From: an uncultured Acidobacteriota bacterium
GTDB taxonomy: Bacteria; Acidobacteriota; Thermoanaerobaculia; Gp7-AA8
Reading direction: 5' to 3'
Length of the DNA: 64,000 nt
Assembly (NCBI GenBank): GCA_937870635.1
Contig: CALMZP010000053.1
Coordinates: 62,001 to 126,000 of the forward strand
Shown here: one piece after another, positions 1-64,000 of the stretch
How the letters are laid out: each line of letters starts with the position of its first letter
Position numbering within the stretch: the first letter of the stretch is position 1
Program-made: the position numbers and the translations under genes
The notes under the pieces: generated by a model
Told to the model about the DNA's origin: nothing
Database searches by the model: none
The model's input: only the letters and a program-made list of their open reading frames with translations

Positions 1-282
1 GTCGCTGGAGCGGCGGCCACCGATCCGCTTTCCATTGAAATAGAGCGTGTACTCCGGGTCGCCGAGAATCTTGATGCGCGTCCAGTTCCGGCCCGGAGGC
101 AGGTCGAAGTCGCGCGCCGCGAAGAACGCCACGGGCATGTTGCGGTTGATCCGGTGAGGGGCCCATATCCAGCTCGCTTCGCCGGTGATGTCGTAGAACT
201 TCGTTGCGTAAAGGCGCCACAGGTAGCTGAACGACGCCGTGAGGAGCACGACGAAAATGACCGCCGCCGTCAGCCGGCGCAT
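1..282 (-). CDS. membrane-anchored protein, N-terminal part only
   Basis: The first 94 codons of a gene that leaves the window on the left. It opens with an ATG and a hydrophobic stretch at about residues 5-20, which reads as a signal anchor. A region follows that looks like the start of a jelly-roll, galactose-binding-like domain: aromatic and Pro-rich, with an LPPG turn near residue 63 and YTLYFNGKRIGG near residues 77-88. NGK turns of this kind are seen at the N termini of rhamnosidase-like and other carbohydrate-binding proteins. It is divergent from kdsB with 49 bases between the starts. The product cannot be named from this part. Confidence 0.6.
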   Translation of the reverse strand, partial: MRRLTAAVIFVVLLTASFSYLWRLYATKFYDITGEASWIWAPHRINRNMPVAFFAARDFDLPPGRNWTRIKILGDPEYTLYFNGKRIGGRRSSD

Positions 283-331
283 CAGTTCGCGATCGGCTGG
301 CGCGATAGGGGGGTTAGAATCCGCCGCGTCC

Positions 332-1054
332 ATGAAGGCGGTCATTCTAATTCCTGCACGGTGGGCCTCGACGCGATTCCCGGGGAAGCCGCTGACGCCC
401 ATCGCCGGGGTGTCGCTGGTTCGGCGCGTTTTCGATCGGGCGGTGACCGTGCGCGGCGCCACCGCCGTCTACGTCGCCACGGACGACGACCGCATCGCAT
501 CCCACGTCCGGGCGTTCGGCGGCAACGTCCTGCAGCCGGAAGGCGACTTCCAGACCGGCACCGATCGCATTGCCGCCGCCGTGCGCCTGCTCCCTCCCGG
601 GTTCGACCAGGTGATCAACGTCCAGGGCGACGAGCCGCTGATCGACACCGAGAGCGTCGACCGGGTCATCGACGCGCTCCAGCACGAGCCGATCGACATC
701 GCCACCCTCGCCTCGCCCATCGAGACGGATGAGGAGTACACGAGCCAGGACGTCGTGAAGGTTGTCACCGTTCTGTCCGGTGACGCTCTCTACTTCTCAC
801 GCGCGCCGATTCCGTTCGGTTCGCGGGAAGCGGCGCGGCGGCACATCGGTTTGTATGGATATCAGACGAGAGCTCTTCTGCGTTTCGCTTCGCTGCCGCG
901 GACTCCGCTCGAGCGGACAGAATCGCTCGAACAGTTGCGAGCATTGCAGAACGGCTTTAAAATTCGAGTACTGCACACGGACAAGCCCCACCTCGGAGTC
1001 GACCGCCCCGAGGATGTCCCGCGCGTCGAGAGTGAGCTTGCGAAATTGCGCTGA
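332..1054 (+). CDS. kdsB: 3-deoxy-manno-octulosonate cytidylyltransferase
   Basis: CMP-Kdo synthetase activates Kdo with CTP for lipid A-core assembly in the cytoplasm. The 240 residues match the usual family length. The nucleotide-binding signature IPARWASTRFPGKPL is at residues 7-21. The conserved NVQGDEPLI is near residue 95, and the later block YFSRAPIPF is the sugar-binding segment. An in-frame reading extends upstream to 239, but the ATG at 332 aligns with the family start, so I use it. It precedes pyrG, which makes the CTP it uses, and kdsA, which makes the Kdo-8-phosphate precursor, so the three form one functional group. Confidence 0.95.
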   Translation: MKAVILIPARWASTRFPGKPLTPIAGVSLVRRVFDRAVTVRGATAVYVATDDDRIASHVRAFGGNVLQPEGDFQTGTDRIAAAVRLLPPGFDQVINVQGDEPLIDTESVDRVIDALQHEPIDIATLASPIETDEEYTSQDVVKVVTVLSGDALYFSRAPIPFGSREAARRHIGLYGYQTRALLRFASLPRTPLERTESLEQLRALQNGFKIRVLHTDKPHLGVDRPEDVPRVESELAKLR

Positions 1055-1140
1055 GATCCATGGAGGACATTCGTGAGCGTGACGCTCACAATGCACCTCT
1101 CTCAGCACTCTCAGCAGCAGACCCCTCCCTCCCGCTCCCC

Positions 1141-2919
<1,779 letters not shown>

Positions 2920-2993
2920 TGAGGACGTCGTGACGGCGTTCATTGCGGTACGCTCCGCACTCCCGGCGCGGGGAAGCGCCACCTGAATACGAG

Positions 2994-3833
2994 ATGACAC
3001 GAACGATTCCAATCACCTCCGACATCGCATTTGGAGGGTCGAACCCTCCTCTCTTCATGGCCGGCCCGTGCGTCATCGAATCGCGCGAGCACGCGATGGC
3101 GATGGCCCGCGCATTACTGAAGCTTCGCGACGAGCTGAAAATCAACCTCGTCTTCAAATCGTCGTTCGACAAAGCGAACCGCTCTTCGATCGAATCGTTT
3201 CGCGGGCCCGGTCTCGAGAAGGGACTGGCGATCCTCCGCGACGTGAAGAAGGAGACCGGCCTGCCGCTCATCTCCGACATCCACGCGCCCGAACAGGCCG
3301 CTCCGGCGGCCGAGGTGCTGGACATCCTGCAGATCCCGGCTTTTCTGTGCAGGCAGACGGATCTCATCGCCGCGGCAGCGCGCACCGGCAAGGCCATCGC
3401 CGTGAAGAAGGGACAGTTCCTCTCTCCGGAAGAGGCGAAGAACATTCTGGAAAAGGGGCAGGAAGTCGGAAACGACAAGGTGTTCATCACCGAGCGCGGC
3501 AGCTCGTTCGGCTATCAGAATCTCGTCGTGGACATGCGCTCATTCCCGATCATCCGCGCCCTCGGCTCCCCCGTCGTCTACGACATCACGCACTCGATGC
3601 AGAAGCCGGGCGGCGAAGGCAAGCAGACGGGCGGAACGCCGCAGTTCGCGCGGCCGCTCGCCCGCGCGGCCGCGGCAGCAGGCGCGGACGGCTTCTTCAT
3701 GGAAGTGCACGACAACCCGCCAACCGCACTCTCCGATCGCACCACGCAGATCCGTCCCGAGGTGGCGCGGGCGATCATCGAGGATGTGCTGGCGATCCGC
3801 CGAGCGCTTTTACCGCGAGAACTGTCACTCTGA
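2994..3833 (+). CDS. kdsA: 3-deoxy-8-phosphooctulonate synthase
   Basis: Condenses arabinose-5-phosphate and phosphoenolpyruvate to Kdo-8-phosphate, a TIM-barrel aldolase of LPS synthesis. The 279 residues fit the family. Visible signatures are FMAGPCVIES near the start, FKSSFDKANRSS (phosphate and metal contacts), GLPLISDIH, a QIPAFLCRQTDL segment and the late EVHDNP. The start at 2994 was chosen because the family begins a few residues before the MAGPCVIES block; the upstream extension to 2943 is not conserved. It lies 74 bases downstream of pyrG on the same strand, so a kdsB-pyrG-kdsA transcription unit is likely. Confidence 0.95.
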   Translation: MTRTIPITSDIAFGGSNPPLFMAGPCVIESREHAMAMARALLKLRDELKINLVFKSSFDKANRSSIESFRGPGLEKGLAILRDVKKETGLPLISDIHAPEQAAPAAEVLDILQIPAFLCRQTDLIAAAARTGKAIAVKKGQFLSPEEAKNILEKGQEVGNDKVFITERGSSFGYQNLVVDMRSFPIIRALGSPVVYDITHSMQKPGGEGKQTGGTPQFARPLARAAAAAGADGFFMEVHDNPPTALSDRTTQIRPEVARAIIEDVLAIRRALLPRELSL

Positions 3834-4074
3834 GGTCCGGACCGAGCAGCCGCCGACACAGCCGACCACGCCAGGTTACATTCTCTGCTATGACCCGACC
3901 AACCCGAATGCCTGGATGTACCAGCCAGACGAGAACATCGTTGACGAGGGTTGTGGCGCGCAGGTTCCTAACAACCGCGGATGCCCCTGCAACATGCAGC
4001 CGTTCACGATGCCCTCGGTCACGAACTCGTCGGGTGCCCGCATGATCTACTCCAACCCCGCACTCTGCCCGTAA
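3832..4074 (+). pseudogene. orphan 3' gene fragment, Cys- and Asn-rich
   Basis: An open frame continues just past the kdsA stop for about 80 codons with protein-like composition (TTPGYILCYDP, then GCGAQVPNNRGCPCNM) and ends at a stop before 4080. I find no credible start after the kdsA stop and no Shine-Dalgarno sequence. Several Cys pairs suggest the tail of a secreted protein. It may be the 3' remnant of a gene lost upstream, or a gene with a rare start. Function is unknown. Confidence 0.35.
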
Positions 4075-4087
4075 TCAACGCACAACC

Positions 4088-4878
4088 ATGACGATCCGAA
4101 CAACAGTGCTCATCCTCATCCTCGGGGTCGCCCCCATTCTGTCCGGCGCCGACCTCAACGGCGACAACGGGGAAACTGTTCTCCTTCCGCTCGCGTTTCA
4201 CCCTGATCTGAGAGTCCCGGGCGCGTACGGAACCATGTGGCAGGGCGAGGGATGGAGAATCGGACCTCCGAATCGGTGGTTCTGTGGTGCCGTTTCGGCA
4301 ACTGCAGCCAGATCGATCCGCGCCAACGCCGCCGCCTCGGATTCCCGTTCCCGCAGTCGGCGCAGTTCGGTTTTCTCGTGCACACGCCCGTGGCGGCCGC
4401 GCCACATCTGACGCTCTCCAACCGCATCTTTGAGCGGACGCTGCGCGCGCAACCACGCGGCGTCGAGATTCCCGTGGTCCGCGAAGGGTCGTTTTTCAGC
4501 GGGGACCGAACGTTCTTAGGCGTGCCAGCCGGCGAGGGTGTGCGCGTGAGTCTGCGCGCGTATGATCCTTGGGTTCACCTACCGACGCCCACGACGAACC
4601 TTGTGTTGATCAGGGTCAGTGTCCAAACACTGGCAGGAGACGAGCTCGGAAGCTTCGAGCTGCGACCCCAAATTCTCAACCCTGAGGGGCCGGCCGTTGA
4701 TTATTACAAGCCCGGCATCGCAATGGTTCACGACCTTGCCGCGGTGGTGCCAGCGGTTGCCGCGCATGAGCGCGTGCACATCAGAGTCTCGGCCCAGCCA
4801 GCGCAGGCGCAATATTACGGTATGGTAGCGGTCACCGACAACGAGACTCAGACCGTCAGCATCATCAGCGCGCAGTAG
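4088..4878 (+). pseudogene. secreted protein with internal frameshift
   Basis: The reading starts at 4088 with a clear signal peptide (MTIRTTVLILILGVAPILSG) and a mature part LLPLAFHPDLRVPGAYGT that continues to about position 4250. The protein-like sequence then resumes in another frame (MENRTSESVVLW onward from 4252) and runs to the stop at 4878. Joined, the product would be about 263 residues and has the feel of the secreted beta-sandwich proteins with a VPGAYGTMW-type opening common in environmental bacteria. One base must be gained or two lost near 4250 to restore one frame. It could be true decay or a base-calling error. It is on the strand opposite the GH94 gene. Confidence 0.55.
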
Positions 4879-4892
4879 TTTTGCTTGTCTAC

Positions 4893-4923
4893 GCGAGGGG
4901 CAGCTGATGCAGCCGCCCCTCGC
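4893..4923. terminator. GC-rich hairpin between convergent genes
   Basis: GCGAGGGGC at 4893-4901 pairs with GCCCCTCGC at 4915-4923. There is no clear T run on either side. It lies between the end of the secreted protein at 4878 and the 3' end of the GH94 gene at 5051, so it may stop transcription from both. Confidence 0.5.
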
Positions 4924-5050
4924 CTCCGCATCCATTCACCCTACGGAGCGGGGCCGTCAGGAGGACTCACTCACGCCCTACTGCTGGCAAATGACTGAAT
5001 GGTCCAGTGGCCACTCGTCAGAGGTGCTGTTCCGTCGCGATACTCCCTAA

Positions 5051-7393
5051 TCACACCCGTACGACCACTTCGTGTTTCTCGCCCTTCTTCGGCACCGGCA
5101 GCCTCTGCACACCGCTGGTGCTGCCACCACGCTCGATCCGGATGTCGTACGTTGCCCCGCGCCATGTGCGCGTCATGCGCGCGCGATCCCATGATGGCGG
5201 CAGACAGGGATCGATGATCAGCGTGTCCCAGTCGGGGCGGACGCCGAGGACCCATTCGGCGACGATGCGGTGGAGCCAGGCCGCGGAGCCGGTGTACCAG
5301 GTCCATCCGGCCCGGCCGTAGAGCGGCGAATCGGGGCCGTCGACGTTGCCCGGCAGCACGTACGGTTCGGCCCAGTAGTGTTCCGGATCCTTGTTCGTCG
5401 GATCGATGGCGATGAGAAGCTGTTCGACGAGCGATGCATCCTTCACCTTCGCGGCCGCGGCGATCGCCCACGTCGCGGCGTGCGTGTAGACGCCGCCGTT
5501 CTCGCGAAGTCCCGCCGCGTAGCGCGTGATGTAACCGATGCGCTCATCGGGCTCGTCATAGGCGGGCGCGAGGAGCAGCGCGCCGGCCTCGCTCACCAGA
5601 TGTTTCCGCACGGCATCCATGCAGGCCTTGCCGCGATCAGCCGGGGCGATGTCGTTGAGGATCGCCCACGTCTGCGCGTTGAGATAGATCTTTCCGGCCT
5701 TGTTCTTCGCGCTTCCGATCTTCGAACCGTCGTCGAGCGTGGCGCGCCAGTACCAGCCGCCATCCCAGCCATGTTCGTTGATCGCGGCGACTAGACGCTC
5801 GCGGCGCTGCGCATAGTCCGCCGCGAACGTCGCCTTGCCGCTGCGCCGATGAATCTCGGCCCATTCGCCGAGGCATCCCGCCAGGAAATGTGCGAGCCAG
5901 ATCGACTCGCCTTTCTCTTCCAGTCCCGCCGCGGAGAGGCCGTCGTTCCAGTCCCCTGCACCGATGTACGGGATCCCTCGCTTGCTCGTGCGGGCGAAGA
6001 CGCGTTCGAATGCGCGCCGCACGTGCTCCTCGAGCGGCGCCGGCGCCGGGTCGTCGAGAAATGCCGTCTTCTCTTCGAGGATCGAGTAGTCGCCGGTCTC
6101 ACGGATGTAGTTCGGCGTGACGAACGACATCCACAGCAGATCGTCGGTCATCTTCGTGACGTGCCCCTGCTCGGAGAGCGGATGCCACCAGTGATAGACC
6201 GAGCCGTCCGCGAACTGATGCTCCGCATGGAGATTGATCTGTCTCCGGGTCTTGGCCGGGTCGATCGTCAGCCAGACCTGCGAGTCCTGCAGCTGGTCGC
6301 GGAACCCATAGGCGCCGCTCTGCTGGTAGTAGCCGGCGCGGCCCCAGATGCGCGCCGAGATCGCCTGATAGCGAACCCAGTCGTTGACGAACGAATCGAA
6401 ACGCTTGTCAGGCGTCTCAATTCGATGGGCGGCGAGGCGGTCGATCCACGATTGCTTCGACTCGGCCAGCGCTCCCGTCATCGCATCGACATCGAGCCAC
6501 TTCTTGAGCAGCTTCTCCGAACGCGGCCGCGAGTCATCGACGGCGATCGCGAAGCCGATGGTGGTTTCGCCCCCCGCGCCGAGGGTGACCTCGCTCCGCA
6601 TCGCGGCGACCGGGTCCCAGTGCGCGCCGAAGAGGCCGCGCCATTCACGGCGCGTCAGCGCTTCGGGCTGCCGCACGGTCCCGTAACGGCCGATGAATTC
6701 CGTCTTCTCCCCTTCGGCGGCGACGATCTTCGCGGTCGATCCGAATCCTGAAACGTATGGAAAGCCGGTGTTCCAGTGTCCCCATCGCTTCGAGCCGATG
6801 TCCCACATACGGCTCCACCCGAAGACGGCGTTGTGCTTCGCGTCGAACTCCGTCTCGATGAAGAGCTTGTGAAACTCGCGCCGCGGCGCGGGCGTCGTGC
6901 CGCAGCACCACTCCAGATACGCGGTGAGATCGAGCGTCCGCGGCTTCGACGACGTGTTCTTCATTCGGACGATCCACATCTCGACGGTCTCGGCCGGGTG
7001 CGGAAAAAGAGTCCACTCCGCTTCGATCCCGGCGAAACGCGTCACGAACGTGCTGGACCCGATGCCGTGGCGGCACTCGAAATGCTCGTACTTCGGCCAC
7101 ATCGGCGCCGGCGAGAGCGACCAGGCTTCGCCCGACTCCCGATCGACCACGTAGAGAAACTTCCCGCTCGAGTCCTGCGCGAAATCCTGCTGCCACCAGT
7201 TGACGACCGCGAGCTGCGAGTTGTCGATCCAGGTGAAACCGCTGCCGGTGTGGCTCACCGCGAGACCGAGACGCTCGTTGGCGATGACGTTCGACCAGGG
7301 CCGCGGCGGCCACGGGTCGGTGATGATGTATTCCCGTCCGTCCTCGGAAAATCGTCCGTAGCGATCCCGTAAACCGTCGCTCACCTTACCCAT
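5051..7393 (-). CDS. GH94 family glycoside phosphorylase
   Basis: Glycosyltransferase-36/GH94 enzymes split beta-linked di- or oligosaccharides with phosphate to give a sugar-1-phosphate, or carry out related reactions on glucans. The 780-residue protein has the N-terminal beta-sandwich (about 20-290), a helical linker, the (alpha/alpha)6 barrel (about 330-700) and a C-terminal beta domain. The hallmark GAGDWNDG is at residues 478-485 and holds the general-acid Asp; the downstream GWTWYTGSAAW is the phosphate-site region typical of cellobiose phosphorylases. No signal peptide is seen, so it acts in the cytoplasm. Substrate (cellobiose, chitobiose or laminaribiose) cannot be fixed from sequence. 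It is last in a same-strand set with the genes at 7407 and 8048. Confidence 0.9.
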   Translation of the reverse strand: MGKVSDGLRDRYGRFSEDGREYIITDPWPPRPWSNVIANERLGLAVSHTGSGFTWIDNSQLAVVNWWQQDFAQDSSGKFLYVVDRESGEAWSLSPAPMWPKYEHFECRHGIGSSTFVTRFAGIEAEWTLFPHPAETVEMWIVRMKNTSSKPRTLDLTAYLEWCCGTTPAPRREFHKLFIETEFDAKHNAVFGWSRMWDIGSKRWGHWNTGFPYVSGFGSTAKIVAAEGEKTEFIGRYGTVRQPEALTRREWRGLFGAHWDPVAAMRSEVTLGAGGETTIGFAIAVDDSRPRSEKLLKKWLDVDAMTGALAESKQSWIDRLAAHRIETPDKRFDSFVNDWVRYQAISARIWGRAGYYQQSGAYGFRDQLQDSQVWLTIDPAKTRRQINLHAEHQFADGSVYHWWHPLSEQGHVTKMTDDLLWMSFVTPNYIRETGDYSILEEKTAFLDDPAPAPLEEHVRRAFERVFARTSKRGIPYIGAGDWNDGLSAAGLEEKGESIWLAHFLAGCLGEWAEIHRRSGKATFAADYAQRRERLVAAINEHGWDGGWYWRATLDDGSKIGSAKNKAGKIYLNAQTWAILNDIAPADRGKACMDAVRKHLVSEAGALLLAPAYDEPDERIGYITRYAAGLRENGGVYTHAATWAIAAAAKVKDASLVEQLLIAIDPTNKDPEHYWAEPYVLPGNVDGPDSPLYGRAGWTWYTGSAAWLHRIVAEWVLGVRPDWDTLIIDPCLPPSWDRARMTRTWRGATYDIRIERGGSTSGVQRLPVPKKGEKHEVVVRV

Positions 7394-7406
7394 TCACCTC
7401 ACCTCT

Positions 7407-8051
7407 TCATTCATGGTCGTGCTCGAGATTCGGGAAACCGAGTTGCGTGGCGACGTCGCGCCAGGCGCGCTGAAAATCGGCGCGACCGTGGTGCGGGAGC
7501 ACGATCCCCCGCGAATACAAATCGATGTGGAGCATCTCGGCGGCCCATGCCACGGCCATGCGGTCAGCGGCTGTCCGCGGCTCGCCAGTGGAGCCGCGGG
7601 CGATCTCGCCCGTGGGAGGCCACGAAAATACGTTCCCACGGGCGATCTCGCCCGTGGCTCCACTCACTTCTGCCGAGGCTGGATTCAGGACCAGGCGGTA
7701 GATTTTCAATTTCGATCGGTCGCCGCTGGAGACCATCGTCCCGATGGCCGGTTGAGGGGCGCGTCCGAGAGCACGCTCGTCGCCGTCTTCGACGACGAAA
7801 ATCTGGTAGTCGTCGCGATTGAAGCGGGCGATCAGATGACGGCCGTGGTCGGTCTGTGCCCACTTGGCCAGACCCTCCCGCGTTGCTGCGGATACACGGC
7901 GCAGTTGTTCTCTGCTGAACTGCGGGGCGCCGTTGACGAAGAGGATCGGCTCGCCGGCGAGGATCAGGCCCTTCATCGGTGGACGGGGCGCGGGCGAGGT
8001 CGCCCGCGCTCCACTCATCATCGCCAGCAACATGAGGAGGGCCAGCTTCAC
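7407..8051 (-). CDS. secreted protein of unknown function carrying three palindromic repeats in frame
   Basis: A 214-residue protein starting with GTG at 8051. The start overlaps the stop of the upstream hydrolase gene by four bases (GTGA), which implies translational coupling. A short hydrophobic N terminus serves as a signal peptide. I do not recognise the domain; it has LILAGEPILFVNGAP and YQIFVVEDGDERALG segments, and a His-containing C terminus. Three copies of the GC palindrome are read through. One at 7989-8014 encodes SGARATSPA right at the signal-peptide end. Two at 7634-7664 and 7588-7616 encode SGATGEIARGN and TGEIARGSTG near residues 129-149. Between genes for GH94 and a large hydrolase, a role in carbohydrate handling is possible but not shown. 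Confidence 0.75.
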   Translation of the reverse strand: MKLALLMLLAMMSGARATSPAPRPPMKGLILAGEPILFVNGAPQFSREQLRRVSAATREGLAKWAQTDHGRHLIARFNRDDYQIFVVEDGDERALGRAPQPAIGTMVSSGDRSKLKIYRLVLNPASAEVSGATGEIARGNVFSWPPTGEIARGSTGEPRTAADRMAVAWAAEMLHIDLYSRGIVLPHHGRADFQRAWRDVATQLGFPNLEHDHE

Positions 8052-11000
8052 CGGTTCAGCCTCAGTTCGGCGGGCAGTTTCCTGACGACCTGATCGTCGA
8101 CGACGATTCCGCCGGGCGGGATCGTGACTCCTGTTTCGATCCGCATGACCACGCCTTTGCTGTCACGATGCATCGACCATGTCAGCGGACCGTAGGGAGT
8201 GCGGAGCATCTCCACTCCGATCGGCTCGGCGCCGATCCACGTCGAAGGGATCGCCGCGGCGAGTACCAGGGCCTGATCGTCCTCACGCTCGTACGCGAAC
8301 ATGTCGATCACCGAGCGGATGAAGTCCGATCCAACCCACGTGTGAGGCATGTCTCCAATGAACTTCGGATGCGGCGGATCCTTGTAGACGACCTCCGCCC
8401 AGTGATTGAACTCGGGTGGCCGCACGTGGGTGAAGAACCAGTCGAGGATCGCGTGCGCTCGCTCGGGTTGTCCCAGCCGCACGAACGTTCCCACAGTCCG
8501 CCATTCGTACGGTGTGTAGCCTTCCCAATCCTTGCGCCCGTCGCGGCGCGCCACGAACTCTTCCCAGTAACGATCGAATGTCCGCTGCAACGCGGCCCGC
8601 GGCATGTTCGCGCGTTCGTTGCCGGGGTTCAGCGCGGTCGTGGTCGACGTCGCATCGAAGTCGCCGAGCTCCACCGAGCCGGGGATGAAATCGATCTTGT
8701 GGTTCGCCATCGCCCGATCGATCGATGCATAGAGATCACGGCGGAATTCGTCGCGGATCGTGGCCATCCTCTTCTGATCGTCGCCATGGCCGAGGATGCG
8801 AGCGATCTCCGCGGCGTCCTTGAGCCCGGTGAGGATGAAGAAGTCATCCCAGTACGAATGCATCGGCTTGGCCGAGTAGCCTTCGTGGCTGATCGATTCG
8901 GGCACGAGTCCGAAGAAGGCGCGCTTCTCAGGGGTGCGGTATTCGTCGGTCATCCTCTGATGTCGCAGCGAATCGATGTACTCCACCGCCTTCGCCACGT
9001 TCGGCCACATCCGTTCGAGAAACGCGCGGTCGCCCGTGAAGTCGTAGTACTCCTTGATCAGAAAGATGAACTGGCCGTGGCTGTCGTGCTCCGGCACGGG
9101 GTCGCCGCCGCGCGGACTCACGCAGCAGGGGACGTAACCGTCGGGACGCTGATAGCGCGCATACCAGTCGATGAAGCGCCGGACCTCTTCCGCGTGTCCC
9201 AGCCGGAGCAGGGCCGCCGATGTCAGCGACCCGTCGCGAATCCACGAACGGTCATACGACCGCGACCCCGGCTGGATGGCGGGCCCATCGGCGTTGATGA
9301 GGATGTACGCGAGGTTACTGCGGATGGCCCGGGCGACGTGTTCGGCCCGCTTCGGCAGGTGGATGCCGACGCGTCCGAGCCGGTTCGACCATTCGCTTTG
9401 CGCAACGGCGAGTTCCTGTTCCGCGCGCCGCGATGCTTCCTCGACGGAAAGACCGCCGTCGAGTTGCGCGGGCCGCTCGTGGAACGGAATCGTGATGACG
9501 ATGTCCTTCGACTCACGGGGAGCCAGGGGCATCAGCCAGGACATCACGCCCGATGCGGCGCCGAAGGAATCTTCCACCGCTGACACTTCATTCGCGGGCG
9601 AGGTCGCCCGCGCTCCACTGATTCGCGTGAGAATGTCGCCCTGATCGAATCTCGCGGTGTTGAACGATTCGAGCTTCGTCAGTGGAATGATCGGCGTCGT
9701 ATCGTTCACGACGATCGCATTCCCCTCCCGCTTCAGCGAGCGGATCTCCGCGGCGCCGCCGGCTCGCGCCAGGAACTGCCACGACGGATTGACCTGCAGC
9801 GGGCGGATGGCCAGATGCAGCGTGGCCGTCGTCGGAGACGCGCCCCTGTTCGCGACTCGGTACCGTGCCCATAAAACGGAGTGGCCTTCCTCGCCGCGCG
9901 CGAAGGCAGTGATCGTCAGGCGCACGTCGCCGTGATCGCGCACGACGGTAGGAATGGGCAGATCACCATCGGCGAGTGATCGGGAGATCGTGGCATCGGC
10001 CCAGGAAAGTGGAGCGCGGGCGACCCCGCCCGCGCTTTTTCGATCATGCAGCTCCTGCCTGAGTTTTCCAGCCGCCGCCGGCTCCCCGATCGTCAAAAAC
10101 GGCTCGATCGAAAAGCGGATCGGATCGACGTCGATCGTTCCATCCTCGCTGATGAGAGCCTCGCGCATGTCCGCGGGTGCACCGATGATCGTCCAGTAGG
10201 ACTGCTGGCCGAGGAGATATTTCGGATAAAGACCGCGCGGTGACGATCGGGCGATCCGTTCCCACATGGCGTTCTTCGAATCGCCGAACGACGCTGGCTG
10301 CACCTCGATCGCGCGAACCGCGTATCCGGTGCCTGCGCTCCGCTTGAGGGCCAGGCGGACGTAGCGCGCCTCACCGTCGGGAATGAAGACCCAGTCGTCT
10401 CCGCCATCGCCATCGCGGACGCGCCACACCGTGTCCCATTCGCGGCGATCGGCCGAGGTCTCCACGTCGTAGTCGGCGGCGTGATGGGGCCCGTCCCACG
10501 CGATCCGCAGTCCGCCGAGCTCCCGACGGCGCCCGAAATCGATCTCGTGAATCCGCTCGCCGCTCCGGCTCGAACTCCATGCGCCGAACGCGTTGCGCTC
10601 TTCTTCGAACGGACGCTCGGCAGAAAGCGGCGTGAACGTCAGCTCATCGACCCACACCGTTCCTTTCCCACCATCGACCGCCACCACGACGAGCTCGAGA
10701 CCTGCCGTCGTCCTGATGTCGCCCCCGCCCTGCGGCCCCCACGCGAACTGGAGGTGCCGCTTCCTGATGCGGATGCGCGTCCACTCCTCGGGAAACCGGA
10801 ACTGCCGGCGCACCGACCACCACACGTTCTCCATCGACGGATCGAGGAGCTTGAACTCGAGCGTCTGCACGCTGCTGCCGCGGACCCAGAACGAGAATTC
10901 GTAGTTCTCAGGGAGCTCGAGATTCACCGGCAGCCTGGCGATCGCAAAGCCGCCGCCCCCCCCGAAATCGAAATCGAGGCGCATCGCTTTGCCCCGCTGC

Positions 11001-11167
11001 CGCGTGTCGGTGGAGATGTCGAGCTTCACACCGGCGGACGGGTGCGCCCGCCACCGGCTGACGTTCGAGAAATCGTCGAGAACCAGTGGAGATCGGACGA
11101 CCTCGCCCGCCGCCGTGACGCTGATGGAAACTGCAAGCGCAAGCAGAATCGCCGCTCGGAGAGCCAT
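8048..11167 (-). CDS. large secreted carbohydrate-active protein with (alpha/alpha)6 catalytic-like domain
   Basis: The ATG at 11167 gives a 1039-residue protein with a signal peptide (ALRAAILLALAVSISVTAA). An N-terminal carbohydrate-binding beta-sandwich (about 30-190) is followed by a discoidin-like F5/8 segment (about 195-300), a middle beta region and a helical barrel-like C-terminal domain (about 590-960) with YDRSWIRDGSLTSAALLRLG and WDDFFILTGL, features of (alpha/alpha)6 glycoside hydrolases. Exact family and substrate are not clear. The upstream in-frame extension to 11311 crosses the promoter and is rejected. GC palindromes are read in frame at 9592-9620 (SGARATSPAN), 10009-10036 (GGVARAPLS) and, degenerate, 11085-11112 (GEVVRSPL, directly after the signal peptide). 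Expression is probably controlled by the operator at 11179. Confidence 0.85.
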   Translation of the reverse strand: MALRAAILLALAVSISVTAAGEVVRSPLVLDDFSNVSRWRAHPSAGVKLDISTDTRQRGKAMRLDFDFGGGGGFAIARLPVNLELPENYEFSFWVRGSSVQTLEFKLLDPSMENVWWSVRRQFRFPEEWTRIRIRKRHLQFAWGPQGGGDIRTTAGLELVVVAVDGGKGTVWVDELTFTPLSAERPFEEERNAFGAWSSSRSGERIHEIDFGRRRELGGLRIAWDGPHHAADYDVETSADRREWDTVWRVRDGDGGDDWVFIPDGEARYVRLALKRSAGTGYAVRAIEVQPASFGDSKNAMWERIARSSPRGLYPKYLLGQQSYWTIIGAPADMREALISEDGTIDVDPIRFSIEPFLTIGEPAAAGKLRQELHDRKSAGGVARAPLSWADATISRSLADGDLPIPTVVRDHGDVRLTITAFARGEEGHSVLWARYRVANRGASPTTATLHLAIRPLQVNPSWQFLARAGGAAEIRSLKREGNAIVVNDTTPIIPLTKLESFNTARFDQGDILTRISGARATSPANEVSAVEDSFGAASGVMSWLMPLAPRESKDIVITIPFHERPAQLDGGLSVEEASRRAEQELAVAQSEWSNRLGRVGIHLPKRAEHVARAIRSNLAYILINADGPAIQPGSRSYDRSWIRDGSLTSAALLRLGHAEEVRRFIDWYARYQRPDGYVPCCVSPRGGDPVPEHDSHGQFIFLIKEYYDFTGDRAFLERMWPNVAKAVEYIDSLRHQRMTDEYRTPEKRAFFGLVPESISHEGYSAKPMHSYWDDFFILTGLKDAAEIARILGHGDDQKRMATIRDEFRRDLYASIDRAMANHKIDFIPGSVELGDFDATSTTTALNPGNERANMPRAALQRTFDRYWEEFVARRDGRKDWEGYTPYEWRTVGTFVRLGQPERAHAILDWFFTHVRPPEFNHWAEVVYKDPPHPKFIGDMPHTWVGSDFIRSVIDMFAYEREDDQALVLAAAIPSTWIGAEPIGVEMLRTPYGPLTWSMHRDSKGVVMRIETGVTIPPGGIVVDDQVVRKLPAELRLNR

Positions 11168-11178
11168 GGAGAGCACCG

Positions 11179-11230
11179 TGTAAACGGTTACAGGCGAAGC
11201 GAAGGTACTCCAACGCCAAGGGAGCGTCAA
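11179..11230 (-). promoter_or_regulatory. promoter with LacI-type operator at the start site
   Basis: On the minus strand a -35 box TTGACG (11230-11225) is followed after 17 bases by TACCTT (11207-11202). Just downstream is TGTAACCGTTTACA (11192-11179), a near-palindrome with central CG typical of LacI-family operators. It overlaps or follows the expected transcription start and lies 12 bases before the ATG of the large hydrolase, where a bound repressor would block the 8048-7407-5051 unit. No LacI-family gene is in this window. Prediction by pattern only. Confidence 0.5.
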
Positions 11231-11264
11231 CAGGTTTGAATAAGGATGATATGAGGAGGCTCCA

Positions 11265-12104
11265 ATGAAGCGTTGCCTGCCCCTTCTTCTGCTGATCGCC
11301 GCGTGTGCCACGACGCCGGCGCCGAACTCCTCGCTTCGCGTGATGACTTACAACATCCGGCTGAACCTCGCCAGCGACGGGCCGAATGCCTGGCCTCATC
11401 GCAAGGACGCCGTCGCCGGCCTCGTCCGTGACCAGTCCATCGACCTCCTCGGCGTGCAGGAGGCGCTTCCCGAGCAGCTTGCCGACCTCGATGCGCAGCT
11501 CCCCCGCCTCGGCCGCTTCGGCGAAGGACGCACCGCCGAGCGGCTCGGAGAATTCACCGCCATCTATTTCCGCAGGGATCGCTTCGACGTCCTCGACGCC
11601 GGTACGTTCTGGTTGTCCGAAACGCCCGAGGTTCCGGGAAGCAGGGGATGGGACGCGGCGTACGAGCGGATCGTCACCTGGGGAAAACTGAGAGACCGCC
11701 AGTCCGGCACGACCTTCTTCCACTTCAACACACACTTCGACCACGTTGGGCGGATTGCCAGGCGCGAGAGTGCGCGGCTCCTGGTGTCGCGCATCACCTC
11801 GCTCGCCGGCTCCTCGCCGGTGATCGTGACCGGCGACTTCAACGATCTACCCGAGGGTGAGCCGTACGCGATCATCACCGGCAGCGGTTTGTCCGACGCC
11901 ATGCTCTCGGCGCGCGCAGCGCATCGTGGCCCATCATCGACCTGGAACGCATTCAAGGCGATCGAGCCCGGACGGCGGATCGATTTCATTTTCACGCGCG
12001 GCTTCGATGTGACCAGCCATGCCATCCTGCCGGGCATGATCGACGGAACGCGGTTCCCGTCGGATCACCTCCCTGTGGTTGCCGAGGTCCGGATTGGCGA
12101 TTGA
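11265..12104 (+). CDS. endonuclease/exonuclease/phosphatase family lipoprotein
   Basis: 279 residues with a lipoprotein signal (MKRCLPLLLLIAAC, lipid-modified Cys14), so it is anchored in a membrane outside the cytoplasm. The fold is DNase I-like. MTYNIRLNL near residue 27, the metal Glu in LGVQEAL, NTHFDHVG, VTGDFNDLPEG and the closing SDHLPV are all present and form a complete metal-dependent phosphodiesterase site. Family members cleave phosphodiesters of nucleic acids, sphingomyelin or inositol lipids; the substrate here is unknown. GAGGAGG lies upstream of the ATG. It diverges from the hydrolase operon and runs directly into the oxidoreductase gene, whose start overlaps or abuts its end. 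Confidence 0.9.
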   Translation: MKRCLPLLLLIAACATTPAPNSSLRVMTYNIRLNLASDGPNAWPHRKDAVAGLVRDQSIDLLGVQEALPEQLADLDAQLPRLGRFGEGRTAERLGEFTAIYFRRDRFDVLDAGTFWLSETPEVPGSRGWDAAYERIVTWGKLRDRQSGTTFFHFNTHFDHVGRIARRESARLLVSRITSLAGSSPVIVTGDFNDLPEGEPYAIITGSGLSDAMLSARAAHRGPSSTWNAFKAIEPGRRIDFIFTRGFDVTSHAILPGMIDGTRFPSDHLPVVAEVRIGD

Positions 12105-13050
12105 AGTCGGGTTGCTTGGGTATGGGAAGGCCGGCAAGGGATTCCACGAGCCGCTCATCCGGTCCATCGAAGGATTGAACCTTCGAGCGATCGCGCGCCG
12201 CGATGAGGTCGCGAAGGTGATCGACGATCCCGCGATTCAGCTCGTGGTCGTGGCCACGCCGAACACGTCGCACTTCGACCTCGCGCAAAGGGCCATGCTG
12301 GCGGGGAAACATGTCGTCGTCGACAAGCCGTTCACGGTGAGGTCTGCCGAGGCGCGGCGGCTCATCGCGATCTCGCGCGATACGAGGCGCGTACTGACCG
12401 TCTTTCACAATCGCCGGTGGGAGGGCGACTTCCTCACGATCCGCAAGCTCATCGAGCAGGACGCGTTCGGAAGGCTCTTTTCGTACGAGGCTCACTTCGA
12501 TCGCTTCCGGAACCAGCCACGCCCCGGCGCGTGGCGCGAATCCACCGATCCCGGCTCCGGCATCCTCTACGACCTTGGCTCTCACCTCATCGACCAGGCG
12601 CTGCTGCTGTTCGGCGAGCCTGAGCGGATCGTTGGCGACGTACGCATCGAGCGCGAGTTCGCGCGCGCGGACGATGCGTTCGACATCTGGATGCACTACC
12701 CGCGTTTCAAGGTGACACTGATCGCGGGCATGCTCGTGCGGGAGCGAACGCCGCGCTACGTGCTGCGCGGATCGACTGGGACCTTCGTCAAGTACGGGCT
12801 CGATCCGCAGGAAGCCGATCTCGCCGCCGGAAAGTCACCGCGCGATCCGAACTGGGGCCGCGAGCCGCGCGAACAGTGGGGCACGCTGATCAGCGACGCC
12901 GGCGAACAGGTGATCGAAACGCTGCCGGGAAACTATGCCGTGTTCTACGAGAATGTACGCGATGCGATTCTGGGGCGAGCCTCGCTCGAAGTGCGGCCGG
13001 AGGATGCGGCGCGAACGATCGAGATCATCGAAGGGCTGAAACGATTTTAG
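12094..13050 (+). CDS. Gfo/Idh/MocA family oxidoreductase
   Basis: NAD(P)-dependent sugar or polyol dehydrogenase family. The N-terminal Rossmann motif GLLGYGKAGKGFHEPL is within the first 20 residues. VVVATPNTSHFDLA, then the signature GKHVVVDKPF with the catalytic Lys, follow near residues 60-90. The rest is the C-terminal alpha/beta substrate domain with DLGSHLIDQAL. No ATG is in register; TTG codons at 12094 and 12079 are the options, and 12094 places the Rossmann motif as usual. Both overlap the end of the upstream gene at 12104. It may be cotranscribed with it. Substrate unknown; the neighbourhood suggests sugar metabolism. Confidence 0.85.
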   Translation: MAIEVGLLGYGKAGKGFHEPLIRSIEGLNLRAIARRDEVAKVIDDPAIQLVVVATPNTSHFDLAQRAMLAGKHVVVDKPFTVRSAEARRLIAISRDTRRVLTVFHNRRWEGDFLTIRKLIEQDAFGRLFSYEAHFDRFRNQPRPGAWRESTDPGSGILYDLGSHLIDQALLLFGEPERIVGDVRIEREFARADDAFDIWMHYPRFKVTLIAGMLVRERTPRYVLRGSTGTFVKYGLDPQEADLAAGKSPRDPNWGREPREQWGTLISDAGEQVIETLPGNYAVFYENVRDAILGRASLEVRPEDAARTIEIIEGLKRF

Positions 13051-13121
13051 ATTTTTGATTTTGGATTTTGGATTTTGGATTTGGTCAATCCAAAATCCAA
13101 AATCGCAAATCCAAAATCATC
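13047..13121. repeat. hairpin built from tandem GATTTTGG words
   Basis: GATTTTGG-type words repeat about five times, then after a short loop (TTGGTCAAT) the complement CCAAAATC repeats four times. It sits between the convergent oxidoreductase and GH3 genes, starts inside the last codons of the former, and could fold as a long AT-rich stem that ends transcription in both directions. The same word is used in the element at 38579. Confidence 0.9.
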
Positions 13122-13130
13122 CAGCACTCC

Positions 13131-15245
13131 TCACTTCAGCTCGAATTTCCCTTCCAGCCCCCCCACCCACACGCGAAACATGCCCGGCTCGAACTTCCAG
13201 CCGCCCTCGTGCCAGAACGCGAGATCCGCGCGGCCGATCGTGAACTCGACGCGCTTCGTCTCTCCCGGTGCGAGTGCGACGCGGCGGAACCCTTTCAGCT
13301 CGCGGACCGGACGTGACGTGCTCGCCACCGGATCGTTGATGTAGAGCTGCACCACTTCCTCTCCGGCGACCTTCCCGCTGTTGCGCACGTTCGCCGACAC
13401 CGTGACGGCCTGCATGCCGCTCGATGCCTTCAGATCCGTGTACTCGAACGTGGTGTACGAGAGTCCGTGACCGAACGGGTAAAGCGGATCGTTCGGACTG
13501 TCGATGTACCGGCTCGTGTACCGCTGCGTCAGGTCTTCGGGACGTCCGGTCGGAAGATGGTTGTAATAGATGGGGATCTGCCCGACGGAGCGAGGGAACG
13601 TGATCGGGAGTTTCCCGCTCGGATTCACGTCGCCGAACACGACGTCGGCGATCGCATGTCCGCCCTGCGTCCCGGCGAACCATGTCCATAGGATCGCGGG
13701 AACCTTCTCGGCCGCCCACGTGATGGTGAACGGGCGGCCGGCCATGACGATGAGCGCCACCGGCTTGCCCGTCGCCACGACTGCTTCGAGAAGCTGCTGC
13801 TGATTGCCGGGGAGATCGAGAAACGCGCGCGAGTTCGCCTCACCGCTCTCGTCCCCCTTCTCGCCCAGAACCAGGAGAACGACATCGGCGGTGCGGGCTT
13901 TGGCGACGGCGTCATCGATCGCCGCACCGTCGGAGACCACGATCTTCGTCTGCGCGCCGGCTGTCGCGCGCACGCCTTCGAGGAACGAAACGGCTTCTTC
14001 GGCTTTTCCGTGCGCCCGCCACGAGCCGAGCATGTCCTCTCTGCTGTCGGCCAGCGGTCCGATGAGGGCGAGGGTCCCGATCTTTTTCGAAAGCGGAAGG
14101 AGCGAGCTCTCGTTCTTCAGCAGCACGAGCGATTTCTGGGCGATGCGCCGCGCGGCATCGAGATGCGCGGGAGCCAGATGCTCCGCCTTCTCCCGCCTCT
14201 CGTCGCCGTAAGGCCTTTCAAAAAGTCCGAGCGCGAACTTCGCACGGAGGATGCGTCTCGCGGACGTGTCAATGACGGACTCCGGCAGGCGACCTTCCTT
14301 CACGGCGTTCGCGAGCGTGTCGTAAACGGCGTCGACCATGTCCATGTCGACACCGGCGGTGATCGCCTGAATCGCGGCTTCCTCCGGTGTTCCGGCAGTG
14401 CCATGGTTTCTCATCTCGTCGATCGCTTCGTAGTCGCTGTCGACGAATCCCCGGAAGCCCCATTCGTTCCGGAGGATGTCTACGAGGAGGTGCCGGTTCG
14501 CCGTGGCCGGAACGCCATTGAGAGCGTTGAACGCGGTCATCAGCGTCCATACGCCGGCGTCAACCGCGGACTTGAATGGCGGGAGATAGATCCCCCGCAA
14601 CGTCTTCTCCGACATGTCGGTGGTGTTGTAGTCGCGGCCCGCCTCCGCCGCACCGTACGCGGCGAAATGCTTCGCGCACGCAAGAATCGAGTCGGGGGAA
14701 GAGATGTCCTTCCCCTGATAGCCACGGACGTACGCGGCCGCCATCGCCGCTCCCAGAACCGGATCCTCGCCGGCTCCCTCTGCCACTCTTCCCCATCGCG
14801 GATCGCGGGCGATATCCACCATCGGCGAGAACGTCCAGCGGATGCCGGAGGCGCTCGCTTCTCGCGCGGCAATGCGCGCCGACAGCTCGGCGGATGGCGG
14901 ATCCCACGTCGCCGCGATGCCGAGAGGAATCGGGAAGATCGTGCGGTTGCCGTGGATGACGTCGTGTGCAAAGAGAATCGGGATCTTGAGCCGCGACTTC
15001 TCCACGGCGATCCGCTGCATCTCGTTGATGTCGGCCGCCGTGCCCATTCCAAACACGCAGCCGATGCCGGTTTTCGCAACGCGCTCGCGAAGGTCTTCGC
15101 GGCCCGGCGTGAACTGCAGGAGTTGCCCGATCTTCTCCTCGAGAGTCATCCGCGCCAGCAGCGCATCGACGCGATCGTCGATTGTCTGCGCTCCGAGGGG
15201 GAGCGCGGTGATCAGAATGAGGAGGAGGAGGATTCGCCGCTTCAT
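13131..15245 (-). CDS. bglX: GH3 beta-glucosidase, secreted (BglX-like)
   Basis: Hydrolyses terminal beta-glucosides with retention. 704 residues with a Sec signal peptide (about 1-20), so it is periplasmic or exported. The TIM-barrel part carries KHFAAYG (192-198) and the nucleophile Asp271 in GFVDSDYEAI. The alpha/beta sandwich follows, then a fibronectin-III-like C-terminal domain (about 610-704) with RELKGF and EFTIGRADL. Length and order are those of BglX-type enzymes. It would supply glucose from oligosaccharides and fits with the GH94 phosphorylase and the hydrolase further left, although it is a separate transcription unit ended by the repeat hairpin at 13047. Confidence 0.93.
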   Translation of the reverse strand: MKRRILLLLILITALPLGAQTIDDRVDALLARMTLEEKIGQLLQFTPGREDLRERVAKTGIGCVFGMGTAADINEMQRIAVEKSRLKIPILFAHDVIHGNRTIFPIPLGIAATWDPPSAELSARIAAREASASGIRWTFSPMVDIARDPRWGRVAEGAGEDPVLGAAMAAAYVRGYQGKDISSPDSILACAKHFAAYGAAEAGRDYNTTDMSEKTLRGIYLPPFKSAVDAGVWTLMTAFNALNGVPATANRHLLVDILRNEWGFRGFVDSDYEAIDEMRNHGTAGTPEEAAIQAITAGVDMDMVDAVYDTLANAVKEGRLPESVIDTSARRILRAKFALGLFERPYGDERREKAEHLAPAHLDAARRIAQKSLVLLKNESSLLPLSKKIGTLALIGPLADSREDMLGSWRAHGKAEEAVSFLEGVRATAGAQTKIVVSDGAAIDDAVAKARTADVVLLVLGEKGDESGEANSRAFLDLPGNQQQLLEAVVATGKPVALIVMAGRPFTITWAAEKVPAILWTWFAGTQGGHAIADVVFGDVNPSGKLPITFPRSVGQIPIYYNHLPTGRPEDLTQRYTSRYIDSPNDPLYPFGHGLSYTTFEYTDLKASSGMQAVTVSANVRNSGKVAGEEVVQLYINDPVASTSRPVRELKGFRRVALAPGETKRVEFTIGRADLAFWHEGGWKFEPGMFRVWVGGLEGKFELK

Positions 15246-15260
15246 GGGCGCGGATTGTAT

Positions 15261-15290
15261 TGGAGGGCGAGCGACGGCGTCCGCCCTCCA
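15261..15290. terminator. hairpin downstream of the basic secreted protein
   Basis: TGGAGGGCG at 15261-15269 pairs perfectly with CGCCCTCCA at 15282-15290. It lies in the 52-base gap between the stop of the gene at 15298 and the ATG of the GH3 gene at 15245, both on the minus strand. No T run follows, so termination strength is uncertain. Confidence 0.5.
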
Positions 15291-15297
15291 GACGGAC

Positions 15298-15954
15298 TCA
15301 GCGACGGCTGTACCGGCGCGTCCGGTTCACGTCATATGCCTCGAACACTCCCGACCGCGACCAGTCGCCCTCCACCTCGACGTAATCGCCGGGACGAACC
15401 CGCTCGTCGCGCTCGTGCATCACGACGGTGATCCGTCGACCGGACCGCTCCTCACGCATCACGAAGACGTCGCGCCGGCGATCGACGCGCTCGACGTAAC
15501 CGCGCAACTCATCGCGGTCGTAGCGACGGTCGTATCGCCGATCGTAGCGGTCGTCGTAACGCCCGTCGTAGTAGTCGTAGTACCCGCCGGCATTGAAGAT
15601 GCCGCCGATGCGGATCGTAATGCCGGGACGGTAACGGTCGCGGTGGTAGTGCGACGCAGGAACGTGGAACGGATAGCGCGCGCCACCGACCCATACCCGA
15701 TACCCCTTGCCATGTTTCTGAACATCCGAGATCCGGCCCTCCGCGTAATACGGCCGGCGGCGGTCGTTCCGGTCCGAACGAATGTCACCGTTCCGTGATT
15801 CGCGCTGGCGCTCGCGGCGGACCTCGGACCGGTCGCCGCCGCGCCAGCTCGTCTCATCCGAAGGACGAGAATCTGCGAAAACGGACGTTACCGTGAGCGC
15901 CGCCATCGCCGCCACGGCCGTCATCCTGAGAGACAACTGCTTGCTGATCTTCAC
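15298..15954 (-). CDS. secreted Arg/Tyr-rich protein of unknown function
   Basis: Starts with GTG at 15954, five bases after AGGAGG; the longer frame to 16047 lacks a ribosome site. 218 residues: a signal peptide ending ALTVTSVFA near residue 27, a highly charged Arg/Asp stretch, a beta-like YYAEGRISDVQKHGKGYRV segment, a low-complexity YDRRYD/YDDRYD run near residues 124-146, and a C-terminal beta region with VEVEGDWSRSGVFEAYDV. The tail resembles small OB/DUF5666-like modules in which a (G)D.V.V.G turn repeats, but I cannot assign a family. Likely periplasmic or surface exposed. Confidence 0.7.
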   Translation of the reverse strand: MKISKQLSLRMTAVAAMAALTVTSVFADSRPSDETSWRGGDRSEVRRERQRESRNGDIRSDRNDRRRPYYAEGRISDVQKHGKGYRVWVGGARYPFHVPASHYHRDRYRPGITIRIGGIFNAGGYYDYYDGRYDDRYDRRYDRRYDRDELRGYVERVDRRRDVFVMREERSGRRITVVMHERDERVRPGDYVEVEGDWSRSGVFEAYDVNRTRRYSRR

Positions 15955-16016
15955 ATTAGCCTCCTGGCTTCGTTGATACTGCTGTCCTCGCTGTCGCAAG
16001 CGGGAAACCAGCTTTT

Positions 16017-16790
16017 TCAACGACGCTGCGCCAGGAGCCACGTCCACAACTCGGCGTTTCCATACGCCGGGTCCCAGGCGTTGTGACCGACGCCCGGAAA
16101 CTCCGTGTACCGCACGTCCGCGCCGAGCTTCTGCAACTCCGCATACATCCGCCGCGACTCAGACGGGGGAATCGTCTTGTCCTCGGCGCCGTGAAAAATC
16201 CAGGCAGGCACGGCGCGCACGCGCTCGGCGGTGACCGCGTACGGATCCGCCGCACCGGCCGTCAGAGGTGACTGGCGCACGCTCTCCGCTGTCTCCGGCT
16301 TGAGAATGCCTCCGCACACAGGCACCAGCGCCGCGAATCGTCCTGGATGTGCCATCGCCAGGTGCCATGTCCCGTAGCCGCCGAGTGAGAGTCCCGTCAG
16401 ATAAGTGCGCGATGGATCGCCGCGGAACTCCCGCGTTGCGGCGTCGAGGGCTATCATCGCCGCCGTGGCCGAATCGGCGAGCCACTGCGTCTCAGCCGGA
16501 GCCTGCGGCATCACCACGATCATCGGAAATCGCTCCGGGCTCCACCGGATGGCACTGCCGAGTCCGACGGCGGTCTGCCGCAGGCCGTCGTCGCCACGCT
16601 CTCCCGCGCCGTGCAGAAAGAGGACGACCGGAAGCATCCGGGTTCGATCTGAGTCGGGAACGTAGACCACGTACCGGTAGGTCCTGCCGGCATGGTCGAC
16701 CGTGCGGTTGAGAAAGCCTGTCTCGCTCGTGGGACGCATGGTGGCACAGGAAGTGAGGAGCAGGAGAAAGCCAGCCAGGAGGTTCTTCAT
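16017..16790 (-). CDS. alpha/beta-hydrolase lipoprotein (esterase/peptidase-like)
   Basis: 257 residues with a lipoprotein signal (LLAGFLLLLTSC, Cys15). The fold is alpha/beta hydrolase: oxyanion HGAGERGDDG near residue 60, nucleophile Ser in GLSLGGYG near residue 134, Asp in HGAEDKTIPP and His in GVGHNAWDP. This combination is that of PHB-depolymerase/feruloyl-esterase-like predicted peptidases, which are often exported and act on plant cell-wall esters. It shares a divergent 86-base gap with the metallopeptidase gene. A role next to the glycosidases is plausible but not proven. Confidence 0.85.
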   Translation of the reverse strand: MKNLLAGFLLLLTSCATMRPTSETGFLNRTVDHAGRTYRYVVYVPDSDRTRMLPVVLFLHGAGERGDDGLRQTAVGLGSAIRWSPERFPMIVVMPQAPAETQWLADSATAAMIALDAATREFRGDPSRTYLTGLSLGGYGTWHLAMAHPGRFAALVPVCGGILKPETAESVRQSPLTAGAADPYAVTAERVRAVPAWIFHGAEDKTIPPSESRRMYAELQKLGADVRYTEFPGVGHNAWDPAYGNAELWTWLLAQRR

Positions 16791-16876
16791 GCCGATTTAC
16801 CCGAGGAATCTTATGACGTCTAGAATGACGCCGTGCCAGGCGTAGTTGGAACGTTCATCGCAGTTCAGGACCAGAC

Positions 16877-17956
16877 GTGCAGCAGCTCGAGTCAAACAGC
16901 AGCGAACCGGCGCAGGGGGAAAAGCGCTCGATCGATTTCGAGAAGGCGCCGCGCGACGTCCAGCACCTTCTCCCGGTACCGATCAAAGAGCTCGGGCTGA
17001 AGCTCGAAGGTTCTCCCATCGAAGGCTATGTCGAGCAGCTGTTCAAGGAGCTCGACGCGAAGGGCCTCAAACATTTTCGCCCCGCGTTCTATCTGACGAG
17101 CGAATGGGGCTGTCCGTCCGAAGAGCCGGTCATCGGCGTTCCGTTCTATCTCGCCGATCGAAGACTCGGAGCGATCGAGAGTGCGCTGAACGATCTCGAA
17201 AGTGAACGCGAGATCATGATGTACATGCGCCACGAAGCAGGACACGCGTTCAACTACGCGTACGAGTTGTACAATACCGAAGAGTGGCACGAGCTGTTCG
17301 GGCCATTTCGCCGTCCATATCGCGACAGATACAGTTTCGTTCCGTTCTCGAAGAACTACGTTCGTCACATCGCCGGGTGGTATGCGCAGAAACATCCCGA
17401 CGAAGATTTCGCCGAAACGTTCGCCGTCTGGCTCACCCCGGGATCGAAATGGCGCCAGAAGTACAAGAACTGGCCGGCGATGAAGAAGCTCCGGTACATG
17501 GACCGGATCTGCCACGAAGTCGGAGACGTTCATCCGAAGCGGCCTCTCGGAGAAACGGACTTCACAGTCGAAGACATGGAAGAGACCATCGCGGAGTTTT
17601 ACAAGCAGCATTCGCGGGACGAGTCCGACCTCGTCGCTGATCTCGCCCTCGACTCCGATCTCGACGACATATTCGCCCAGGCCGCGGAAGTGCCCGAGGA
17701 TCGGGCGAAGAAGGCGGGTGCGGTGGTGATGCAGCATCGAAAGGAGATCGTCGACAAGGTCAGCTACTGGACCGGTGTCCGGCGATCACTGGTCAAGGCT
17801 CTTGTCGAGTCGATCGCCGCGAAAGCCGACGAGTCGAACCTCGTGGTCGATCGCAATCGCGAATCCGAGCACATCGTCGAGCTGACGACTTACATCACCA
17901 CGCTCTCCATGAACTTCTTCGTCGGTCGGCGCAGGCCCACCCGGAAAATGGCATGA
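16877..17956 (+). CDS. putative zinc metallopeptidase (HEAGH zincin)
   Basis: 359 residues, GTG start at 16877. The zincin signature HEAGH is at residues 119-123 and a downstream Glu in DEDFAETFAVWL (Glu180) is the expected third zinc ligand. No signal peptide is seen, so it is cytoplasmic. The C-terminal third is helical and acidic, with a conserved-looking segment YWTGVRRSLVKALVE. The gene overlaps the following ATP-grasp ligase by four bases (ATGA), so the two are made together. Family members are annotated only as putative zinc-binding metallopeptidases. The pairing suggests one partner makes an amide or peptide bond and the other cleaves or trims the product. Confidence 0.85.
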   Translation: MQQLESNSSEPAQGEKRSIDFEKAPRDVQHLLPVPIKELGLKLEGSPIEGYVEQLFKELDAKGLKHFRPAFYLTSEWGCPSEEPVIGVPFYLADRRLGAIESALNDLESEREIMMYMRHEAGHAFNYAYELYNTEEWHELFGPFRRPYRDRYSFVPFSKNYVRHIAGWYAQKHPDEDFAETFAVWLTPGSKWRQKYKNWPAMKKLRYMDRICHEVGDVHPKRPLGETDFTVEDMEETIAEFYKQHSRDESDLVADLALDSDLDDIFAQAAEVPEDRAKKAGAVVMQHRKEIVDKVSYWTGVRRSLVKALVESIAAKADESNLVVDRNRESEHIVELTTYITTLSMNFFVGRRRPTRKMA

Positions 17957-18981
17957 AGATCGGCGTCCTCTACGAGCGCTGGCACGAGACGGAGGAGTAC
18001 CCCGGCGAGAACATGGAGGATACGGCCGCCAAGAAAAAACGGAAGCGGCCGAAACTCGATCGTGAAGAGATCTTTGCGGCGCTCACCAAGCTCGGCCACG
18101 AGCCGAGCTACATCGAGCTCGACGGGGAGAACCAGACGCTCTTTGCAATCGCCCGCGCGAAAGTCGACCTGATCTTCAATCTCGTCGACTCGTACGGCGG
18201 CAACGACTCGCACGATTACAACATCCCCGCCTTCCTCGAGCTGCTCGACATTCCCTACACCGGCACCGGCCCTCACGGCCTGATCCTCGCGCAGGACAAG
18301 TCGGTGTCGAAGAAGATCGTCGCCTTTCATGGTCTGAAGACCCCCTTCTCCGCCGTCTCGCATCACGGCCGTGTCGATTACGCGCACGACGTGAAGTTTC
18401 CGCTCATCGTCAAGCCGTCGTCCGAGGATGGGTCGATCGGAATCGACGTCGGATCCGTCGTGACGTCCGTCAAGGAGCTGATGGAGCGCATCGACCGGCT
18501 TCACGGCGAGTTCGATTGTCCGGTGCTGATCGAGGAATACATCGAAGGCCGCGAGATCTACGCGGCGTTCGTCGGCAACGCATCACCCGAGGCGCTGCCG
18601 CTGGTCGAGCTCGACCTTTCCAGGCTCCCTCCCGATACGCCGCGCATCGCCGGGCGCGAGGTGAAGTTCGAGCGGGACAGCGAGATCTATCGCCTGACGA
18701 AATCCGCACTCGCCGAGAATCTGGATGAAGATGCGATCGAGCGGCTGCAGGAAGCAGGCAGGACCGCCTATCGCGCCCTTCGTCTGCGCGACTACGGCCG
18801 CATCGACATGCGCCTGACGAGCGAAGGCGACATCTACGTCATCGAAGCCAATCCGAATCCGTGGCTCTCATCGTCCGCGGAATTCGCGATCGCCGCGCGT
18901 GGCAGCGAACGGACATATACCGAGGCGATCGGGGCGATCATCGACGCGGCAAGGTCGCGCTACCCGCACCGGTTCAAATGA
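17953..18981 (+). CDS. ATP-grasp ligase, D-alanine-D-alanine ligase-like
   Basis: 342 residues of the D-Ala-D-Ala ligase superfamily. The N-terminal domain starts MKIGVLYERW; the central part has PYTGTGPHGLILAQDKSVSKKI; the ATP-binding lysine region FPLIVKPSSEDGSIGID is near residues 150-170; the metal-binding end is RIDMRLTSEGDIYVIEANPNPWL near residues 275-295. All core ATP-grasp residues appear present. It is divergent from true Ddl (no adjacent mur genes, Lys-rich insert KKKRKRPK near residue 30) and is coupled to a metallopeptidase. I infer a carboxylate-amine ligase making a small peptide or modified amino acid rather than peptidoglycan D-Ala-D-Ala. Confidence 0.85.
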   Translation: MKIGVLYERWHETEEYPGENMEDTAAKKKRKRPKLDREEIFAALTKLGHEPSYIELDGENQTLFAIARAKVDLIFNLVDSYGGNDSHDYNIPAFLELLDIPYTGTGPHGLILAQDKSVSKKIVAFHGLKTPFSAVSHHGRVDYAHDVKFPLIVKPSSEDGSIGIDVGSVVTSVKELMERIDRLHGEFDCPVLIEEYIEGREIYAAFVGNASPEALPLVELDLSRLPPDTPRIAGREVKFERDSEIYRLTKSALAENLDEDAIERLQEAGRTAYRALRLRDYGRIDMRLTSEGDIYVIEANPNPWLSSSAEFAIAARGSERTYTEAIGAIIDAARSRYPHRFK

Positions 18982-18983
18982 CC

Positions 18984-19195
18984 GGAGTGCGGCAGCTTGC
19001 TGCCGCGATCAGCGCACCAGCCGTCCGGCAAGCTGGCCGGTCAACGGAAGGCAGCGGCAGGGGCTGCCGGCGCGTTCGTTCGCTCCATTGTCATCCGAGC
19101 GTAGCGAGGGACCTGGGTGTGATGGGGGCGCGAAGATCATTCCACGTGCCGCCCGGCCCCCGGGTCCCTCGCTCACGCTCGGGATGACAGCTGAT
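18984..19195. repeat. compound intergenic repeat block
   Basis: Two repeat families stand side by side after the ligase gene. At 18984-19007 is a palindrome with core GGCAGCTTGCTGCC, followed by degenerate GGCAAGCTGGCC and CAGCGGCAGG copies. At about 19088-19192 is a long inverted pair: TCATCCGAGCGTAGCGAGGG on the left and its complement (CCCTCGCTCACGCTCGGATGA-like) on the right, separated by about 55 bases. Sequences of the second type are widely seen in environmental bacterial genomes. No gene is visible here. Confidence 0.85.
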
Positions 19196-19205
19196 TACCC
19201 GCCAC

Positions 19206-19664
19206 TCAGAGCGGTACATCCTTCAATTCGAACGTCTCCCAGAACCGCACTCCCCTCGCTTCGAACTCGATCTCGGCCTTGATCGAGACCGGGTCGGTGC
19301 GGCGCGCGTTGGCTGCGGCTCTCGCGGTGACGCGAACCGGGAAGATGTCGGTCTGCGCGGCTTCCAGAAATCCGTTGATCACGCTCTCGGACGGCTCGAG
19401 CGTGATCCGCTGGTTGTCCGGCGTGGTCAGTCTGATCGTCCGGATCATGATCGATTCCGTTGCACGGTTGGTGATGCGGACCGCCAGATTCAGCGGGGCC
19501 GTGCTTCCCGGCGCACATGAGAGCGATCCGATCGGACGGATCATGACGTCGCTCGGCGACATTCCCTCGGGCCGCGACGCTGGTCGGGCCGCGGGCGGGG
19601 GCGGCACCGAGGTCATGCAGGCCGCAAAGACAAGAACGATCAGGAGCAAACAATTCGGTCGCAT
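19206..19664 (-). CDS. small lipoprotein of unknown function
   Basis: 152 residues beginning MRPNCLLLIVLVFAAC with lipobox Cys16; GAGGGG precedes the ATG at 19664. After a Pro/Ala-rich linker comes a beta-sandwich-like region (LNLAVRITNRATESIMIRTIRL, up to the end) that resembles a periplasmic Ig-like module: N-linked amphipathic strands with ITN and FELKDVPL. The only neighbours on its strand are a degraded fragment just upstream and a DUF2846 gene. Function unknown. Confidence 0.75.
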   Translation of the reverse strand: MRPNCLLLIVLVFAACMTSVPPPPAARPASRPEGMSPSDVMIRPIGSLSCAPGSTAPLNLAVRITNRATESIMIRTIRLTTPDNQRITLEPSESVINGFLEAAQTDIFPVRVTARAAANARRTDPVSIKAEIEFEARGVRFWETFELKDVPL

Positions 19665-19671
19665 TCGCCCC

Positions 19672-20088
19672 TCATCTTCGCACATGGGATCCGTCACCTC
19701 GATCCGCCTTGTAGATGCCCGCTTTGCTCATCGCCAGGCGCAGCTCGTCCTGGAGCTGACCGGCGCTGGCCTCCACGACGATGAGACGCTTCGCCTTTTC
19801 GAGCGGCTCGCGCAACGCGTCGATCGGGAACGGCCAGAGAGTGATCGGCCGGAAAAGGCCGGCGCGGATGCCTTCGCGCCGCAGCACTTCGACGGCGCCT
19901 TTCGCCATTCTCGCCGGCGTGTTGCACGCGACGATCAGCACTTCGGCATCATTAAGAACGGTCTGGGCCGCTCTTTTCGAGGCGTCGTCGTGGTGCTCAT
20001 GCAGCCACGATAGGCAGCCCGCGAACGAGGGACGATGTTGCTCCACACATCCGCAGGTGACGACACCCACTCGGGGGTTTTGCGGCAT
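19672..20088 (-). pseudogene. fragment of 2-oxoacid:ferredoxin oxidoreductase alpha subunit
   Basis: The reading has the C-terminal transketolase-like block of KorA/VorB/PorA proteins: DAEVLIVACNTPARMAKGAV, then GLFRPITLWPFP, then RLIVVEASAGQLQDELRLA. Only about 90 of the usual 350-400 residues remain. The N-terminal two thirds (thiamine and partner-contact parts) and the last 30 or so residues are absent, and no beta or gamma subunit gene is near. It overlaps no strong start. I read it as a relic of a lost ferredoxin oxidoreductase operon. Confidence 0.7.
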
Positions 20089-20101
20089 TCGGCCGTGGTC
20101 C

Positions 20102-20563
20102 CTATTCTCGAAACGCCGGATGGACGACATCCTTCGCGTTCACAGGCTTGAGCTCGGCCATCGCCTTGGAAGCTTCCTCCTCACCGACCACGGTGAGCGT
20201 CGTATTCGGCTTTCGGCCGCCCATGACCAGGCTGGCACGGATGAAGACCGTCTGGCCCGGCTGCAGATCCACCTTGAGCGTCGACATCGACTTGTCCTTG
20301 TCCGAAAAGACGTCCTTGTCACGCGCCGCAAACTCATACGTTCCTGGTGCGAGAGTGCGGGTCCAGACCACGCCGTTTGCGAGATTGAGCAGCGGCTCAC
20401 CGTTGATGCGGATCGGCGCGCGATAAATGCGGGCGACGATCCGGCTCTCGCGATAGAGATGAACGGTCGCCATCCCGGCCGGTTCTTGCGCGTATGCGAG
20501 ATCTCCGAAACAGACAAACAGCAGGATTGCTGCAGCAGCAAGGCGTGAAGTCACGATGACCAT
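20102..20563 (-). CDS. secreted DUF2846-like protein
   Basis: 153 residues with a signal peptide ending FVCFGDLAYAQ near residue 26. The mature part matches the pattern of DUF2846 proteins: ATVHLYRESR, then a basic-linker strand RAPIRINGEPLLNLANG, LAPGTYEFAA and LQPGQTVFIRASL. These are small beta-sandwich periplasmic or outer-membrane-associated proteins of unknown role. CGGGAG precedes the ATG at 20563. The 3' end is immediately upstream of the oxidoreductase relic. Confidence 0.75.
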   Translation of the reverse strand: MVIVTSRLAAAAILLFVCFGDLAYAQEPAGMATVHLYRESRIVARIYRAPIRINGEPLLNLANGVVWTRTLAPGTYEFAARDKDVFSDKDKSMSTLKVDLQPGQTVFIRASLVMGGRKPNTTLTVVGEEEASKAMAELKPVNAKDVVHPAFRE

Positions 20564-20655
20564 CTCCCGAGGTTTTGGTGTGTGCGCCGATTATACAAGC
20601 CCGCCAGCGATCTCACACGGAGCGTGGATCGACGTGGCGCCGGCTCAGCCGGCGA

Positions 20656-20686
20656 TCCGCGGGCGGGATCGCCCGCGGCTCCACTC
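20656..20686. repeat. GC palindrome, intergenic copy
   Basis: Core CGCGGGCGGGATCGCCCGCG followed by GCTCCAC, the same unit found inside coding regions elsewhere. Here it lies in a 230-base gap between the DUF2846 gene and the small gene at 20794, with no other feature visible in the gap. Confidence 0.85.
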
Positions 20687-20793
20687 GAAGTTCGAGGTCG
20701 AAGGCCGAAGGTCGAAGCGCCCCGAAGCCACCGCTCTCGAGAATGCCCACGAAACGAACTCGAAGAAGTCCAGGGTCCAGGGTCCAAAAGCCC

Positions 20794-21010
20794 TCACCGC
20801 CGGACGACGAACTCGTTCGAGACGCGCATCTCCACCGGCAGCTCTTCGCCGAATGGCCTGGCATCGCGATCGAAGGACCGCAGGACGCCGTACCAGACGA
20901 TCCGATACGTCCCCGGATCGACGACGCCCTGGCGCTTCTCCGGATAGTCCGATGGGTGGAAAGGTACCGTCGATCTACGGTCCACCAGGCGACTCGAGGT
21001 GCGCCGTCAC
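20794..21010 (-). pseudogene. small gene with probable frameshift, unknown function
   Basis: A GTG at 21010 overlaps the stop of the 45-codon gene upstream (GTGA) and reads VTAHLESPGGP before a stop. One base shift leads into a protein-like frame (STVPFHPSDYPEKRQGVVD, then TYRIVWYGVLRSF, ending SNEFVVRR at 20794). Joined, this is about 72 residues with a beta-rich look. Either the gene is frameshifted or the real start lies within the second frame. I do not recognise the family. Confidence 0.4.
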
Positions 21011-21144
21011 TGAGACGCCAGATCGACGAGGCGGTGCCCCTGCTGCTCGATGATGCGGGCCAGCTCGAGGCGCTCGGCCTTTCCCGGGGCGGGCCGCAGC
21101 AGAAGTCTCGCCGCGCCGGCGATCCCGTTCGTGAGGGCATCCAT
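21007..21144 (-). CDS. 45-residue helical protein of unknown function
   Basis: ATG at 21144 gives a short protein with an amphipathic helix (DALTNGIAGAARLLLRP, then KAERLELARIIEQQGHRLV). It follows the J-domain gene after 23 bases on the same strand, and its stop overlaps a GTG start of the next frame, the usual look of an operon. Too small for a family call; evidence is context and protein-like composition only. Confidence 0.4.
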   Translation of the reverse strand: MDALTNGIAGAARLLLRPAPGKAERLELARIIEQQGHRLVDLASQ

Positions 21145-21167
21145 TATGGTTGGGATGGTAACCGCGT

Positions 21168-21623
21168 TCACCTCCGTGAGCGCCTGATTCTCATCAGCAG
21201 GACGAAAACAACCGCAAACAGGGCCGCAGCGACGATCAGGCCGCCCATTGTGGGCCGCCGCAACAGAATGAAAAAGGCAGTGAATGCCAGGACGAAAACC
21301 CAGACGAGCGTGGCCCGCGCCGCACTCGCCGCACCTTGGGGCACCCCCGGCGGCGACCACCGCGTGCGCGTCCCGCCGCGGGCCGACTGAACCACCGCCA
21401 GCGCCTCGTTGATCCGCTTCAACTTCTCCTCGGCTTTGCGCCGCACCGATGCATCGTTGGCGAAACGATCCGGATGCCAGACCTTGCTCAGGTCGCGATG
21501 GGCCGCCTTGATCTCCTCGTCCGACGCAGCGGGCGAAACCTCGAGGATTCGATAAGCCTCGTCCAGAAGCATTTCCGCATTCTGACCGAAAGTCGCCTCG
21601 GCCGAGGCCGCGACTGATAGCAT
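21168..21623 (-). CDS. membrane-anchored J-domain protein
   Basis: 151 residues. The J domain at about residues 18-75 has the DnaK-stimulating tripeptide HPD in KVWHPDRFA. Two hydrophobic segments follow, LVWVFVLAFTAFFILL and GGLIVAAALFAVVFVLLM, so the J domain is tethered on the cytoplasmic side with the helices at the C terminus. It lacks the Gly/Phe-rich and zinc parts of DnaJ, so it is a type III J protein that would recruit DnaK to a membrane site. It diverges from hflK with 27 bases between starts, and dnaK itself is at 53546. Confidence 0.85.
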   Translation of the reverse strand: MLSVAASAEATFGQNAEMLLDEAYRILEVSPAASDEEIKAAHRDLSKVWHPDRFANDASVRRKAEEKLKRINEALAVVQSARGGTRTRWSPPGVPQGAASAARATLVWVFVLAFTAFFILLRRPTMGGLIVAAALFAVVFVLLMRIRRSRR

Positions 21624-21650
21624 CGCCTCGGTCCAGATCGGAGGTTTCGC

Positions 21651-22634
21651 ATGAATGGCGACACGAGGGTCTATCAGTTCCGGTCACCGCGCTTCACCGG
21701 AAAGCACGTGATCATCGCCGCGCTTGCGATCATCGCGATCCTGCTGATCACGAGCACGTGGTTCACGGTCGATCCCGAAGAGACGGGCGTGGTGCTGCGG
21801 TTCGGACGCTTCGCGCGGACCGTACCGTCCGGCCTGCATCTCAAGCTCCCCTTCCCGTTCGAGAGCGTCGTCAAGGTACCGGTTGAGCGCCAGCTGAAGG
21901 AGGAGTTCGGATTCCGGACCCTCGAGGCGGGCGTCCGGACCGAATACTCGAAAGAAGATCTCGAAGAGGAATCGCTGATGCTGACGGGCGACCTCAACGT
22001 CGCCGTCGTCGAGTGGACCGCGCAGTTCCGGGTTCGTGATCCCTACAAGTACCTGTTCAAGGTGCGAAATGTCCGTCAGACGTTTCGCGACATGAACGAG
22101 ACCGTGATGCGCGAGGTCGTCGGCGACCGCAGCGTCAACGAGGTGCTGACGGTCGGCCGGCAGGAGATCGCCCTCGAGGTCGAGCAGCGGCTTCAGGCCC
22201 TGTGCGACCAGTACGAGACCGGGATCAAGGTCGAGCAGATCGTGCTGCAGGACGTCAATCCTCCGGATGCCGTCAAACCGTCGTTCAACGAGGTCAATCA
22301 GGCGCAGCAGGAGCGCGAGAAGATGATCAATCAGGCTCGCGCCGACTACAACCAGGTCATTCCGCGCGCGCGTGGCGAAGCACTCCAGACGCTCGAACAG
22401 GCCAAGGGCTTCGCGACTGATCGAGTCAATCGCGCCCGGGGCGACGCCGAGCTGTTCACGCAGGTTCACGCCGCGTACAGCCGGGCGCCCGAGGTGACCC
22501 GGCGTCGCATGTATCTCGAGACGATGGGTGTGATCTACCCGAAGGTGAAGCGGAAGATCGTGCTCGACGAGGCGCTGCGTGGCGTCCTTCCGCTTCTTCC
22601 GCTCCAGGAAACGACGCAGGCGGTGAAGCCATGA
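21651..22634 (+). CDS. hflK: FtsH protease modulator HflK
   Basis: 327 residues with one N-terminal membrane helix (VIIAALAIIAILLITSTWF, about 20-38) followed by the SPFH/band 7 domain (VDPEETGVVLRFGRFARTV onward) and a long C-terminal coiled coil (QAQQEREKMINQARADYNQ). HflK and HflC form a large membrane complex around the FtsH protease that limits its access to membrane substrates. The order hflK-hflC with a four-base ATGA overlap is the classic arrangement. FtsH is not in the window. Confidence 0.93.
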   Translation: MNGDTRVYQFRSPRFTGKHVIIAALAIIAILLITSTWFTVDPEETGVVLRFGRFARTVPSGLHLKLPFPFESVVKVPVERQLKEEFGFRTLEAGVRTEYSKEDLEEESLMLTGDLNVAVVEWTAQFRVRDPYKYLFKVRNVRQTFRDMNETVMREVVGDRSVNEVLTVGRQEIALEVEQRLQALCDQYETGIKVEQIVLQDVNPPDAVKPSFNEVNQAQQEREKMINQARADYNQVIPRARGEALQTLEQAKGFATDRVNRARGDAELFTQVHAAYSRAPEVTRRRMYLETMGVIYPKVKRKIVLDEALRGVLPLLPLQETTQAVKP

Positions 22635-23566
22635 GAGAGATTCGCATCGCCGCCGTTGCCATCCTCATCCTGTTTCTGGTGGTCATACTCTCCTCGGCCC
22701 TCTTTACGGTAAAAGAGAGCGAGCAGGTGGTCATCACCCAGTTCGGCAAACCTGTCGGCCGGCCGATCAGCACGCCGGGGCTCCACGTCAAGATGCCGTT
22801 CATCCAGGACGTTCACGCCTTCGAGAAACGGTTCCTGGAGTGGGACGGCGACCCCAACCAGATTCCGACCAAGGACAAGCGATTCATCTGGGTCGACTCC
22901 TACGCGCGCTGGCGCATCACCGATCCGCTTCTCTTCTTCCAGCGCCTTCGCGACGAGAACGGAGCACAATCGCGGCTCGACGACATCCTCGACGGCGAGA
23001 CCCGGAACACCATCGCCAAGCACGAGTTGATCGATCTGGTCCGCGCGACGAACCGGCCGTTCGTGATCACCGGCGATGCGATCGAGACCGAGCCGGGCGA
23101 CGTCGAGAAGGTCCATTTCGGCCGGGACAAGCTCACCGCCGAAGTCCTCCAGAACGCTCGACGCCGTACAGGGGACCTCGGCATCGAGATCCTCGACTTC
23201 CGGATCAAACGGATCAACTATGTCAACGAAGTGCGGCAGGAGGTTTACGCCCGCATGATCTCCGAACGGAAGCGGATCGCGGAGCGGTACCGATCGGAAG
23301 GCGCCGGCGAGGCGGCACGCATCGCCGGCGAGCGTCAGCGCGAACTGCAGGTCATCGCCTCGGAGGCGTACCGCCAGGCACAGGAGATTCGCGGCAAGGC
23401 CGACGCGACGGCGTCCGACATCTATGCCGCGGCGTACGGCCGCGACGCAGAGTTCTATCGTTTCCTCAAGAGCATGGGCACGCTGGAGACGAGCATCGAC
23501 GCCGAGACCGTGCTCGTGCTCTCGACGGATGGCGATCTCCTGCGCTACATGAACGCGCCAAGGTGA
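22631..23566 (+). CDS. hflC: FtsH protease modulator HflC
   Basis: 311 residues with an N-terminal helix (IAAVAILILFLVVILSSALF, about 5-24), a band 7 domain (VKESEQVVITQFGKPVGRP), and the conserved HflC core DKRFIWVDSYARWRI, DIEILDFRIKRINY-like block and SERKRIAERYRSEGAGEAA before the coiled coil. The ending LRYMNAPR is typical. It overlaps hflK by four bases and is the partner subunit of the same membrane complex. Confidence 0.94.
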   Translation: MREIRIAAVAILILFLVVILSSALFTVKESEQVVITQFGKPVGRPISTPGLHVKMPFIQDVHAFEKRFLEWDGDPNQIPTKDKRFIWVDSYARWRITDPLLFFQRLRDENGAQSRLDDILDGETRNTIAKHELIDLVRATNRPFVITGDAIETEPGDVEKVHFGRDKLTAEVLQNARRRTGDLGIEILDFRIKRINYVNEVRQEVYARMISERKRIAERYRSEGAGEAARIAGERQRELQVIASEAYRQAQEIRGKADATASDIYAAAYGRDAEFYRFLKSMGTLETSIDAETVLVLSTDGDLLRYMNAPR

Positions 23567-23629
23567 CGGTCTCCGCCGCCGATCCCCGGCCCGCGTGTCC
23601 GCGAGGCCCTGAAGCTCGGGCGCAAATCT

Positions 23630-23728
23630 GTGGAGCGCGGGCGACCTCGCCCGCGAACGACGAGACGCGGGCGGGGTCGCCCGCGCTCTACTTTGTTGAT
23701 TCGCGAGGCGGTTCGACCGCGCTCCACG
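23630..23728. repeat. three tandem GC palindromes
   Basis: Three copies of the GC palindrome unit follow each other after hflC: 23630-23656 (GAGCGCGGGCGACCTCGCCC), 23666-23692 (CGCGGGCGGGGTCGCCCGCG) and a weaker one at 23703-23728 (GCGAGGCGGTTCGACCGCGC). All share the trailing or leading GCTCCAC/GTGGAGC motif. They fill the space between hflC and the PilZ gene. Confidence 0.85.
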
Positions 23729-23743
23729 TAAAATCATCGCCCC

Positions 23744-24397
23744 GTGACCACCAAGGGCGACGACGAGCGGCGGCACGCCGAGAGGTTCGCGCTTCCCAAG
23801 AAGGCGAACGCCACATTCGGCGGATTCGAAGCGCAAATCGTCGAGGTCAGCCTCATTGGCTGTCAGATCGAGCACACTGACCGCATCGCGCCGCGGTCTC
23901 ATCTGCCCCTCCGCTTCAAATGGCGGGGCGAACAGGTGCGCCTGGAAGCCACGGTCATGCGCTCGGAGATGCGCTCGATCGGCGGTAAGCCGGCGTACGC
24001 ATCGGGGCTTTCCTTTTGCGATTCGGCTGACCAGTCCCCACCGGTCATCCGTCAGATCGTGCGCTGGCTCGCTGATGCCATGAAGGCGGCTGCGCACGTC
24101 GAAGATCCGCGGCCGGTGGCTGCACCAGCAGCGGGGTCCGCTCCTTTTCTTCGCGGCGATGAAGAAGAGCCGGAGCCGGTATCGGCTCCCTATCTCCGGT
24201 GCGTATTGAGCGCGGGGAAATGGGAGCGATTGTTCGTCGAGGTCCCCGATCAGCCGGCCGAGGGTTTCACGATCGTGGCGCCGACGAACGATTCGGAAGT
24301 CGAGGTCCTCTGCCGGGCATATGCAGCCGCAAATCCTCAGAAGCGCGGCCAGATGCGCGCGGCGTTCGAGCACGCGATCGCTCACAGCCGGCAATGA
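23744..24397 (+). CDS. PilZ domain protein
   Basis: 217 residues, GTG start at 23744. The N-terminal PilZ domain has the cyclic-di-GMP signature: RHAER near residue 11 (RxxxR form) and EVSLIGCQIE near residue 34 (the (D/N)xSxxG block, here with Glu in place of the first Asp). After a Pro/Ala-rich linker comes a second small domain (about 150-217) with LRCVLSAGKWERLFVEV that I do not recognise. It probably responds to c-di-GMP and acts on an unknown partner. The downstream dehydrogenase relic starts within its last codon (ATGA). Confidence 0.8.
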   Translation: MTTKGDDERRHAERFALPKKANATFGGFEAQIVEVSLIGCQIEHTDRIAPRSHLPLRFKWRGEQVRLEATVMRSEMRSIGGKPAYASGLSFCDSADQSPPVIRQIVRWLADAMKAAAHVEDPRPVAAPAAGSAPFLRGDEEEPEPVSAPYLRCVLSAGKWERLFVEVPDQPAEGFTIVAPTNDSEVEVLCRAYAAANPQKRGQMRAAFEHAIAHSRQ

Positions 24398-25153
24398 AAG
24401 GAGAATGCGACTACGGCTCCCCCGAGGTCCTGAAACTCGAGGCCGTTGAAAAACCGGTGCCGACGGACGATCAGGTTCTCGTAAAAGTTCACGCGGCCTC
24501 CGTCAATCCACTCGATTACCACTACATGCGGGGCACGCCCTTCGTGATACGCCTCGACGGCGGGCTGCGCCGCCCGAAGCCCCCCCGGCTCGGCGTCGAC
24601 TTCGCCGGTACGGTGGAAGCGGTCGGACCGAACGTCAGGGAGATGAAACCGGGGGACGAGGTCTTCGGTGGAAGAACTGGCGCGTTCGCCGAGTATGTCG
24701 TCGCGACCGAGGGAAGGCTGGTCAGGAAGCCGGAGAACATCAGCTTCGAGCAGGCCGCCGCCGTGCCGATTGCGGGAGTGCCCGCGCTGCAGGCGCTTCG
24801 CGACAAAGCCCGGGTGAAAGCGGGGCATCGAGTCCTGATCAACGGGGCGTCGGGTGGCGTGGGCACCTTTGCCGTCCAGATCGCGAAATCGCTCGGCGCA
24901 CACGTGACCGCGGTCTGCAGCACGCGCAACGTCGAGCTCGTTCGGTCCCTCGGTGCCGATGAAGCCATCCATGATCATGGCGACAATCACGAAGGACGAT
25001 CTCGCCATCCTCAGCGACTTGATGCGAAGCGGAAAGGTCACGCCGGTCATCGACCGGAGCTATCCCCTGAGCGAGGTCCCCGAGGCCGTGCGGTATCTGG
25101 AGACGGGCCGCGCGCGGGGGAAGGTGATCATCAAGGTCGAGGCCGGCAGATGA
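24394..25153 (+). pseudogene. NAD(P)-dependent alcohol dehydrogenase (MDR family), internally deleted
   Basis: The N-terminal part is well conserved: GSPEVLKLEAVEKPVP, VHAASVNPLDYHYMRG, GVDFAGTVEAVG and the Rossmann motif NGASGGVGTFAVQIAKSLGA. After LGADEAIHDH (about 24975) the frame is lost, and the true C terminus (MATITKDDLAILSDL, then GKVTPVIDRSYPLSEVPEA) continues in another frame from 24977 to 25153. About 60-80 residues that normally lie between are missing. Both sides are otherwise conserved, so the event is recent or an assembly artefact. As it stands it cannot make a full enzyme. Confidence 0.85.
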
Positions 25154-25354
25154 GCTCCTCTCCGTGAGCTCCCTTGGTGGATGACCCACCTGGCGAGGCC
25201 AGCGAGACGTCGCCGAATCCACCATCTTCGATCACGAGGCAATAGGCCGTCAGCGCGCAGTCAGGCGTTGACCGGCGCCCGCTCGAGACTCCGCGTCGTT
25301 CCACTTTGCGACGTCGACGTCACCGTCTATCCTCTCTGACTGCAGAGGTCCGAC

Positions 25355-25948
25355 ATGGAACGAACCCACCTGAACGTTGGCGCGAGGCTGGCGCTGCTCG
25401 CTTCCATTCTCCTCACCATGACAGCCGCCTGCTCAAAGGGCGAAGCGCCGAGCGATGTCTCGCCGACCGATCCGAGTGGCTGGTGGAACACGTGGAAGGT
25501 GGAGAAGGTCGAGTATCCGGCGGGCACGCTCTTCGAGTTCGAAACGATCTACACGGATGGATCGCGGCACACTCGAACCCTGGGGGTCCACACAGTGGAG
25601 CCGGCTCCGGGCGGCGGGTTCAACGTCACAGTCGCGGACGGCGCGATTTTTCAACGCTGGCCGATCCCGCCCCCAGTAGCCCCCGCCGGCCCGATTCAGA
25701 CGCGGAATAAGGATCTCGTTTCGGTGACCACACCGGCCGGAACATTTCTGGCCGGCCGTCTGTGGCGTACGGAGAGACGTGGAAACGTCCCTTACGAAAC
25801 GGACACATGGGTCGTGCCTGGGATTCCGCTGCCTGTCCAGACCTGGTCGCGCCCTGTGACCGACAAACATCTCTACGATCCTCCATCCGGCGACACCATT
25901 CCTCCGGGAACGTTTCTGGAGAGGCTCGTTCGGATTCAGAAGCAATGA
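25355..25948 (+). CDS. lipoprotein, paralogue of the gene at 26776
   Basis: 197 residues. The signal peptide ends LTMTAAC with lipid Cys26. The mature part has GWWNTWKVEKVEYPAGT, FEFETIYTDGSRHTRT, VSVTTPAGTFLAGRLWRTE and PLPVQTWSRPVTDKHLYDPP, all repeated almost word for word in the gene at 26776. It is beta-rich and has no known catalytic motif. It is the first gene of a three-gene unit: its TGA overlaps the ATG of the next gene (ATGA). Role unknown; the shared GTFLAGRLW and DKHLYDP blocks define a local family. Confidence 0.8.
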   Translation: MERTHLNVGARLALLASILLTMTAACSKGEAPSDVSPTDPSGWWNTWKVEKVEYPAGTLFEFETIYTDGSRHTRTLGVHTVEPAPGGGFNVTVADGAIFQRWPIPPPVAPAGPIQTRNKDLVSVTTPAGTFLAGRLWRTERRGNVPYETDTWVVPGIPLPVQTWSRPVTDKHLYDPPSGDTIPPGTFLERLVRIQKQ

Positions 25949-26766
25949 GAGCGTTCATCTCCGCATCGCTCGTTCTGGTGGCCGCGATGGGTGAGGCGGG
26001 CGATCCCATCGCAAATTGCCAGCGTGAGGTTCAGGGGACCAAGATTCGAATGACCGCCACGATCGGAGTCCTTCGCAAGGATCTCCTGACGAGACTCAAC
26101 GAAGTCGACATTGCGAAGTACTGTCAATGCGTTCACCGCGCGCTGCGTGAAGAACTCGGTGACGCGCTGTACGAACGCAGTCATGCCGTGGAGTCCGAGC
26201 TGACCACGTCAGAGCTCATGAAACACTACGAGACGAATACGAAGGCCGAGATTCGATGCGTTGAAGAACAGGTCGGCAAGCCCCCCCAGAGCACCTCGGC
26301 GAGATCTCCTGAGGACCTCTACCGGCGGTTCATGCGGGCAACCGTCACGTCCCGCACGGTCGGCGGCCTTCGACTGGGGGACGGCAAGGATGCGCTGTTC
26401 AAAGTCCTTGGCCCGACGAAGACTTTCGAGCGGACGCCGGACGGTGGGGAGCGGTTCTTCTATGGCTCGAACGCGAACGAGGTCGTCGTCTCCATTTCGC
26501 CCGCTCCGCGACAGACGGTCCGTCAGATCGCGCTCAACTACCGTTTCCAGGGACAGACGCCGGGAGGCGGACGGATGGGCGATCGGCGCGAGAAGATCAA
26601 ACAGACGTATCCGGGAAAGCTCGCTGCCGACTTTCCTCAGTACGCGGTGTATTGCGACGGAACGGCGTTCCTTTTCAGTGCGAGCGGCACCCGCCTGCAG
26701 GAAATTCGTCTGTCTGCCCTCGATTCGGACCCATTCAAGAATGATCGCCTGAGAAACTGCCCGTGA
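25945..26766 (+). CDS. secreted two-domain protein of unknown function
   Basis: 273 residues; ATG at 25945 overlaps the stop of the upstream lipoprotein. A signal peptide (ISASLVLVAAMGEAG) precedes an N-terminal helical domain with paired Cys (NCQREV, then KYCQCVHRAL, then EIRCVEEQV), likely disulfide-linked. The C-terminal domain (GLRLGDGKDALFKVLGPTKTF, ERFFYGSNANEVVVSI, about 150-273) resembles the small alpha/beta modules of BamE/SmpA-like periplasmic proteins where GLRLGD is the opening turn, but this is a loose likeness. It lies between two paralogous lipoproteins and so probably works with them. Confidence 0.75.
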   Translation: MRAFISASLVLVAAMGEAGDPIANCQREVQGTKIRMTATIGVLRKDLLTRLNEVDIAKYCQCVHRALREELGDALYERSHAVESELTTSELMKHYETNTKAEIRCVEEQVGKPPQSTSARSPEDLYRRFMRATVTSRTVGGLRLGDGKDALFKVLGPTKTFERTPDGGERFFYGSNANEVVVSISPAPRQTVRQIALNYRFQGQTPGGGRMGDRREKIKQTYPGKLAADFPQYAVYCDGTAFLFSASGTRLQEIRLSALDSDPFKNDRLRNCP

Positions 26767-26775
26767 GGCCCTGAC

Positions 26776-27402
26776 GTGAAGAACTTCGATCCGGCGTTTC
26801 GCGGTTGGATTTTTACGGCGCTCGCGTCGATCGTCTTCATGGCGGGAGCGAGCTGTTCGAACGAGGGCGCGCCGGAGCCGCCTTGGAACTACGCGGACAC
26901 GGCTGATCCGAACGGTTGGTGGACCTACGACAACTGGCAAGTGGAGACGGTGAAGTTTCCCGAAGGGACACGCTTCGAGTTCGAGACGATCTACACGGAC
27001 GGATCGCGTCGCGCGAGCACGTGGCGGGTGCAGTCGGCGCAGCCCGCCTCCGTCAAAGGAGTGTTCAACGTGCAGCTCACGAAAGTGGACGGCAGCCGCG
27101 GCTCGCAGCGGTCGCAGGTACCACCGCACCTCTACTTCGACCACTCCATCCCGGCGCGTAACGAGAAGCTCGTCGCGGTGACGACACCGGCCGGGACGTT
27201 TCTCGCCGGCCGGCTGTGGCAGCGAGAGAAGCGTGAAAACGCAGACTACGTGACCGATACCTGGTACGTCCCCGACATTCCGCTCCCGGTCCAGATCTGG
27301 TCACGGCCCGTCACTGAGCAGCACCTCTACGATCCGCCGGCGGAAGGCCCGATTCCGCCCCGCACGTTCCTGCACAAGCTCACGCGGATCGAGAAGCCGT
27401 GA
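26776..27402 (+). CDS. lipoprotein, paralogue of the gene at 25355
   Basis: 208 residues, GTG start at 26776, nine bases after the upstream stop. Signal peptide ends MAGASC (Cys27). The mature part repeats the family blocks: GWWTYDNWQVETVKFPEGT, RFEFETIYTDGSRRAST, VAVTTPAGTFLAGRLWQRE, PLPVQIWSRPVTEQHLYDPP. Identity to the copy at 25355 is high in the C-terminal half and low in the linker, so the pair arose by duplication and diverged. Function unknown; a surface or periplasmic structural or binding role is a guess. Confidence 0.8.
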   Translation: MKNFDPAFRGWIFTALASIVFMAGASCSNEGAPEPPWNYADTADPNGWWTYDNWQVETVKFPEGTRFEFETIYTDGSRRASTWRVQSAQPASVKGVFNVQLTKVDGSRGSQRSQVPPHLYFDHSIPARNEKLVAVTTPAGTFLAGRLWQREKRENADYVTDTWYVPDIPLPVQIWSRPVTEQHLYDPPAEGPIPPRTFLHKLTRIEKP

Positions 27403-27436
27403 CGTAACTCGGTCATGGATTCCATCTACGGCGAAG

Positions 27437-27467
27437 TGGGCGCGGGCGAGGTCGCCCGCGCTCCACT
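27437..27467. repeat. GC palindrome, intergenic copy
   Basis: The exact consensus unit GCGGGCGAGGTCGCCCGC followed by GCTCCACTG, between the lipoprotein operon end at 27402 and the 3' end of the large secreted gene at 27487. The two genes converge, so this copy may act as a two-way transcription stop. Confidence 0.85.
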
Positions 27468-27486
27468 GAGCGCGGTCCGGCGGACG

Positions 27487-30400
27487 TCACTCGGTTCGCA
27501 TGATCGAGTCGCCTGAGCCGTTGTCGACCATATGAAGGAACGGCAGTACGCGGCCGGATCCACTCACCACTTCGATATCCGCGCTCATGTTGCGCAGATC
27601 GCCGAACGAGTCGCGCTCCGACCCGATGACCTGCCGCGCGAGATCGGTCACCTGCACGAATTGTCCGGCTGCCAGCGTGAACTCTTTCGCGCTTCGCGCT
27701 TGTCCGCTCGCGAGCGAAGACATCGCGAAACTGTAGTGGAGCGTGACGCGCACCACCGCGGGCTGTCCGGCGGCCTCGATGAGAATGAGATTCGTGCGGA
27801 AAGTCGCGGGTGTGGCCGCTGCACGCGTCGAGCTTGCCGCGTCCTCGAGGCCAGGGAATCGTTTCAACTGGCCGTTCATCAGCGCGGCCGCTGCGGAAAC
27901 GACAGGCAGACCGCTGCCGAAGTACTCCCCGTTCGCCGCGCGGAATGTCCGCGCCGATGCCGCGATCACACCGGAAGGTGCCGTGATCCGCACGTATCCG
28001 GGCACGCTCGGGACCGGAACGGCACCGGTCGCGAGCGGTGCGAGATTCAGAGTGGATGTCGCTTCGGCCTCGGGAGGAAGCGATCCGGATGACGTCCCGC
28101 GCGAGACGGCGCGGCGCCGAGTGGGCGCAGCGGCGCGAACATCGATGGAGGCTGTACCGATCGCTTCGTTGCGGTTCGTCAGGAACAGCGAAGTTTTCGC
28201 ATCCGGCCCCGCACTGATCACCGGGACGATGAGCACGTCCGTCGCGCTTCCCTCGGTCGCGGGGTCTGTCACCACCCAGCCGTCTCCCGCCGCCGTTTCG
28301 ATGAGAGCGTAAGCAGCGATGCGCGCCGAGCCCGCGGACACGTTGCGGATCCGCGCGGCAGCCGCGTCCGATGGCACCACATCTTCGAATCTGGCGAAGG
28401 CGAAGGCGGTGAGACCTTGTTGCGCGAGCGAACCGACGACGCCGCCGGTGGTATTGAGGAAATCCACCTGGAAGGAAGCAGCATTGCCGGTGAGCTCCTG
28501 AACGACGAGGTCTGTCTGCAGACCCGCGGACCTTATGACTCCCGGGAGGACGATCTGTCCACCCGCCCCCACTCCGCGATCGGAGTGGAGAACTGGCAGA
28601 GCAGTACCGTAGGTTCCGGACGGTGCGCTGGTCCTGAGGTGCGTCGCTGCGATGGAAATCCGCGATACATCGGGTGCTCGAACCTGCGCAGATCCGCTCG
28701 CGGTCGGCGCCCCGAACACGGTCTTCACGACCGCTGGAAAGGCGATCACGTGGTTCGGCTGCAGCGTCGGAAGGATGGCACTCTGCGCCTCACCGGGCAG
28801 GCCGGAGAAATAGAGACGAACATCCCCGACGCTGCTGGTCGAAGGATTCGACAGGATGAGATCGCTGACGCGTGGCGCCGCGCTGACGCCCGACACGAAG
28901 AGGGCTCGTTCACCTGGTTGCAGAGGAGGCGGAGCTCCTTGCGCGACATTCGGCCGGGCGACGTGAACCAGAGTCACCGACACGCTCGACGAGCCCGCTC
29001 CGTTGCCGAGCGTCCCCCACCTCAGGTTCGAGCCGGTGCCACCGATGTACACGAGCGACATCTTTCCAGCGAGCGCGCCGATCGGCGCGTCGCCGGGCCG
29101 CTTGCTCGCGTCGATGGTGAACGCGACAGGCACCGTCTGCCCGGCGGGAATCGTGACGATGCCGCTTTGCGGAACGATCCACAGAACGTCCGAGACAGCG
29201 ATGCCCTGCAAGGTGGCCGTGCCATGGTTCGTGAAACCGACCGTGCCTGACGCGCCCTGCCCCTGTTGCGAGCTGACCTCGGTTCGTGCTTCGGTGGGCC
29301 GGGGGTCGACCCTCCCCGAAGGCGGCGTCGCTGCGAGCATCTGGACCCGTACGACGGTCCCGCCCGGGACACCCGCGCCGGCCACGTCGACATGGCCCTG
29401 ATACGAACCGGCAGGTTGCGGCGTGCCGTTGATGGTGATGATCTGGCTCGCTCCGGCAGCGATCGAAAACGTGGATGGAGAGACGGTGAAGAAGTTCCCG
29501 CTGGCCGTCAGCGTGATGCTCGCCGGACCCTCGCCGAGGTTGGATAGCGTGAACGTATCCGAGCCGCCACCCTCCCCTGCACGCTGGACGAACCCGCGTG
29601 GCGGATTGGAGACCACCACGTGTGATCCGCCGGTCGCGCCGATGGTGACAGTGGCCGTCGCGGTCGCCGAACCGCCGCTGCCCGTCGCCGTCAGCGTGTA
29701 GGTCGTCGTCACGGAGGGACGCACGGTTACGGATCCCGTCAGAGGTTGCGGTCCGACGCCGTTGTCGATGCTGACCGATGTCGCGCTGACGGTCGACCAT
29801 CGAAGCGTGACGGCCTGACCTGCCGATGCGCCGGGAGGATCGGCTCGAAATTCCGTAATGATCGGACCTGGCGTCGAAGACGTTCGATTCAGCGCGAAGC
29901 TGAACGGCGCGCCTCCTCCGGTTTGACTGACGCTGCCGGAGATCGTGCTTCCTGCGATCGTCCCCGTGAACGGAAGTACCTCATTGCCTCCCTGCTGTCC
30001 ACTGTCGTTGACGTCGAAGGGCACGAGGAATCCCTGGATGGCCGATCCGGCGATCGTCGCGTTCAGGAAAACGGGAATGCTTTTCGGAACGTCGTGGAAG
30101 AAGCAGTTGCCCTGTGGATCCTGGTCCGTGTGCCGCTGCTCGGTCACCATGAGCGTGCCCGTCAGCTCGTTCCCGGTCTGAAAGAGCGCGCCATTCATTG
30201 CACCTGTGGTGGTGAACTGACCGTTCGGACACGACGCCGTCGCGGTGTAACTGCCGGAGTATTGGCCGCTGTTCGCCGAGGACGGTGCCTGGTTGTCAGT
30301 CTGAGTGAGAGTGGCGGTCATCTGGTTGGCAATCGTCAGCGTCATTGCCGTGCCGTTCACGCTCCCGGACACCGGAAAGGCTTCTCGATCGATCCCGATG

Positions 30401-30729
30401 GCCGTGCCCTGAAACGCCACGGGCGAGGAACTCGCTCCGATGATCGAAAACGTGAACTGAAACGTGTTCGAAGTGATCGCGCAGTTGGAGTCGAACTCTG
30501 GCACGCGCTCGATCACGACGTTCCCGACGAAATCCTCCCCGGTCTCGGAGATCAGAAAGCGCGCAGGCGACGTCCACGAGACCGCGCGGGTTCCACCGCT
30601 GAAGTCGCAGGCCTCATTGACCTGGATGGTCCCGGACCATGTTCCCTGCAGATGCGCGCTGGCTGTCTGCGCGCACAAAAGCACGACGACAAAGACAAAA
30701 GTTCTACGGCAGACTCCGCGATTTCTCAC
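27487..30729 (-). CDS. large secreted multidomain beta-sandwich protein
   Basis: 1080 residues, GTG start at 30729 after GGAGGTGA. Signal peptide ends LCAQTASA near residue 25. The first 270 residues hold two similar beta-barrel-like halves (GTWSGTIQVNEACDF and GQYSGSYTATASCPN). An Ig-like domain follows (ITEFRADPPGASAGQAVTL, about 280-360). Next are two HYDIN/ASPM-like domains (DTFTLSNLGEGPASITLTA; GTVGFTNHGTATLQGIAV, about 370-590). The C-terminal half has repeats of the type LFLTNRNEAIGTASIDV and FLHMVDNGSGDS. There is no catalytic motif. I infer a cell-surface or extracellular adhesive or structural protein. Two small genes lie directly upstream and overlap it. Confidence 0.85.
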   Translation of the reverse strand: MRNRGVCRRTFVFVVVLLCAQTASAHLQGTWSGTIQVNEACDFSGGTRAVSWTSPARFLISETGEDFVGNVVIERVPEFDSNCAITSNTFQFTFSIIGASSSPVAFQGTAIGIDREAFPVSGSVNGTAMTLTIANQMTATLTQTDNQAPSSANSGQYSGSYTATASCPNGQFTTTGAMNGALFQTGNELTGTLMVTEQRHTDQDPQGNCFFHDVPKSIPVFLNATIAGSAIQGFLVPFDVNDSGQQGGNEVLPFTGTIAGSTISGSVSQTGGGAPFSFALNRTSSTPGPIITEFRADPPGASAGQAVTLRWSTVSATSVSIDNGVGPQPLTGSVTVRPSVTTTYTLTATGSGGSATATATVTIGATGGSHVVVSNPPRGFVQRAGEGGGSDTFTLSNLGEGPASITLTASGNFFTVSPSTFSIAAGASQIITINGTPQPAGSYQGHVDVAGAGVPGGTVVRVQMLAATPPSGRVDPRPTEARTEVSSQQGQGASGTVGFTNHGTATLQGIAVSDVLWIVPQSGIVTIPAGQTVPVAFTIDASKRPGDAPIGALAGKMSLVYIGGTGSNLRWGTLGNGAGSSSVSVTLVHVARPNVAQGAPPPLQPGERALFVSGVSAAPRVSDLILSNPSTSSVGDVRLYFSGLPGEAQSAILPTLQPNHVIAFPAVVKTVFGAPTASGSAQVRAPDVSRISIAATHLRTSAPSGTYGTALPVLHSDRGVGAGGQIVLPGVIRSAGLQTDLVVQELTGNAASFQVDFLNTTGGVVGSLAQQGLTAFAFARFEDVVPSDAAAARIRNVSAGSARIAAYALIETAAGDGWVVTDPATEGSATDVLIVPVISAGPDAKTSLFLTNRNEAIGTASIDVRAAAPTRRRAVSRGTSSGSLPPEAEATSTLNLAPLATGAVPVPSVPGYVRITAPSGVIAASARTFRAANGEYFGSGLPVVSAAAALMNGQLKRFPGLEDAASSTRAAATPATFRTNLILIEAAGQPAVVRVTLHYSFAMSSLASGQARSAKEFTLAAGQFVQVTDLARQVIGSERDSFGDLRNMSADIEVVSGSGRVLPFLHMVDNGSGDSIMRTE

Positions 30730-30877
30730 GCGTCACCTCCGGCTCATCTCGTGTTGAATTGACCCGCGGAAATTGTACGTCCTCGCGTCTATCCGGGGCC
30801 ATGCGGCGCGCGAGCGGCATCGACGCAGCGGCCATCATCAGAACCATGAGGCCGATCACGACGAGCGCTTTGTTCAT
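30704..30877 (-). CDS. 57-residue membrane or exported protein
   Basis: ATG at 30877 reads MNKALVVIGLMVLMMAAASM and ends at 30704, overlapping the next gene (start 30729) by 26 bases in another frame. Its ATG overlaps the stop of the upstream frame at 30874 (ATGA). The N-terminal helix is a signal or membrane anchor; the charged tail (MAPDRREDVQFPRVN) would be outside or in the cytoplasm. The chain of overlaps is the main evidence that it is real. Confidence 0.5.
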   Translation of the reverse strand: MNKALVVIGLMVLMMAAASMPLARRMAPDRREDVQFPRVNSTRDEPEVTREKSRSLP

Positions 30878-31180
30878 GTTGCGCGCTTTTCGCGCCGGTT
30901 CCAGGGGAGGCTCGATGGCGCGGCGCCGATCGCCGCGGCCGCGGTCTCGAGCTCACCTCGCGCGCGCTCGATGTCGACCGCTGCGATTGGCGACGGCATC
31001 GTTCGCCAAGGTTGGAGCGCCACCGCGTGACGGCCACTCTCCGTGTGAATCTCGCTTGAGCAAACGAGAAGGCGGTTCTGGAATTCTCGGGCGTCGGTGC
31101 CGCTTCAGCGCCCTCTTGTCCTGCTGAAGGAGAAGCCCGTGCCGCTCGAGCGTGCGAACGACGTTTGCGCGGTCACCCAT
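30874..31180 (-). pseudogene. small gene with probable frameshift upstream of the secreted-protein gene
   Basis: An ATG at 31180 opens MGDRANVVRTLERHGLLLQQ. After about 25 codons the protein-like sequence changes frame (TDAREFQNRLLVCSSEIHT, then RHAVALQPWRTMPSP, then RARGELETAAAAIGA) and ends at 30874, where the stop overlaps the next ATG. Joined it would be about 100 residues. The second frame has no good start of its own, so a one-base error or mutation near 31105 is likely. Function unknown. Confidence 0.45.
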
Positions 31181-31260
31181 CCCGAGGATGATGCCACGGC
31201 GTTGTCCGCGCAGCGGAAACTGACGCTGGGAAGCCCCTTCCCGCAGCTAGAATTCTCGCA

Positions 31261-31449
31261 ATGGCGTATGTCAGACGCTGCCCGTTCTGCGACAAAGTCC
31301 TCGCCGCTTCCACCACCCAGGTGGACGAATATCGCGCATTCATGGTGCTGCACCTGACCAAGTGCAAGGAAGCGCCGGCGACGATGACGTACGAGGCGGC
31401 CGTGGCGCTGGCTGAACAGATGGATGTCGCGGAGCCGGACAAGAGCTAG
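31261..31449 (+). CDS. 62-residue C2HC zinc-binding protein
   Basis: MAYVRRCPFCDKVL gives a CxxC knuckle at Cys7/Cys10, and FMVLHLTKC gives His/Cys about 20 residues later (HxxxC), a complete C2HC site. The C-terminal half is helical (MTYEAAVALAEQMDV). No signal peptide, so cytoplasmic. The gene at 31998 has the same CxxC...HxxxC layout. It could be a tiny nucleic-acid- or protein-binding module; nothing in the context tells which. No strong Shine-Dalgarno sequence is seen. Confidence 0.55.
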   Translation: MAYVRRCPFCDKVLAASTTQVDEYRAFMVLHLTKCKEAPATMTYEAAVALAEQMDVAEPDKS

Positions 31450-31516
31450 ATATTCTGATGGCGAGATCAGGCGGGACCGCCTGGTCGGGGCCAGGACGCC
31501 AGGAACTCCGAACAGT

Positions 31517-31835
31517 TCAACGCACCGCGGACTCGCGACCCGCCTCGGCGGTGAAGTCTTCGTACAGGCTGAGCCAGTGCAGCCCGCCGTTCTCCGCGCC
31601 TGCCACATAGAGATCCAGACCGGGCACGCAGCGAATGCCGGAGCCGATGCGGCAGGCCAGGTAATTGATCCCTCCGCGGTTCACGGCCACGCGGTTTCCT
31701 ATTGTGATGCAGATGGCGGACCGTCGCCTGTTCGTAGGGAAAGGCTGGCAGGTAAGTGCGCACCGGATCGTCGAGGTCGATCTTGAGACGTGTCGCCAGG
31801 TCGGGGCAACTCGAGGTGGGGACGACGAGGGCCCT
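31517..31835 (-). pseudogene. debris of a serine hydrolase joined to another gene's 3' end
   Basis: On the minus strand the frame KIDLDDPVRTYLPAFPYEQ followed by TVRHLHHN is the well-known segment after the SxxK motif of beta-lactamase-type serine hydrolases. After about 31700 the frame changes and a different protein-like tail begins (RVAVNRGGINYLACRIGSG, then DLYVAGAENGGLHWLSLYE), ending at 31517. Neither part has a start or a complete domain. The two pieces look like the ends of one or two genes brought together by deletion. Confidence 0.6.
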
Positions 31836-31845
31836 GCGGCGAACG

Positions 31846-31872
31846 GTAGAGCGCGGGCGACCTCGCCCGGGG
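31846..31872. repeat. GC palindrome, imperfect copy
   Basis: GTAGAGCGCGGGCGACCTCG followed by CCCGGGGAG: the common unit with a damaged right arm. It adjoins the serine-hydrolase debris and precedes an apparently empty stretch up to 31997. Confidence 0.75.
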
Positions 31873-31997
31873 AGCCCGCGTTTACCTAAGATTTGCCGGC
31901 CCGGGTTCGGCAAAGGCGCCCACCTTTTGTGACCTGCATCACGTTCTGAACGGAATGCGGCACCCGGTCTGCTGTGCAAACAGCAGGATGGTGCCCC

Positions 31998-32237
31998 ATG
32001 AGATACCACTGCAGGTCCTGCGATCGAGAGATCGCACTCGAAAGTGGTTCCTACTCGTTCGTGCGGAGTCTGATCCTGCTTCATCTCGACCGATGCGATG
32101 TGACCGGACGGTTCTCAGCAGATCAGCGATCGGCCGAAGCGACGCGCGCAGCAGACGAAGGGTTCTTCAATACCCGGAGATGGCGGCGCGATGAGCGCAG
32201 CGACGACGAGAGCTCGGAGAGATTGCACTCGCGATAG
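31998..32237 (+). CDS. 79-residue C2HC zinc-binding protein
   Basis: The start at 31998 reads MRYHCRSCDREI with CxxC at Cys5/Cys8, and LILLHLDRCD supplies HxxxC about 20 residues on, the same spacing as in the gene at 31261. The C-terminal half is charged and rich in Arg/Asp/Ser (TRRWRRDERSDDESSERL), probably disordered. A small cytoplasmic zinc protein; the two copies within 750 bases are probably paralogues despite little other identity. Confidence 0.5.
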   Translation: MRYHCRSCDREIALESGSYSFVRSLILLHLDRCDVTGRFSADQRSAEATRAADEGFFNTRRWRRDERSDDESSERLHSR

Positions 32238-32373
32238 CGGAGGACCGCTCACCAGCGTATTAGGAAGTCACGAATGCCGGTGAGGGCCGTAGTGGATTTT
32301 CAGGATTTCGCCTGGATCCACGATCCGCGCAACGCGTCGGTTTCGACGAGCAACGCCGCCGGTCGTACCGTCA

Positions 32374-32449
32374 TGGCGTCCCCAACGGGATTCGAACCCG
32401 TGTTGTCGCCGTGAAAGGGCGATGTCCTAGGCCTCTAGACGATGGGGAC
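32374..32449 (-). tRNA. tRNA-Glu (TTC)
   Basis: Reads on the minus strand from 32449 with GTCCCCA / TGGGGAC acceptor arms, the T-arm GGGTTCGAATCCC and an anticodon loop CTTTCAC, giving anticodon TTC. The 3' CCA is encoded (32376-32374). Length is 76 bases. The tRNA for glutamate with the U34 form reads both Glu codons. Confidence 0.95.
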
Positions 32450-32802
32450 TTGCTGATGCGGCGCCGCGATGAAGAGCGCGGAAGGTAGCACGCGCAACTC
32501 GTGGAGTCAACGCAGGTTAACTTCCACGGCGAGCACCAGAATTCCCAGGACCTTGACATCGGCGCTCCCAAGTTCGCGCCGATGGTGCTCGGGCATCGAA
32601 GCGGGCCAGCTGTGGGCCGGCCACGGCGCCGGACGGTCCCCGCTTCCCGCAGACTCCGTCTCGGGCGCGTGCCGGATTGCTCACGTCAGTGACAAAGCGC
32701 ACATGCTCACGTGAGCTCAGTCTCGGGTTCTGTTGCGTCGAAATGTTTCCATCGGGTCAGGAAAACGGCCAGACGCCCGCGACGCGTCGCCCGAGGGGCA
32801 CG
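32450..32802. other. 353-base gap with no recognisable gene
   Basis: Between the tRNA-Glu 5' end and the histidine kinase start. Several short frames are open but none has protein-like conservation that I can name. The sequence TGCTCACGTGAGCTCAG near 32703 contains a short palindrome (TCACGTGA). A promoter for the kinase must lie here, but I cannot point to boxes with confidence. Confidence 0.4.
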
Positions 32803-35800
32803 ATGGAACTCAACTCGACTGCTGAGCGTGGACGCGACGCCTACGTTTTCATACCCGCTCTCTTGGCCTCATGCGTCGGTTTCCTGGCATTGACCGGCAC
32901 AGTTCTCCGCGTGTTCGGCCCGCACGATCTTTCCGGGAGCACTCCGCTGCACATGAGTTGCTCCGTTGCGCTGGGGCTCGTCAGCGCGGCCCTGATCCTT
33001 CTCGCGTCACGGCGAGAAGGAGGGTTCGTCGGGTCGGCGCCGCGGTTCATTGGCTACGCGTTGACTGCATGGGCGGCAGCAAGCATAGTCGGCGCGACCT
33101 CCAGTCAACCGGCGTTCTTGTCGCTGCCTCTCCTTTCCGCAATCGTTTTCCTGCTGCTGGGCCTCGCGGTCGTTACGATCCGAAGCTCGCGATCAGCAGT
33201 CTTTTACTGCAGCCACGCCGCCGCGCTGCTGGTCGGCGCGATTGGACTCGAAGCGCTCGTCTCACGCGTGTTTCAGGTTTCGGCGGCTGTGGCGTGGGTT
33301 GGGGCGTCGGTGCCCGTGGAAGCAGCTGCAGGTTTCATATTCGCCGCTGCTTCTCTCATTGCGCTTCGTCCGGATCGTGGAGTCGGGCTGCTCGTATTCG
33401 GCGACGGTCTGGCGCGCATAGTCACCGCGCCGCTGATCGTCGCCGCTCTGCTCCTGCCCGTGCTGTTCGACGTCGCCGCCGATCTCGGATCCGAAGCGGG
33501 GATCTATGACCTCGCCGTGAAGCGGACGATTGAGACATTTCTCATCTCCGTCTCCACCGGCGCGATTGTCATACTGGCCGGGATCCGCCTGGACCGTGTC
33601 GATCGCAGAGGCCGCGACGCCCTTGTCTCGCTCGTGGCCAGCGAAGAACGCTACCGCGACCTCGTGGACCACAGCAACGATCTGGTCTGCACCCACGATC
33701 TCCACGGACGCCTCTTATCTGTCAACCCGGCAGTCGTCAGAGCGTTGGGAATCCCGTCCGAACAACTGGTAGGGGGACGCATTCAGGATCTGCTTGCGCC
33801 AGGGCAGCCGGCGGCCTTTGCCGAATATCTCGAAACGATCGAGGCGAAAGGCGAAGTATGCGGACAGATGCGGGTCAAGGATGCCTCAGGACGTCGTCGC
33901 ACCTGGGAATATCGGAACACGCTCCGGTATCGCGATGGCAGACCGAGTCTGGTGAGGGGCATGGCTCGAGACATCACAGAACAGACCCTCGCGGAACGCG
34001 CTCTGCGAAAGAGTGAGTCACGCTACCGGATGCTGTTCGAGAATGCCCCGCAACCGATGATCGTCGTCGATGAGTCGGGCTGGCAAATCATCGCGGCCAA
34101 CGGCACAGCAGTATCTGCCTTTGGATACGCGGAAGAGGAGCTTCTCAACAAACGCGTACTTGGTCCCGATTTCATCGTCGATCTCCCCCGCGCCATCGAG
34201 GCGACGACCGACGCATCGCCGATTCGATCGCGGTCCAGCATGCGCATGCGCCGAATGAACGGCCAAGAGTTTCTCGCCGACGTGTCATCCAGCGCAATCG
34301 AGTACGAGGGACGCGCGGCGCGCCTCGTCGTGATCCTCGACGTTACCGAGCGCGAAGACGCGAAGCGGCGGCTCATCGAGCTTCAGCAGTTCGATGAGGA
34401 AGTGATCTCCGGCGCCGGGCAGGGAATCATCGTCACTGACCGCGAACTCCGTATCGTGGTCTGGAATCAGTTCATGGAGCAGCTGACCGGCGTACCGACG
34501 GCGACGGCGATCGGCCAGCCAGTCTCATTCTTCCCCTTTTTCCGAAACGGTGCCGGGGAGACCAGGATGCGCGAGGTCCTGCAGAGCTCCCGCTTGATGA
34601 CCGACGAGATCGAGCTCAAAACCGGATCGGAAACACGACACCTGCTGGCCGTCGACGTGCCCCACCGCAACTCGCGTGGGGACATCATCGGAGTCATTGC
34701 CATCGTCTCCGACATCACGGACCAGAAGCAGACCCAGGAAGCACTTCGCCGGAGCGAGGAGCTGTTCCGCAGCGTCATCGACTCCACATCGAACTTCATC
34801 TTCAGCTACGACCGGGATGGCCGTTACATGACAGCGAATCAGGCGCTCTGCAGCGCACTGGGCCTCTCTGAAAAAGACATACTCGGCAAAACGGATCTCG
34901 AGGTAGGCCTGCCAGTCAACCGTGCCCGCGAGTGGGATGAGCTACGGCGACAGGTGATCTCTACCGGCGACCGCATCGCCCTCTCCACGTCGATGCGTAT
35001 GGACGGCGGCGACCCTCACGTCTTTGAAGTCATTGTGGGCCCTCTGTGCAGCCCATCTGGCGAGGTCACCGGGGTCAGCGGCGTCGCCGTCGACGTGACG
35101 GACCGGCACCGGGCGACCGCTTCGTTGAACCGCCTCTCCCAGGCGGTCGATCAGGCGTCCGATGTGATCTTCATGACCGATCGCGACGGCATCATCACCT
35201 ACGCCAATCCCGCGTTCGAGAGCGTCTACGGCTTCGCGCTGACGGAGGTACTGGGCCAGACCCCACGGCTGCTCAAGAGCGGCATGCACTCCGAAGCGGT
35301 CTATACGGATTTCTGGAGGCGCATCCAGCGCGGCGAAACCGTTCGCGGCGAGTTGGTCAACAAGCGGAAAGACGGCTCGTTTGTCGTCGTCGACCGCTCG
35401 GTGACGCCGGTCTACGACGCGAGGCGCCAGATCATCGGGTTCATCTCCGTACAGACGGACGTTTCTGAGCGCCGCAAGATGCTGGACGAGCAGGAGAAGC
35501 TCCGCGCGCGCATGATCGAACTCGACAAGATGCAGGCTCTCGGTACGCTGGCCGGAGGGATCGCGCACGATTTCAACAACATCCTCGCCATCGTCCTCTC
35601 CTTCGCCACCGTCGCGGAGAAAAGGCGGCATGATCCGGAGCGCTTCCTCTTGGCGATGGACACGATCCGTCGAGCGGTCCGGCGCGGAGCCGATCTGGCA
35701 AAGCAGGTCCTCACGTTCGCGCGACGAACGGAACGAATGCTCACCCCGATCGATCTCAACGATGTCGTTCGAGAGATCGCCACGATGGCGCGCCAGACGT

Positions 35801-36645
35801 TCCCCAAAACGATTCACCTCGAAACTGATCTCGATGACTCTCTTCCGCGGCTCCTCGGTGACGCATCGGAGCTGCACCAGGCGCTGCTGAACCTGGCAGT
35901 CAACGCACGCGATGCGATGCCCGGCGGCGGCACGCTTCGGGTGACGACGACATCCGTCTCGGGTTCCTACGTCCGGAGCCGATTTCCCGAAGCTCTCGAT
36001 GTCAAACACCTGCGACTCGAGGTGACGGACACCGGTATGGGAATGCCCGACGAAGTGCGGCAACGAATTTTTGAGCCGTTCTTCACCACCAAAGCAGATG
36101 GTCGCGGCACCGGCATCGGCCTCGCGCTGACCTACGGCGTCGTGAGAGCCGCGGGCGGGTTCATCGGCGTCGAGAGCGTCCAGGGAAGAGGAAGCAGATT
36201 TGAATTGCTCCTCCCCTTTGCGGTCGTTCCGAGCGCCGCGGAAGACACGCCGGGAACCGTCGCTCCGGGAGCGGGCAAGGAGACCGTGCTCGTGGTGGAA
36301 GATGAACCCGACATCGGTCCCTATCTCGTCGAAGCGCTCCAGTCGTACGGCTACGCCGTGCTGTTCGCTCGGGATGGAGCGGAAGCACTCGAACTGTTCG
36401 AGCGCAACGCTGACCGGATCGACATCGTCGTCAGCGACGACGGCTTGCCGTTCATGCGCGGTTGCGATCTGTTTCTCGAGATCCGCAGAAGGAAGGCAAC
36501 GATTCCATTTGTGCTCGCGAGCGGCTTCGTCGAGCCGGCGGCTCTCGACGAGCTGTCCCGGAGACCGCCGACTCATTTTCTGCAGAAGCCATATGCGGTA
36601 AGCGAGCTGATCTCGGCCATGCAGTCGACCTTAGGCGCACGCTGA
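32803..36645 (+). CDS. hybrid sensor histidine kinase with multiple PAS domains and C-terminal receiver
   Basis: 1280 residues from the ATG at 32803, which has GAGGGG before it; the longer frame to 32677 adds no conserved residues. The N-terminal third is a membrane module of seven or eight helices (about 15-265). Four or five PAS domains follow (about 280-860: [56 protein letters not shown], and a final one with [12 protein letters not shown]). The HisKA domain has the phospho-acceptor His922 in [11 protein letters not shown]. The ATPase domain shows [24 protein letters not shown] and [13 protein letters not shown]. The receiver (about 1162-1280) has the acidic pair VVEDEPD, phospho-Asp1212 and Lys in FLQKPYA. 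The signal is unknown; no partner gene is adjacent. Confidence 0.93.
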
Positions 36646-36969
36646 GCGGTGGTCGTACGGCGCCTCGGCGGAGCGAGGAGAGGTTCACGACCATGACGAC
36701 CTGCTGAGCCGGACCCATCGAGTTGCCGTCCTGGACCGCGAGCGACGGACATACCGCGTGTCCGTATGCCGGCTTGAAGGGCGATTACCCGGCGGCCCCG
36801 GTCCTGGTGCCGACGCCGAACAATTTCACGCGCGTCTGCCGGCAGGCCACGCCAGCATGTCCTCACGGTCACCGTCACCAAAGCCCTCGGCAACGACGGC
36901 GATCCCGCGACTCCACTTCGACGACCCTCGCTTCGAAATCGGGGCGAGGGTCATTGTATCTTGGGCGGC
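36646..36969. other. 324-base gap holding a hairpin and possible gene debris
   Basis: Between the kinase stop and the lipoprotein start at 36970. Short plus-strand frames (GDYPAAPVLVPTPNNFTRV near 36780) look faintly protein-like but have no start and no known family. The only clear element is the hairpin at 36923-36952. I see no complete gene. Confidence 0.4.
36923..36952 (+). terminator. probable intrinsic terminator hairpin
   Basis: GACCCTCGC at 36923-36931 pairs perfectly with GCGAGGGTC at 36944-36952 over a 12-base loop, followed by ATTGTATCTT, a moderately T-rich tail. It lies downstream of the kinase region and 17 bases before the next gene start, so it can separate the two units. Confidence 0.55.
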
Positions 36970-37581
36970 GTGAGACAACTTTTCTCCGCGTTACTATTTT
37001 TCATGGTCGCCTGCAGTGGTGGAGAGCGGCCTACGTCGCCCGCCCGGGAAAACGCGAACGAATCCACCGCGGGCGAGGTCGCCCGCGCTCCACTGCCCGC
37101 CCCGCCCTCGGCCGATGATGCGGCCCAGATCGTTTCGCGATCGGCCGAGTTCTCCGACTACCTGTTCACGCGCGCCGCGTTCACGCTTCCCGTGAAGGAA
37201 AACGCCATGACACCGGAGGTGCGCACGGTCTCGAAAGCGCTGGCGAAGAACGGCTGGATCGGAATCGACGGCGACGGCAACGTGATCCTCACCGCCAAAG
37301 CGAGAGCCGACAAACGGTTTCTTCTTCGCCCGAACGGATTCATCGACATCGTCCCCATGGCGAAGAAAGAGCTCCTCGGCGTCACCGCCGTCCACGTGAA
37401 TCCCGAGGGGCAGCCGCTCGTCGATTTCCGGTGGACGTGGGTGCCGAACGAGATTGGCGCGCTTACCGATCGATACAGCGGCGAGCAGCTCGCCCTCGCG
37501 ACGCTCCTCCGGGACGGCTCGCAGTGGACCGTCCTGCGCATCGCACCGAAAGCCCAGGCGGCGACTGAGGCGAAATGGTGA
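36970..37581 (+). CDS. lipoprotein of unknown function with an in-frame GC palindrome
   Basis: GTG at 36970 gives VRQLFSALLFFMVACSGG with lipobox Cys15; an earlier TTG at 36961 is possible. Residues 33-42 (TAGEVARAPL) are encoded by a full copy of the GC palindrome (37066-37094) and sit in the linker between lipid anchor and domain. The domain (about 55-203) has SRSAEFSDYLFTRAAFTLPV, GWIGIDGDGNVILTAKARAD and FRWTWVPNEIGALTDRYSG; it looks alpha/beta and is not one I recognise. Its last six bases overlap the 3' end of the tRNA-Lys gene on the other strand. Confidence 0.75.
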   Translation: MRQLFSALLFFMVACSGGERPTSPARENANESTAGEVARAPLPAPPSADDAAQIVSRSAEFSDYLFTRAAFTLPVKENAMTPEVRTVSKALAKNGWIGIDGDGNVILTAKARADKRFLLRPNGFIDIVPMAKKELLGVTAVHVNPEGQPLVDFRWTWVPNEIGALTDRYSGEQLALATLLRDGSQWTVLRIAPKAQAATEAKW

Positions 37582-37650
37582 GCCCGGTAGGGATCGAACC
37601 TACGACCAATTGGTTAAAAGCCAACTGCTCTACCACTGAGCTACGGGCCC
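37576..37650 (-). tRNA. tRNA-Lys (TTT)
   Basis: Reads from 37650 on the minus strand: acceptor GGGCCCG / CGGGCTC with one G-U pair, D arm AGCTCAGTGGTAGAGC, anticodon loop CTTTTAA (anticodon TTT), T arm AGGTTCGATCCCT, discriminator A and an encoded CCA (37578-37576). Length is 75 bases. Its CCA end overlaps the stop codon of the lipoprotein gene on the plus strand. Confidence 0.95.
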
Positions 37651-37745
37651 GCTGGCGGGGGCACAACATACGAATGCCGTGCCCGCCTGTCAACCAAACG
37701 TGACGCCGGCATATTGCCGAGTCGTGGCAGAATGCGCGCGCCTTC

Positions 37746-38093
37746 ATGACCGCACCCCGCTGTCTGATCATCGACCCCGACCCGCAATTCGCTTACGTCC
37801 TGTCCGGCATCATCAGCCGGCATGGGCTCGACGTTGCCATTACCGGCCATCCCTTTGGCGCACTGCGCATGCTCCGGATGGAACCGTACGACCTCGTGAT
37901 CTACGACGTCTCGTCGGAGACCGTCGATCACGATCTCATGCTGCAGACGCTGCAGCGTGACCTCCCGGCCGTGCTCGCACGGACCATCCTCGTGACCAGA
38001 ACGCCATTCGAATCGAGCCGCATCCCCGCCGGCGTCCCGATGATCGGCAAGCACGATCTGCAGCCGCTGATGGATTACCTCAGCCGAAAATGA
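37746..38093 (+). CDS. stand-alone receiver-domain protein
   Basis: 115 residues, essentially only a CheY-like domain. Acidic residues Asp10/Asp12 (LIIDPDPQ), phospho-Asp54 in LVIYDVSSE and Lys102 in MIGKHD are in place; the usual Thr/Ser is in ILVTRTPFE. It lacks an output domain, so it would act by protein contact or in a phosphorelay. It lies between the tRNA-Lys and the DinB gene with no kinase next to it; the hybrid kinase at 32803 is the nearest candidate partner. Confidence 0.8.
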   Translation: MTAPRCLIIDPDPQFAYVLSGIISRHGLDVAITGHPFGALRMLRMEPYDLVIYDVSSETVDHDLMLQTLQRDLPAVLARTILVTRTPFESSRIPAGVPMIGKHDLQPLMDYLSRK

Positions 38094-38094
38094 C

Positions 38095-38562
38095 TCATGC
38101 CGGACCGGAGCTCTGCAGACGGCGGATCAGCTGGATCTGGCCCGTGTGATACAGGTCGTGTGCGGCGATGCCGGTGAGCATGTGGCGCTTTTTCCCGTCA
38201 TCGAGCGTCTTCGCAGGAAGCGCGGCGATGACACCGCGCAACGATCGATGCTGCTCATCGAGAAGCGCCAGCGCCGCGCGCCACTCGTCTTCGTCAGCGC
38301 GCGCCGGCGAGGGGAAGAAGTTGCTCCCTTTCAATGGAAACGAGCCGCGCTTTTCGCCGCTCAACCGGCGCCGGACAGCGTACTTCCAGTACGCGGCATG
38401 CAGCGCAAGCTCCCAGATGTTGAGCCTTCTCTCGCCCGGCCGCCAAAGAGCCTGCGCCGGCGACACGCGGCGAAGGGCGCCACGGAGGTTGGTGCCGTGC
38501 CAGCTTTTTTTCTCATAGGCCTCGTCCAGTGCCGCCAGGATCATCTCGATTGCTGTCGCCAT
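38095..38562 (-). CDS. DinB family protein
   Basis: 155 residues from the ATG at 38562, which has GAGAGG before it. The four-helix DinB fold is indicated by WELALHAAYWKYAVRRRL (first His ligand) and GIAAHDLYHTGQIQLIRRLQ (second and third His), a complete three-His metal site. The N terminus IEMILAALDEAYEKKSWHG and LRGVIAALPAKTL are helical. DinB-type proteins are thiol-transferase or unknown metal enzymes, often stress-linked. It ends one base after the convergent receiver gene stop and diverges from the DUF885 gene across a hairpin repeat. Confidence 0.8.
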   Translation of the reverse strand: MATAIEMILAALDEAYEKKSWHGTNLRGALRRVSPAQALWRPGERRLNIWELALHAAYWKYAVRRRLSGEKRGSFPLKGSNFFPSPARADEDEWRAALALLDEQHRSLRGVIAALPAKTLDDGKKRHMLTGIAAHDLYHTGQIQLIRRLQSSGPA

Positions 38563-38578
38563 GGTTGCCTCTCTTGCC

Positions 38579-38634
38579 ATTTTAGATTTTGGATTTTGGA
38601 TTGACAGCCAAATCCAAAATCCAAAATCTAAAAT
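38579..38634. repeat. GATTTTGG-word hairpin in a divergent promoter region
   Basis: ATTTTAGATTTTGGATTTTG on the left and CAAAATCCAAAATCTAAAAT on the right form near-perfect arms of about 24 bases around a short loop (GACAGCC). The element fills almost the whole gap between the divergent DinB and DUF885 starts (38562 and 38646). TTGACA occurs at the loop edge. The same word makes the element at 13047. Confidence 0.9.
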
Positions 38635-38645
38635 ATCCTTCGGCT

Positions 38646-39941
38646 ATGCCGAGAATCCTTGCCGCCGCGCTGCTCATGATCACCACCGCCTGTACCACCA
38701 CCAGCATGACCGAGGTCAACCATACGATGAACACGGCCGCCGAGCGTTACGTTCGCCTCGTCCTCTCCCTCGGCGAGCACGACGCCGATTACGTCGACGC
38801 GTACTACGGGCCGCCGGAATGGCGCCAGGAGATCAAAGCGCGCAAGCCGACACTCGACGAGGTCTACACGAACGCCCTCGATCTGCGTCGCGAGCTCGGC
38901 GCGATCGCCATTCCCGCCGGCGACGTCGAGAAGCTTCGCCTCGAATACCTCCGCAAACAGACCGACTCGCTCATCGCAAAGTCGGAAATGCTGCGCGGAC
39001 GGAAATTCACATTCGACGAGGAGTCGAAGGCTCTCTATGACGCCGTCGCTCCCCACAACACCGAGCAGTATTTCCAGAGCCTGACCGCGCAGCTGGAGAA
39101 CGAGCTCCCCGGCACCGGGTCGCTCAGCGAGCGTCTGGGCGCGTTCAAAAAGGAGTTTGTCATTCCGAAGGACAAGCTCGACACGGTGTTCCGGCGCGCC
39201 GTCGACGCATGCCGCGAGCGGACGCTTCAGCACATCGAGCTGCCTCCCGGCGAGAGTTTCACGATCGAATACGTCACGGATAAATCGTGGAGCGGATACA
39301 ACTGGTATCAGGGCAACTACAAGAGCCTGATCCAGGTGAATATCGACCTGCCGATCTACATCGACCGCGCGATCGACCTCGCCTGCCACGAGGGATATCC
39401 CGGACACCATGTCTACAACGTTCTGCTCGAGAAGAACCTCATGCGCGACCGCGGGTGGGTCGAGTACAGCGTCTATCCGCTCAACAGCCCGCAATCGCTC
39501 ATCGCCGAGGGGAGTGCAAATTACGGAATCGAGATGGCCTTCCCGGGGCAGCAGCGCGTCGAATTCGAACGCACGCATCTCTTTCCTCTCGCCGGCATCG
39601 ATCCCGCGCGCGCGGAGAAGTACTACCGCATCAACGCGCTCGAACAGAAGTTCACATACGCCGGAAACGAAGCCGCGCGCCGGTATCTGAACGGTGAGAT
39701 CAATGCGGCACAGGCCGCGGAATGGCTGACGAAGTACGGTCTCTACTCCCCCGAGCGCGCGAAGCAGCGAATCCGCTTCATGGACCAGTACCGCAGCTAC
39801 GTCATCAACTACAACCTCGGCAAGGACCTCGTGCGGCAGTACGTCCAGCGCGAAGCGGGAAACGATCCAGCGAAACGGTGGGAGGTCTTCGAGCGGTTGC
39901 TCTCGACTCCCCGCCTGCCTTCCGGTCTGCAGGGACCGTAA
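38646..39941 (+). CDS. DUF885-type lipoprotein peptidase
   Basis: 431 residues; ATG at 38646, lipobox MITTAC with Cys16. The domain is all-helical and carries HEGYPGHH (near residue 250), the HExxxGHH zinc motif of DUF885 proteins, with a further Glu in LIAEGSANYGIEMAF as third ligand. DUF885 members are related to M32-like carboxypeptidases and are usually secreted. It is probably attached to a membrane and digests peptides outside the cytoplasm. The longer in-frame reading from 38589 crosses the repeat and is not used. Confidence 0.85.
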   Translation: MPRILAAALLMITTACTTTSMTEVNHTMNTAAERYVRLVLSLGEHDADYVDAYYGPPEWRQEIKARKPTLDEVYTNALDLRRELGAIAIPAGDVEKLRLEYLRKQTDSLIAKSEMLRGRKFTFDEESKALYDAVAPHNTEQYFQSLTAQLENELPGTGSLSERLGAFKKEFVIPKDKLDTVFRRAVDACRERTLQHIELPPGESFTIEYVTDKSWSGYNWYQGNYKSLIQVNIDLPIYIDRAIDLACHEGYPGHHVYNVLLEKNLMRDRGWVEYSVYPLNSPQSLIAEGSANYGIEMAFPGQQRVEFERTHLFPLAGIDPARAEKYYRINALEQKFTYAGNEAARRYLNGEINAAQAAEWLTKYGLYSPERAKQRIRFMDQYRSYVINYNLGKDLVRQYVQREAGNDPAKRWEVFERLLSTPRLPSGLQGP

Positions 39942-39944
39942 TCG

Positions 39945-40349
39945 CTATGCGGCGGTCTCGCGGCCACAGCCCGAGACCGCGCGGCGATACGTCGCGAGGA
40001 TGTACTCGGTGAACAGCGAAAAGTCGAGCGGCTTGAAAAGCATGCTCGTGACCATGCTTCGATCGATGCCGCGGAGCGTGGCGGACCCGCAGGCGATCAG
40101 GACGATCGCAGGGCGCTCGGGGCGGGGGATCTTCTTGACGGCCTTGACGACGTAACCGCCGCTCACTCCGCCGCTCAGCGAAAGCACGAGCTCGAGCACG
40201 ACGACGGGATATCGCTTTTCCCGCAGAAGCTCGATGGCGAGCTCGCCTGTAGGGCAGTGCTCGACCGGCACCCCCACGGCCTCGAGCGCCGAGGCCATGG
40301 TCTGAGCAAGGGGGAGGTCATCCTCCACGAGAAGAATCGGCGGCAACAC
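39945..40349 (-). CDS. receiver-like protein with Glu at the phosphorylation site
   Basis: 134 residues, GTG start at 40349. The fold is CheY-like: LLVEDDLPLAQTM gives the acidic pair Asp10/Asp11 and FKPLDFSLF gives Lys106. The position of the phosphorylated Asp is Glu53 in VVVLELVLSLSGG. Glu there often mimics the phosphorylated state or removes phosphorylation. The C terminus is a short helix (YILATYRRAV). It has no output domain. It faces the DUF885 gene tail to tail, three bases apart, and lies beside a block of palindromic repeats. Confidence 0.75.
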   Translation of the reverse strand: MLPPILLVEDDLPLAQTMASALEAVGVPVEHCPTGELAIELLREKRYPVVVLELVLSLSGGVSGGYVVKAVKKIPRPERPAIVLIACGSATLRGIDRSMVTSMLFKPLDFSLFTEYILATYRRAVSGCGRETAA

Positions 40350-40397
40350 GAGGGATTACAGTCCGAAAACAGTGCCAACCCAGAGCCCGAACCCCTG

Positions 40398-40503
40398 AGT
40401 GGAGCCGCGGGCGATCGCGCCCGCGGTCACGGTGGAGCGCGGGCGCGATCGCCCGCGCCCCATGGTCCAGGGTCACCGCGGGCGAGGTCGCCCGCGCTCC
40501 ACC
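40398..40503. repeat. three tandem GC palindromes, one ending a gene
   Basis: Copies at 40398-40430 (CGCGGGCGATCGCGCCCGCG), 40431-40462 (GCGCGGGCGCGATCGCCCGC) and 40473-40503 (GCGGGCGAGGTCGCCCGCGC). The third reaches into the decarboxylase gene, whose last codons (VERGRPRPR) and stop are made by the repeat. Confidence 0.85.
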
Positions 40504-41885
40504 CGTTCCACGGCCGAACGCACATCCTCCAGGCACATCTCCATCCGGTCGCGATGGGTGCGAAACGAAACGACGCAGATGCGAATGAGGAATCTGCCGG
40601 ACACGACCGTTGGCGTGAGCATGACGCGTTTCGGCGCGTTGATCTCCCGCAGCAGCTCACGGTTGAGCTCGTCCGAACCGCGCAGCCGGAACGCCACCAG
40701 GCTCAGCTGCGGCTCCGCGACGATCTCGATCCCCTCGATCTTCCGCAGCTCCTCGGTTGCCCACCGCGCGAGATCGAGCTTCTCCTCGAGCTGACTGCGA
40801 AACTCAGCCGCTCCCACGAGCTTCAGAGGAAGCCAGACGCGCAGGCCGCGGAAGCCGCGCGAGAGCTCGGGCGAGATCTCGCAGAAATCGACCAGCTCAT
40901 CCTCGTTCTGCATCGGAGGGAGATATTCGGCGTGGAGCGAATGCGCGCGGCGGAGAGCCGAAGCGTCGCGGACGAGGAGTCCGCCGGTGCCGTACGGCAG
41001 AAAGAGCGTCTTGTGAGGATCGAGGATGATCGAATCGGCGCGCTCGATGCCCCGCATCGCGGCGCGGCCGCGCGCGGTCATCATGAAGAACGCGCCATAC
41101 GCGCCGTCGACGTGGAACCACATCGAGTATGCGCGCGCGATCGTCGCGATGGCGTCGAGGTCGTCGACGGCGCCGGTGTTGGTCGTGCCGGCGCTTCCCA
41201 CGACGAGAAACGGCGTCATCCCCTTCTCGCGATCGCGACGGATGGCGTCTTCCAGCGCATCGACCTTCATCCGGAACTGGCCGTCCGAAGGAATCTCGCG
41301 GATGTTCGCGTACGGAAAACCGGCGAGATTGGCAGCCTTCTGAAACGAATGGTGCACCTGGTCGGAGCAATAAAGCGTCCCGGCGAAGAACTGCTCGGGA
41401 AGCAGCTCCTTGCGCGCGGTGACGATCGCGATGAAGTTCGCCAGCGATCCGCCGGTCGTCAGCAGCCCTCCTGATCCGGCTCTGTATCCGACGATCTGGC
41501 ACAGCCAGCGGATGACGTTCGTCTCCAGCTGGACGAGGGCGGGTGCGGCCGCGTTCACGCCGACGTAGCGGTTGACCGAATCGGCGATGAGGTCCGCCAC
41601 GGCCGCGTGGAAGATTCCGCCGCCAGGAATGTACGCGAGGTATCCGGGCGATGCGGTGTTGAACGAGCGGGGAACGCATTCATCGAAAAGGTGATCGAGC
41701 AGGGCTTCATACGAGGTCCCCTGCTCCGGCATCGGCTCGATCAGCGTCCTCGCGAACTCCGCCGCATCCTCGGTTTTGAATACCGGCTGCGAGGGGAGGG
41801 ATTCGATGTGCGCGACGATCCTGCGCATCGCCTCATCGACGAGACGGCGCATTTCCGCTGCGTGGGGCTCGAGTGGATGGTTCAT
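40473..41885 (-). CDS. PLP-dependent group II amino-acid decarboxylase (aromatic type)
   Basis: 470 residues of the aromatic-L-amino-acid/glutamate decarboxylase family. Visible: TTGGSLANF near 143-151 (phosphate contact), HVDGAYGAF (His258, Asp260, Ala stacking region) and the PLP lysine Lys292 in LDPHKTLFLPYG. The last eight or so residues (VERGRPRPR) come from a GC palindrome that supplies the stop codon, so the natural tail was replaced. The ATG at 41885 overlaps the TGA of the upstream esterase gene (ATGA), making the two an operon. The substrate (Tyr, Trp, Dopa or other) cannot be set from sequence. Confidence 0.9.
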   Translation of the reverse strand: MNHPLEPHAAEMRRLVDEAMRRIVAHIESLPSQPVFKTEDAAEFARTLIEPMPEQGTSYEALLDHLFDECVPRSFNTASPGYLAYIPGGGIFHAAVADLIADSVNRYVGVNAAAPALVQLETNVIRWLCQIVGYRAGSGGLLTTGGSLANFIAIVTARKELLPEQFFAGTLYCSDQVHHSFQKAANLAGFPYANIREIPSDGQFRMKVDALEDAIRRDREKGMTPFLVVGSAGTTNTGAVDDLDAIATIARAYSMWFHVDGAYGAFFMMTARGRAAMRGIERADSIILDPHKTLFLPYGTGGLLVRDASALRRAHSLHAEYLPPMQNEDELVDFCEISPELSRGFRGLRVWLPLKLVGAAEFRSQLEEKLDLARWATEELRKIEGIEIVAEPQLSLVAFRLRGSDELNRELLREINAPKRVMLTPTVVSGRFLIRICVVSFRTHRDRMEMCLEDVRSAVERVERGRPRPR

Positions 41886-43648
41886 CGGTGGGTGTGTCCC
41901 ATCACGTCACGTGTCGGCGTCGTCGCTGCCACGAAAATGACGGCGTCGTAACTCCGGACCGGATGCACTGTCACCCAGTCGTTGCCCGGCGTCTCGGGGT
42001 CGTACGCCAGTCCGATCGACCGATGCTCGAGCGGCGACTCGACCCAGCGCCGAGCAACACCGGTCGCCGTGCGCAGGTCGAGCATGAAGAGCGGAAGGCC
42101 CGCAGCTGCGAGGGCTCCGTCGAAGGAGGCTGGTTTCGCCGGAAGGGCCTCGTACACATCGTTTCCCGCACGAAACGAGCCGCGGTCGAACGCGAAGCCG
42201 AAGATACGCATCGCGTCCCCATAGATGCGACGCAGATGCATACCCATCGTTCCGCCGGGGAAATACCGCGGTGGCTCCGCGGTGACGTGACCGTTGTGCG
42301 CCCAGAGAACCACCTTCGCTCCGGCCGGCTCGTGATCGAGGATCCACTTCACGTTCGCAGCCATCCAGCGATCGCGGACTTCGAATGCGCGAGCGCGGAC
42401 GCGGAGCAACTCTTCGCCCTGGCGGATCAGGTCGATCTGCCTCCTCGCCCACGACCACTCGATCTGGCTCGACGCGGCAGCATAGTCGTCGCGGTGTTCT
42501 CGCATCCGCCGTTCGAGGAGATCGAGGACCTCCCGAACGCGATGCCGCGCCGTGCGATCATCGGCATACGACTCGCCGTCCTCCCGCACCAGCAGGTCGA
42601 GGGACTCGGTGACTTTCGCGTATCCCGGATCGACGCGCCGCAGAAACTCGCGGAGCACGGCGATCGACGCAGCCGGGTTCTGCATGTCGAAGCCGTGAAA
42701 CCGGATTTTGATCGCATGGCGCGGATCTTCGTTCCATTCGCGCATCCAGCGGACCATCTCGACCACTTCCGCCGTTCGCCATGCAGCGAAATCGAGACCG
42801 GCCACGACCGTTGCCGCATCCCCTTTCCCATTCACGACGTACTCGTCCACGACGGCAGCCTGCGGAGCACTCACTTCCATCGCAAAGGCACTGAATCCCA
42901 TCTCACGGACGAGGAACTCGAGCATGCGATGTTTGAGCTGGAAGAACTCGCGCGTCCCGTGCGTGGCTTCGCCAAAAGCGGCGATGCGAGCGGTGCCGAC
43001 AATGTTTCGAAGAGCGGCGCTGTCCTCCAGTCGAAGCGCTGACGCCCGGATCCACTCGGCTGCCGCCGGCGGCGTCACTCGAAAGACGCGCTCGATGTCC
43101 AGATCCACCTCGGCGTTTTCTTGTTCGAGGTCCGCGGCACCCTCGATCATGCCATCGGCAGCTTCCGCAAAGAGCCGGTATCGCGCACGTGGAAGCAGCA
43201 TCGAATAGCGGCCCTCGCCGTCCGTCTGCGCGACGAACACGTCGCCGTCGCGCGAGCTCAGACGCGCCGCCGCCACGCGTCCGACGAGAGGCTGCCCGTC
43301 CGCGTGACGTACACGGCCGCTCAATCTCTGACCGGACCGTTCCATCGCGATGGTCACAGGCTTCTGACCAGCGGTGTCGACCCGATCGACGTGGCCCGCC
43401 GCGAACCGGTCCGACGTCGCAGTGACAGCATAGCGGCCACGCGCAAGGCCGGTGATGCGGAACCGTCCATCCCGATCGCTGCGCGCAACGCCGGCAACCG
43501 TCCACCATTCGCGGGGCCCGAGCGGAACCGCGGCGACGAGCGCAGAGGAAACCGGGCGTCTGCCGATGAGCACGCGCCCTTCGATCGATGCATCCTGCGC
43601 GAAAACAGGCAGAGCGAGCAGAATCAGGAGCACGGAGTGCGGCAGCAC
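41882..43648 (-). CDS. secreted erythromycin-esterase-like protein with two N-terminal beta domains
   Basis: GTG at 43648 begins a signal peptide (LPHSVLLILLALPVFAQ); 588 residues. Two carboxypeptidase-regulatory-like beta domains follow (SIEGRVLIGRRPVSSALVA; RLSGRVRHADGQPLVGRV, about 20-185). The C-terminal domain (about 195-570) is of the Ery_esterase family: AAFGEATHGTREFFQLKH, FSAFAMEVSAPQAAVVDEY, LWAHNGHVTAE and GMHLRRIYGD include the Glu and two His of that fold. The family includes EreA/EreB macrolide esterases, but most members have unknown substrates. The start of the signal peptide is itself written by a GGCAGC-family repeat. Coupled to the decarboxylase by ATGA. Confidence 0.82.
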   Translation of the reverse strand: MLPHSVLLILLALPVFAQDASIEGRVLIGRRPVSSALVAAVPLGPREWWTVAGVARSDRDGRFRITGLARGRYAVTATSDRFAAGHVDRVDTAGQKPVTIAMERSGQRLSGRVRHADGQPLVGRVAAARLSSRDGDVFVAQTDGEGRYSMLLPRARYRLFAEAADGMIEGAADLEQENAEVDLDIERVFRVTPPAAAEWIRASALRLEDSAALRNIVGTARIAAFGEATHGTREFFQLKHRMLEFLVREMGFSAFAMEVSAPQAAVVDEYVVNGKGDAATVVAGLDFAAWRTAEVVEMVRWMREWNEDPRHAIKIRFHGFDMQNPAASIAVLREFLRRVDPGYAKVTESLDLLVREDGESYADDRTARHRVREVLDLLERRMREHRDDYAAASSQIEWSWARRQIDLIRQGEELLRVRARAFEVRDRWMAANVKWILDHEPAGAKVVLWAHNGHVTAEPPRYFPGGTMGMHLRRIYGDAMRIFGFAFDRGSFRAGNDVYEALPAKPASFDGALAAAGLPLFMLDLRTATGVARRWVESPLEHRSIGLAYDPETPGNDWVTVHPVRSYDAVIFVAATTPTRDVMGHTHR

Positions 43649-43709
43649 CAGACCTGGAGGGCGTAGCAAGCTGCGCCCAGCCGGAGCGGCAGTAAGCTGC
43701 CGCACTCCA
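43633..43709. repeat. GGCAGC-family palindromes in a divergent start region
   Basis: Three pieces lie between the esterase and serine hydrolase starts: a half copy GGAGTGCGGCAGCACC (43635-43650) overlapping the esterase start codon, CGTAGCAAGCTGCG near 43661-43674 and GCGGCAGTAAGCTGCCGCAC near 43687-43706. The family core is GGCAGCTTGCTGCC. No other promoter sequence is obvious in the 82-base gap. Confidence 0.8.
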
Positions 43710-43730
43710 TCATCTGTCACAATTCCCGCC

Positions 43731-45212
43731 ATGCGTTCAATGAGTACCTGGTTCATCGCCGCCTTTTTCACATTCACGGTATATGCAAAGACGCCCGAGG
43801 CAGCACGCGTCGACGCTCTCGCCCAGGCGACGGTCGACGCATGGCGCCTGCCAGGCATGGCGGTCGCGGTAGTCAGGGATGACAGGGTCGTCTTTCTGAA
43901 AGGCTACGGAGCGCGGAACCTCGAGGATACCGCCCCCGTCACGCCCGACACCCTTTTCCACATCGCCTCGACCTCGAAGGCTTTCACGACGACGGCGATG
44001 GCGATGCTCGTCGACGAGAAGAAGATGAGCTGGGACGATCCGGTGCGAAAGCATCTCCCCTGGTTTCAGCTCTCCGATCCCTGCGCCGACTCGCTGGTCA
44101 CGCTGCGCGACATCGTCTCCCATCGCACCGGGCTCAAGCGCCACGACGAGCTCTGGGATTACGGCACATGGTCGCGCGAGGAGATCATCCGCCGCATCGG
44201 CGCGGTCGAGCTCACGAAGCCGTTCCGCAGCGCGTACCAGTACCACAACATCATGTTCATGACCGGCGGCGAGACGGTGGCTGCGGCGTCGGGGATGCCA
44301 TGGTCGCAGTTCGTAACGACCCGCATCTTCCACCCGCTGGCCATGAAGAACACCGTGATCGCCCACGACGAATGGCTGCGCAAGGAGCACAGCGCATCGT
44401 ACCGATACGATTTTGCAACCGACGCAATCCGTCCCTACGACGACTTCGACTACGAGAGCCTCGGTCCGGCCGGATCGATCAAGTCGTCGGCCCGCGATCT
44501 CGCGCAATGGGTACGCTTCCAGCTTGCCGGCGGCGCCATCGACGGCAAGCGGCTTTTGTCCGAGGATGCGCTGAAGGAGACGTGGAAGCCGCACACGCTG
44601 CTGCCGGTCAACGACGAGTCTCGCGGCGACAACCCGGTCACCAACATCAACGCCTACGGCCTCGGATGGCGCGTCCAGGACTACCGCGGTGAAATGCTCG
44701 TCTCGCACGGTGGCGCCCTGAACTATCACCGCACACAGATCGCGCTGCTTCCTGAGCAGAAGGCCGGCGTCGTCGTGATCACCAACATCAACCGCGGCTA
44801 CGCGATCATCGGCCTGCGCAACGCGCTCCTCGACATGCTCATCGGCAAGGAAACCCAGGACTGGAACGCCTACTTTCTCGCGTACGACAGGAAGCTCGAC
44901 GAGAAAGCGGAGAAGGACAAGCGCGAGCGCGAAGCAAAGCGGCACCGCGATACGAAGCCGTCACGCGAGCTGAGCGCGTACGCCGGAAAGTATTCGAACC
45001 GCGCCTACGGCGACGTGACGATCACCGTGGAAGACAATGGCCTGGTCATGAACTGGCAGCGCGTCAGGACCCCGCTCACCCACTATCACTTCGACACGTT
45101 CTCCGGTGTCGTCGAGGAGCTGGATTTCGACGAACGGATCTCCTTCGACCTCGGCCCCGACGGAGACGTGCGGACGCTGGAGATGTTCGGAGAAGAGTTC
45201 CGGAGAGAGTAA
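43731..45212 (+). CDS. secreted serine hydrolase, class C beta-lactamase/PBP-like
   Basis: 493 residues from the ATG at 43731, with a short signal (WFIAAFFTFTVYA). The catalytic SxxK is S80-T-S-K83 in FHIASTSKAF; the Tyr-x-Asn element is YHN in AYQYHNIMF; HGG in LVSHGGALNYH takes the place of the KTG triad. The last 100 residues form a separate small beta domain (SAYAGKYSNRAYGDVTITV). This is the architecture of exported esterase or D-amino-acid peptidase relatives of AmpC, seldom true lactamases. Divergent from the esterase gene. Confidence 0.88.
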   Translation: MRSMSTWFIAAFFTFTVYAKTPEAARVDALAQATVDAWRLPGMAVAVVRDDRVVFLKGYGARNLEDTAPVTPDTLFHIASTSKAFTTTAMAMLVDEKKMSWDDPVRKHLPWFQLSDPCADSLVTLRDIVSHRTGLKRHDELWDYGTWSREEIIRRIGAVELTKPFRSAYQYHNIMFMTGGETVAAASGMPWSQFVTTRIFHPLAMKNTVIAHDEWLRKEHSASYRYDFATDAIRPYDDFDYESLGPAGSIKSSARDLAQWVRFQLAGGAIDGKRLLSEDALKETWKPHTLLPVNDESRGDNPVTNINAYGLGWRVQDYRGEMLVSHGGALNYHRTQIALLPEQKAGVVVITNINRGYAIIGLRNALLDMLIGKETQDWNAYFLAYDRKLDEKAEKDKREREAKRHRDTKPSRELSAYAGKYSNRAYGDVTITVEDNGLVMNWQRVRTPLTHYHFDTFSGVVEELDFDERISFDLGPDGDVRTLEMFGEEFRRE

Positions 45213-45220
45213 AACCACCT

Positions 45221-45252
45221 GTCATCCGAGCGTGAGCGAGGGACCTGGGCGG
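45221..45252. repeat. TCATCCGAGCG family repeat, single arm
   Basis: CTGTCATCCGAGCGTGAGCG then AGGGACCTGGGC, the same left arm as in the block at 19088. The facing right arm is missing here. The remaining bases to 45332 contain CACAGAGGACG but no gene; the two flanking genes converge. Confidence 0.75.
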
Positions 45253-45332
45253 AAGTGCGGCACGCAGTTTCGCTGCTCTGAATATCTCAGGAAAAGCAAC
45301 CACAGAGGACGTCCTCGGGAGGAGAGAGGTAT

Positions 45333-46538
45333 TCAGAACTCCGCCGCCGCCCCGACGATCCCGTCGATCAGGCGGCTTGCGGCCGAGGAGTAGCCGAGGT
45401 GGTGGTTGACGATGACGGCGAAGTACCGGTAGCCGCCATTCCGGCCTCTGATGATCCCTGCCAGCGAATTCACTCCGGCGACGGTGCCGGTCTTTCCGCG
45501 GAGGCGGTCGGACAGCGGCGTGAGGCGCGAACGCAGAGTCCCTTCTCTCTCAGCCGGCGCAGCGAGCAGGTTCCAGTAAATGCCGCGCCGGACCGGGGCG
45601 TTCATCCATCGCAGCATCTTCACGATCGCAGCGGGCGTCACGAGATCGTCGGGCGCGAGACCCGATCCATCGACGAAGCGGAACGAATTCTCATCGATGC
45701 CGACTTCGCCGATGAGAAACATGCGTTCCCGCTCGCGCGATTCGTCGTACGACGCGGGTTTCCCGCCGTATGCCGAAACGCGCTTCAAGAGCGTTTCGGC
45801 GAAGAGGTTGTGGCTCGGCTTGAGAACGGTCGCCAGAAGATCGTAGACGAAGGGCGAAGGAACGCTGGCGATGTGCGACGCCCACGCCCGCGCGTCGCTC
45901 TGCGTGCGGATTGTCCCGGCCACTGAGATGCCGCCCGCCTCGAGCGCCCGCCGGAACGCGTCCGCCGCAAAATGTCCGGGGCTTGGAACCGCGGTCGATC
46001 CGAGATCGCTCTCGGAATACACGAGCGCGTCGACGGGAGTGGCGCTGTCTCCGGTGATGTTTCCAAGCTTCCATTGATACGGCAGCGTGACGCGGTCGAA
46101 CATCGAGACGTCGGCAATCACGTCGCGAACCTGCACGATGCCGCGCGCACGTAGAGCAGCCAGAAACGGTTCGAATGCCGCGGCCTCCGGCTCGTATCCA
46201 TATCGATCGGATCCGAACGACGGGTCGCCCCCGCCCTTGATCACGACGTCTTCGCCGTCGATCCAGAGCTGCGTCTCCAGCTGGCTTTCCACGTCGAGAC
46301 ACGTCGCCACGGCGGCCGACGAAAAGAGTTTGCGAACCGAGGCCGGGATGGCGAGCTGCTTCGCATTGCGCTCGTAGATGATGCGGCCGTCTTCATCCTC
46401 GACGAGCACGAACCAGAGCGCGGCATCGAAGGGAGGTGTGGTGAGCGCGGTGTCGACGGATGCACCGATCGACTGGCCGCGGGCGGGGTCGCCCGCGCTC
46501 CACAACAGCAGGATCAACAGAAAAATCAACCGCTTCAC
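45333..46538 (-). CDS. dacB: D-alanyl-D-alanine carboxypeptidase/endopeptidase (PBP4 type)
   Basis: GTG at 46538; 401 residues. The catalytic triad of motifs is complete: SVRK at 67-70 (nucleophile Ser67), SHN in LKPSHNLFAETLL, and KTG in LRGKTGTVAG. The PBP4/DacB family hydrolyses peptidoglycan cross-links or terminal D-Ala in the periplasm. Residues 13-21 (WSAGDPARG), at the end of the signal peptide, are encoded by a complete GC palindrome at 46476-46504. The longer in-frame reading to 46805 overlaps another gene and is rejected. The GTG overlaps the stop of the upstream gene by four bases (GTGA). Confidence 0.9.
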   Translation of the reverse strand: MKRLIFLLILLLWSAGDPARGQSIGASVDTALTTPPFDAALWFVLVEDEDGRIIYERNAKQLAIPASVRKLFSSAAVATCLDVESQLETQLWIDGEDVVIKGGGDPSFGSDRYGYEPEAAAFEPFLAALRARGIVQVRDVIADVSMFDRVTLPYQWKLGNITGDSATPVDALVYSESDLGSTAVPSPGHFAADAFRRALEAGGISVAGTIRTQSDARAWASHIASVPSPFVYDLLATVLKPSHNLFAETLLKRVSAYGGKPASYDESRERERMFLIGEVGIDENSFRFVDGSGLAPDDLVTPAAIVKMLRWMNAPVRRGIYWNLLAAPAEREGTLRSRLTPLSDRLRGKTGTVAGVNSLAGIIRGRNGGYRYFAVIVNHHLGYSSAASRLIDGIVGAAAEF

Positions 46539-47431
46539 GCGAAGCTCCAGTCTTCCAGCGACGGTCCATGCTCGAGGTTGTGATGTACGGCGGCGACGAA
46601 CCCGTCGACGTCGGCCTGGGGAAACCGGGCGCGGAGGCGCTTGCTCACGGCGTGCGCTTTCAAGGCCGCGCCGAGGTCGCGGCCGAGCCGGTAGACCGGC
46701 GGCGCCGCGTTGCCGCGCACCGCCGCGCCCTCCCCGTCTCCGAGTGCAGCGTCGAAGAGAAACACCGCGTGCGCCGACTCGAGTGAGCCATTTTCCGCGA
46801 CGCATCGGGCAATGAGCCCGTCGAGATCGCGATCGACCGCCGTTCGCGCCTCACCTCGATACGCGGTCATCTCCCAGATCGCCATCCGCAAGGTCACGTA
46901 TTTTCCCGGATCTCCGAGAATCGGCACGAGTTTCAGCGCCGCTCTGGTCATGATGAGTTTGTGGCCGAGGTCGGAGAGGTCCTCGCCCGCGACGGTGAGC
47001 AGGTCGTCGCCCAGGCACGAGTCGTCGAGCCGGCGAGCCAGCCATCGCTCGGCGCGAAGGCGATCCTGCGCTTCGCATGCCGCGCGCAACTCATTGATGT
47101 CTGCCGGTGCCGACTGACCGACGTCGGGCGGCGTCAGGATCGGCGGCTCGCTCCAGGGCTGGCGGCTCGCGGCGGCGTAGTAGGCGCATTCGGTGATGAG
47201 GTCGTCCCAGAGATCGCCCGCCTCTTCGCGGAGCTCCCATGTCGAGAGCGCGGCCAGAACCGCGTGTTTGGCGTGCTGGGACGGCGCGTACGAGAGCACC
47301 GCGAACCTCGCCACCGCGAGGAACAGCTCTTCCGAGGTCGCGTCGTTTCGAAACTCGCGGACCGCCTTCTGGACAGCGCCGAGGTCCCGCGCGATGAGCG
47401 GCTCGTACAGCGCCGATACTGCCGAAGACAT
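46535..47431 (-). CDS. helical protein of unknown function in the PBP4 operon
   Basis: 298 residues, ATG at 47431 (a GTG one codon earlier is possible). No signal peptide and no metal or catalytic motif that I know. It looks fully helical, with paired segments such as EELFLAVARFAVLSYAPSQ, DLWDDLITECAYYAAASRQ, GDDLLTVAGEDLSDLGHKLI and SLESAHAVFLFDAALGDGE. Its ATG shares a base with the stop of the Thr-rich lipoprotein, and its own stop overlaps the PBP4 start, so it is translated with both. A cytoplasmic or adaptor role in wall metabolism is a guess. Confidence 0.7.
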   Translation of the reverse strand: MSSAVSALYEPLIARDLGAVQKAVREFRNDATSEELFLAVARFAVLSYAPSQHAKHAVLAALSTWELREEAGDLWDDLITECAYYAAASRQPWSEPPILTPPDVGQSAPADINELRAACEAQDRLRAERWLARRLDDSCLGDDLLTVAGEDLSDLGHKLIMTRAALKLVPILGDPGKYVTLRMAIWEMTAYRGEARTAVDRDLDGLIARCVAENGSLESAHAVFLFDAALGDGEGAAVRGNAAPPVYRLGRDLGAALKAHAVSKRLRARFPQADVDGFVAAVHHNLEHGPSLEDWSFA

Positions 47432-47757
47432 CACGGCTTCCGCGTGGTCGTCGTGGTCGTGGTCGTCGTAGTCGTGGTGGTCGTCGACGTTTCGGTCGGA
47501 GTCACGGGAGACCCGCTTGCGCGGACACCCGGATCGGGCGTCGTGATGTGACCGCCTTCGTTTTCAGAACGGCCGTCGTCGAGCTCCACGGTCTGGGTCA
47601 TCGCGTCGGTGCCGAGCTCGCCAGGTTTCGGCTCCGGTGGCTTGAACGTTCCCGTCGTCTCCGTTCCGGAAACGGAGCTCTCCTCGCGCCCGCAGCCGGC
47701 GGCCAGTACGAGGAGCAACGCGATGGACATCAGGAAAATGGTTTTCTTCAAGGGCAC
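47431..47757 (-). CDS. lipoprotein ending in a poly-threonine tract
   Basis: About 108 residues from GTG 47757 (TTG 47751 or ATG 47730 are alternatives). Lipobox LVLAAGC. The mature part is short, acidic and disordered (ETTGTFKPPEPKPGELG, then ELDDGRSENEGG), and ends TETS followed by about 14 Thr residues and RKP. The tract is written with mixed Thr codons (ACC, ACG, ACA, ACT on the minus strand) and is a microsatellite-like stretch at 47442-47490 that could vary in length. It may be an anchored, glycosylated or wall-spanning stalk; the next genes in the operon are an unknown protein and PBP4. Confidence 0.7.
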   Translation of the reverse strand: MPLKKTIFLMSIALLLVLAAGCGREESSVSGTETTGTFKPPEPKPGELGTDAMTQTVELDDGRSENEGGHITTPDPGVRASGSPVTPTETSTTTTTTTTTTTTTTRKP

Positions 47758-47826
47758 CTCTGCAAGCACGAGCGCCGGACAGTAATGCAAAAGCCCTGAC
47801 AGGTTGGGGATAGAATCGCCGGTCCT

Positions 47827-49395
47827 ATGGGTGAGCGCAAGCGGATCGGCGTATTCGGCTGGGGCATCGTCGCCCCGAAGTCGCCTGATATCGACACTTT
47901 CGAAAGAAACCTGGAACGAGCCGATACGTGGCTCGAACCCTTCCGCGGCTTCGGACCGTCGAACTTTCTCGTCGGTTATCCGGAGTTCGATTTCGAGGCC
48001 TATCACACCTGGTTCGACGAACGTTTCGCTCCGGCGAAATTCGCGCAGCTGAAGGACAAGATGGGGCCGATGGTGCAGTACGCGATGGGCGCCTTCATCC
48101 AGTCCCTGCGGCAGAACCCGGGCATCGAGCAGTTCCTGCAATCGCTCGGCACGAAATGCCACGTCTACGTCGGCACCGGCCTGGGGGAAATCACCGTGCA
48201 GCACGAGCAGTCGATCGCGTTCGATCGCGCCATTCGGCGATGGAACGAGTTCTGGGGTGCGCCAGAACGTTGTGCTGCGCTGCGCGCCTATCGAAGCGGC
48301 GGCGATGGCGACGGCGTTCCCGTCGATCCGTCGACTCTGACGATCGGCTCCGAGGCATGGATCGACGCCAAGCACGAATGGGAAACGTATTGGACCGAGC
48401 GCAGTGACGCTCTCGTCGAATATCTGGCCGAGGCGAGGGCGATTCATGGGGAGCCTGTGCCGCCGTCGTCGGGGTCGGCGAAACTGTCATCGATCCGGCA
48501 GAAGCTGAATCGAATCCGCGCGCTCAACAGGAAATGGGGCTGTCCCGAAGAGCCGTGGGCGGCCGTGTCGCCGAACCTTCTCTGGAACATCGCGAACATT
48601 CCTGCCGCACAGATCTCGATGATCGGAAAGATCAACGGTCCTGCGTTCGCGCCCGTGGCGGCGTGCGCATCCTTCGGCGTTGCCACCAAGCTCGCCATCG
48701 ACGCCGTCCGCCTCGGCGAAGCGACAGCGGCCGTGGTCGGGATGACAGACCCTCCGCCGCATCCTGCGATCATCTCCGCGTTCTACAACGCGAACGTACT
48801 TTCCGCGGACGCGGATGTGTCTCGCCCGCTGACGGGATTGAAGGGCACTCACGTCGCGGGCGGGGCGTGCATCTGGATCGTCGGCGACGCCGATGTCCTC
48901 GAGAAGCATGGATTCCGGCCGCTCGGAATGGAGATTGTCGGAGTGGGAACCTCCTCCGATGCGCATCACATCATCACGCCTTCCAAAGGCGGCCCGCAGC
49001 TCGCGATGAAGGCCGCGCTGGACAACATCGATGCCACGGACGTCACGACGTGGGACATGCACGCGACGGCCACACCGGGCGACGCCACCGAGATCGAGCA
49101 CTCCCTGGAGTTGCTGCATCCGGACGTGATCTTCACCGCGCGCAAGGGAACGTTCGGCCACGGGATGTCGGTAGGCGGAGGATGGGAGCTCACCGCGCAG
49201 CACATGGGCGTCGCGAAGGGAAAGCTCTTCCCGATGGCGCTGACGGAGGGCGAGCTGCACGCCGATGTGAAGGTGCACTCCGCGAAGTTCGTGCAGAACG
49301 AAGGCGTCGACGTCGCTGCCGGCTACAGTGGAAAACTGAGCATGGGTATCGGCGGCATCAACTCCTGCGTAATCTCCCGCCCGTGGAGAAAGTGA
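47827..49395 (+). CDS. expanded beta-ketoacyl synthase
   Basis: 522 residues, about 110 more than FabF. The thiolase-fold active site is complete: Cys280 in VAACASFGVATK, His in WDMHATATPGDATEIE, Lys in FTARKGTFGHG and the second His in GHGMSVGGGWELT. The extra length lies before the catalytic Cys and contains WFDERFAPAKFAQLKDK and a Trp-rich segment near RWNEFWG. It stands alone, with no acyl carrier protein, ketoreductase or acyltransferase nearby, so it may condense unusual acyl groups or serve in lipid remodelling. ATG at 47827, divergent from the lipoprotein gene. Confidence 0.88.
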   Translation: MGERKRIGVFGWGIVAPKSPDIDTFERNLERADTWLEPFRGFGPSNFLVGYPEFDFEAYHTWFDERFAPAKFAQLKDKMGPMVQYAMGAFIQSLRQNPGIEQFLQSLGTKCHVYVGTGLGEITVQHEQSIAFDRAIRRWNEFWGAPERCAALRAYRSGGDGDGVPVDPSTLTIGSEAWIDAKHEWETYWTERSDALVEYLAEARAIHGEPVPPSSGSAKLSSIRQKLNRIRALNRKWGCPEEPWAAVSPNLLWNIANIPAAQISMIGKINGPAFAPVAACASFGVATKLAIDAVRLGEATAAVVGMTDPPPHPAIISAFYNANVLSADADVSRPLTGLKGTHVAGGACIWIVGDADVLEKHGFRPLGMEIVGVGTSSDAHHIITPSKGGPQLAMKAALDNIDATDVTTWDMHATATPGDATEIEHSLELLHPDVIFTARKGTFGHGMSVGGGWELTAQHMGVAKGKLFPMALTEGELHADVKVHSAKFVQNEGVDVAAGYSGKLSMGIGGINSCVISRPWRK

Positions 49396-49460
49396 CTGCC
49401 GTGAGGGCCTCGAAGAGGGAGAGGTTGACGGGAAGAGGACGACGGAGAGAGGTACGACGG

Positions 49461-49540
49461 GAATGGTGAATGGTCAATGTTGAATGGTGAGTGGTGAATG
49501 AACTCTGGTTCAACACTCACCATTCAACACTCACCATTCC
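49461..49540. repeat. hairpin built from GAATGGTGA words
   Basis: GAATGGTGAATGGTCAATGT and TTGAATGGTGAGTGGTG on the left face CACTCACCATTCAACAC and TCACCATTCC on the right around a short loop (GAACTCTGGTTC). Same head-to-head architecture as the elements at 1141, 13047, 38579 and 53453, but another word. It lies downstream of the ketosynthase; 49541-49672 holds only the leader of the DUF1579 gene. Confidence 0.9.
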
Positions 49541-49672
49541 GGTCTCTTTCTCTCAACTGTCCAAACCTCCCCCGGACCCTTCCTCCTTCGGGAACGTCTT
49601 CCCTCGAACCTCTTGCCCCACTCTACGGTCGGTAGACAGGCATAGAATCCCTCCCCAAACAAAGGAGGCACC

Positions 49673-50272
49673 ATGCGTTCGAAGACCCCCGTCCTGCTCA
49701 CGGTCTGTCTGCTCCTTTCCCTCCCGCTCTTCGCTCAGGAACATCAGCATCACCAGATGACGCCTGAAGAGATGAAGATGATGGAGGCCTACCAGAAAGC
49801 CGGCACCCCCGGCGACGCGCACAAAGCGCTCGACGCGATGACCGGCACATGGAACACCGTCATTCGTTTCTATCAGGCTCCCGGCGCTCCGCCTGAAGAA
49901 TCGACCGGCATCTCCGAAAATCGATGGATTCTCGGGGGCCGCTATCTCGAGCAGCGGTTCAAGGGATCGGCGATGGGCCAGCCCTTCGAAGGGATCGGCT
50001 ACACCGGCTACGACAATCTCCGAAAACAGTACGTGGGCACGTGGATGGACAGCATGAGCACGGCGGTGATGTACACGACCGGGACTGCGACCGCCCCCGG
50101 AAAATGGAAATTCACCGGCACCATGGACGACCCGATGACCGGAAAAGCGCAGCCGCTCGAGGAGATCATCACGATCGACGGGCCCGACAAGCACACGTTC
50201 GTCATGATGGGCCCGGGCGCCGACGGGAAGATGTTCAAGACGATGGAGATCGTTTACACCCGGAAAAAGTAG
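49673..50272 (+). CDS. secreted DUF1579 family protein
   Basis: 199 residues; AAAGGAGG precedes the ATG and the signal peptide ends LPLFAQ near residue 22. A His/Met-rich linker (EHQHHQMTPEEMKMMEAYQ) may bind metal. The DUF1579 beta-barrel follows: MTGTWNTVIRFYQAPGAPP, GRYLEQRFKGSAMGQPFEG, YTGYDNLRKQYVGTWMDSM and TFVMMGPGADGKMFKTMEI. Members are exported, lipocalin-like and of unknown role. It is 37 bases upstream of the sigma-factor gene on the same strand, so they may share a transcript. Confidence 0.8.
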   Translation: MRSKTPVLLTVCLLLSLPLFAQEHQHHQMTPEEMKMMEAYQKAGTPGDAHKALDAMTGTWNTVIRFYQAPGAPPEESTGISENRWILGGRYLEQRFKGSAMGQPFEGIGYTGYDNLRKQYVGTWMDSMSTAVMYTTGTATAPGKWKFTGTMDDPMTGKAQPLEEIITIDGPDKHTFVMMGPGADGKMFKTMEIVYTRKK

Positions 50273-50309
50273 GGCGAACGAAACTCCCCCAGCCCGTGTT
50301 CAGAGCGGC

Positions 50310-50927
50310 ATGAAGAACTCCTGGACCGGCGGCGAGACCGCCCTTCCCGCGGAGTACGTCGAGGAGAACCTCGCCGTCGCGGTCCACCGTCGCGAGCCGG
50401 GCGCCTTCGAGCGGATGATCGACCGCTTCGAGACGCCCATGTTCGGGTACGCGCACGGAATCCTGCAGAACACGTTCGACGCGCAGGAAGTCGTGCAGGA
50501 CGCGATGATGCGCGCGCACCGGGCTCTGACGAAGCAGTACGACGAGGCCCGCTGTGCGGCGTTGCTTCTGCGGCCGTGGCTCTTCAAGACGGTCAGGAAT
50601 CTCTCGCTGAACCGGCGGCGGTCGAAGACCCGAGCGCTGGAACAACCGCTCGAGTCGTTCGACGACGGCCGGATCGGACCCTTCGTCAGTCCGGAGTCGA
50701 AGGATCTCGAGAAACGGGAAGAGGCGGACATGCTCCGCGCCGCGATGGCGCTCCTGCCGGTCGAGGCACGCGAGCTGATCGTGCTGCGATTCATGGAGGA
50801 GATGTCCTACGGCGAGATCGCCAGCACGGTCGGGGGAACGGAGGCGGCGCTGCGAGGCAAAGTCTTTCGGTCTCTCAAGCTGCTCCGCGAGGCGCTGGAG
50901 AAACGGGGAGTGACCCATGCAATGTAG
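50310..50927 (+). CDS. ECF-type RNA polymerase sigma factor
   Basis: 205 residues. Region 2 is at about 30-100 (AFERMIDRFETPMFGYAHG; FDAQEVVQDAMMRAHRAL; LFKTVRNLSLNRRR) and region 4 at about 145-200 (LPVEARELIVLRFMEEMSY, then GEIASTVGGTEAALRGKVF). The gene overlaps the next one by 11 bases, and the product of that gene carries an anti-sigma zinc finger, so the two form a sigma/anti-sigma pair. A weak possible ECF promoter (GCGAAC at 50274, 16 bases, GTGTTC at 50296) lies just before the ATG and would allow self-activation; this is only a pattern match. Confidence 0.92.
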   Translation: MKNSWTGGETALPAEYVEENLAVAVHRREPGAFERMIDRFETPMFGYAHGILQNTFDAQEVVQDAMMRAHRALTKQYDEARCAALLLRPWLFKTVRNLSLNRRRSKTRALEQPLESFDDGRIGPFVSPESKDLEKREEADMLRAAMALLPVEARELIVLRFMEEMSYGEIASTVGGTEAALRGKVFRSLKLLREALEKRGVTHAM

Positions 50928-51792
50928 ATCTGCACTGACGCGAATCGACGCGATGCGCACCGGCGAATTGCCGTCGGACGAAGCTGGACAGGTGAAGCAG
51001 CATTTGAAGACCTGCCCTTCCTGCGATGAGTCGGTCGGAGATCTCGATGACCTTGCCAGATCGGTCAAGACGTTGAGCGTGCCCCCGCCGCGCTCGTGCC
51101 GGGAGGCCGTGTGTGACCGGTTCGACATGATCGAAGTCGGCGGGCGTCAGGTCTGGGTGGCGTTCTCGAGCCGCGGCCTCACCATGATTCACACCGGCGG
51201 GTCGGCGGATGACTTTCGCGCGCGGTATGCGGAGCGGCGCGGCCACGAGCTCCATCGCGAGGCGCTCCCGGAAAAGCTTCGCAGGCAGGTTGCCTCCGCG
51301 CTCGAGGGAGAAGGCGTCAGCAAACCGCTGGTCGACCTGGTGGCGGCGACGGACTTCGAGCGAAAAGTGCTCGAGGTCCTCACGCAGATTCCGCGCGGCG
51401 AGGTGCGCACGTATTCGTGGGTGGCGCAGCAGGCCGGACGCCCGTCAGCCATCCGCGCCGTCGGCAACATCTGCGCGCGGAACGTCGTCCCTTTCGTCGT
51501 CCCGTGTCACCGCGTCGTCCCGACGGTCGGCGGAATCGGTAATTACGCATTCGGTGAACGGGCGAAGCGAGAGTTGCTCGAACGGGAAGGCGTGCCTGTC
51601 GGGCAGCTCGAAGATCTGGCGCGCCACGGCATTCGTTTCTTAGGGTCGAAGACGACGAAGATCTTCTGTGTCCCGACGTGCCGCGACGCGCAGCGCATCC
51701 GGGACGAGAACCGTGTCGAGTTTCACCACGCGGACGAGGCCTTTGGCAAAGGATTCCGGCCATGCAAGCGCTGTCAGCCCGCCGCGGCCTGA
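50917..51792 (+). CDS. anti-sigma zinc finger fused to O6-alkylguanine-DNA methyltransferase and Ada zinc domain
   Basis: 291 residues with three modules. Residues 1-55: anti-sigma zinc finger with Cys3, His29, Cys33 and Cys36 (QHLKTCPSCDESV), the HxxxCxxC of ZAS proteins. Residues 65-230: OGT/MGMT, with FERKVLEVLTQIPRGEVRTY, RAVGNICARN and the alkyl-acceptor Cys197 in VPCHRVV, then GGIGNYAFGERAKRELLEREG. Residues 238-288: Ada-type metal-binding domain, FLGSKTTKIFCVPTC and GFRPCKRCQP, with all four Cys (251, 255, 283, 286). In Ada the first of these takes methyl groups from phosphotriesters. Here no AraC-type DNA-binding domain is present. It follows the ECF sigma gene with an 11-base overlap. 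I infer an alkylation-sensing anti-sigma factor. Confidence 0.9.
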   Translation: MQCRSALTRIDAMRTGELPSDEAGQVKQHLKTCPSCDESVGDLDDLARSVKTLSVPPPRSCREAVCDRFDMIEVGGRQVWVAFSSRGLTMIHTGGSADDFRARYAERRGHELHREALPEKLRRQVASALEGEGVSKPLVDLVAATDFERKVLEVLTQIPRGEVRTYSWVAQQAGRPSAIRAVGNICARNVVPFVVPCHRVVPTVGGIGNYAFGERAKRELLEREGVPVGQLEDLARHGIRFLGSKTTKIFCVPTCRDAQRIRDENRVEFHHADEAFGKGFRPCKRCQPAAA

Positions 51793-52216
51793 ACGTTCAA
51801 CCGCGGCTTCCCCTTCCTCTCGACCTGCATGCGATCTCGGTCCCGGCGCGGCAGTTCACGGGAGACTTCCATTTCTCGCAACGCTCGTCGTCGCAAACGC
51901 CGGCCATCCCCCGCCGCTGATCGCGCGAAAGAACGGCGCGGTCGAACAGATCGGATCGACCGGCCCGGTCGCGGGCATCCTCGACGACTCGCGCTGGACG
52001 TCGGTCGTCAAACATCTCGCGCCCTCCGACACGCTGCTGCTGTACACCGACGGCGCGATCGAGGCGAACGATTTCGGCGTGGAAGGTGTGGCCGCTGCCC
52101 TGCGTCAGGCCGCCACCCACCGAACCTCCCGGGCTGTCGCGAATGCCGTGGCCAGCGCCGTACGCGCGCACGGCGGGATCGATGACGACCTCACCCTCAT
52201 GGTGGCGAGAAGGTGA
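51762..52216 (+). pseudogene. SpoIIE-type PP2C phosphatase, internally deleted
   Basis: The N-terminal part (ATG 51762: RLPLPLDLHAISVPARQFTG then DFHF) is the start of a PPM/SpoIIE catalytic domain, where VPARxxGGDFYD is the first metal motif. At about 51880 it jumps, in another frame, to TLVVANAGHPPPLIARKNG, then LLLYTDGAIEAND and GGIDDDLTLMVARR, the end of the same domain. About 100 residues that normally lie between are gone. Both parts are well conserved. It overlaps the end of the anti-sigma gene by 31 bases. Such phosphatases often act on anti-sigma factors or antagonists, which makes its place after a sigma operon notable. Confidence 0.8.
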
Positions 52217-52217
52217 C

Positions 52218-52305
52218 CTGGAGTGCGGCAGCTTGCTGCCGCTCAGGCTGGGCGCAGCTTGCTGCGCCGACTCTCTGGACGCGGCAGCAAGCTGCCGCAC
52301 TCCTG
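52218..52305. repeat. GGCAGC-family palindromes, three copies, partly coding
   Basis: AGTGCGGCAGCTTGCTGCCG at about 52220-52239, GGCGCAGCTTGCTGCGCC near 52249-52266 and CGGCAGCAAGCTGCCGCACT near 52279-52300. The last two are inside the RmlD gene, whose tail (ECGSLLP and SRRSKLRPA) they encode. The first starts directly after the stop of the phosphatase relic. Confidence 0.85.
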
Positions 52306-53037
52306 AACGTACTCGGCCAGCGCGTCCTGCCATGGCCTCATCGGCGGATCGCTCGTCATGGGCGTGTAACGGGGTCTCGGTGCGAGCCGGCGCATCTCCG
52401 CCTCCGTGATGCGATCGATCAGCGACGGATCGGCGCCGACGAGTCGCGCCGCCTCCAGCGCGAAGTCCTCGTACGACAGCACACCTTCGTTCACGATCGC
52501 GTGCACACCGGTTGTTCCGAACATTGCGGCCAGCCGCGTGACCAGATCCTCGACCCACGTCGTGCTCGCCCACGTATCGGTGATCGCGCTGACCCGCTCC
52601 CCACGTTTGAGCTTCGCGGCCACGGCGCTCAGGAAACTCTCCTTCCCTCGGCCGAAGACCCATGACGTACGAATCACCAGAGCGCGGTCGTTCAGTGAGG
52701 TCACAGCCTCTTCACCGGCCAGTTTCGTCCGCGCGTACACGTTCACCGGATCGAGCACGTAATTCGTGCTGAAGTGGATGATAGATGGTGCGTGGCGGGC
52801 CAGATTCGACGGCCCGGTGACGTTCACCGCCTCCGCGAGCCCCGGATCGCGCTCGCATTCGTCGACACCAATCACCGCACAATTGACGACGAGGTCGGGA
52901 CGAAGCGCCGACATTACTTCACGAACGGAGGCCGCATCGGTGATGTCGAGGTCGCGATGGGTGAGCGGAATCGCGCCGATCCGCCGGACGAGGGTCGATC
53001 CGATGAGGCCCGACGCTCCCGTGACGGCGATCTTCAC
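52243..53037 (-). CDS. rfbD: dTDP-4-dehydrorhamnose reductase-like protein (RmlD)
   Basis: 264 residues, GTG start at 53037. Short-chain reductase with VTGASGLIGSTLVRR (Rossmann), HFSTNYVLDP and YARTKLAGEEAV (catalytic Tyr/Lys), SWVFGRGKESFL and a C-terminal substrate part ending PRYTPMTSDPPMRPWQD. Family members reduce dTDP-4-keto-rhamnose for surface polysaccharide; no rmlA, B or C is near, so the substrate is not fixed. About 20 C-terminal residues after LAEYVQ are made by two GGCAGC-family repeats and are not part of the fold. It starts four bases after the hspR stop and may be read from the dnaK promoter. Confidence 0.8.
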   Translation of the reverse strand: MKIAVTGASGLIGSTLVRRIGAIPLTHRDLDITDAASVREVMSALRPDLVVNCAVIGVDECERDPGLAEAVNVTGPSNLARHAPSIIHFSTNYVLDPVNVYARTKLAGEEAVTSLNDRALVIRTSWVFGRGKESFLSAVAAKLKRGERVSAITDTWASTTWVEDLVTRLAAMFGTTGVHAIVNEGVLSYEDFALEAARLVGADPSLIDRITEAEMRRLAPRPRYTPMTSDPPMRPWQDALAEYVQECGSLLPRPESRRSKLRPA

Positions 53038-53041
53038 ACCG

Positions 53042-53419
53042 TCACTTTACCTTCGCCAGGTTCCTCGGTGCCGCTTTCACGAGCGCATTCTCACGCTCGA
53101 TGCCGTGCCGCCGGTCGAGCATCGTCTGCCGGATGAAATCGAGCAGGCGGTCGAACTCGACGTCGGCCTCGTGCATCATCCGCGCAAGCTGGAGCACCAC
53201 CTCCACTCCGGCCAGATTCACTCCGAGGTCACGGGTGAGGCAGAGGATCATCTCGAGCTTCTTGATCTCGTCGAGACCATAAAGCCTGGTATTGCCCGCG
53301 GTGCGGGCCGGTTTGATCAACCCCTCGCGCTCATACAGGCGCAGTGTCTGCGGATGAATGTTGTACCGCTCCGAGATGATCGAGATCATCACGTATCCGT
53401 CCGATCGTCTGCGAGGCAT
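53042..53419 (-). CDS. hspR: heat-shock repressor HspR (MerR family)
   Basis: 125 residues from the ATG at 53419; the longer frame to 53518 runs into a repeat. The MerR-type winged helix-turn-helix is VMISIISERYNIHPQTLRLY then EREGLIKPARTAGNTRLYG. A coiled-coil dimer helix follows with LARMMHEADVEFDRLLDFI. HspR represses dnaK operons by binding HAIR inverted repeats with DnaK as co-repressor. It is downstream of dnaK on the same strand, and a HAIR-like site is at 55475. Normal order in actinobacteria and relatives is dnaK-grpE-dnaJ-hspR; grpE and dnaJ are absent here. Confidence 0.9.
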   Translation of the reverse strand: MPRRRSDGYVMISIISERYNIHPQTLRLYEREGLIKPARTAGNTRLYGLDEIKKLEMILCLTRDLGVNLAGVEVVLQLARMMHEADVEFDRLLDFIRQTMLDRRHGIERENALVKAAPRNLAKVK

Positions 53420-53452
53420 GGTTTCTTGCGACTCCTGGCTTTCAGGGGGGTT

Positions 53453-53535
53453 GCTCTCCGTGTCTCTCTGTGTCCTCCGTGTTCTCAGTGGTTGAACCGC
53501 AGAGAGCACAGAGATCACAGAGAGACACAGAGAGC
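53453..53535. repeat. hairpin built from CTCTGTG words
   Basis: TCTCCGTGTCTCTCTGTGTC and CTCCGTGTTCTCAGTGG on the left face CGCAGAGAGCACAGAGATC and ACAGAGAGACACAGAGAGC on the right around TTGAAC. Another member of the head-to-head word class, located between dnaK and hspR, where it could partly terminate transcription after dnaK. Confidence 0.9.
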
Positions 53536-53545
53536 TCCCAATCGT

Positions 53546-55444
<1,899 letters not shown>

Positions 55445-55474
55445 ATCTGGTTCTCCTTCTGTAACTTAACGGCA

Positions 55475-55495
55475 CTTGAGTGCCGCGTTGTCAAG
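55475..55495 (-). promoter_or_regulatory. HAIR-like HspR operator over the dnaK promoter
   Basis: CTTGAGT, seven bases, TGTCAAG on the plus strand, compared with the HspR consensus CTTGAGT-N7-ACTCAAG: the left arm is exact and the right arm differs at two positions. On the minus strand the same site contains TTGACA, a good -35 box for dnaK; the -10 is less clear (a TTAAGT-like stretch about 18 bases on). HspR bound here would cover the -35. The site is 31 bases upstream of the dnaK ATG. Strong by position, unproven by experiment. Confidence 0.7.
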
Positions 55496-55557
55496 TTTCA
55501 CTACGATGATAAACCTGAGTCTATGATTGTTAATTCCGAGGCGCAAGGTGTCGAGCG

Positions 55558-55842
55558 GTGGAGAAACGAGCGCTCACCCCGCTCCGTATCTCATGCATGC
55601 TTCTGGCCGTCCTTGCAACGGTTCTGGTCGGTTCGGAGATGGTCTCAGGCGCGTTCGACCCCGCCGGTCGCTCCCCTCGGCAATCAGCCGCTCGAACGCC
55701 TTTCCTGGTCGAGCATAGGCACGTGGCGAATGTCGTTCGGAACCGAAGGCACGACACGAGTCTTCAAACTCCGTCGCCGCGGCAGACATGTCGTTTGCGT
55801 TCGCCGCGCTCCATCAGGTGTCGACTCGGCGGGCGGGATCGC
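55558..55842 (+). pseudogene. possible broken small exported protein
   Basis: A GTG at 55558 starts a frame with a signal-like helix (LRISCMLLAVLATVLVGSEM). After about 40 codons the protein-like sequence seems to change frame (LGNQPLERLSWSSIGTW, then RMSFGTEGTTRVFKLRRRG) and runs into a degenerate GC palindrome near 55830. Supporting evidence is composition only. The rest of the 55496-55902 gap, outside this and the dnaK regulatory site, shows nothing I recognise. Confidence 0.3.
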
Positions 55843-55902
55843 CGCGCTCCATTGCAATGGTCTTGCATCCTCCGTTGTTAAGATGATTTTCGGAGGGTTT
55901 CG

Positions 55903-56619
55903 ATGAACCAGCTTGATTTTCAGAGGCAGCAGCAGGGATGGGTGGGCGCGACGACGGTGGAGACGCAGGAACGCGTTCGCACGTTCATCCGGTCGGTCTA
56001 CGCGTGGATGTTCGGGGGGCTTCTCCTCACGGCGCTCGCCTCGCTCTGGGTGGTGGTCTCCCCGGCCATGCAGCAGCTGATCTTCGGCAACCGCGCGATG
56101 GTGTGGATTCTCTTCGCCGCCGAGATGGGCCTCGTGTTCTTCCTTTCGTTCCGGATCATGAAGATGACGGCCGCGACGGCCGCCAGCGTCTTCCTGGTCT
56201 TTTCGCTTCTCAATGGCCTGACGCTCAGCTCCATCTTTTTCGTCTACACGGCGGCATCGATCGTCGGTGCCTTTGCCTCGGCGGCCGGCATGTTCGGCGC
56301 CATGAGCATTTATGGTCTGCTCACCAAGCGCGACCTCACCTCCTGGGGATCATTCTTCTTCATGGGCCTGATCGGTATCGTCATCTGCAGCGTCGTGAAC
56401 ATCTTCCTGAACTCGACGGCGCTCGGCTGGACGATCTCCATCATTGGCGTGTTCGTGTTTCTCGGCCTCACAGCCTGGGACAACCAGAAGCTGAAGGCCT
56501 ACGCCATGGCGCCGGAGATGCGTGAGAATCTGGCCATCATCGGCGCGCTCGCGCTCTACCTCGACTTCATCAACCTCTTCATTTTCCTGCTTCGCATCTT
56601 TGGCGGCCGTCGCGATTAA
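55903..56619 (+). CDS. Bax inhibitor-1/YccA family membrane protein
   Basis: 238 residues with seven predicted membrane helices (for example MFGGLLLTALASLWVVV, WILFAAEMGLVFFLSF, SVFLVFSLLNGLTLSSIFF). The family signature ITAWDNQKLK-like block is present as GLTAWDNQKLKAYAM, and the acidic pair of the transport pore is in the last helices (YLDFINLFIFLLRIFGGR). Members such as YccA interact with the FtsH protease or act as pH-sensitive calcium channels; the hflKC genes at 21651 make an FtsH link plausible. GGAGGG precedes the ATG. Its TAA shares bases with the stop of the convergent DUF72 relic. Confidence 0.92.
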   Translation: MNQLDFQRQQQGWVGATTVETQERVRTFIRSVYAWMFGGLLLTALASLWVVVSPAMQQLIFGNRAMVWILFAAEMGLVFFLSFRIMKMTAATAASVFLVFSLLNGLTLSSIFFVYTAASIVGAFASAAGMFGAMSIYGLLTKRDLTSWGSFFFMGLIGIVICSVVNIFLNSTALGWTISIIGVFVFLGLTAWDNQKLKAYAMAPEMRENLAIIGALALYLDFINLFIFLLRIFGGRRD

Positions 56620-56804
56620 GCGGCGGCCCGCTTTTTCTGTTTCAGCAGGCGTTTGAGGGGGAGAGCGTTCTCGACGGCGTACGCTGAGTCGTCGTTGTCG
56701 AAGTAAACGTAAATCGCCTTCAGTTTGCGGCTCCACGCCCTGATCCGGTCGGCCCACTCCTCCATCTGCCGGTCGGAAGTACCAATGCGGATCTCCGCCG
56801 CCAT
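56616..56804 (-). pseudogene. DUF72 protein reduced to its two ends
   Basis: 62 codons in one open frame. The first ten (MAAEIRIGTS) match the start of DUF72 TIM-barrel proteins; from residue 14 (MEEWADRIRAW, then IYVYFDNDDSAYAVENALPL) it matches their last 45 residues. The roughly 180 residues of the barrel between are missing, without loss of frame. It cannot fold as the family does. It may be an annotated-looking mini-gene but is best read as an internal deletion. ATG at 56804; GC palindrome just upstream. Confidence 0.75.
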
Positions 56805-56815
56805 GCAGCTATCCG

Positions 56816-56844
56816 TCGGAGCGCGGGCTCTCGCCCGCGCCCCT
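56816..56844. repeat. GC palindrome, short copy
   Basis: GTCGGAGCGCGGGCTCTCGC then CCGCGCCCC, a shortened version of the common unit (GCGGGC-TCTC-GCCCGC). It occupies the gap between the DUF72 relic and the lipoprotein gene end at 56858. Confidence 0.8.
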
Positions 56845-56857
56845 CCATGATTTTTCG

Positions 56858-57598
56858 CTACGGATTGGAGTTGGTTACGACGGTGCGGCCACTCGATGAG
56901 GTCTCGACGCGAACGCCGGTTGCGGCGCGCGTTCCAACCACAGGAGGCGGATTCACGTTGAGCCTCGCCGACGTCCCGAGTGTCGGTGTCGCCAGGACGC
57001 TGCTCGCCGCGGGCGTCGCAGAACCCGCGATCCCGGTCGCCGTCGCGTTGCTCACTCCGGTCACACCGAAGTTGGCGCCGGTGACGGCGGTATTCGGGAC
57101 GACAGGCGCCGCCGTGGCACTGGCCACGAAACCGCCTTCGACGACGGCGACACCCTCAGCAGCGCCGCTCACGATGGCCGGAACGGCGACCGAGTTGACG
57201 GAGCTGTTGATGGTTTGCGGTGCGCCAAGATAGGCCGCGGGCGGGACGAACTGTCCCGTCGCATACTGCTGCGAAATGCCCACGGCGTTGTTGCCGGGCG
57301 CGGCAGGACCGAGCACGCGCCCCTGGTACCCGCGGTTCGCCTCGAGCACGGCGATCGCGTCGACGGAGGGGTCGACTGCGCCTGTCGAGATCATCGGCGG
57401 CGCGCCCGCTGTGGCGGGCGTGATCACCGCGCGCGGTGCCGCGGAACCACCGGCCATCGTGATCGTGGCGGGCTCACCCGCGCTCTGAACGTGGTTGGTC
57501 GTGCATCCGGACGCACCGGCGGAGACCGCCAGGGTCAGGATGAGAGCGCCGACGCTGAAGCGTCCGCGTAATTCTCGATTTTTCAATCGGTTGCTCAT
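56858..57598 (-). CDS. Ala/Val/Thr-rich lipoprotein of low complexity
   Basis: 246 residues; lipobox SAGASGC with Cys32. The mature part is rich in Ala, Val, Thr, Gly and Pro without charged clusters, and has loose repeats such as PNTAVTGANFGVTGVSNATA and GTSARLNVNPPPVVGTRAA, the look of an extended surface or beta-helix-like protein. A degenerate GC palindrome at 57465-57486 encodes QSAGEPA in the linker just after the lipidated Cys. Composition is unlike a globular enzyme. Function unknown. Confidence 0.7.
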   Translation of the reverse strand: MSNRLKNRELRGRFSVGALILTLAVSAGASGCTTNHVQSAGEPATITMAGGSAAPRAVITPATAGAPPMISTGAVDPSVDAIAVLEANRGYQGRVLGPAAPGNNAVGISQQYATGQFVPPAAYLGAPQTINSSVNSVAVPAIVSGAAEGVAVVEGGFVASATAAPVVPNTAVTGANFGVTGVSNATATGIAGSATPAASSVLATPTLGTSARLNVNPPPVVGTRAATGVRVETSSSGRTVVTNSNP

Positions 57599-57896
57599 GA
57601 GTGTCTCCTTGGTTTTCGACAGAGCAATACGCGGTTATTAAGAGCAATGGGAATGCCCGTTTCGCTCAGCCGTGGGAATGACTTGCAGCCATCGCGAAAG
57701 ACGAAAGGCAGCGACCTCGCGACGACCGCGCCACGTCATCCGACGGCGAAGCGCGGCGAAGGACCTCAAAAGGCGAAAGCCTCTCAGGATGACGTGCGCA
57801 CGCACCTCCGCCGGCGGGTGTCCACGCTCGCGTTCGCTAATAACCAGGTACAGCCATTGCTCTTCTTTCGCTCGATACTAAGGAGGTGAATTACAA
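57599..57896. other. divergent 298-base gap with a TCATCC-family hairpin
   Basis: Between the lipoprotein start at 57598 and the BON gene start at 57897. ACGTCATCC at 57733-57741 pairs with GGATGACGT at 57787-57795, and GCGAAGGACCTC lies inside, a degenerate member of the family seen at 19088. AAGGAGGTGA just before 57897 is the ribosome-binding site of the BON gene. No gene is visible. Confidence 0.6.
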
Positions 57897-58196
57897 ATGA
57901 AGCGTCAAATCAGTGTTCTCATGGTTCTTCTCGCTCTCTTCACCGTTGCCTGCGGTTCGATGAATCGCGCCACTCCCGAGGAGTGGGACAAGGCGGCGAT
58001 GGAGGCGGATGTCAGGGGCAAGGTTGCCACGGCCGTCCCCGGCAAGACGTTCGATATCGGTGTCTCGGTCAACGATGATAAGGTCGTCACTCTCACCGGT
58101 ACCGTCGACTCGTCCGCCGACAAGCGGGCGATCGGTGATGCGGCCAGCAGCGTCAACGGCGTTGCGAGAGTCATCAACAACATCACAGTCCGTTAA
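57897..58196 (+). CDS. BON-domain lipoprotein
   Basis: 99 residues with a lipoprotein signal (LMVLLALFTVAC, Cys19). One BON domain fills the mature part: ADVRGKVATAVPGKTFDIGV, VVTLTGTVDSSADKRAIGDA and the closing VNGVARVINNITV with the conserved Gly. BON proteins bind phospholipid and support the outer membrane under osmotic stress. AAGGAGGTGA precedes the ATG. A perfect hairpin follows the gene. Confidence 0.9.
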   Translation: MKRQISVLMVLLALFTVACGSMNRATPEEWDKAAMEADVRGKVATAVPGKTFDIGVSVNDDKVVTLTGTVDSSADKRAIGDAASSVNGVARVINNITVR

Positions 58197-58209
58197 CTGG
58201 TCCGAAGGA

Positions 58210-58234
58210 GAGCGCCGGTCGTTGACCGGCGCTC
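58210..58234 (+). terminator. hairpin after the BON gene
   Basis: GAGCGCCGGTC (58210-58220) and GACCGGCGCTC (58224-58234) form an eleven-pair perfect stem with a three-base loop, followed by CCATTTCCCC. It is 14 bases after the BON stop and 17 before the next ATG. The T-rich tail is short, but the stem is strong, so termination or attenuation is likely. Confidence 0.65.
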
Positions 58235-58250
58235 CCATTTCCCCACACAC

Positions 58251-59741
58251 ATGAAAATTCTCGTGACCGGCGGAACCGGTGTCGTTGGCGCCGGCGTGAT
58301 TCCAGAACTCCTTGCGCGCGGCCACGAGGTGCGGGTTCTCTCGCGGAACGCGGACGAAGATGCCCGTCGATGGCAGAACGTGGAGCCGGTGGCGGGCGAT
58401 GTATCGGACGCCATGAGCCTGCGCTCCGCAGTGGCCACCTGCGAGGCAGTGGTTCATATCGCCGGCATCGTCGCCGAACAGCCGCCCGAGGTGACGTTCG
58501 ACAAGGTCAACGTGCAGGGCACGCGGAACGTCGTCGACGAAGCGGTGCGGTCGGGGATGACACGCTTCATTTTCATGTCCTCGCTCGGTGCCGACCGCGG
58601 CTCGACCGACTACCACCGGTCCAAGCGCGAGGCCGAAGAGATCGTTCGCGCTGCGAATCTGCAGTGGACGATTCTGCGGCCGGGCAACGTGTATGGACCC
58701 GGAGACGAAGTCATCTCCACCATTCTAAAGATGATTCGCGCGCTTCCCGTGATTCCCGTCCTCGCTGCTGACGAGCATCGGTTTCAGCCGATCTGGTTCA
58801 GCGATCTCGGCAAGGCAACGGCGGCGGTCATCGAGCAAAACGACCTCGCGGGCCAGACTCTCGAGCTGGCTGGACCCGACGTGACGACGGTCAACGACAT
58901 CCTCGCGCGTCTGGGCGTGATCACGGGACGCACTCCCGTCAAAGTCCCGGTACCCATGCCGGTCGCCACATTCGCCGCGAAAGTCGCGGGGTACGCGGCA
59001 GACATCCCCTTCGACGATACGAAGCTGACGATGCTTCGTGAGAACAACGTCCTTGCCGAAGATTCGGACAACGTCCTCGAGCGCCTCGGCGTGGCCGGGA
59101 CGCCACTCGACGAGGGTCTGCGGAAGCTCGCCGACCTCCTTCCAGAGAACCTGCCGGAGAATGGCGTCGGCTCGATGCAGCACAAACGCTTCTGGGCCGA
59201 TATTGCGGGATCTCCGCACTCACCGGCCGCACTGATGACAATCTTCAAAGAGCGCGTCACGGACCTGATGCCGATCGAATTCGCATCGGAGCCGGGCGTC
59301 CCTACGACCATTCAGCGGGGCGTCACGATGACGGGAGCCCTTCCGCTCCGGGGCCATTTCCAGGTTCGGGTAGAGGTTTCGGAGCCGACTCGCGTCGTGT
59401 TCGCGACGCTGGAAGGCCATCCGCTCGCCGGCATCGTCGAATTCACCACGTCCGCTACGCAGACGGGCGTCCGGTTCGCGATCGACACCTGGACCCGCGC
59501 GTCGAACATCGTCGACTACCTGGCGATGAAAACCGTCGGAGAGCCGTCGCAGTCCGCCAACTGGCGTACGGTGGTCGAGAACGTCGTGGAAGCGAGCGGC
59601 GGCACATCGGACGGTGTGGAGACCCAGAGCCAGAAGCTCGACGAAGAAGAGGCCGAACTGGCCGCGGAGCGGATCCGGTCGATGATTCAGTCCCGCCAGC
59701 GGACGGAGTCAGCGTCGGATGAACGTGCGGCGAAGCGCTGA
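58251..59741 (+). CDS. NAD(P)-binding NDUFA9-like reductase with extra C-terminal domain
   Basis: 496 residues. The first 290 form an atypical short-chain dehydrogenase: ILVTGGTGVVGAGVIPELL, VVHIAGIVAEQPPEVTF, FIFMSSLGADRGSTDYHRSK and RPGNVYGPGDEVI match NDUFA9/YbjT-type NAD(P)-binding proteins. The C-terminal domain (about 305-450; FKERVTDLMPIEFASEPGV, VVFATLEGHPLAGIVEFTT) looks like a beta-alpha SRPBCC or lipid-binding module. The tail is charged and helical. Redox partner or substrate unknown. Its last 33 bases overlap the 3' end of the convergent FAD gene. Confidence 0.8.
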   Translation: MKILVTGGTGVVGAGVIPELLARGHEVRVLSRNADEDARRWQNVEPVAGDVSDAMSLRSAVATCEAVVHIAGIVAEQPPEVTFDKVNVQGTRNVVDEAVRSGMTRFIFMSSLGADRGSTDYHRSKREAEEIVRAANLQWTILRPGNVYGPGDEVISTILKMIRALPVIPVLAADEHRFQPIWFSDLGKATAAVIEQNDLAGQTLELAGPDVTTVNDILARLGVITGRTPVKVPVPMPVATFAAKVAGYAADIPFDDTKLTMLRENNVLAEDSDNVLERLGVAGTPLDEGLRKLADLLPENLPENGVGSMQHKRFWADIAGSPHSPAALMTIFKERVTDLMPIEFASEPGVPTTIQRGVTMTGALPLRGHFQVRVEVSEPTRVVFATLEGHPLAGIVEFTTSATQTGVRFAIDTWTRASNIVDYLAMKTVGEPSQSANWRTVVENVVEASGGTSDGVETQSQKLDEEEAELAAERIRSMIQSRQRTESASDERAAKR

Positions 59742-61139
59742 CTGTGCCGCCCAGTAGCCGCACATGCCATGCACTCCCCCGCCGGGCGGCGTGGAACTGG
59801 AGCAGAGGTAGATCCGCTCGTTCGGCGTCGCGTAGGGATGGAGCGTCGGAAACGGTCGCGTAAGGAACTGCGTGAGGTGATTGGCGCCGCCGGCGATGTC
59901 TCCGCCGATGAAGTTCGCGTCGTGTCTCTCGTACTGAGCGCTGTTCATCGTGTGGCGCGCGAGGATCAGCTTCGAGAAGCCTGGCGCGAACCGCTCGATC
60001 TGACGCTCGATCGGCGCAGTCATGTCCCGCGTGGAACCATGCGGAACGTGACAGTACGCCCAGCCGGTGTGCTTGCCGGCGGGCGCGCGCGTCGAATCGA
60101 ACATGCTCTGCTGCGCAACGAGGACGAAAGGCTTCCCGCTCGCCACTCCCTTCCAGGTAGCGCTCTCGTGTGCGGCGATCTCCTCGAACGTCCCCGCCAC
60201 ATGAACCGTCGCTGCGCGATGGCACGCCTCGGCCGTCCACGGGATCGGGCCGTCGAGTGCCCAATCGACTTTGAAGACTCCCGGCCCATAGCGGAAGGCC
60301 CGAAGCCGTTTCACATACCGCCCCGGAAGATCGCCGGCCGCTATGTCTGCGAGCTGCCGAGGCGTGACATCGAAGATGACGGCGCGCGCATCGGGGACGT
60401 CGCGCATCGAGGCGACTCGACGTCCTGTCGCCACCTCGCCTCCGAGCGAACGGAAGTACGCATCCATGGCGTGGATGATCTCCATCGAGCCACCTCTGGC
60501 AGCCGGCCATCCGACCGTATGAGCAGCGAGCGCCAACACCATACCGAACGAGGCTGATCCGACGTCTTCGAGCGGGAGGAACGCGTGCGCCGCACATCCG
60601 CCAAAAAGAGCACGTGTTTGGGCCGAGCGAAATCGTTTCGCGATCGACGCGGCCGACTGGAGTCCGGCCAGGCCGAAGCGCGCCATCGTGATTGGATGCT
60701 TCGGAAGAAGGCGGATGGGGCGGAGAATCTCGTCAAAAAGATCCCGGCTGTGCCTGACGAAGGGCGCCATCAGGCTTCGATACGCAGGGCCGTCTTCGCC
60801 CAGGCCTTCAACCGTTTCGTCGAATGATTCGATGAGCTTCGCTGCGGATCCGTCGTCGAACGGATGCGCGATGGCAGCCGGCGACCATGCCCACTCCAGT
60901 CCGTGCTGTTCGAGGGGCAGTTCGCTCAGGAATGGTGAAACGACGCCCATAGGATGAATGGCCGAGCAGACGTCGTGACGAAAGCCCTCGAGGGTCAGCG
61001 GTTCGGTTCGTGCCCCGCCGCCCACGGTTTCATTGGCTTCGAGGATCAGAACCGAAAGGCCGGTCCGGGCCAGGGCGATGGCCGCCGCGTAACCGTTCGG
61101 GCCGGCGCCCACGACCACCGCGTCATAACGCTTCTGCAC
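59709..61139 (-). CDS. FAD-dependent oxidoreductase, phytoene-desaturase/carotenoid type
   Basis: GTG at 61139 gives 476 residues; the in-frame reading to 61418 is not used because the dinucleotide-binding motif would then be far from the start. The N-terminal FAD site is DAVVVGAGPNGYAAAIALA then LILEANETVGGGARTEPLTL. The second conserved block is near the end (ERIYLCSSSTPPGGGVHGMCGYWAA). These are the marks of NAD(P)/FAD-dependent phytoene-dehydrogenase-like enzymes (CrtI/RetSat relatives). No crtB or other carotenoid gene is present, so a saturase role on another isoprenoid or fatty substrate is equally possible. Confidence 0.87.
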   Translation of the reverse strand: MQKRYDAVVVGAGPNGYAAAIALARTGLSVLILEANETVGGGARTEPLTLEGFRHDVCSAIHPMGVVSPFLSELPLEQHGLEWAWSPAAIAHPFDDGSAAKLIESFDETVEGLGEDGPAYRSLMAPFVRHSRDLFDEILRPIRLLPKHPITMARFGLAGLQSAASIAKRFRSAQTRALFGGCAAHAFLPLEDVGSASFGMVLALAAHTVGWPAARGGSMEIIHAMDAYFRSLGGEVATGRRVASMRDVPDARAVIFDVTPRQLADIAAGDLPGRYVKRLRAFRYGPGVFKVDWALDGPIPWTAEACHRAATVHVAGTFEEIAAHESATWKGVASGKPFVLVAQQSMFDSTRAPAGKHTGWAYCHVPHGSTRDMTAPIERQIERFAPGFSKLILARHTMNSAQYERHDANFIGGDIAGGANHLTQFLTRPFPTLHPYATPNERIYLCSSSTPPGGGVHGMCGYWAAQSALRRTFIRR

Positions 61140-61198
61140 TCGGCGGGATGCTACACGCCCTGTGCCACGAAAAAAAAACGAGCCGGGGGGTAGGGAAA

Positions 61199-61243
61199 CG
61201 GCCGCGACGGTCACTCCTTCAAGGATGAGACTCGTCGCGGCCG
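61199..61243. terminator. strong hairpin upstream of a small gene
   Basis: CGGCCGCGACG (61199-61209) and CGTCGCGGCCG (61233-61243) pair perfectly, with GTCACTCCTT / AAGGATGAGAC extending the stem imperfectly over the loop. It lies between the divergent FAD gene start (61139) and the small gene start (61273), a position that fits a leader attenuator better than a terminator. A gene frame open across it from 61162 should not be used as coding. Confidence 0.55.
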
Positions 61244-61272
61244 CCCCGCCTGACTCGAAGCCGGAAGGAGAA

Positions 61273-61437
61273 ATGGAGACACTCCTCCTCCCCCCCGCCC
61301 ATCTGGAGTTTCTCGGCCGGCTCGGCCGGGAATTGAACCCTGCCATGCCCGTCGCCTTCGGCGCTCCACACGTCGTGCGTACTCTCCTCGAAAAGCTCGA
61401 GGAAGCGCAGAACCGCAAGCTGAAGTCGCGCGATTAG
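61273..61437 (+). CDS. small helical protein facing the RHH gene
   Basis: 54 residues from the ATG at 61273, which has GGAAGGAG directly before it. Sequence such as LLPPAHLEFLGRLGRELNP, HVVRTLLEKLEEAQNRKLK suggests a short strand followed by two helices, a ribbon-helix-helix-like shape. It converges with the RHH gene at 61434, with overlapping stop codons in the loop of a terminator. Possible DNA-binding or partner protein; not certain to be expressed. Confidence 0.5.
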   Translation: METLLLPPAHLEFLGRLGRELNPAMPVAFGAPHVVRTLLEKLEEAQNRKLKSRD

Positions 61438-61451
61438 CGCGACTTTTTCTT
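61423..61451 (+). terminator. intrinsic terminator with stop codons of two genes in its loop
   Basis: AAGTCGCGC at 61423-61431 and GCGCGACTT at 61437-61445 pair perfectly around GATTA, followed by TTTCTT on the plus strand. The TAG of the plus-strand gene (61435-61437) and the TAA of the minus-strand gene (61436-61434) lie in the loop and its edge. Only the plus strand has a T run, so it ends the small gene at 61273 and not the RHH gene. Confidence 0.7.
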
Positions 61452-61712
61452 GGGGGCGTTGCTTGTCAGCAACTCGACAAGCGTATCGATTGAATCGGCC
61501 TGCGACAGATCGACTCCGCTCTGGAAAGCGGCTTCGATCAATCCGCGGATCAGCTCCGCGCGACTGATGGCTTTTCCGTGTTTGAGGCGGATGTCGATCG
61601 CCAGCCGGTCGAGATACGCAACATGCCTGTCGAGCAGCACCACAGTGATCTTCGCCCAGGGCTCGGTGTGAACAATTGGCCGCCCACGATTACTTTTTGC
61701 AGCAGGACTCAC
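61434..61712 (-). CDS. ribbon-helix-helix type protein
   Basis: 92 residues, GTG start at 61712 preceded by AAGGAGAA. Sequence PWAKITVVLLDRHVAYLDRL, then IRLKHGKAISRAELIRGLIE is a basic beta-strand and two helices as in RHH/CopG DNA-binding proteins. The C-terminal KKKSR is encoded by the terminator stem. It could be an antitoxin-like regulator, but no toxin gene is recognisable next to it; the small gene facing it is the only candidate partner. Confidence 0.7.
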   Translation of the reverse strand: MSPAAKSNRGRPIVHTEPWAKITVVLLDRHVAYLDRLAIDIRLKHGKAISRAELIRGLIEAAFQSGVDLSQADSIDTLVELLTSNAPKKKSR

Positions 61713-61813
61713 GAGTTCTCCTTAACAAATCTGAGAGAGAGAGGCCACGAGTTTACTTCCCTCCCGATCCGCTGTCTATCTTTCCGCAACGGAGGACGGC
61801 TCCGCCTGCCGGT

Positions 61814-62176
61814 TCAGTCCGATTTGGATGACTCTTTCTTCTCCGCGCCGAACACACCGAGAATGTTGGCGTGAGCTTCGGCAAACGGCTCGCTCACACT
61901 GGCGAGCACTTCCTTCACCGGCTCGTAGGTGTTGTCCTCCTTTTTCGGCAGCTCGCCGTCGCCGGTGTCGAATGGGACGACGACAATGGTCTTGTAGTCA
62001 CCGGCGCTGAAGGTCTTCAGCACCTCGATCTGGTCGATATTCGGACCCCACTCCTGATAGGTCCCCGGCTCGGTGCTGGCGGCCTGCGATTTCTTGCGCC
62101 GCGCTTCGGCGGGAACGGTCAAGGCAACTGCAACGAGACACACCACCGCCACACGGGCGAACAGATGTCTGCTCAT
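61814..62176 (-). CDS. secreted protein of unknown function
   Basis: 120 residues from the ATG at 62176 (the open frame extends upstream without support). Signal peptide LFARVAVVCLVAVALTVPAEA is followed by a basic start (RRKKSQ), then QEWGPNIDQIEVLKTFSAG, DYKTIVVVPFDTGDGELP and VKEVLASVSEPFAEAHANI, ending in a charged tail. The YKTIVVVPFDT strand resembles the opening of DUF4410-like periplasmic proteins, but the protein is short. Divergent from the M48 peptidase gene with 106 bases between starts. Confidence 0.65.
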   Translation of the reverse strand: MSRHLFARVAVVCLVAVALTVPAEARRKKSQAASTEPGTYQEWGPNIDQIEVLKTFSAGDYKTIVVVPFDTGDGELPKKEDNTYEPVKEVLASVSEPFAEAHANILGVFGAEKKESSKSD

Positions 62177-62282
62177 AAAGGTCTCCTTCGTTTCTGGACC
62201 GGACAAGGATAGCAAATCAGCGGCAGGCTCTTCCGTTCTCTCGAAGCATACGCGGGCAAATGACTTGCACCGCCGCCAAGAC

Positions 62283-63059
62283 ATGAAGCAGTCAAGACTT
62301 GCACTCTCTTTCGTACTCGTCCTGGCCCTCGGCTGCGGCGGATCGGGCGGCGATTTCAACCTCATCTCCCTCGAGGAAGAATGGCAGCTCGGACAGCAGC
62401 TCTCGCAGGACATTGCGCGCCAGGTTCCGCTCAACAACGATCCCACTGTCAATGCTTACATCCGCGAAATGGGCCAGCGGATCGTCTCGCAGACGAACAT
62501 GGCCAATCTTCCGTGGAACTTTCACGTGGTCAACGACAACGAAATCAACGCGTTCGCGATCCCCGGCGGCCACGTGTACATCCACACGGGTCTTATCAAG
62601 GCCGCGTCGAATGCGTCCGAGGTGGCGGGAGTCATGGCTCATGAGATCAGCCATGTACTGGCCCGTCACTCGACCGAGCAGATCTCCCGTCAATACGGGA
62701 TCAGCATACTCGCAGGCCTCGTCCTTGGTCAGAACCCCGGTGTGCTGCAGCAGCTTGCCGCGCAGATCGTGGCGGGCGGCGCGCTCGCGCGCTTCAGCCG
62801 TTCCGCCGAAGAAGAGGCTGACGCCCTCGGACTCCAGGCGATGAACCTCGCCGGTTACAACCCGAACGGCATGGTCACCATGTTTCGAAAGCTCCTGCAG
62901 AACCGCCGTTCGTCGCCGGGAGCCGTGGAGCGCTTCTTCTCGACGCATCCGCTGACGGAGGACCGCATCCAGGATACGCAGCGCCGCATCCAGACCCTCC
63001 CCCAGCGCAGCACAATCACGAACGACGCAGGCTTCTCTCAGGTCAAAGCAAGAGTGTGA
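62283..63059 (+). CDS. M48 family metalloprotease lipoprotein
   Basis: 258 residues with lipobox LVLALGC (Cys18). The zinc site is His120-Glu121-x-x-His124 in VMAHEISHVLARH, and the third ligand is the Glu of RSAEEEADALGLQAM. A conserved INAFAIPGGHVYIHTGLI lies before it. This is the BepA/YfgC-like family that supervises outer-membrane protein assembly and degrades misfolded proteins in the periplasm. No TPR domain is fused, so it is a short member. ATG at 62283; the upstream frame is not conserved. Confidence 0.9.
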   Translation: MKQSRLALSFVLVLALGCGGSGGDFNLISLEEEWQLGQQLSQDIARQVPLNNDPTVNAYIREMGQRIVSQTNMANLPWNFHVVNDNEINAFAIPGGHVYIHTGLIKAASNASEVAGVMAHEISHVLARHSTEQISRQYGISILAGLVLGQNPGVLQQLAAQIVAGGALARFSRSAEEEADALGLQAMNLAGYNPNGMVTMFRKLLQNRRSSPGAVERFFSTHPLTEDRIQDTQRRIQTLPQRSTITNDAGFSQVKARV

Positions 63060-63063
63060 TCCT

Positions 63064-63092
63064 TCACGGCGGCAAGCTGCCGCGCGCTCCTG
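63064..63092. repeat. GGCAGC-family palindrome, single copy
   Basis: ACGGCGGCAAGCTGCCGCGC then GCTCCTGAGG, a one-unit copy of the family at 18984 and 52218. It begins right after the M48 stop and fills most of the gap to the transporter start at 63109. Confidence 0.8.
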
Positions 63093-63108
63093 AGGTAACG
63101 TTCGGGAC

Positions 63109-63960
63109 GTGAAGCCTCGTCTCTTCTTCGAAACGCTCATCCCGATCCTCCTCTTCGCGTGCATCCCGGTCACCGTCAAGACCATCGCGGCCAATCCGTA
63201 CACGATCGGGATTTTCCGGCTCGGAGTGGCCACGCTGTTCGTGACGATCTTCGTCGCTCTTCGCGGCCAGCTCCGCCGGGTTCCGCTGCGCGACGTCGTG
63301 CGGCTTGCCATCATCGGCCTGATCTTCTTCGGCCACTGGATCACACTTTTTTTTGCGATCAAGGCATCGTCTGCCTCGATCGCAGCGATCGGACAGTCGA
63401 CCTACGGCATCGACCTCCTGATCCTCGGCGCGCTTTTCGCCGGGGAACGGATTCACGCGACCGATGCGATCGCGGTAGCCGTCGCGGCCCTGGGCGCCAT
63501 CCTCGTCATCCCGACCCTCGACCTCGGCAATGACGTGACGCTCGGGATGGCTCTTGCCTGCATCAGCGCGCTGCTTTACGCGGCCCTGCCGCTTCTGCAT
63601 CAGCGATGGGCACACATTCCCGACATGACGCGGACGCTTGGACAGTTCGCATTCGCACTGGCCTGCTTTCTCGTCTTGCTCGGCCGAGCGGACTGGAATC
63701 TCGGCGGACGCGACTGGGCCGGACTGCTGTTTCTGGCCATCGGCGTGACGGTCATCGGCCACAGCCTGTGGGTCCGCGTGACGACGCGTTTCTCGTCGCG
63801 CGTCACGAGCATCATCTATTACGCGAACATTCCGGTCGCGGTGCTACTCGGCGTCCTGTTGCTCGACGAACCACTCACGGGCCGGGCCATCGCCGGCGGA
63901 ATCCTGATCATCGCCGGCAGCATCTTCGGGCTCGCTAATCATCGTCCGGCGCATCCATGA
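63109..63960 (+). CDS. EamA/DMT family transporter
   Basis: 283 residues, GTG start at 63109, ten membrane helices in two EamA halves (FFETLIPILLFACIPVTVKT, LAIIGLIFFGHWITLFFAI, VALGAILVIPTL, then TLGMALACISALLYAALPL, FALACFLVLL, FLAIGVTVIGHSLWVRV and ending LLGVLLLDEPLTGRAIAGG). The conserved EPLT motif before the last helix is typical. Such carriers export amino acids, nucleosides or other metabolites. It overlaps the tail of the convergent gene at 63935 by 26 bases. Confidence 0.9.
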   Translation: MKPRLFFETLIPILLFACIPVTVKTIAANPYTIGIFRLGVATLFVTIFVALRGQLRRVPLRDVVRLAIIGLIFFGHWITLFFAIKASSASIAAIGQSTYGIDLLILGALFAGERIHATDAIAVAVAALGAILVIPTLDLGNDVTLGMALACISALLYAALPLLHQRWAHIPDMTRTLGQFAFALACFLVLLGRADWNLGGRDWAGLLFLAIGVTVIGHSLWVRVTTRFSSRVTSIIYYANIPVAVLLGVLLLDEPLTGRAIAGGILIIAGSIFGLANHRPAHP

Positions 63961-64000
63961 CGTAGTCGCTGTACTCGGGGTGCGCGTCGGGAGTCTTTTT
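63935..64000 (-). CDS. C-terminal end of a gene running off the window
   Basis: The last 21 codons (KKTPDAHPEYSDYVMDAPDD plus Asp and TAG stop at 63937) of a minus-strand gene entering from the right. Acidic tail, protein-like, not identifiable. It overlaps the transporter gene end. Confidence 0.5.
   Translation of the reverse strand, partial: KKTPDAHPEYSDYVMDAPDDD

Follow-up and report, generated by a model that had tools for sequence, protein, structure and literature searches.

An ECF sigma factor and the repair-protein fusion encoded immediately downstream of it probably act together as a soluble sigma/anti-sigma switch that responds to DNA alkylation, with autoregulation of the sigma factor. 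We assign this reading a probability of roughly 60%. The two genes lie in a stretch of 64,000 nucleotides from an uncultured Acidobacteriota bacterium, referred to here as the window. The case is built on the domain content of the fusion, the conservation of the gene pair and its promoter, and the association of related pairs with alkylation repair genes in other phyla.

Domain architecture of the sigma/fusion locus

The first-pass annotation had described a sigma gene overlapping a fusion gene, and its coordinates, frames and named residues are all correct (Table 1). The sigma protein shares 54-80% identity with 16 homologues. It comprises regions 2 and 4 only, measures about 200 aa and has an apparently autoregulated promoter of ECF type (AAC-containing -35, GT-rich -10), features that define an ECF sigma factor.

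The three domains assigned earlier to the fusion (ZAS, OGT and Ada-type zinc) are borne out by Pfam matches above the curated cut-offs, namely zf-HC2 at aa 3-36 (2.4e-5), DNA_binding_1 at aa 146-226 (5.3e-29) and Ada_Zn_binding at aa 237-288 (4e-13; profile positions 14-64 of 65). The OGT part also matches the NCBIfam model TIGR00589 above its cut-off, and the Ada zinc domain has sequence matches to the E. coli N-Ada chains 1adn, 1wpk and 1u8b. An AlphaFold model of the whole fusion (mean pLDDT 90.1) matches OGT structures (1sfe, E 4.7e-11) and shows a marginal structural match to methylated N-Ada (1wpk). The OGT module precedes the Ada zinc module, with an inter-domain segment of about 10 aa. 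The AraC part was rightly described as missing, as Pfam and NCBIfam detect no such domain in the fusion and no other HTH besides the OGT DNA-binding fold. No Ada zinc domain other than that of the fusion turned up in the genome of the window; hence, no classical Ada was found there.

Catalytic and zinc-binding residues are strongly conserved. In an alignment of 37 sequences from several phyla, R180 (Arg finger), N189 (Asn hinge), C197, H198, E224 (catalytic Glu) and all four Ada cysteines are invariant. Among 17 homologues, C3, H29, C33, C36, N189, C197, H198, E224, C251 and C255 never vary, and C283 and C286 do so only rarely, the exceptions including one shortened row and one aligned variant.

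The N-terminus of the fusion is anti-sigma-like, as judged from its sequence and predicted fold. It carries the H-x3-C-x2-C motif with a further zinc ligand that is typical of ZAS anti-sigma factors, and its gene adjoins the ECF sigma gene on the downstream side, as is typical of anti-sigma genes. NCBIfam anti-sigma models match this region below cut-off. A profile of aa 1-70 finds RsiW (0.0013), DdvA (0.027) and chain B of 3hug, an RslA entry (0.092), as its best PDB matches. The domain modelled alone by AlphaFold forms three helices (pLDDT 77), for which the best Foldseek matches are RslA, RsiW, a SigK complex, DdvA and MucA, each with a weak E-value; about 13 of the best 17 matches are chains of anti-sigma structures. 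The anti-sigma identity proposed in the first-pass annotation is thus supported, in that the matches are weak but nearly all of the best PDB matches are anti-sigma factors.

Table 1. Features of the sigma/fusion locus (window coordinates)
Feature	Position	Strand	Evidence
Sigma autopromoter: -35 CGAACG (50275-50280), 14-nt spacer, -10 CGTGTT (50295-50300)	50275..50300	+	Present at 18/18 loci
ECF sigma gene, 205 aa	50310..50927	+	Pfam Sigma70_r2 and r4_2; TIGR02937 above cut-off
Gene overlap, 11 bp (translational coupling)	50917..50927	+	Sequence; short overlap kept in nearly all homologous loci
ZAS-OGT-Ada_Zn fusion gene, 291 aa	50917..51792	+	Domain searches, alignment, AlphaFold (mean pLDDT 90.1)
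Putative ZAS anti-sigma domain, aa 1-72, ligands C3/H29/C33/C36	50917..51132	+	zf-HC2; profile and fold matches
OGT unit, aa 68-226, acceptor Cys197 in PCHRV	51118..51594	+	PF01035 (5.3e-29), TIGR00589, 1sfe fold
Ada zinc domain, aa 237-288, Cys251/255/283/286	51625..51780	+	PF02805 (4e-13); N-Ada sequence matches
Decayed SpoIIE/RsbU-type PP2C phosphatase gene	51819..52216	+	PF07228 on C-terminal part; tblastn pieces

Elsewhere in the window, positions 47431-47551 form a low-complexity simple repeat, read as poly-Val or poly-Thr depending on the frame, at which overlapping ORFs end.

Conservation and promoters across Acidobacteriota and other phyla

Among 60 relatives examined, the full-length fusion with an upstream sigma gene is encoded by 15 of the 17 other genomes of the same family and by the only genome of the same order. 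The two remaining family members (G001 and G010) hold fragments at contig ends. The fusion proteins encoded by these carriers of family and order show 50-67% identity. A sigma gene lies upstream at every full-fusion locus, nearly always with a short overlap, and a phylum-wide search placed the full-length fusion in two further families (f54 and f38). The named carriers are MAGs of Thermoanaerobaculia and other Acidobacteriota, and the lineage with the fusion is one of soil-dwelling Acidobacteriota. The pair is therefore kept across a Thermoanaerobaculia family and beyond it in the phylum, the gene join is not peculiar to this genome, and an artefact of one assembly is ruled out.

The sequence CGAACG-N14-YGTGTT stands perfectly conserved, between flanks of little information content, before 18 of 18 sigma genes, usually 9 nt ahead of the start codon, and this short distance past the -10 element makes the sigma mRNA probably leaderless. 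The occurrence of the promoter at every one of these loci supports the earlier proposal that the sigma factor reads its own operon. In G007 (L152:552-616, contig C82), the sigma promoter and the first six codons (MKNSWT) occur once more as an exact copy that leads into an unrelated, TonB-receptor-like ORF, which represents either an inverted duplication or a misassembly.

Exact searches of genomes also find this promoter before DUF1203 genes in six genomes, and a seventh family homologue carries the site with one mismatch, so that all seven homologues have it. For example, the distance from the sigma promoter to the start of the DUF1203 gene of G000 (contig C15:6883-7404; L145:2484-3005, minus strand) is 21 nt. 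A SAM-methyltransferase gene is preceded by the promoter in all three genomes that have an orthologue (G010, G014 and G007; L195/L196/L197). The genome of the window contains three exact sites, located before the sigma gene, before the DUF1203 gene and within a coding gene. A match at position 38730 of the window (minus strand) sits within a long coding gene that by eye resembles a peptidase gene, and it was taken as chance. When one mismatch is allowed, the same genome yields 29 sites, with the sigma and DUF1203 genes as the only credible targets; apart from the fusion, no recognised alkylation repair gene there has the promoter, and no alkA- or alkB-type target was found. Stand-alone OGT genes of the family have no such promoter wherever the upstream region is readable, and class members without the system show few promoter matches. 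For DUF1203, we found no informative paper and no PDB relative, and its neighbours in two plasmid records gave no clue. To our knowledge, neither DUF1203 nor the SAM-methyltransferase has a role in alkylation.

Outside this family, the succession of a sigma gene and an OGT-Ada_Zn gene, with the modules in the same reversed order, is also seen in Chloroflexota, Actinomycetota (Pseudonocardia, Frankiales, Rubrobacter, Nonomuraea and Streptomyces), Rokubacteria, a Holophagae MAG and other Acidobacteriota. Most of these wider homologues have no ZAS finger, and on our reading of the sequences the short N-terminal stretch of these proteins resembles the end of the anti-sigma domain. In an OGT-Ada tree of 50 rows, 30 of them without the finger, a single branch (support 99/92) sets apart the side to which the finger is confined. 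Since the finger is missing there, the anti-sigma function of homologues outside one acidobacteriotal clade is less certain. In Streptomyces sp. NBC_00212 (L035:2314-3660), one polypeptide, WP_331721395.1, combines sigma region 4 with OGT and Ada_Zn. This natural one-component version is annotated merely as an MGMT family protein. Two Streptomyces plasmids (L034 and L282) carry a second OGT gene after the sigma/OGT-Ada pair and metF nearby, joined by metH in L034; both are genes of methyl-transfer metabolism.

Sites of the type GCAACC-N14-SGKGTT lie upstream of the sigma gene in 12 of 21 loci from other phyla, against 0.024 expected by shuffling, an expectation that is optimistic because the pattern was chosen after inspecting the sequences. 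Class relatives at L020 and L022 carry this promoter type too. Genome-wide searches with the pattern covered 13 carrier genomes and, sigma genes aside, pointed to OGT and Oxygenase-NA genes. In Pseudonocardia humida, the only two sites are the divergent promoters of an OGT gene and an Oxygenase-NA gene beside the operon, and in P. ammonioxydans, two of the three sites precede OGT and Oxygenase-NA genes. A class relative (G033) has two sites, one of which stands 10 nt before an OGT gene. In two Rokubacteria loci and five Acidobacteriota loci of family f29, the Oxygenase-NA gene adjoins the OGT-Ada gene itself. Oxygenase-NA (PF09859) is AlkB-like and, according to Pfam, acts on damaged DNA. The promoters or operons shared with OGT and Oxygenase-NA genes thus link these sigma/OGT-Ada pairs with alkylation repair, and they do so without recourse to the domains of the fusion itself. 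The expectation of the first-pass annotation that the sigma factor reads alkylation repair genes is supported in these relatives, whereas in the genome of the window the one credible target besides its own operon is DUF1203.

Proposed switch and alternative readings

ZAS-type anti-sigma factors such as ChrR and RsrA hold an ECF sigma factor until their sensor part changes, and Ada and OGT proteins are irreversibly altered by accepting alkyl groups. Taken together, these properties imply that alkyl transfer or lesion binding should free the sigma factor. We infer that the fusion would bind its sigma factor, that alkylation would trigger release and that one of two cysteines would serve as the switch. 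In an undamaged cell, the ZAS domain would bind the ECF sigma factor and keep it off RNA polymerase. Once DNA is alkylated, Cys197 of the OGT part would receive the alkyl group of O6-alkylguanine, and Cys251 of the Ada zinc part would accept one from methylphosphotriesters. One such irreversible transfer, or tight binding to a lesion, may then alter or sequester the fusion and free the sigma factor. Cys251 appears the more likely switching residue, by analogy with Cys38 of E. coli Ada. The freed sigma factor would read CGAACG-N14-YGTGTT promoters, that is, its own operon and a small set of genes (DUF1203 and the SAM-methyltransferase). Expression of the operon would supply fresh repair protein and fresh anti-sigma factor in one molecule, so that the system would be reset as damage clears. 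The counterpart of this promoter in the related systems of other phyla would serve OGT and Oxygenase-NA repair genes.

The fusion could also be a methylation-dependent co-activator instead of a brake, with the alkylated Ada zinc domain binding promoter DNA and the N-terminal domain recruiting the sigma factor. There is a precedent in the E. coli Ada zinc domain, which gains DNA affinity upon methylation of its cysteine; the sigma pairing retained by homologues without the finger and the single-polypeptide sigma-OGT-Ada protein of Streptomyces sp. NBC_00212 would fit as well. However, the promoter offers no conserved candidate Ada site, as each of the 40 positions directly upstream of the -35 element carries less than 0.5 bit of information across 17 promoters. 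The N-terminus, moreover, is like anti-sigma factors and not like activators. With no conserved element above -35, and with neither an AraC domain nor another HTH besides the OGT fold, this reading is unlikely.

Under a second alternative, the ZAS finger itself would be the sensor, its zinc cysteines being either oxidised at their thiols or alkylated directly, as in RsrA, and OGT and Ada would merely be co-produced repair enzymes. The C3/H29/C33/C36 motif is indeed invariant in the family and resembles that of redox-active ZAS proteins. Yet many of the homologues without a finger are still paired with a sigma gene and have a related promoter, and OGT-Ada is the feature that all of them have in common. 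The absence of the finger from most phyla makes it doubtful as the sole sensor, and we rate this reading as quite improbable.

A third gene bears on the remaining alternative. In nearly all genomes of the family, a SpoIIE-type phosphatase gene follows the fusion, and it is intact at L040:5976-6740 (SpoIIE match), L048, L051 and L050. In the window, tblastn recovers it only as pieces in two frames, with a frame break and about 66 codons missing. The sigma and fusion genes of the window are intact despite this decay, so the phosphatase is probably dispensable for the switch. A constitutive brake that receives its signal elsewhere, for example from this phosphatase, and that merely couples the level of repair protein with that of anti-sigma would agree with the third-gene position and with family targets that are not classical repair genes, but it has the least to commend it, given that G016 keeps an intact sigma/fusion pair with no phosphatase, that none was found beside homologues outside Acidobacteriota and that both alkyl acceptors are invariant. 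The alkylation-responsive sigma/anti-sigma switch is the preferred reading.

Relation to known systems and biological meaning

Like E. coli Ada (Ada_Zn-AraC-OGT), the fusion combines two suicide alkyl-acceptor modules, with four zinc cysteines and a PCHRV motif, and is linked to transcription of its own gene. It differs from Ada by having no AraC domain, by placing OGT before Ada_Zn, by its separate ECF sigma output and by the N-terminal anti-sigma-like finger. With ChrR, which has a C-terminal cupin, and RsrA, it shares an N-terminal ZAS domain with H-x3-C-x2-C, a gene position just downstream of the ECF sigma gene and autoregulation; unlike theirs, its sensor part is a suicide DNA repair enzyme, and the expected signal is DNA alkylation, not an oxidant or singlet oxygen. 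RsiW, RslA, RskA and MucA, for which sigma complexes have been solved, have a similar cytoplasmic anti-sigma fold. Those are membrane proteins under proteolysis, whereas the fusion has a cytoplasmic repair module in place of the membrane segment.

No description of the fusion came up in literature searches, which agrees with the earlier claim that the combination is undescribed. The gene association itself is not entirely new, however: passages on ECF122 in a 2022 review mention adjoining 6-O-methylguanine DNA methyltransferase genes, a likeness to the present pair, and there list ECF122 among groups without an anti-sigma factor and give it no mechanism (PMC8999054). The modules are already known, and the novelty lies in joining them into a putative alkylation-sensing anti-sigma factor.

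The broader proposition is that of a separate adaptive response in several phyla, in which a suicide repair protein doubles as the anti-sigma factor and irreversible alkyl transfer frees an ECF sigma factor that rebuilds the repair protein. We give it slightly better than even odds. If true, two well-studied modules would have been joined anew, and repair stoichiometry would set transcriptional output directly. The orphan association of OGT with ECF122, noted so far with no explanation, would gain a function, and a functional area would be predicted for DUF1203. ECF sigma factors would then read DNA chemistry, beyond envelope, metal or redox stress, and the pair would provide a natural reporter system for DNA alkylation. 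Its conservation makes the idea of an alkylation-sensing anti-sigma factor testable in cultivable strains. Damage by alkylation is universal, and textbooks describe an adaptive response to it that depends on Ada with its AraC domain. Many of the Acidobacteriota, Chloroflexota and Actinomycetota with this operon may instead rely on a sigma factor in place of Ada-AraC.
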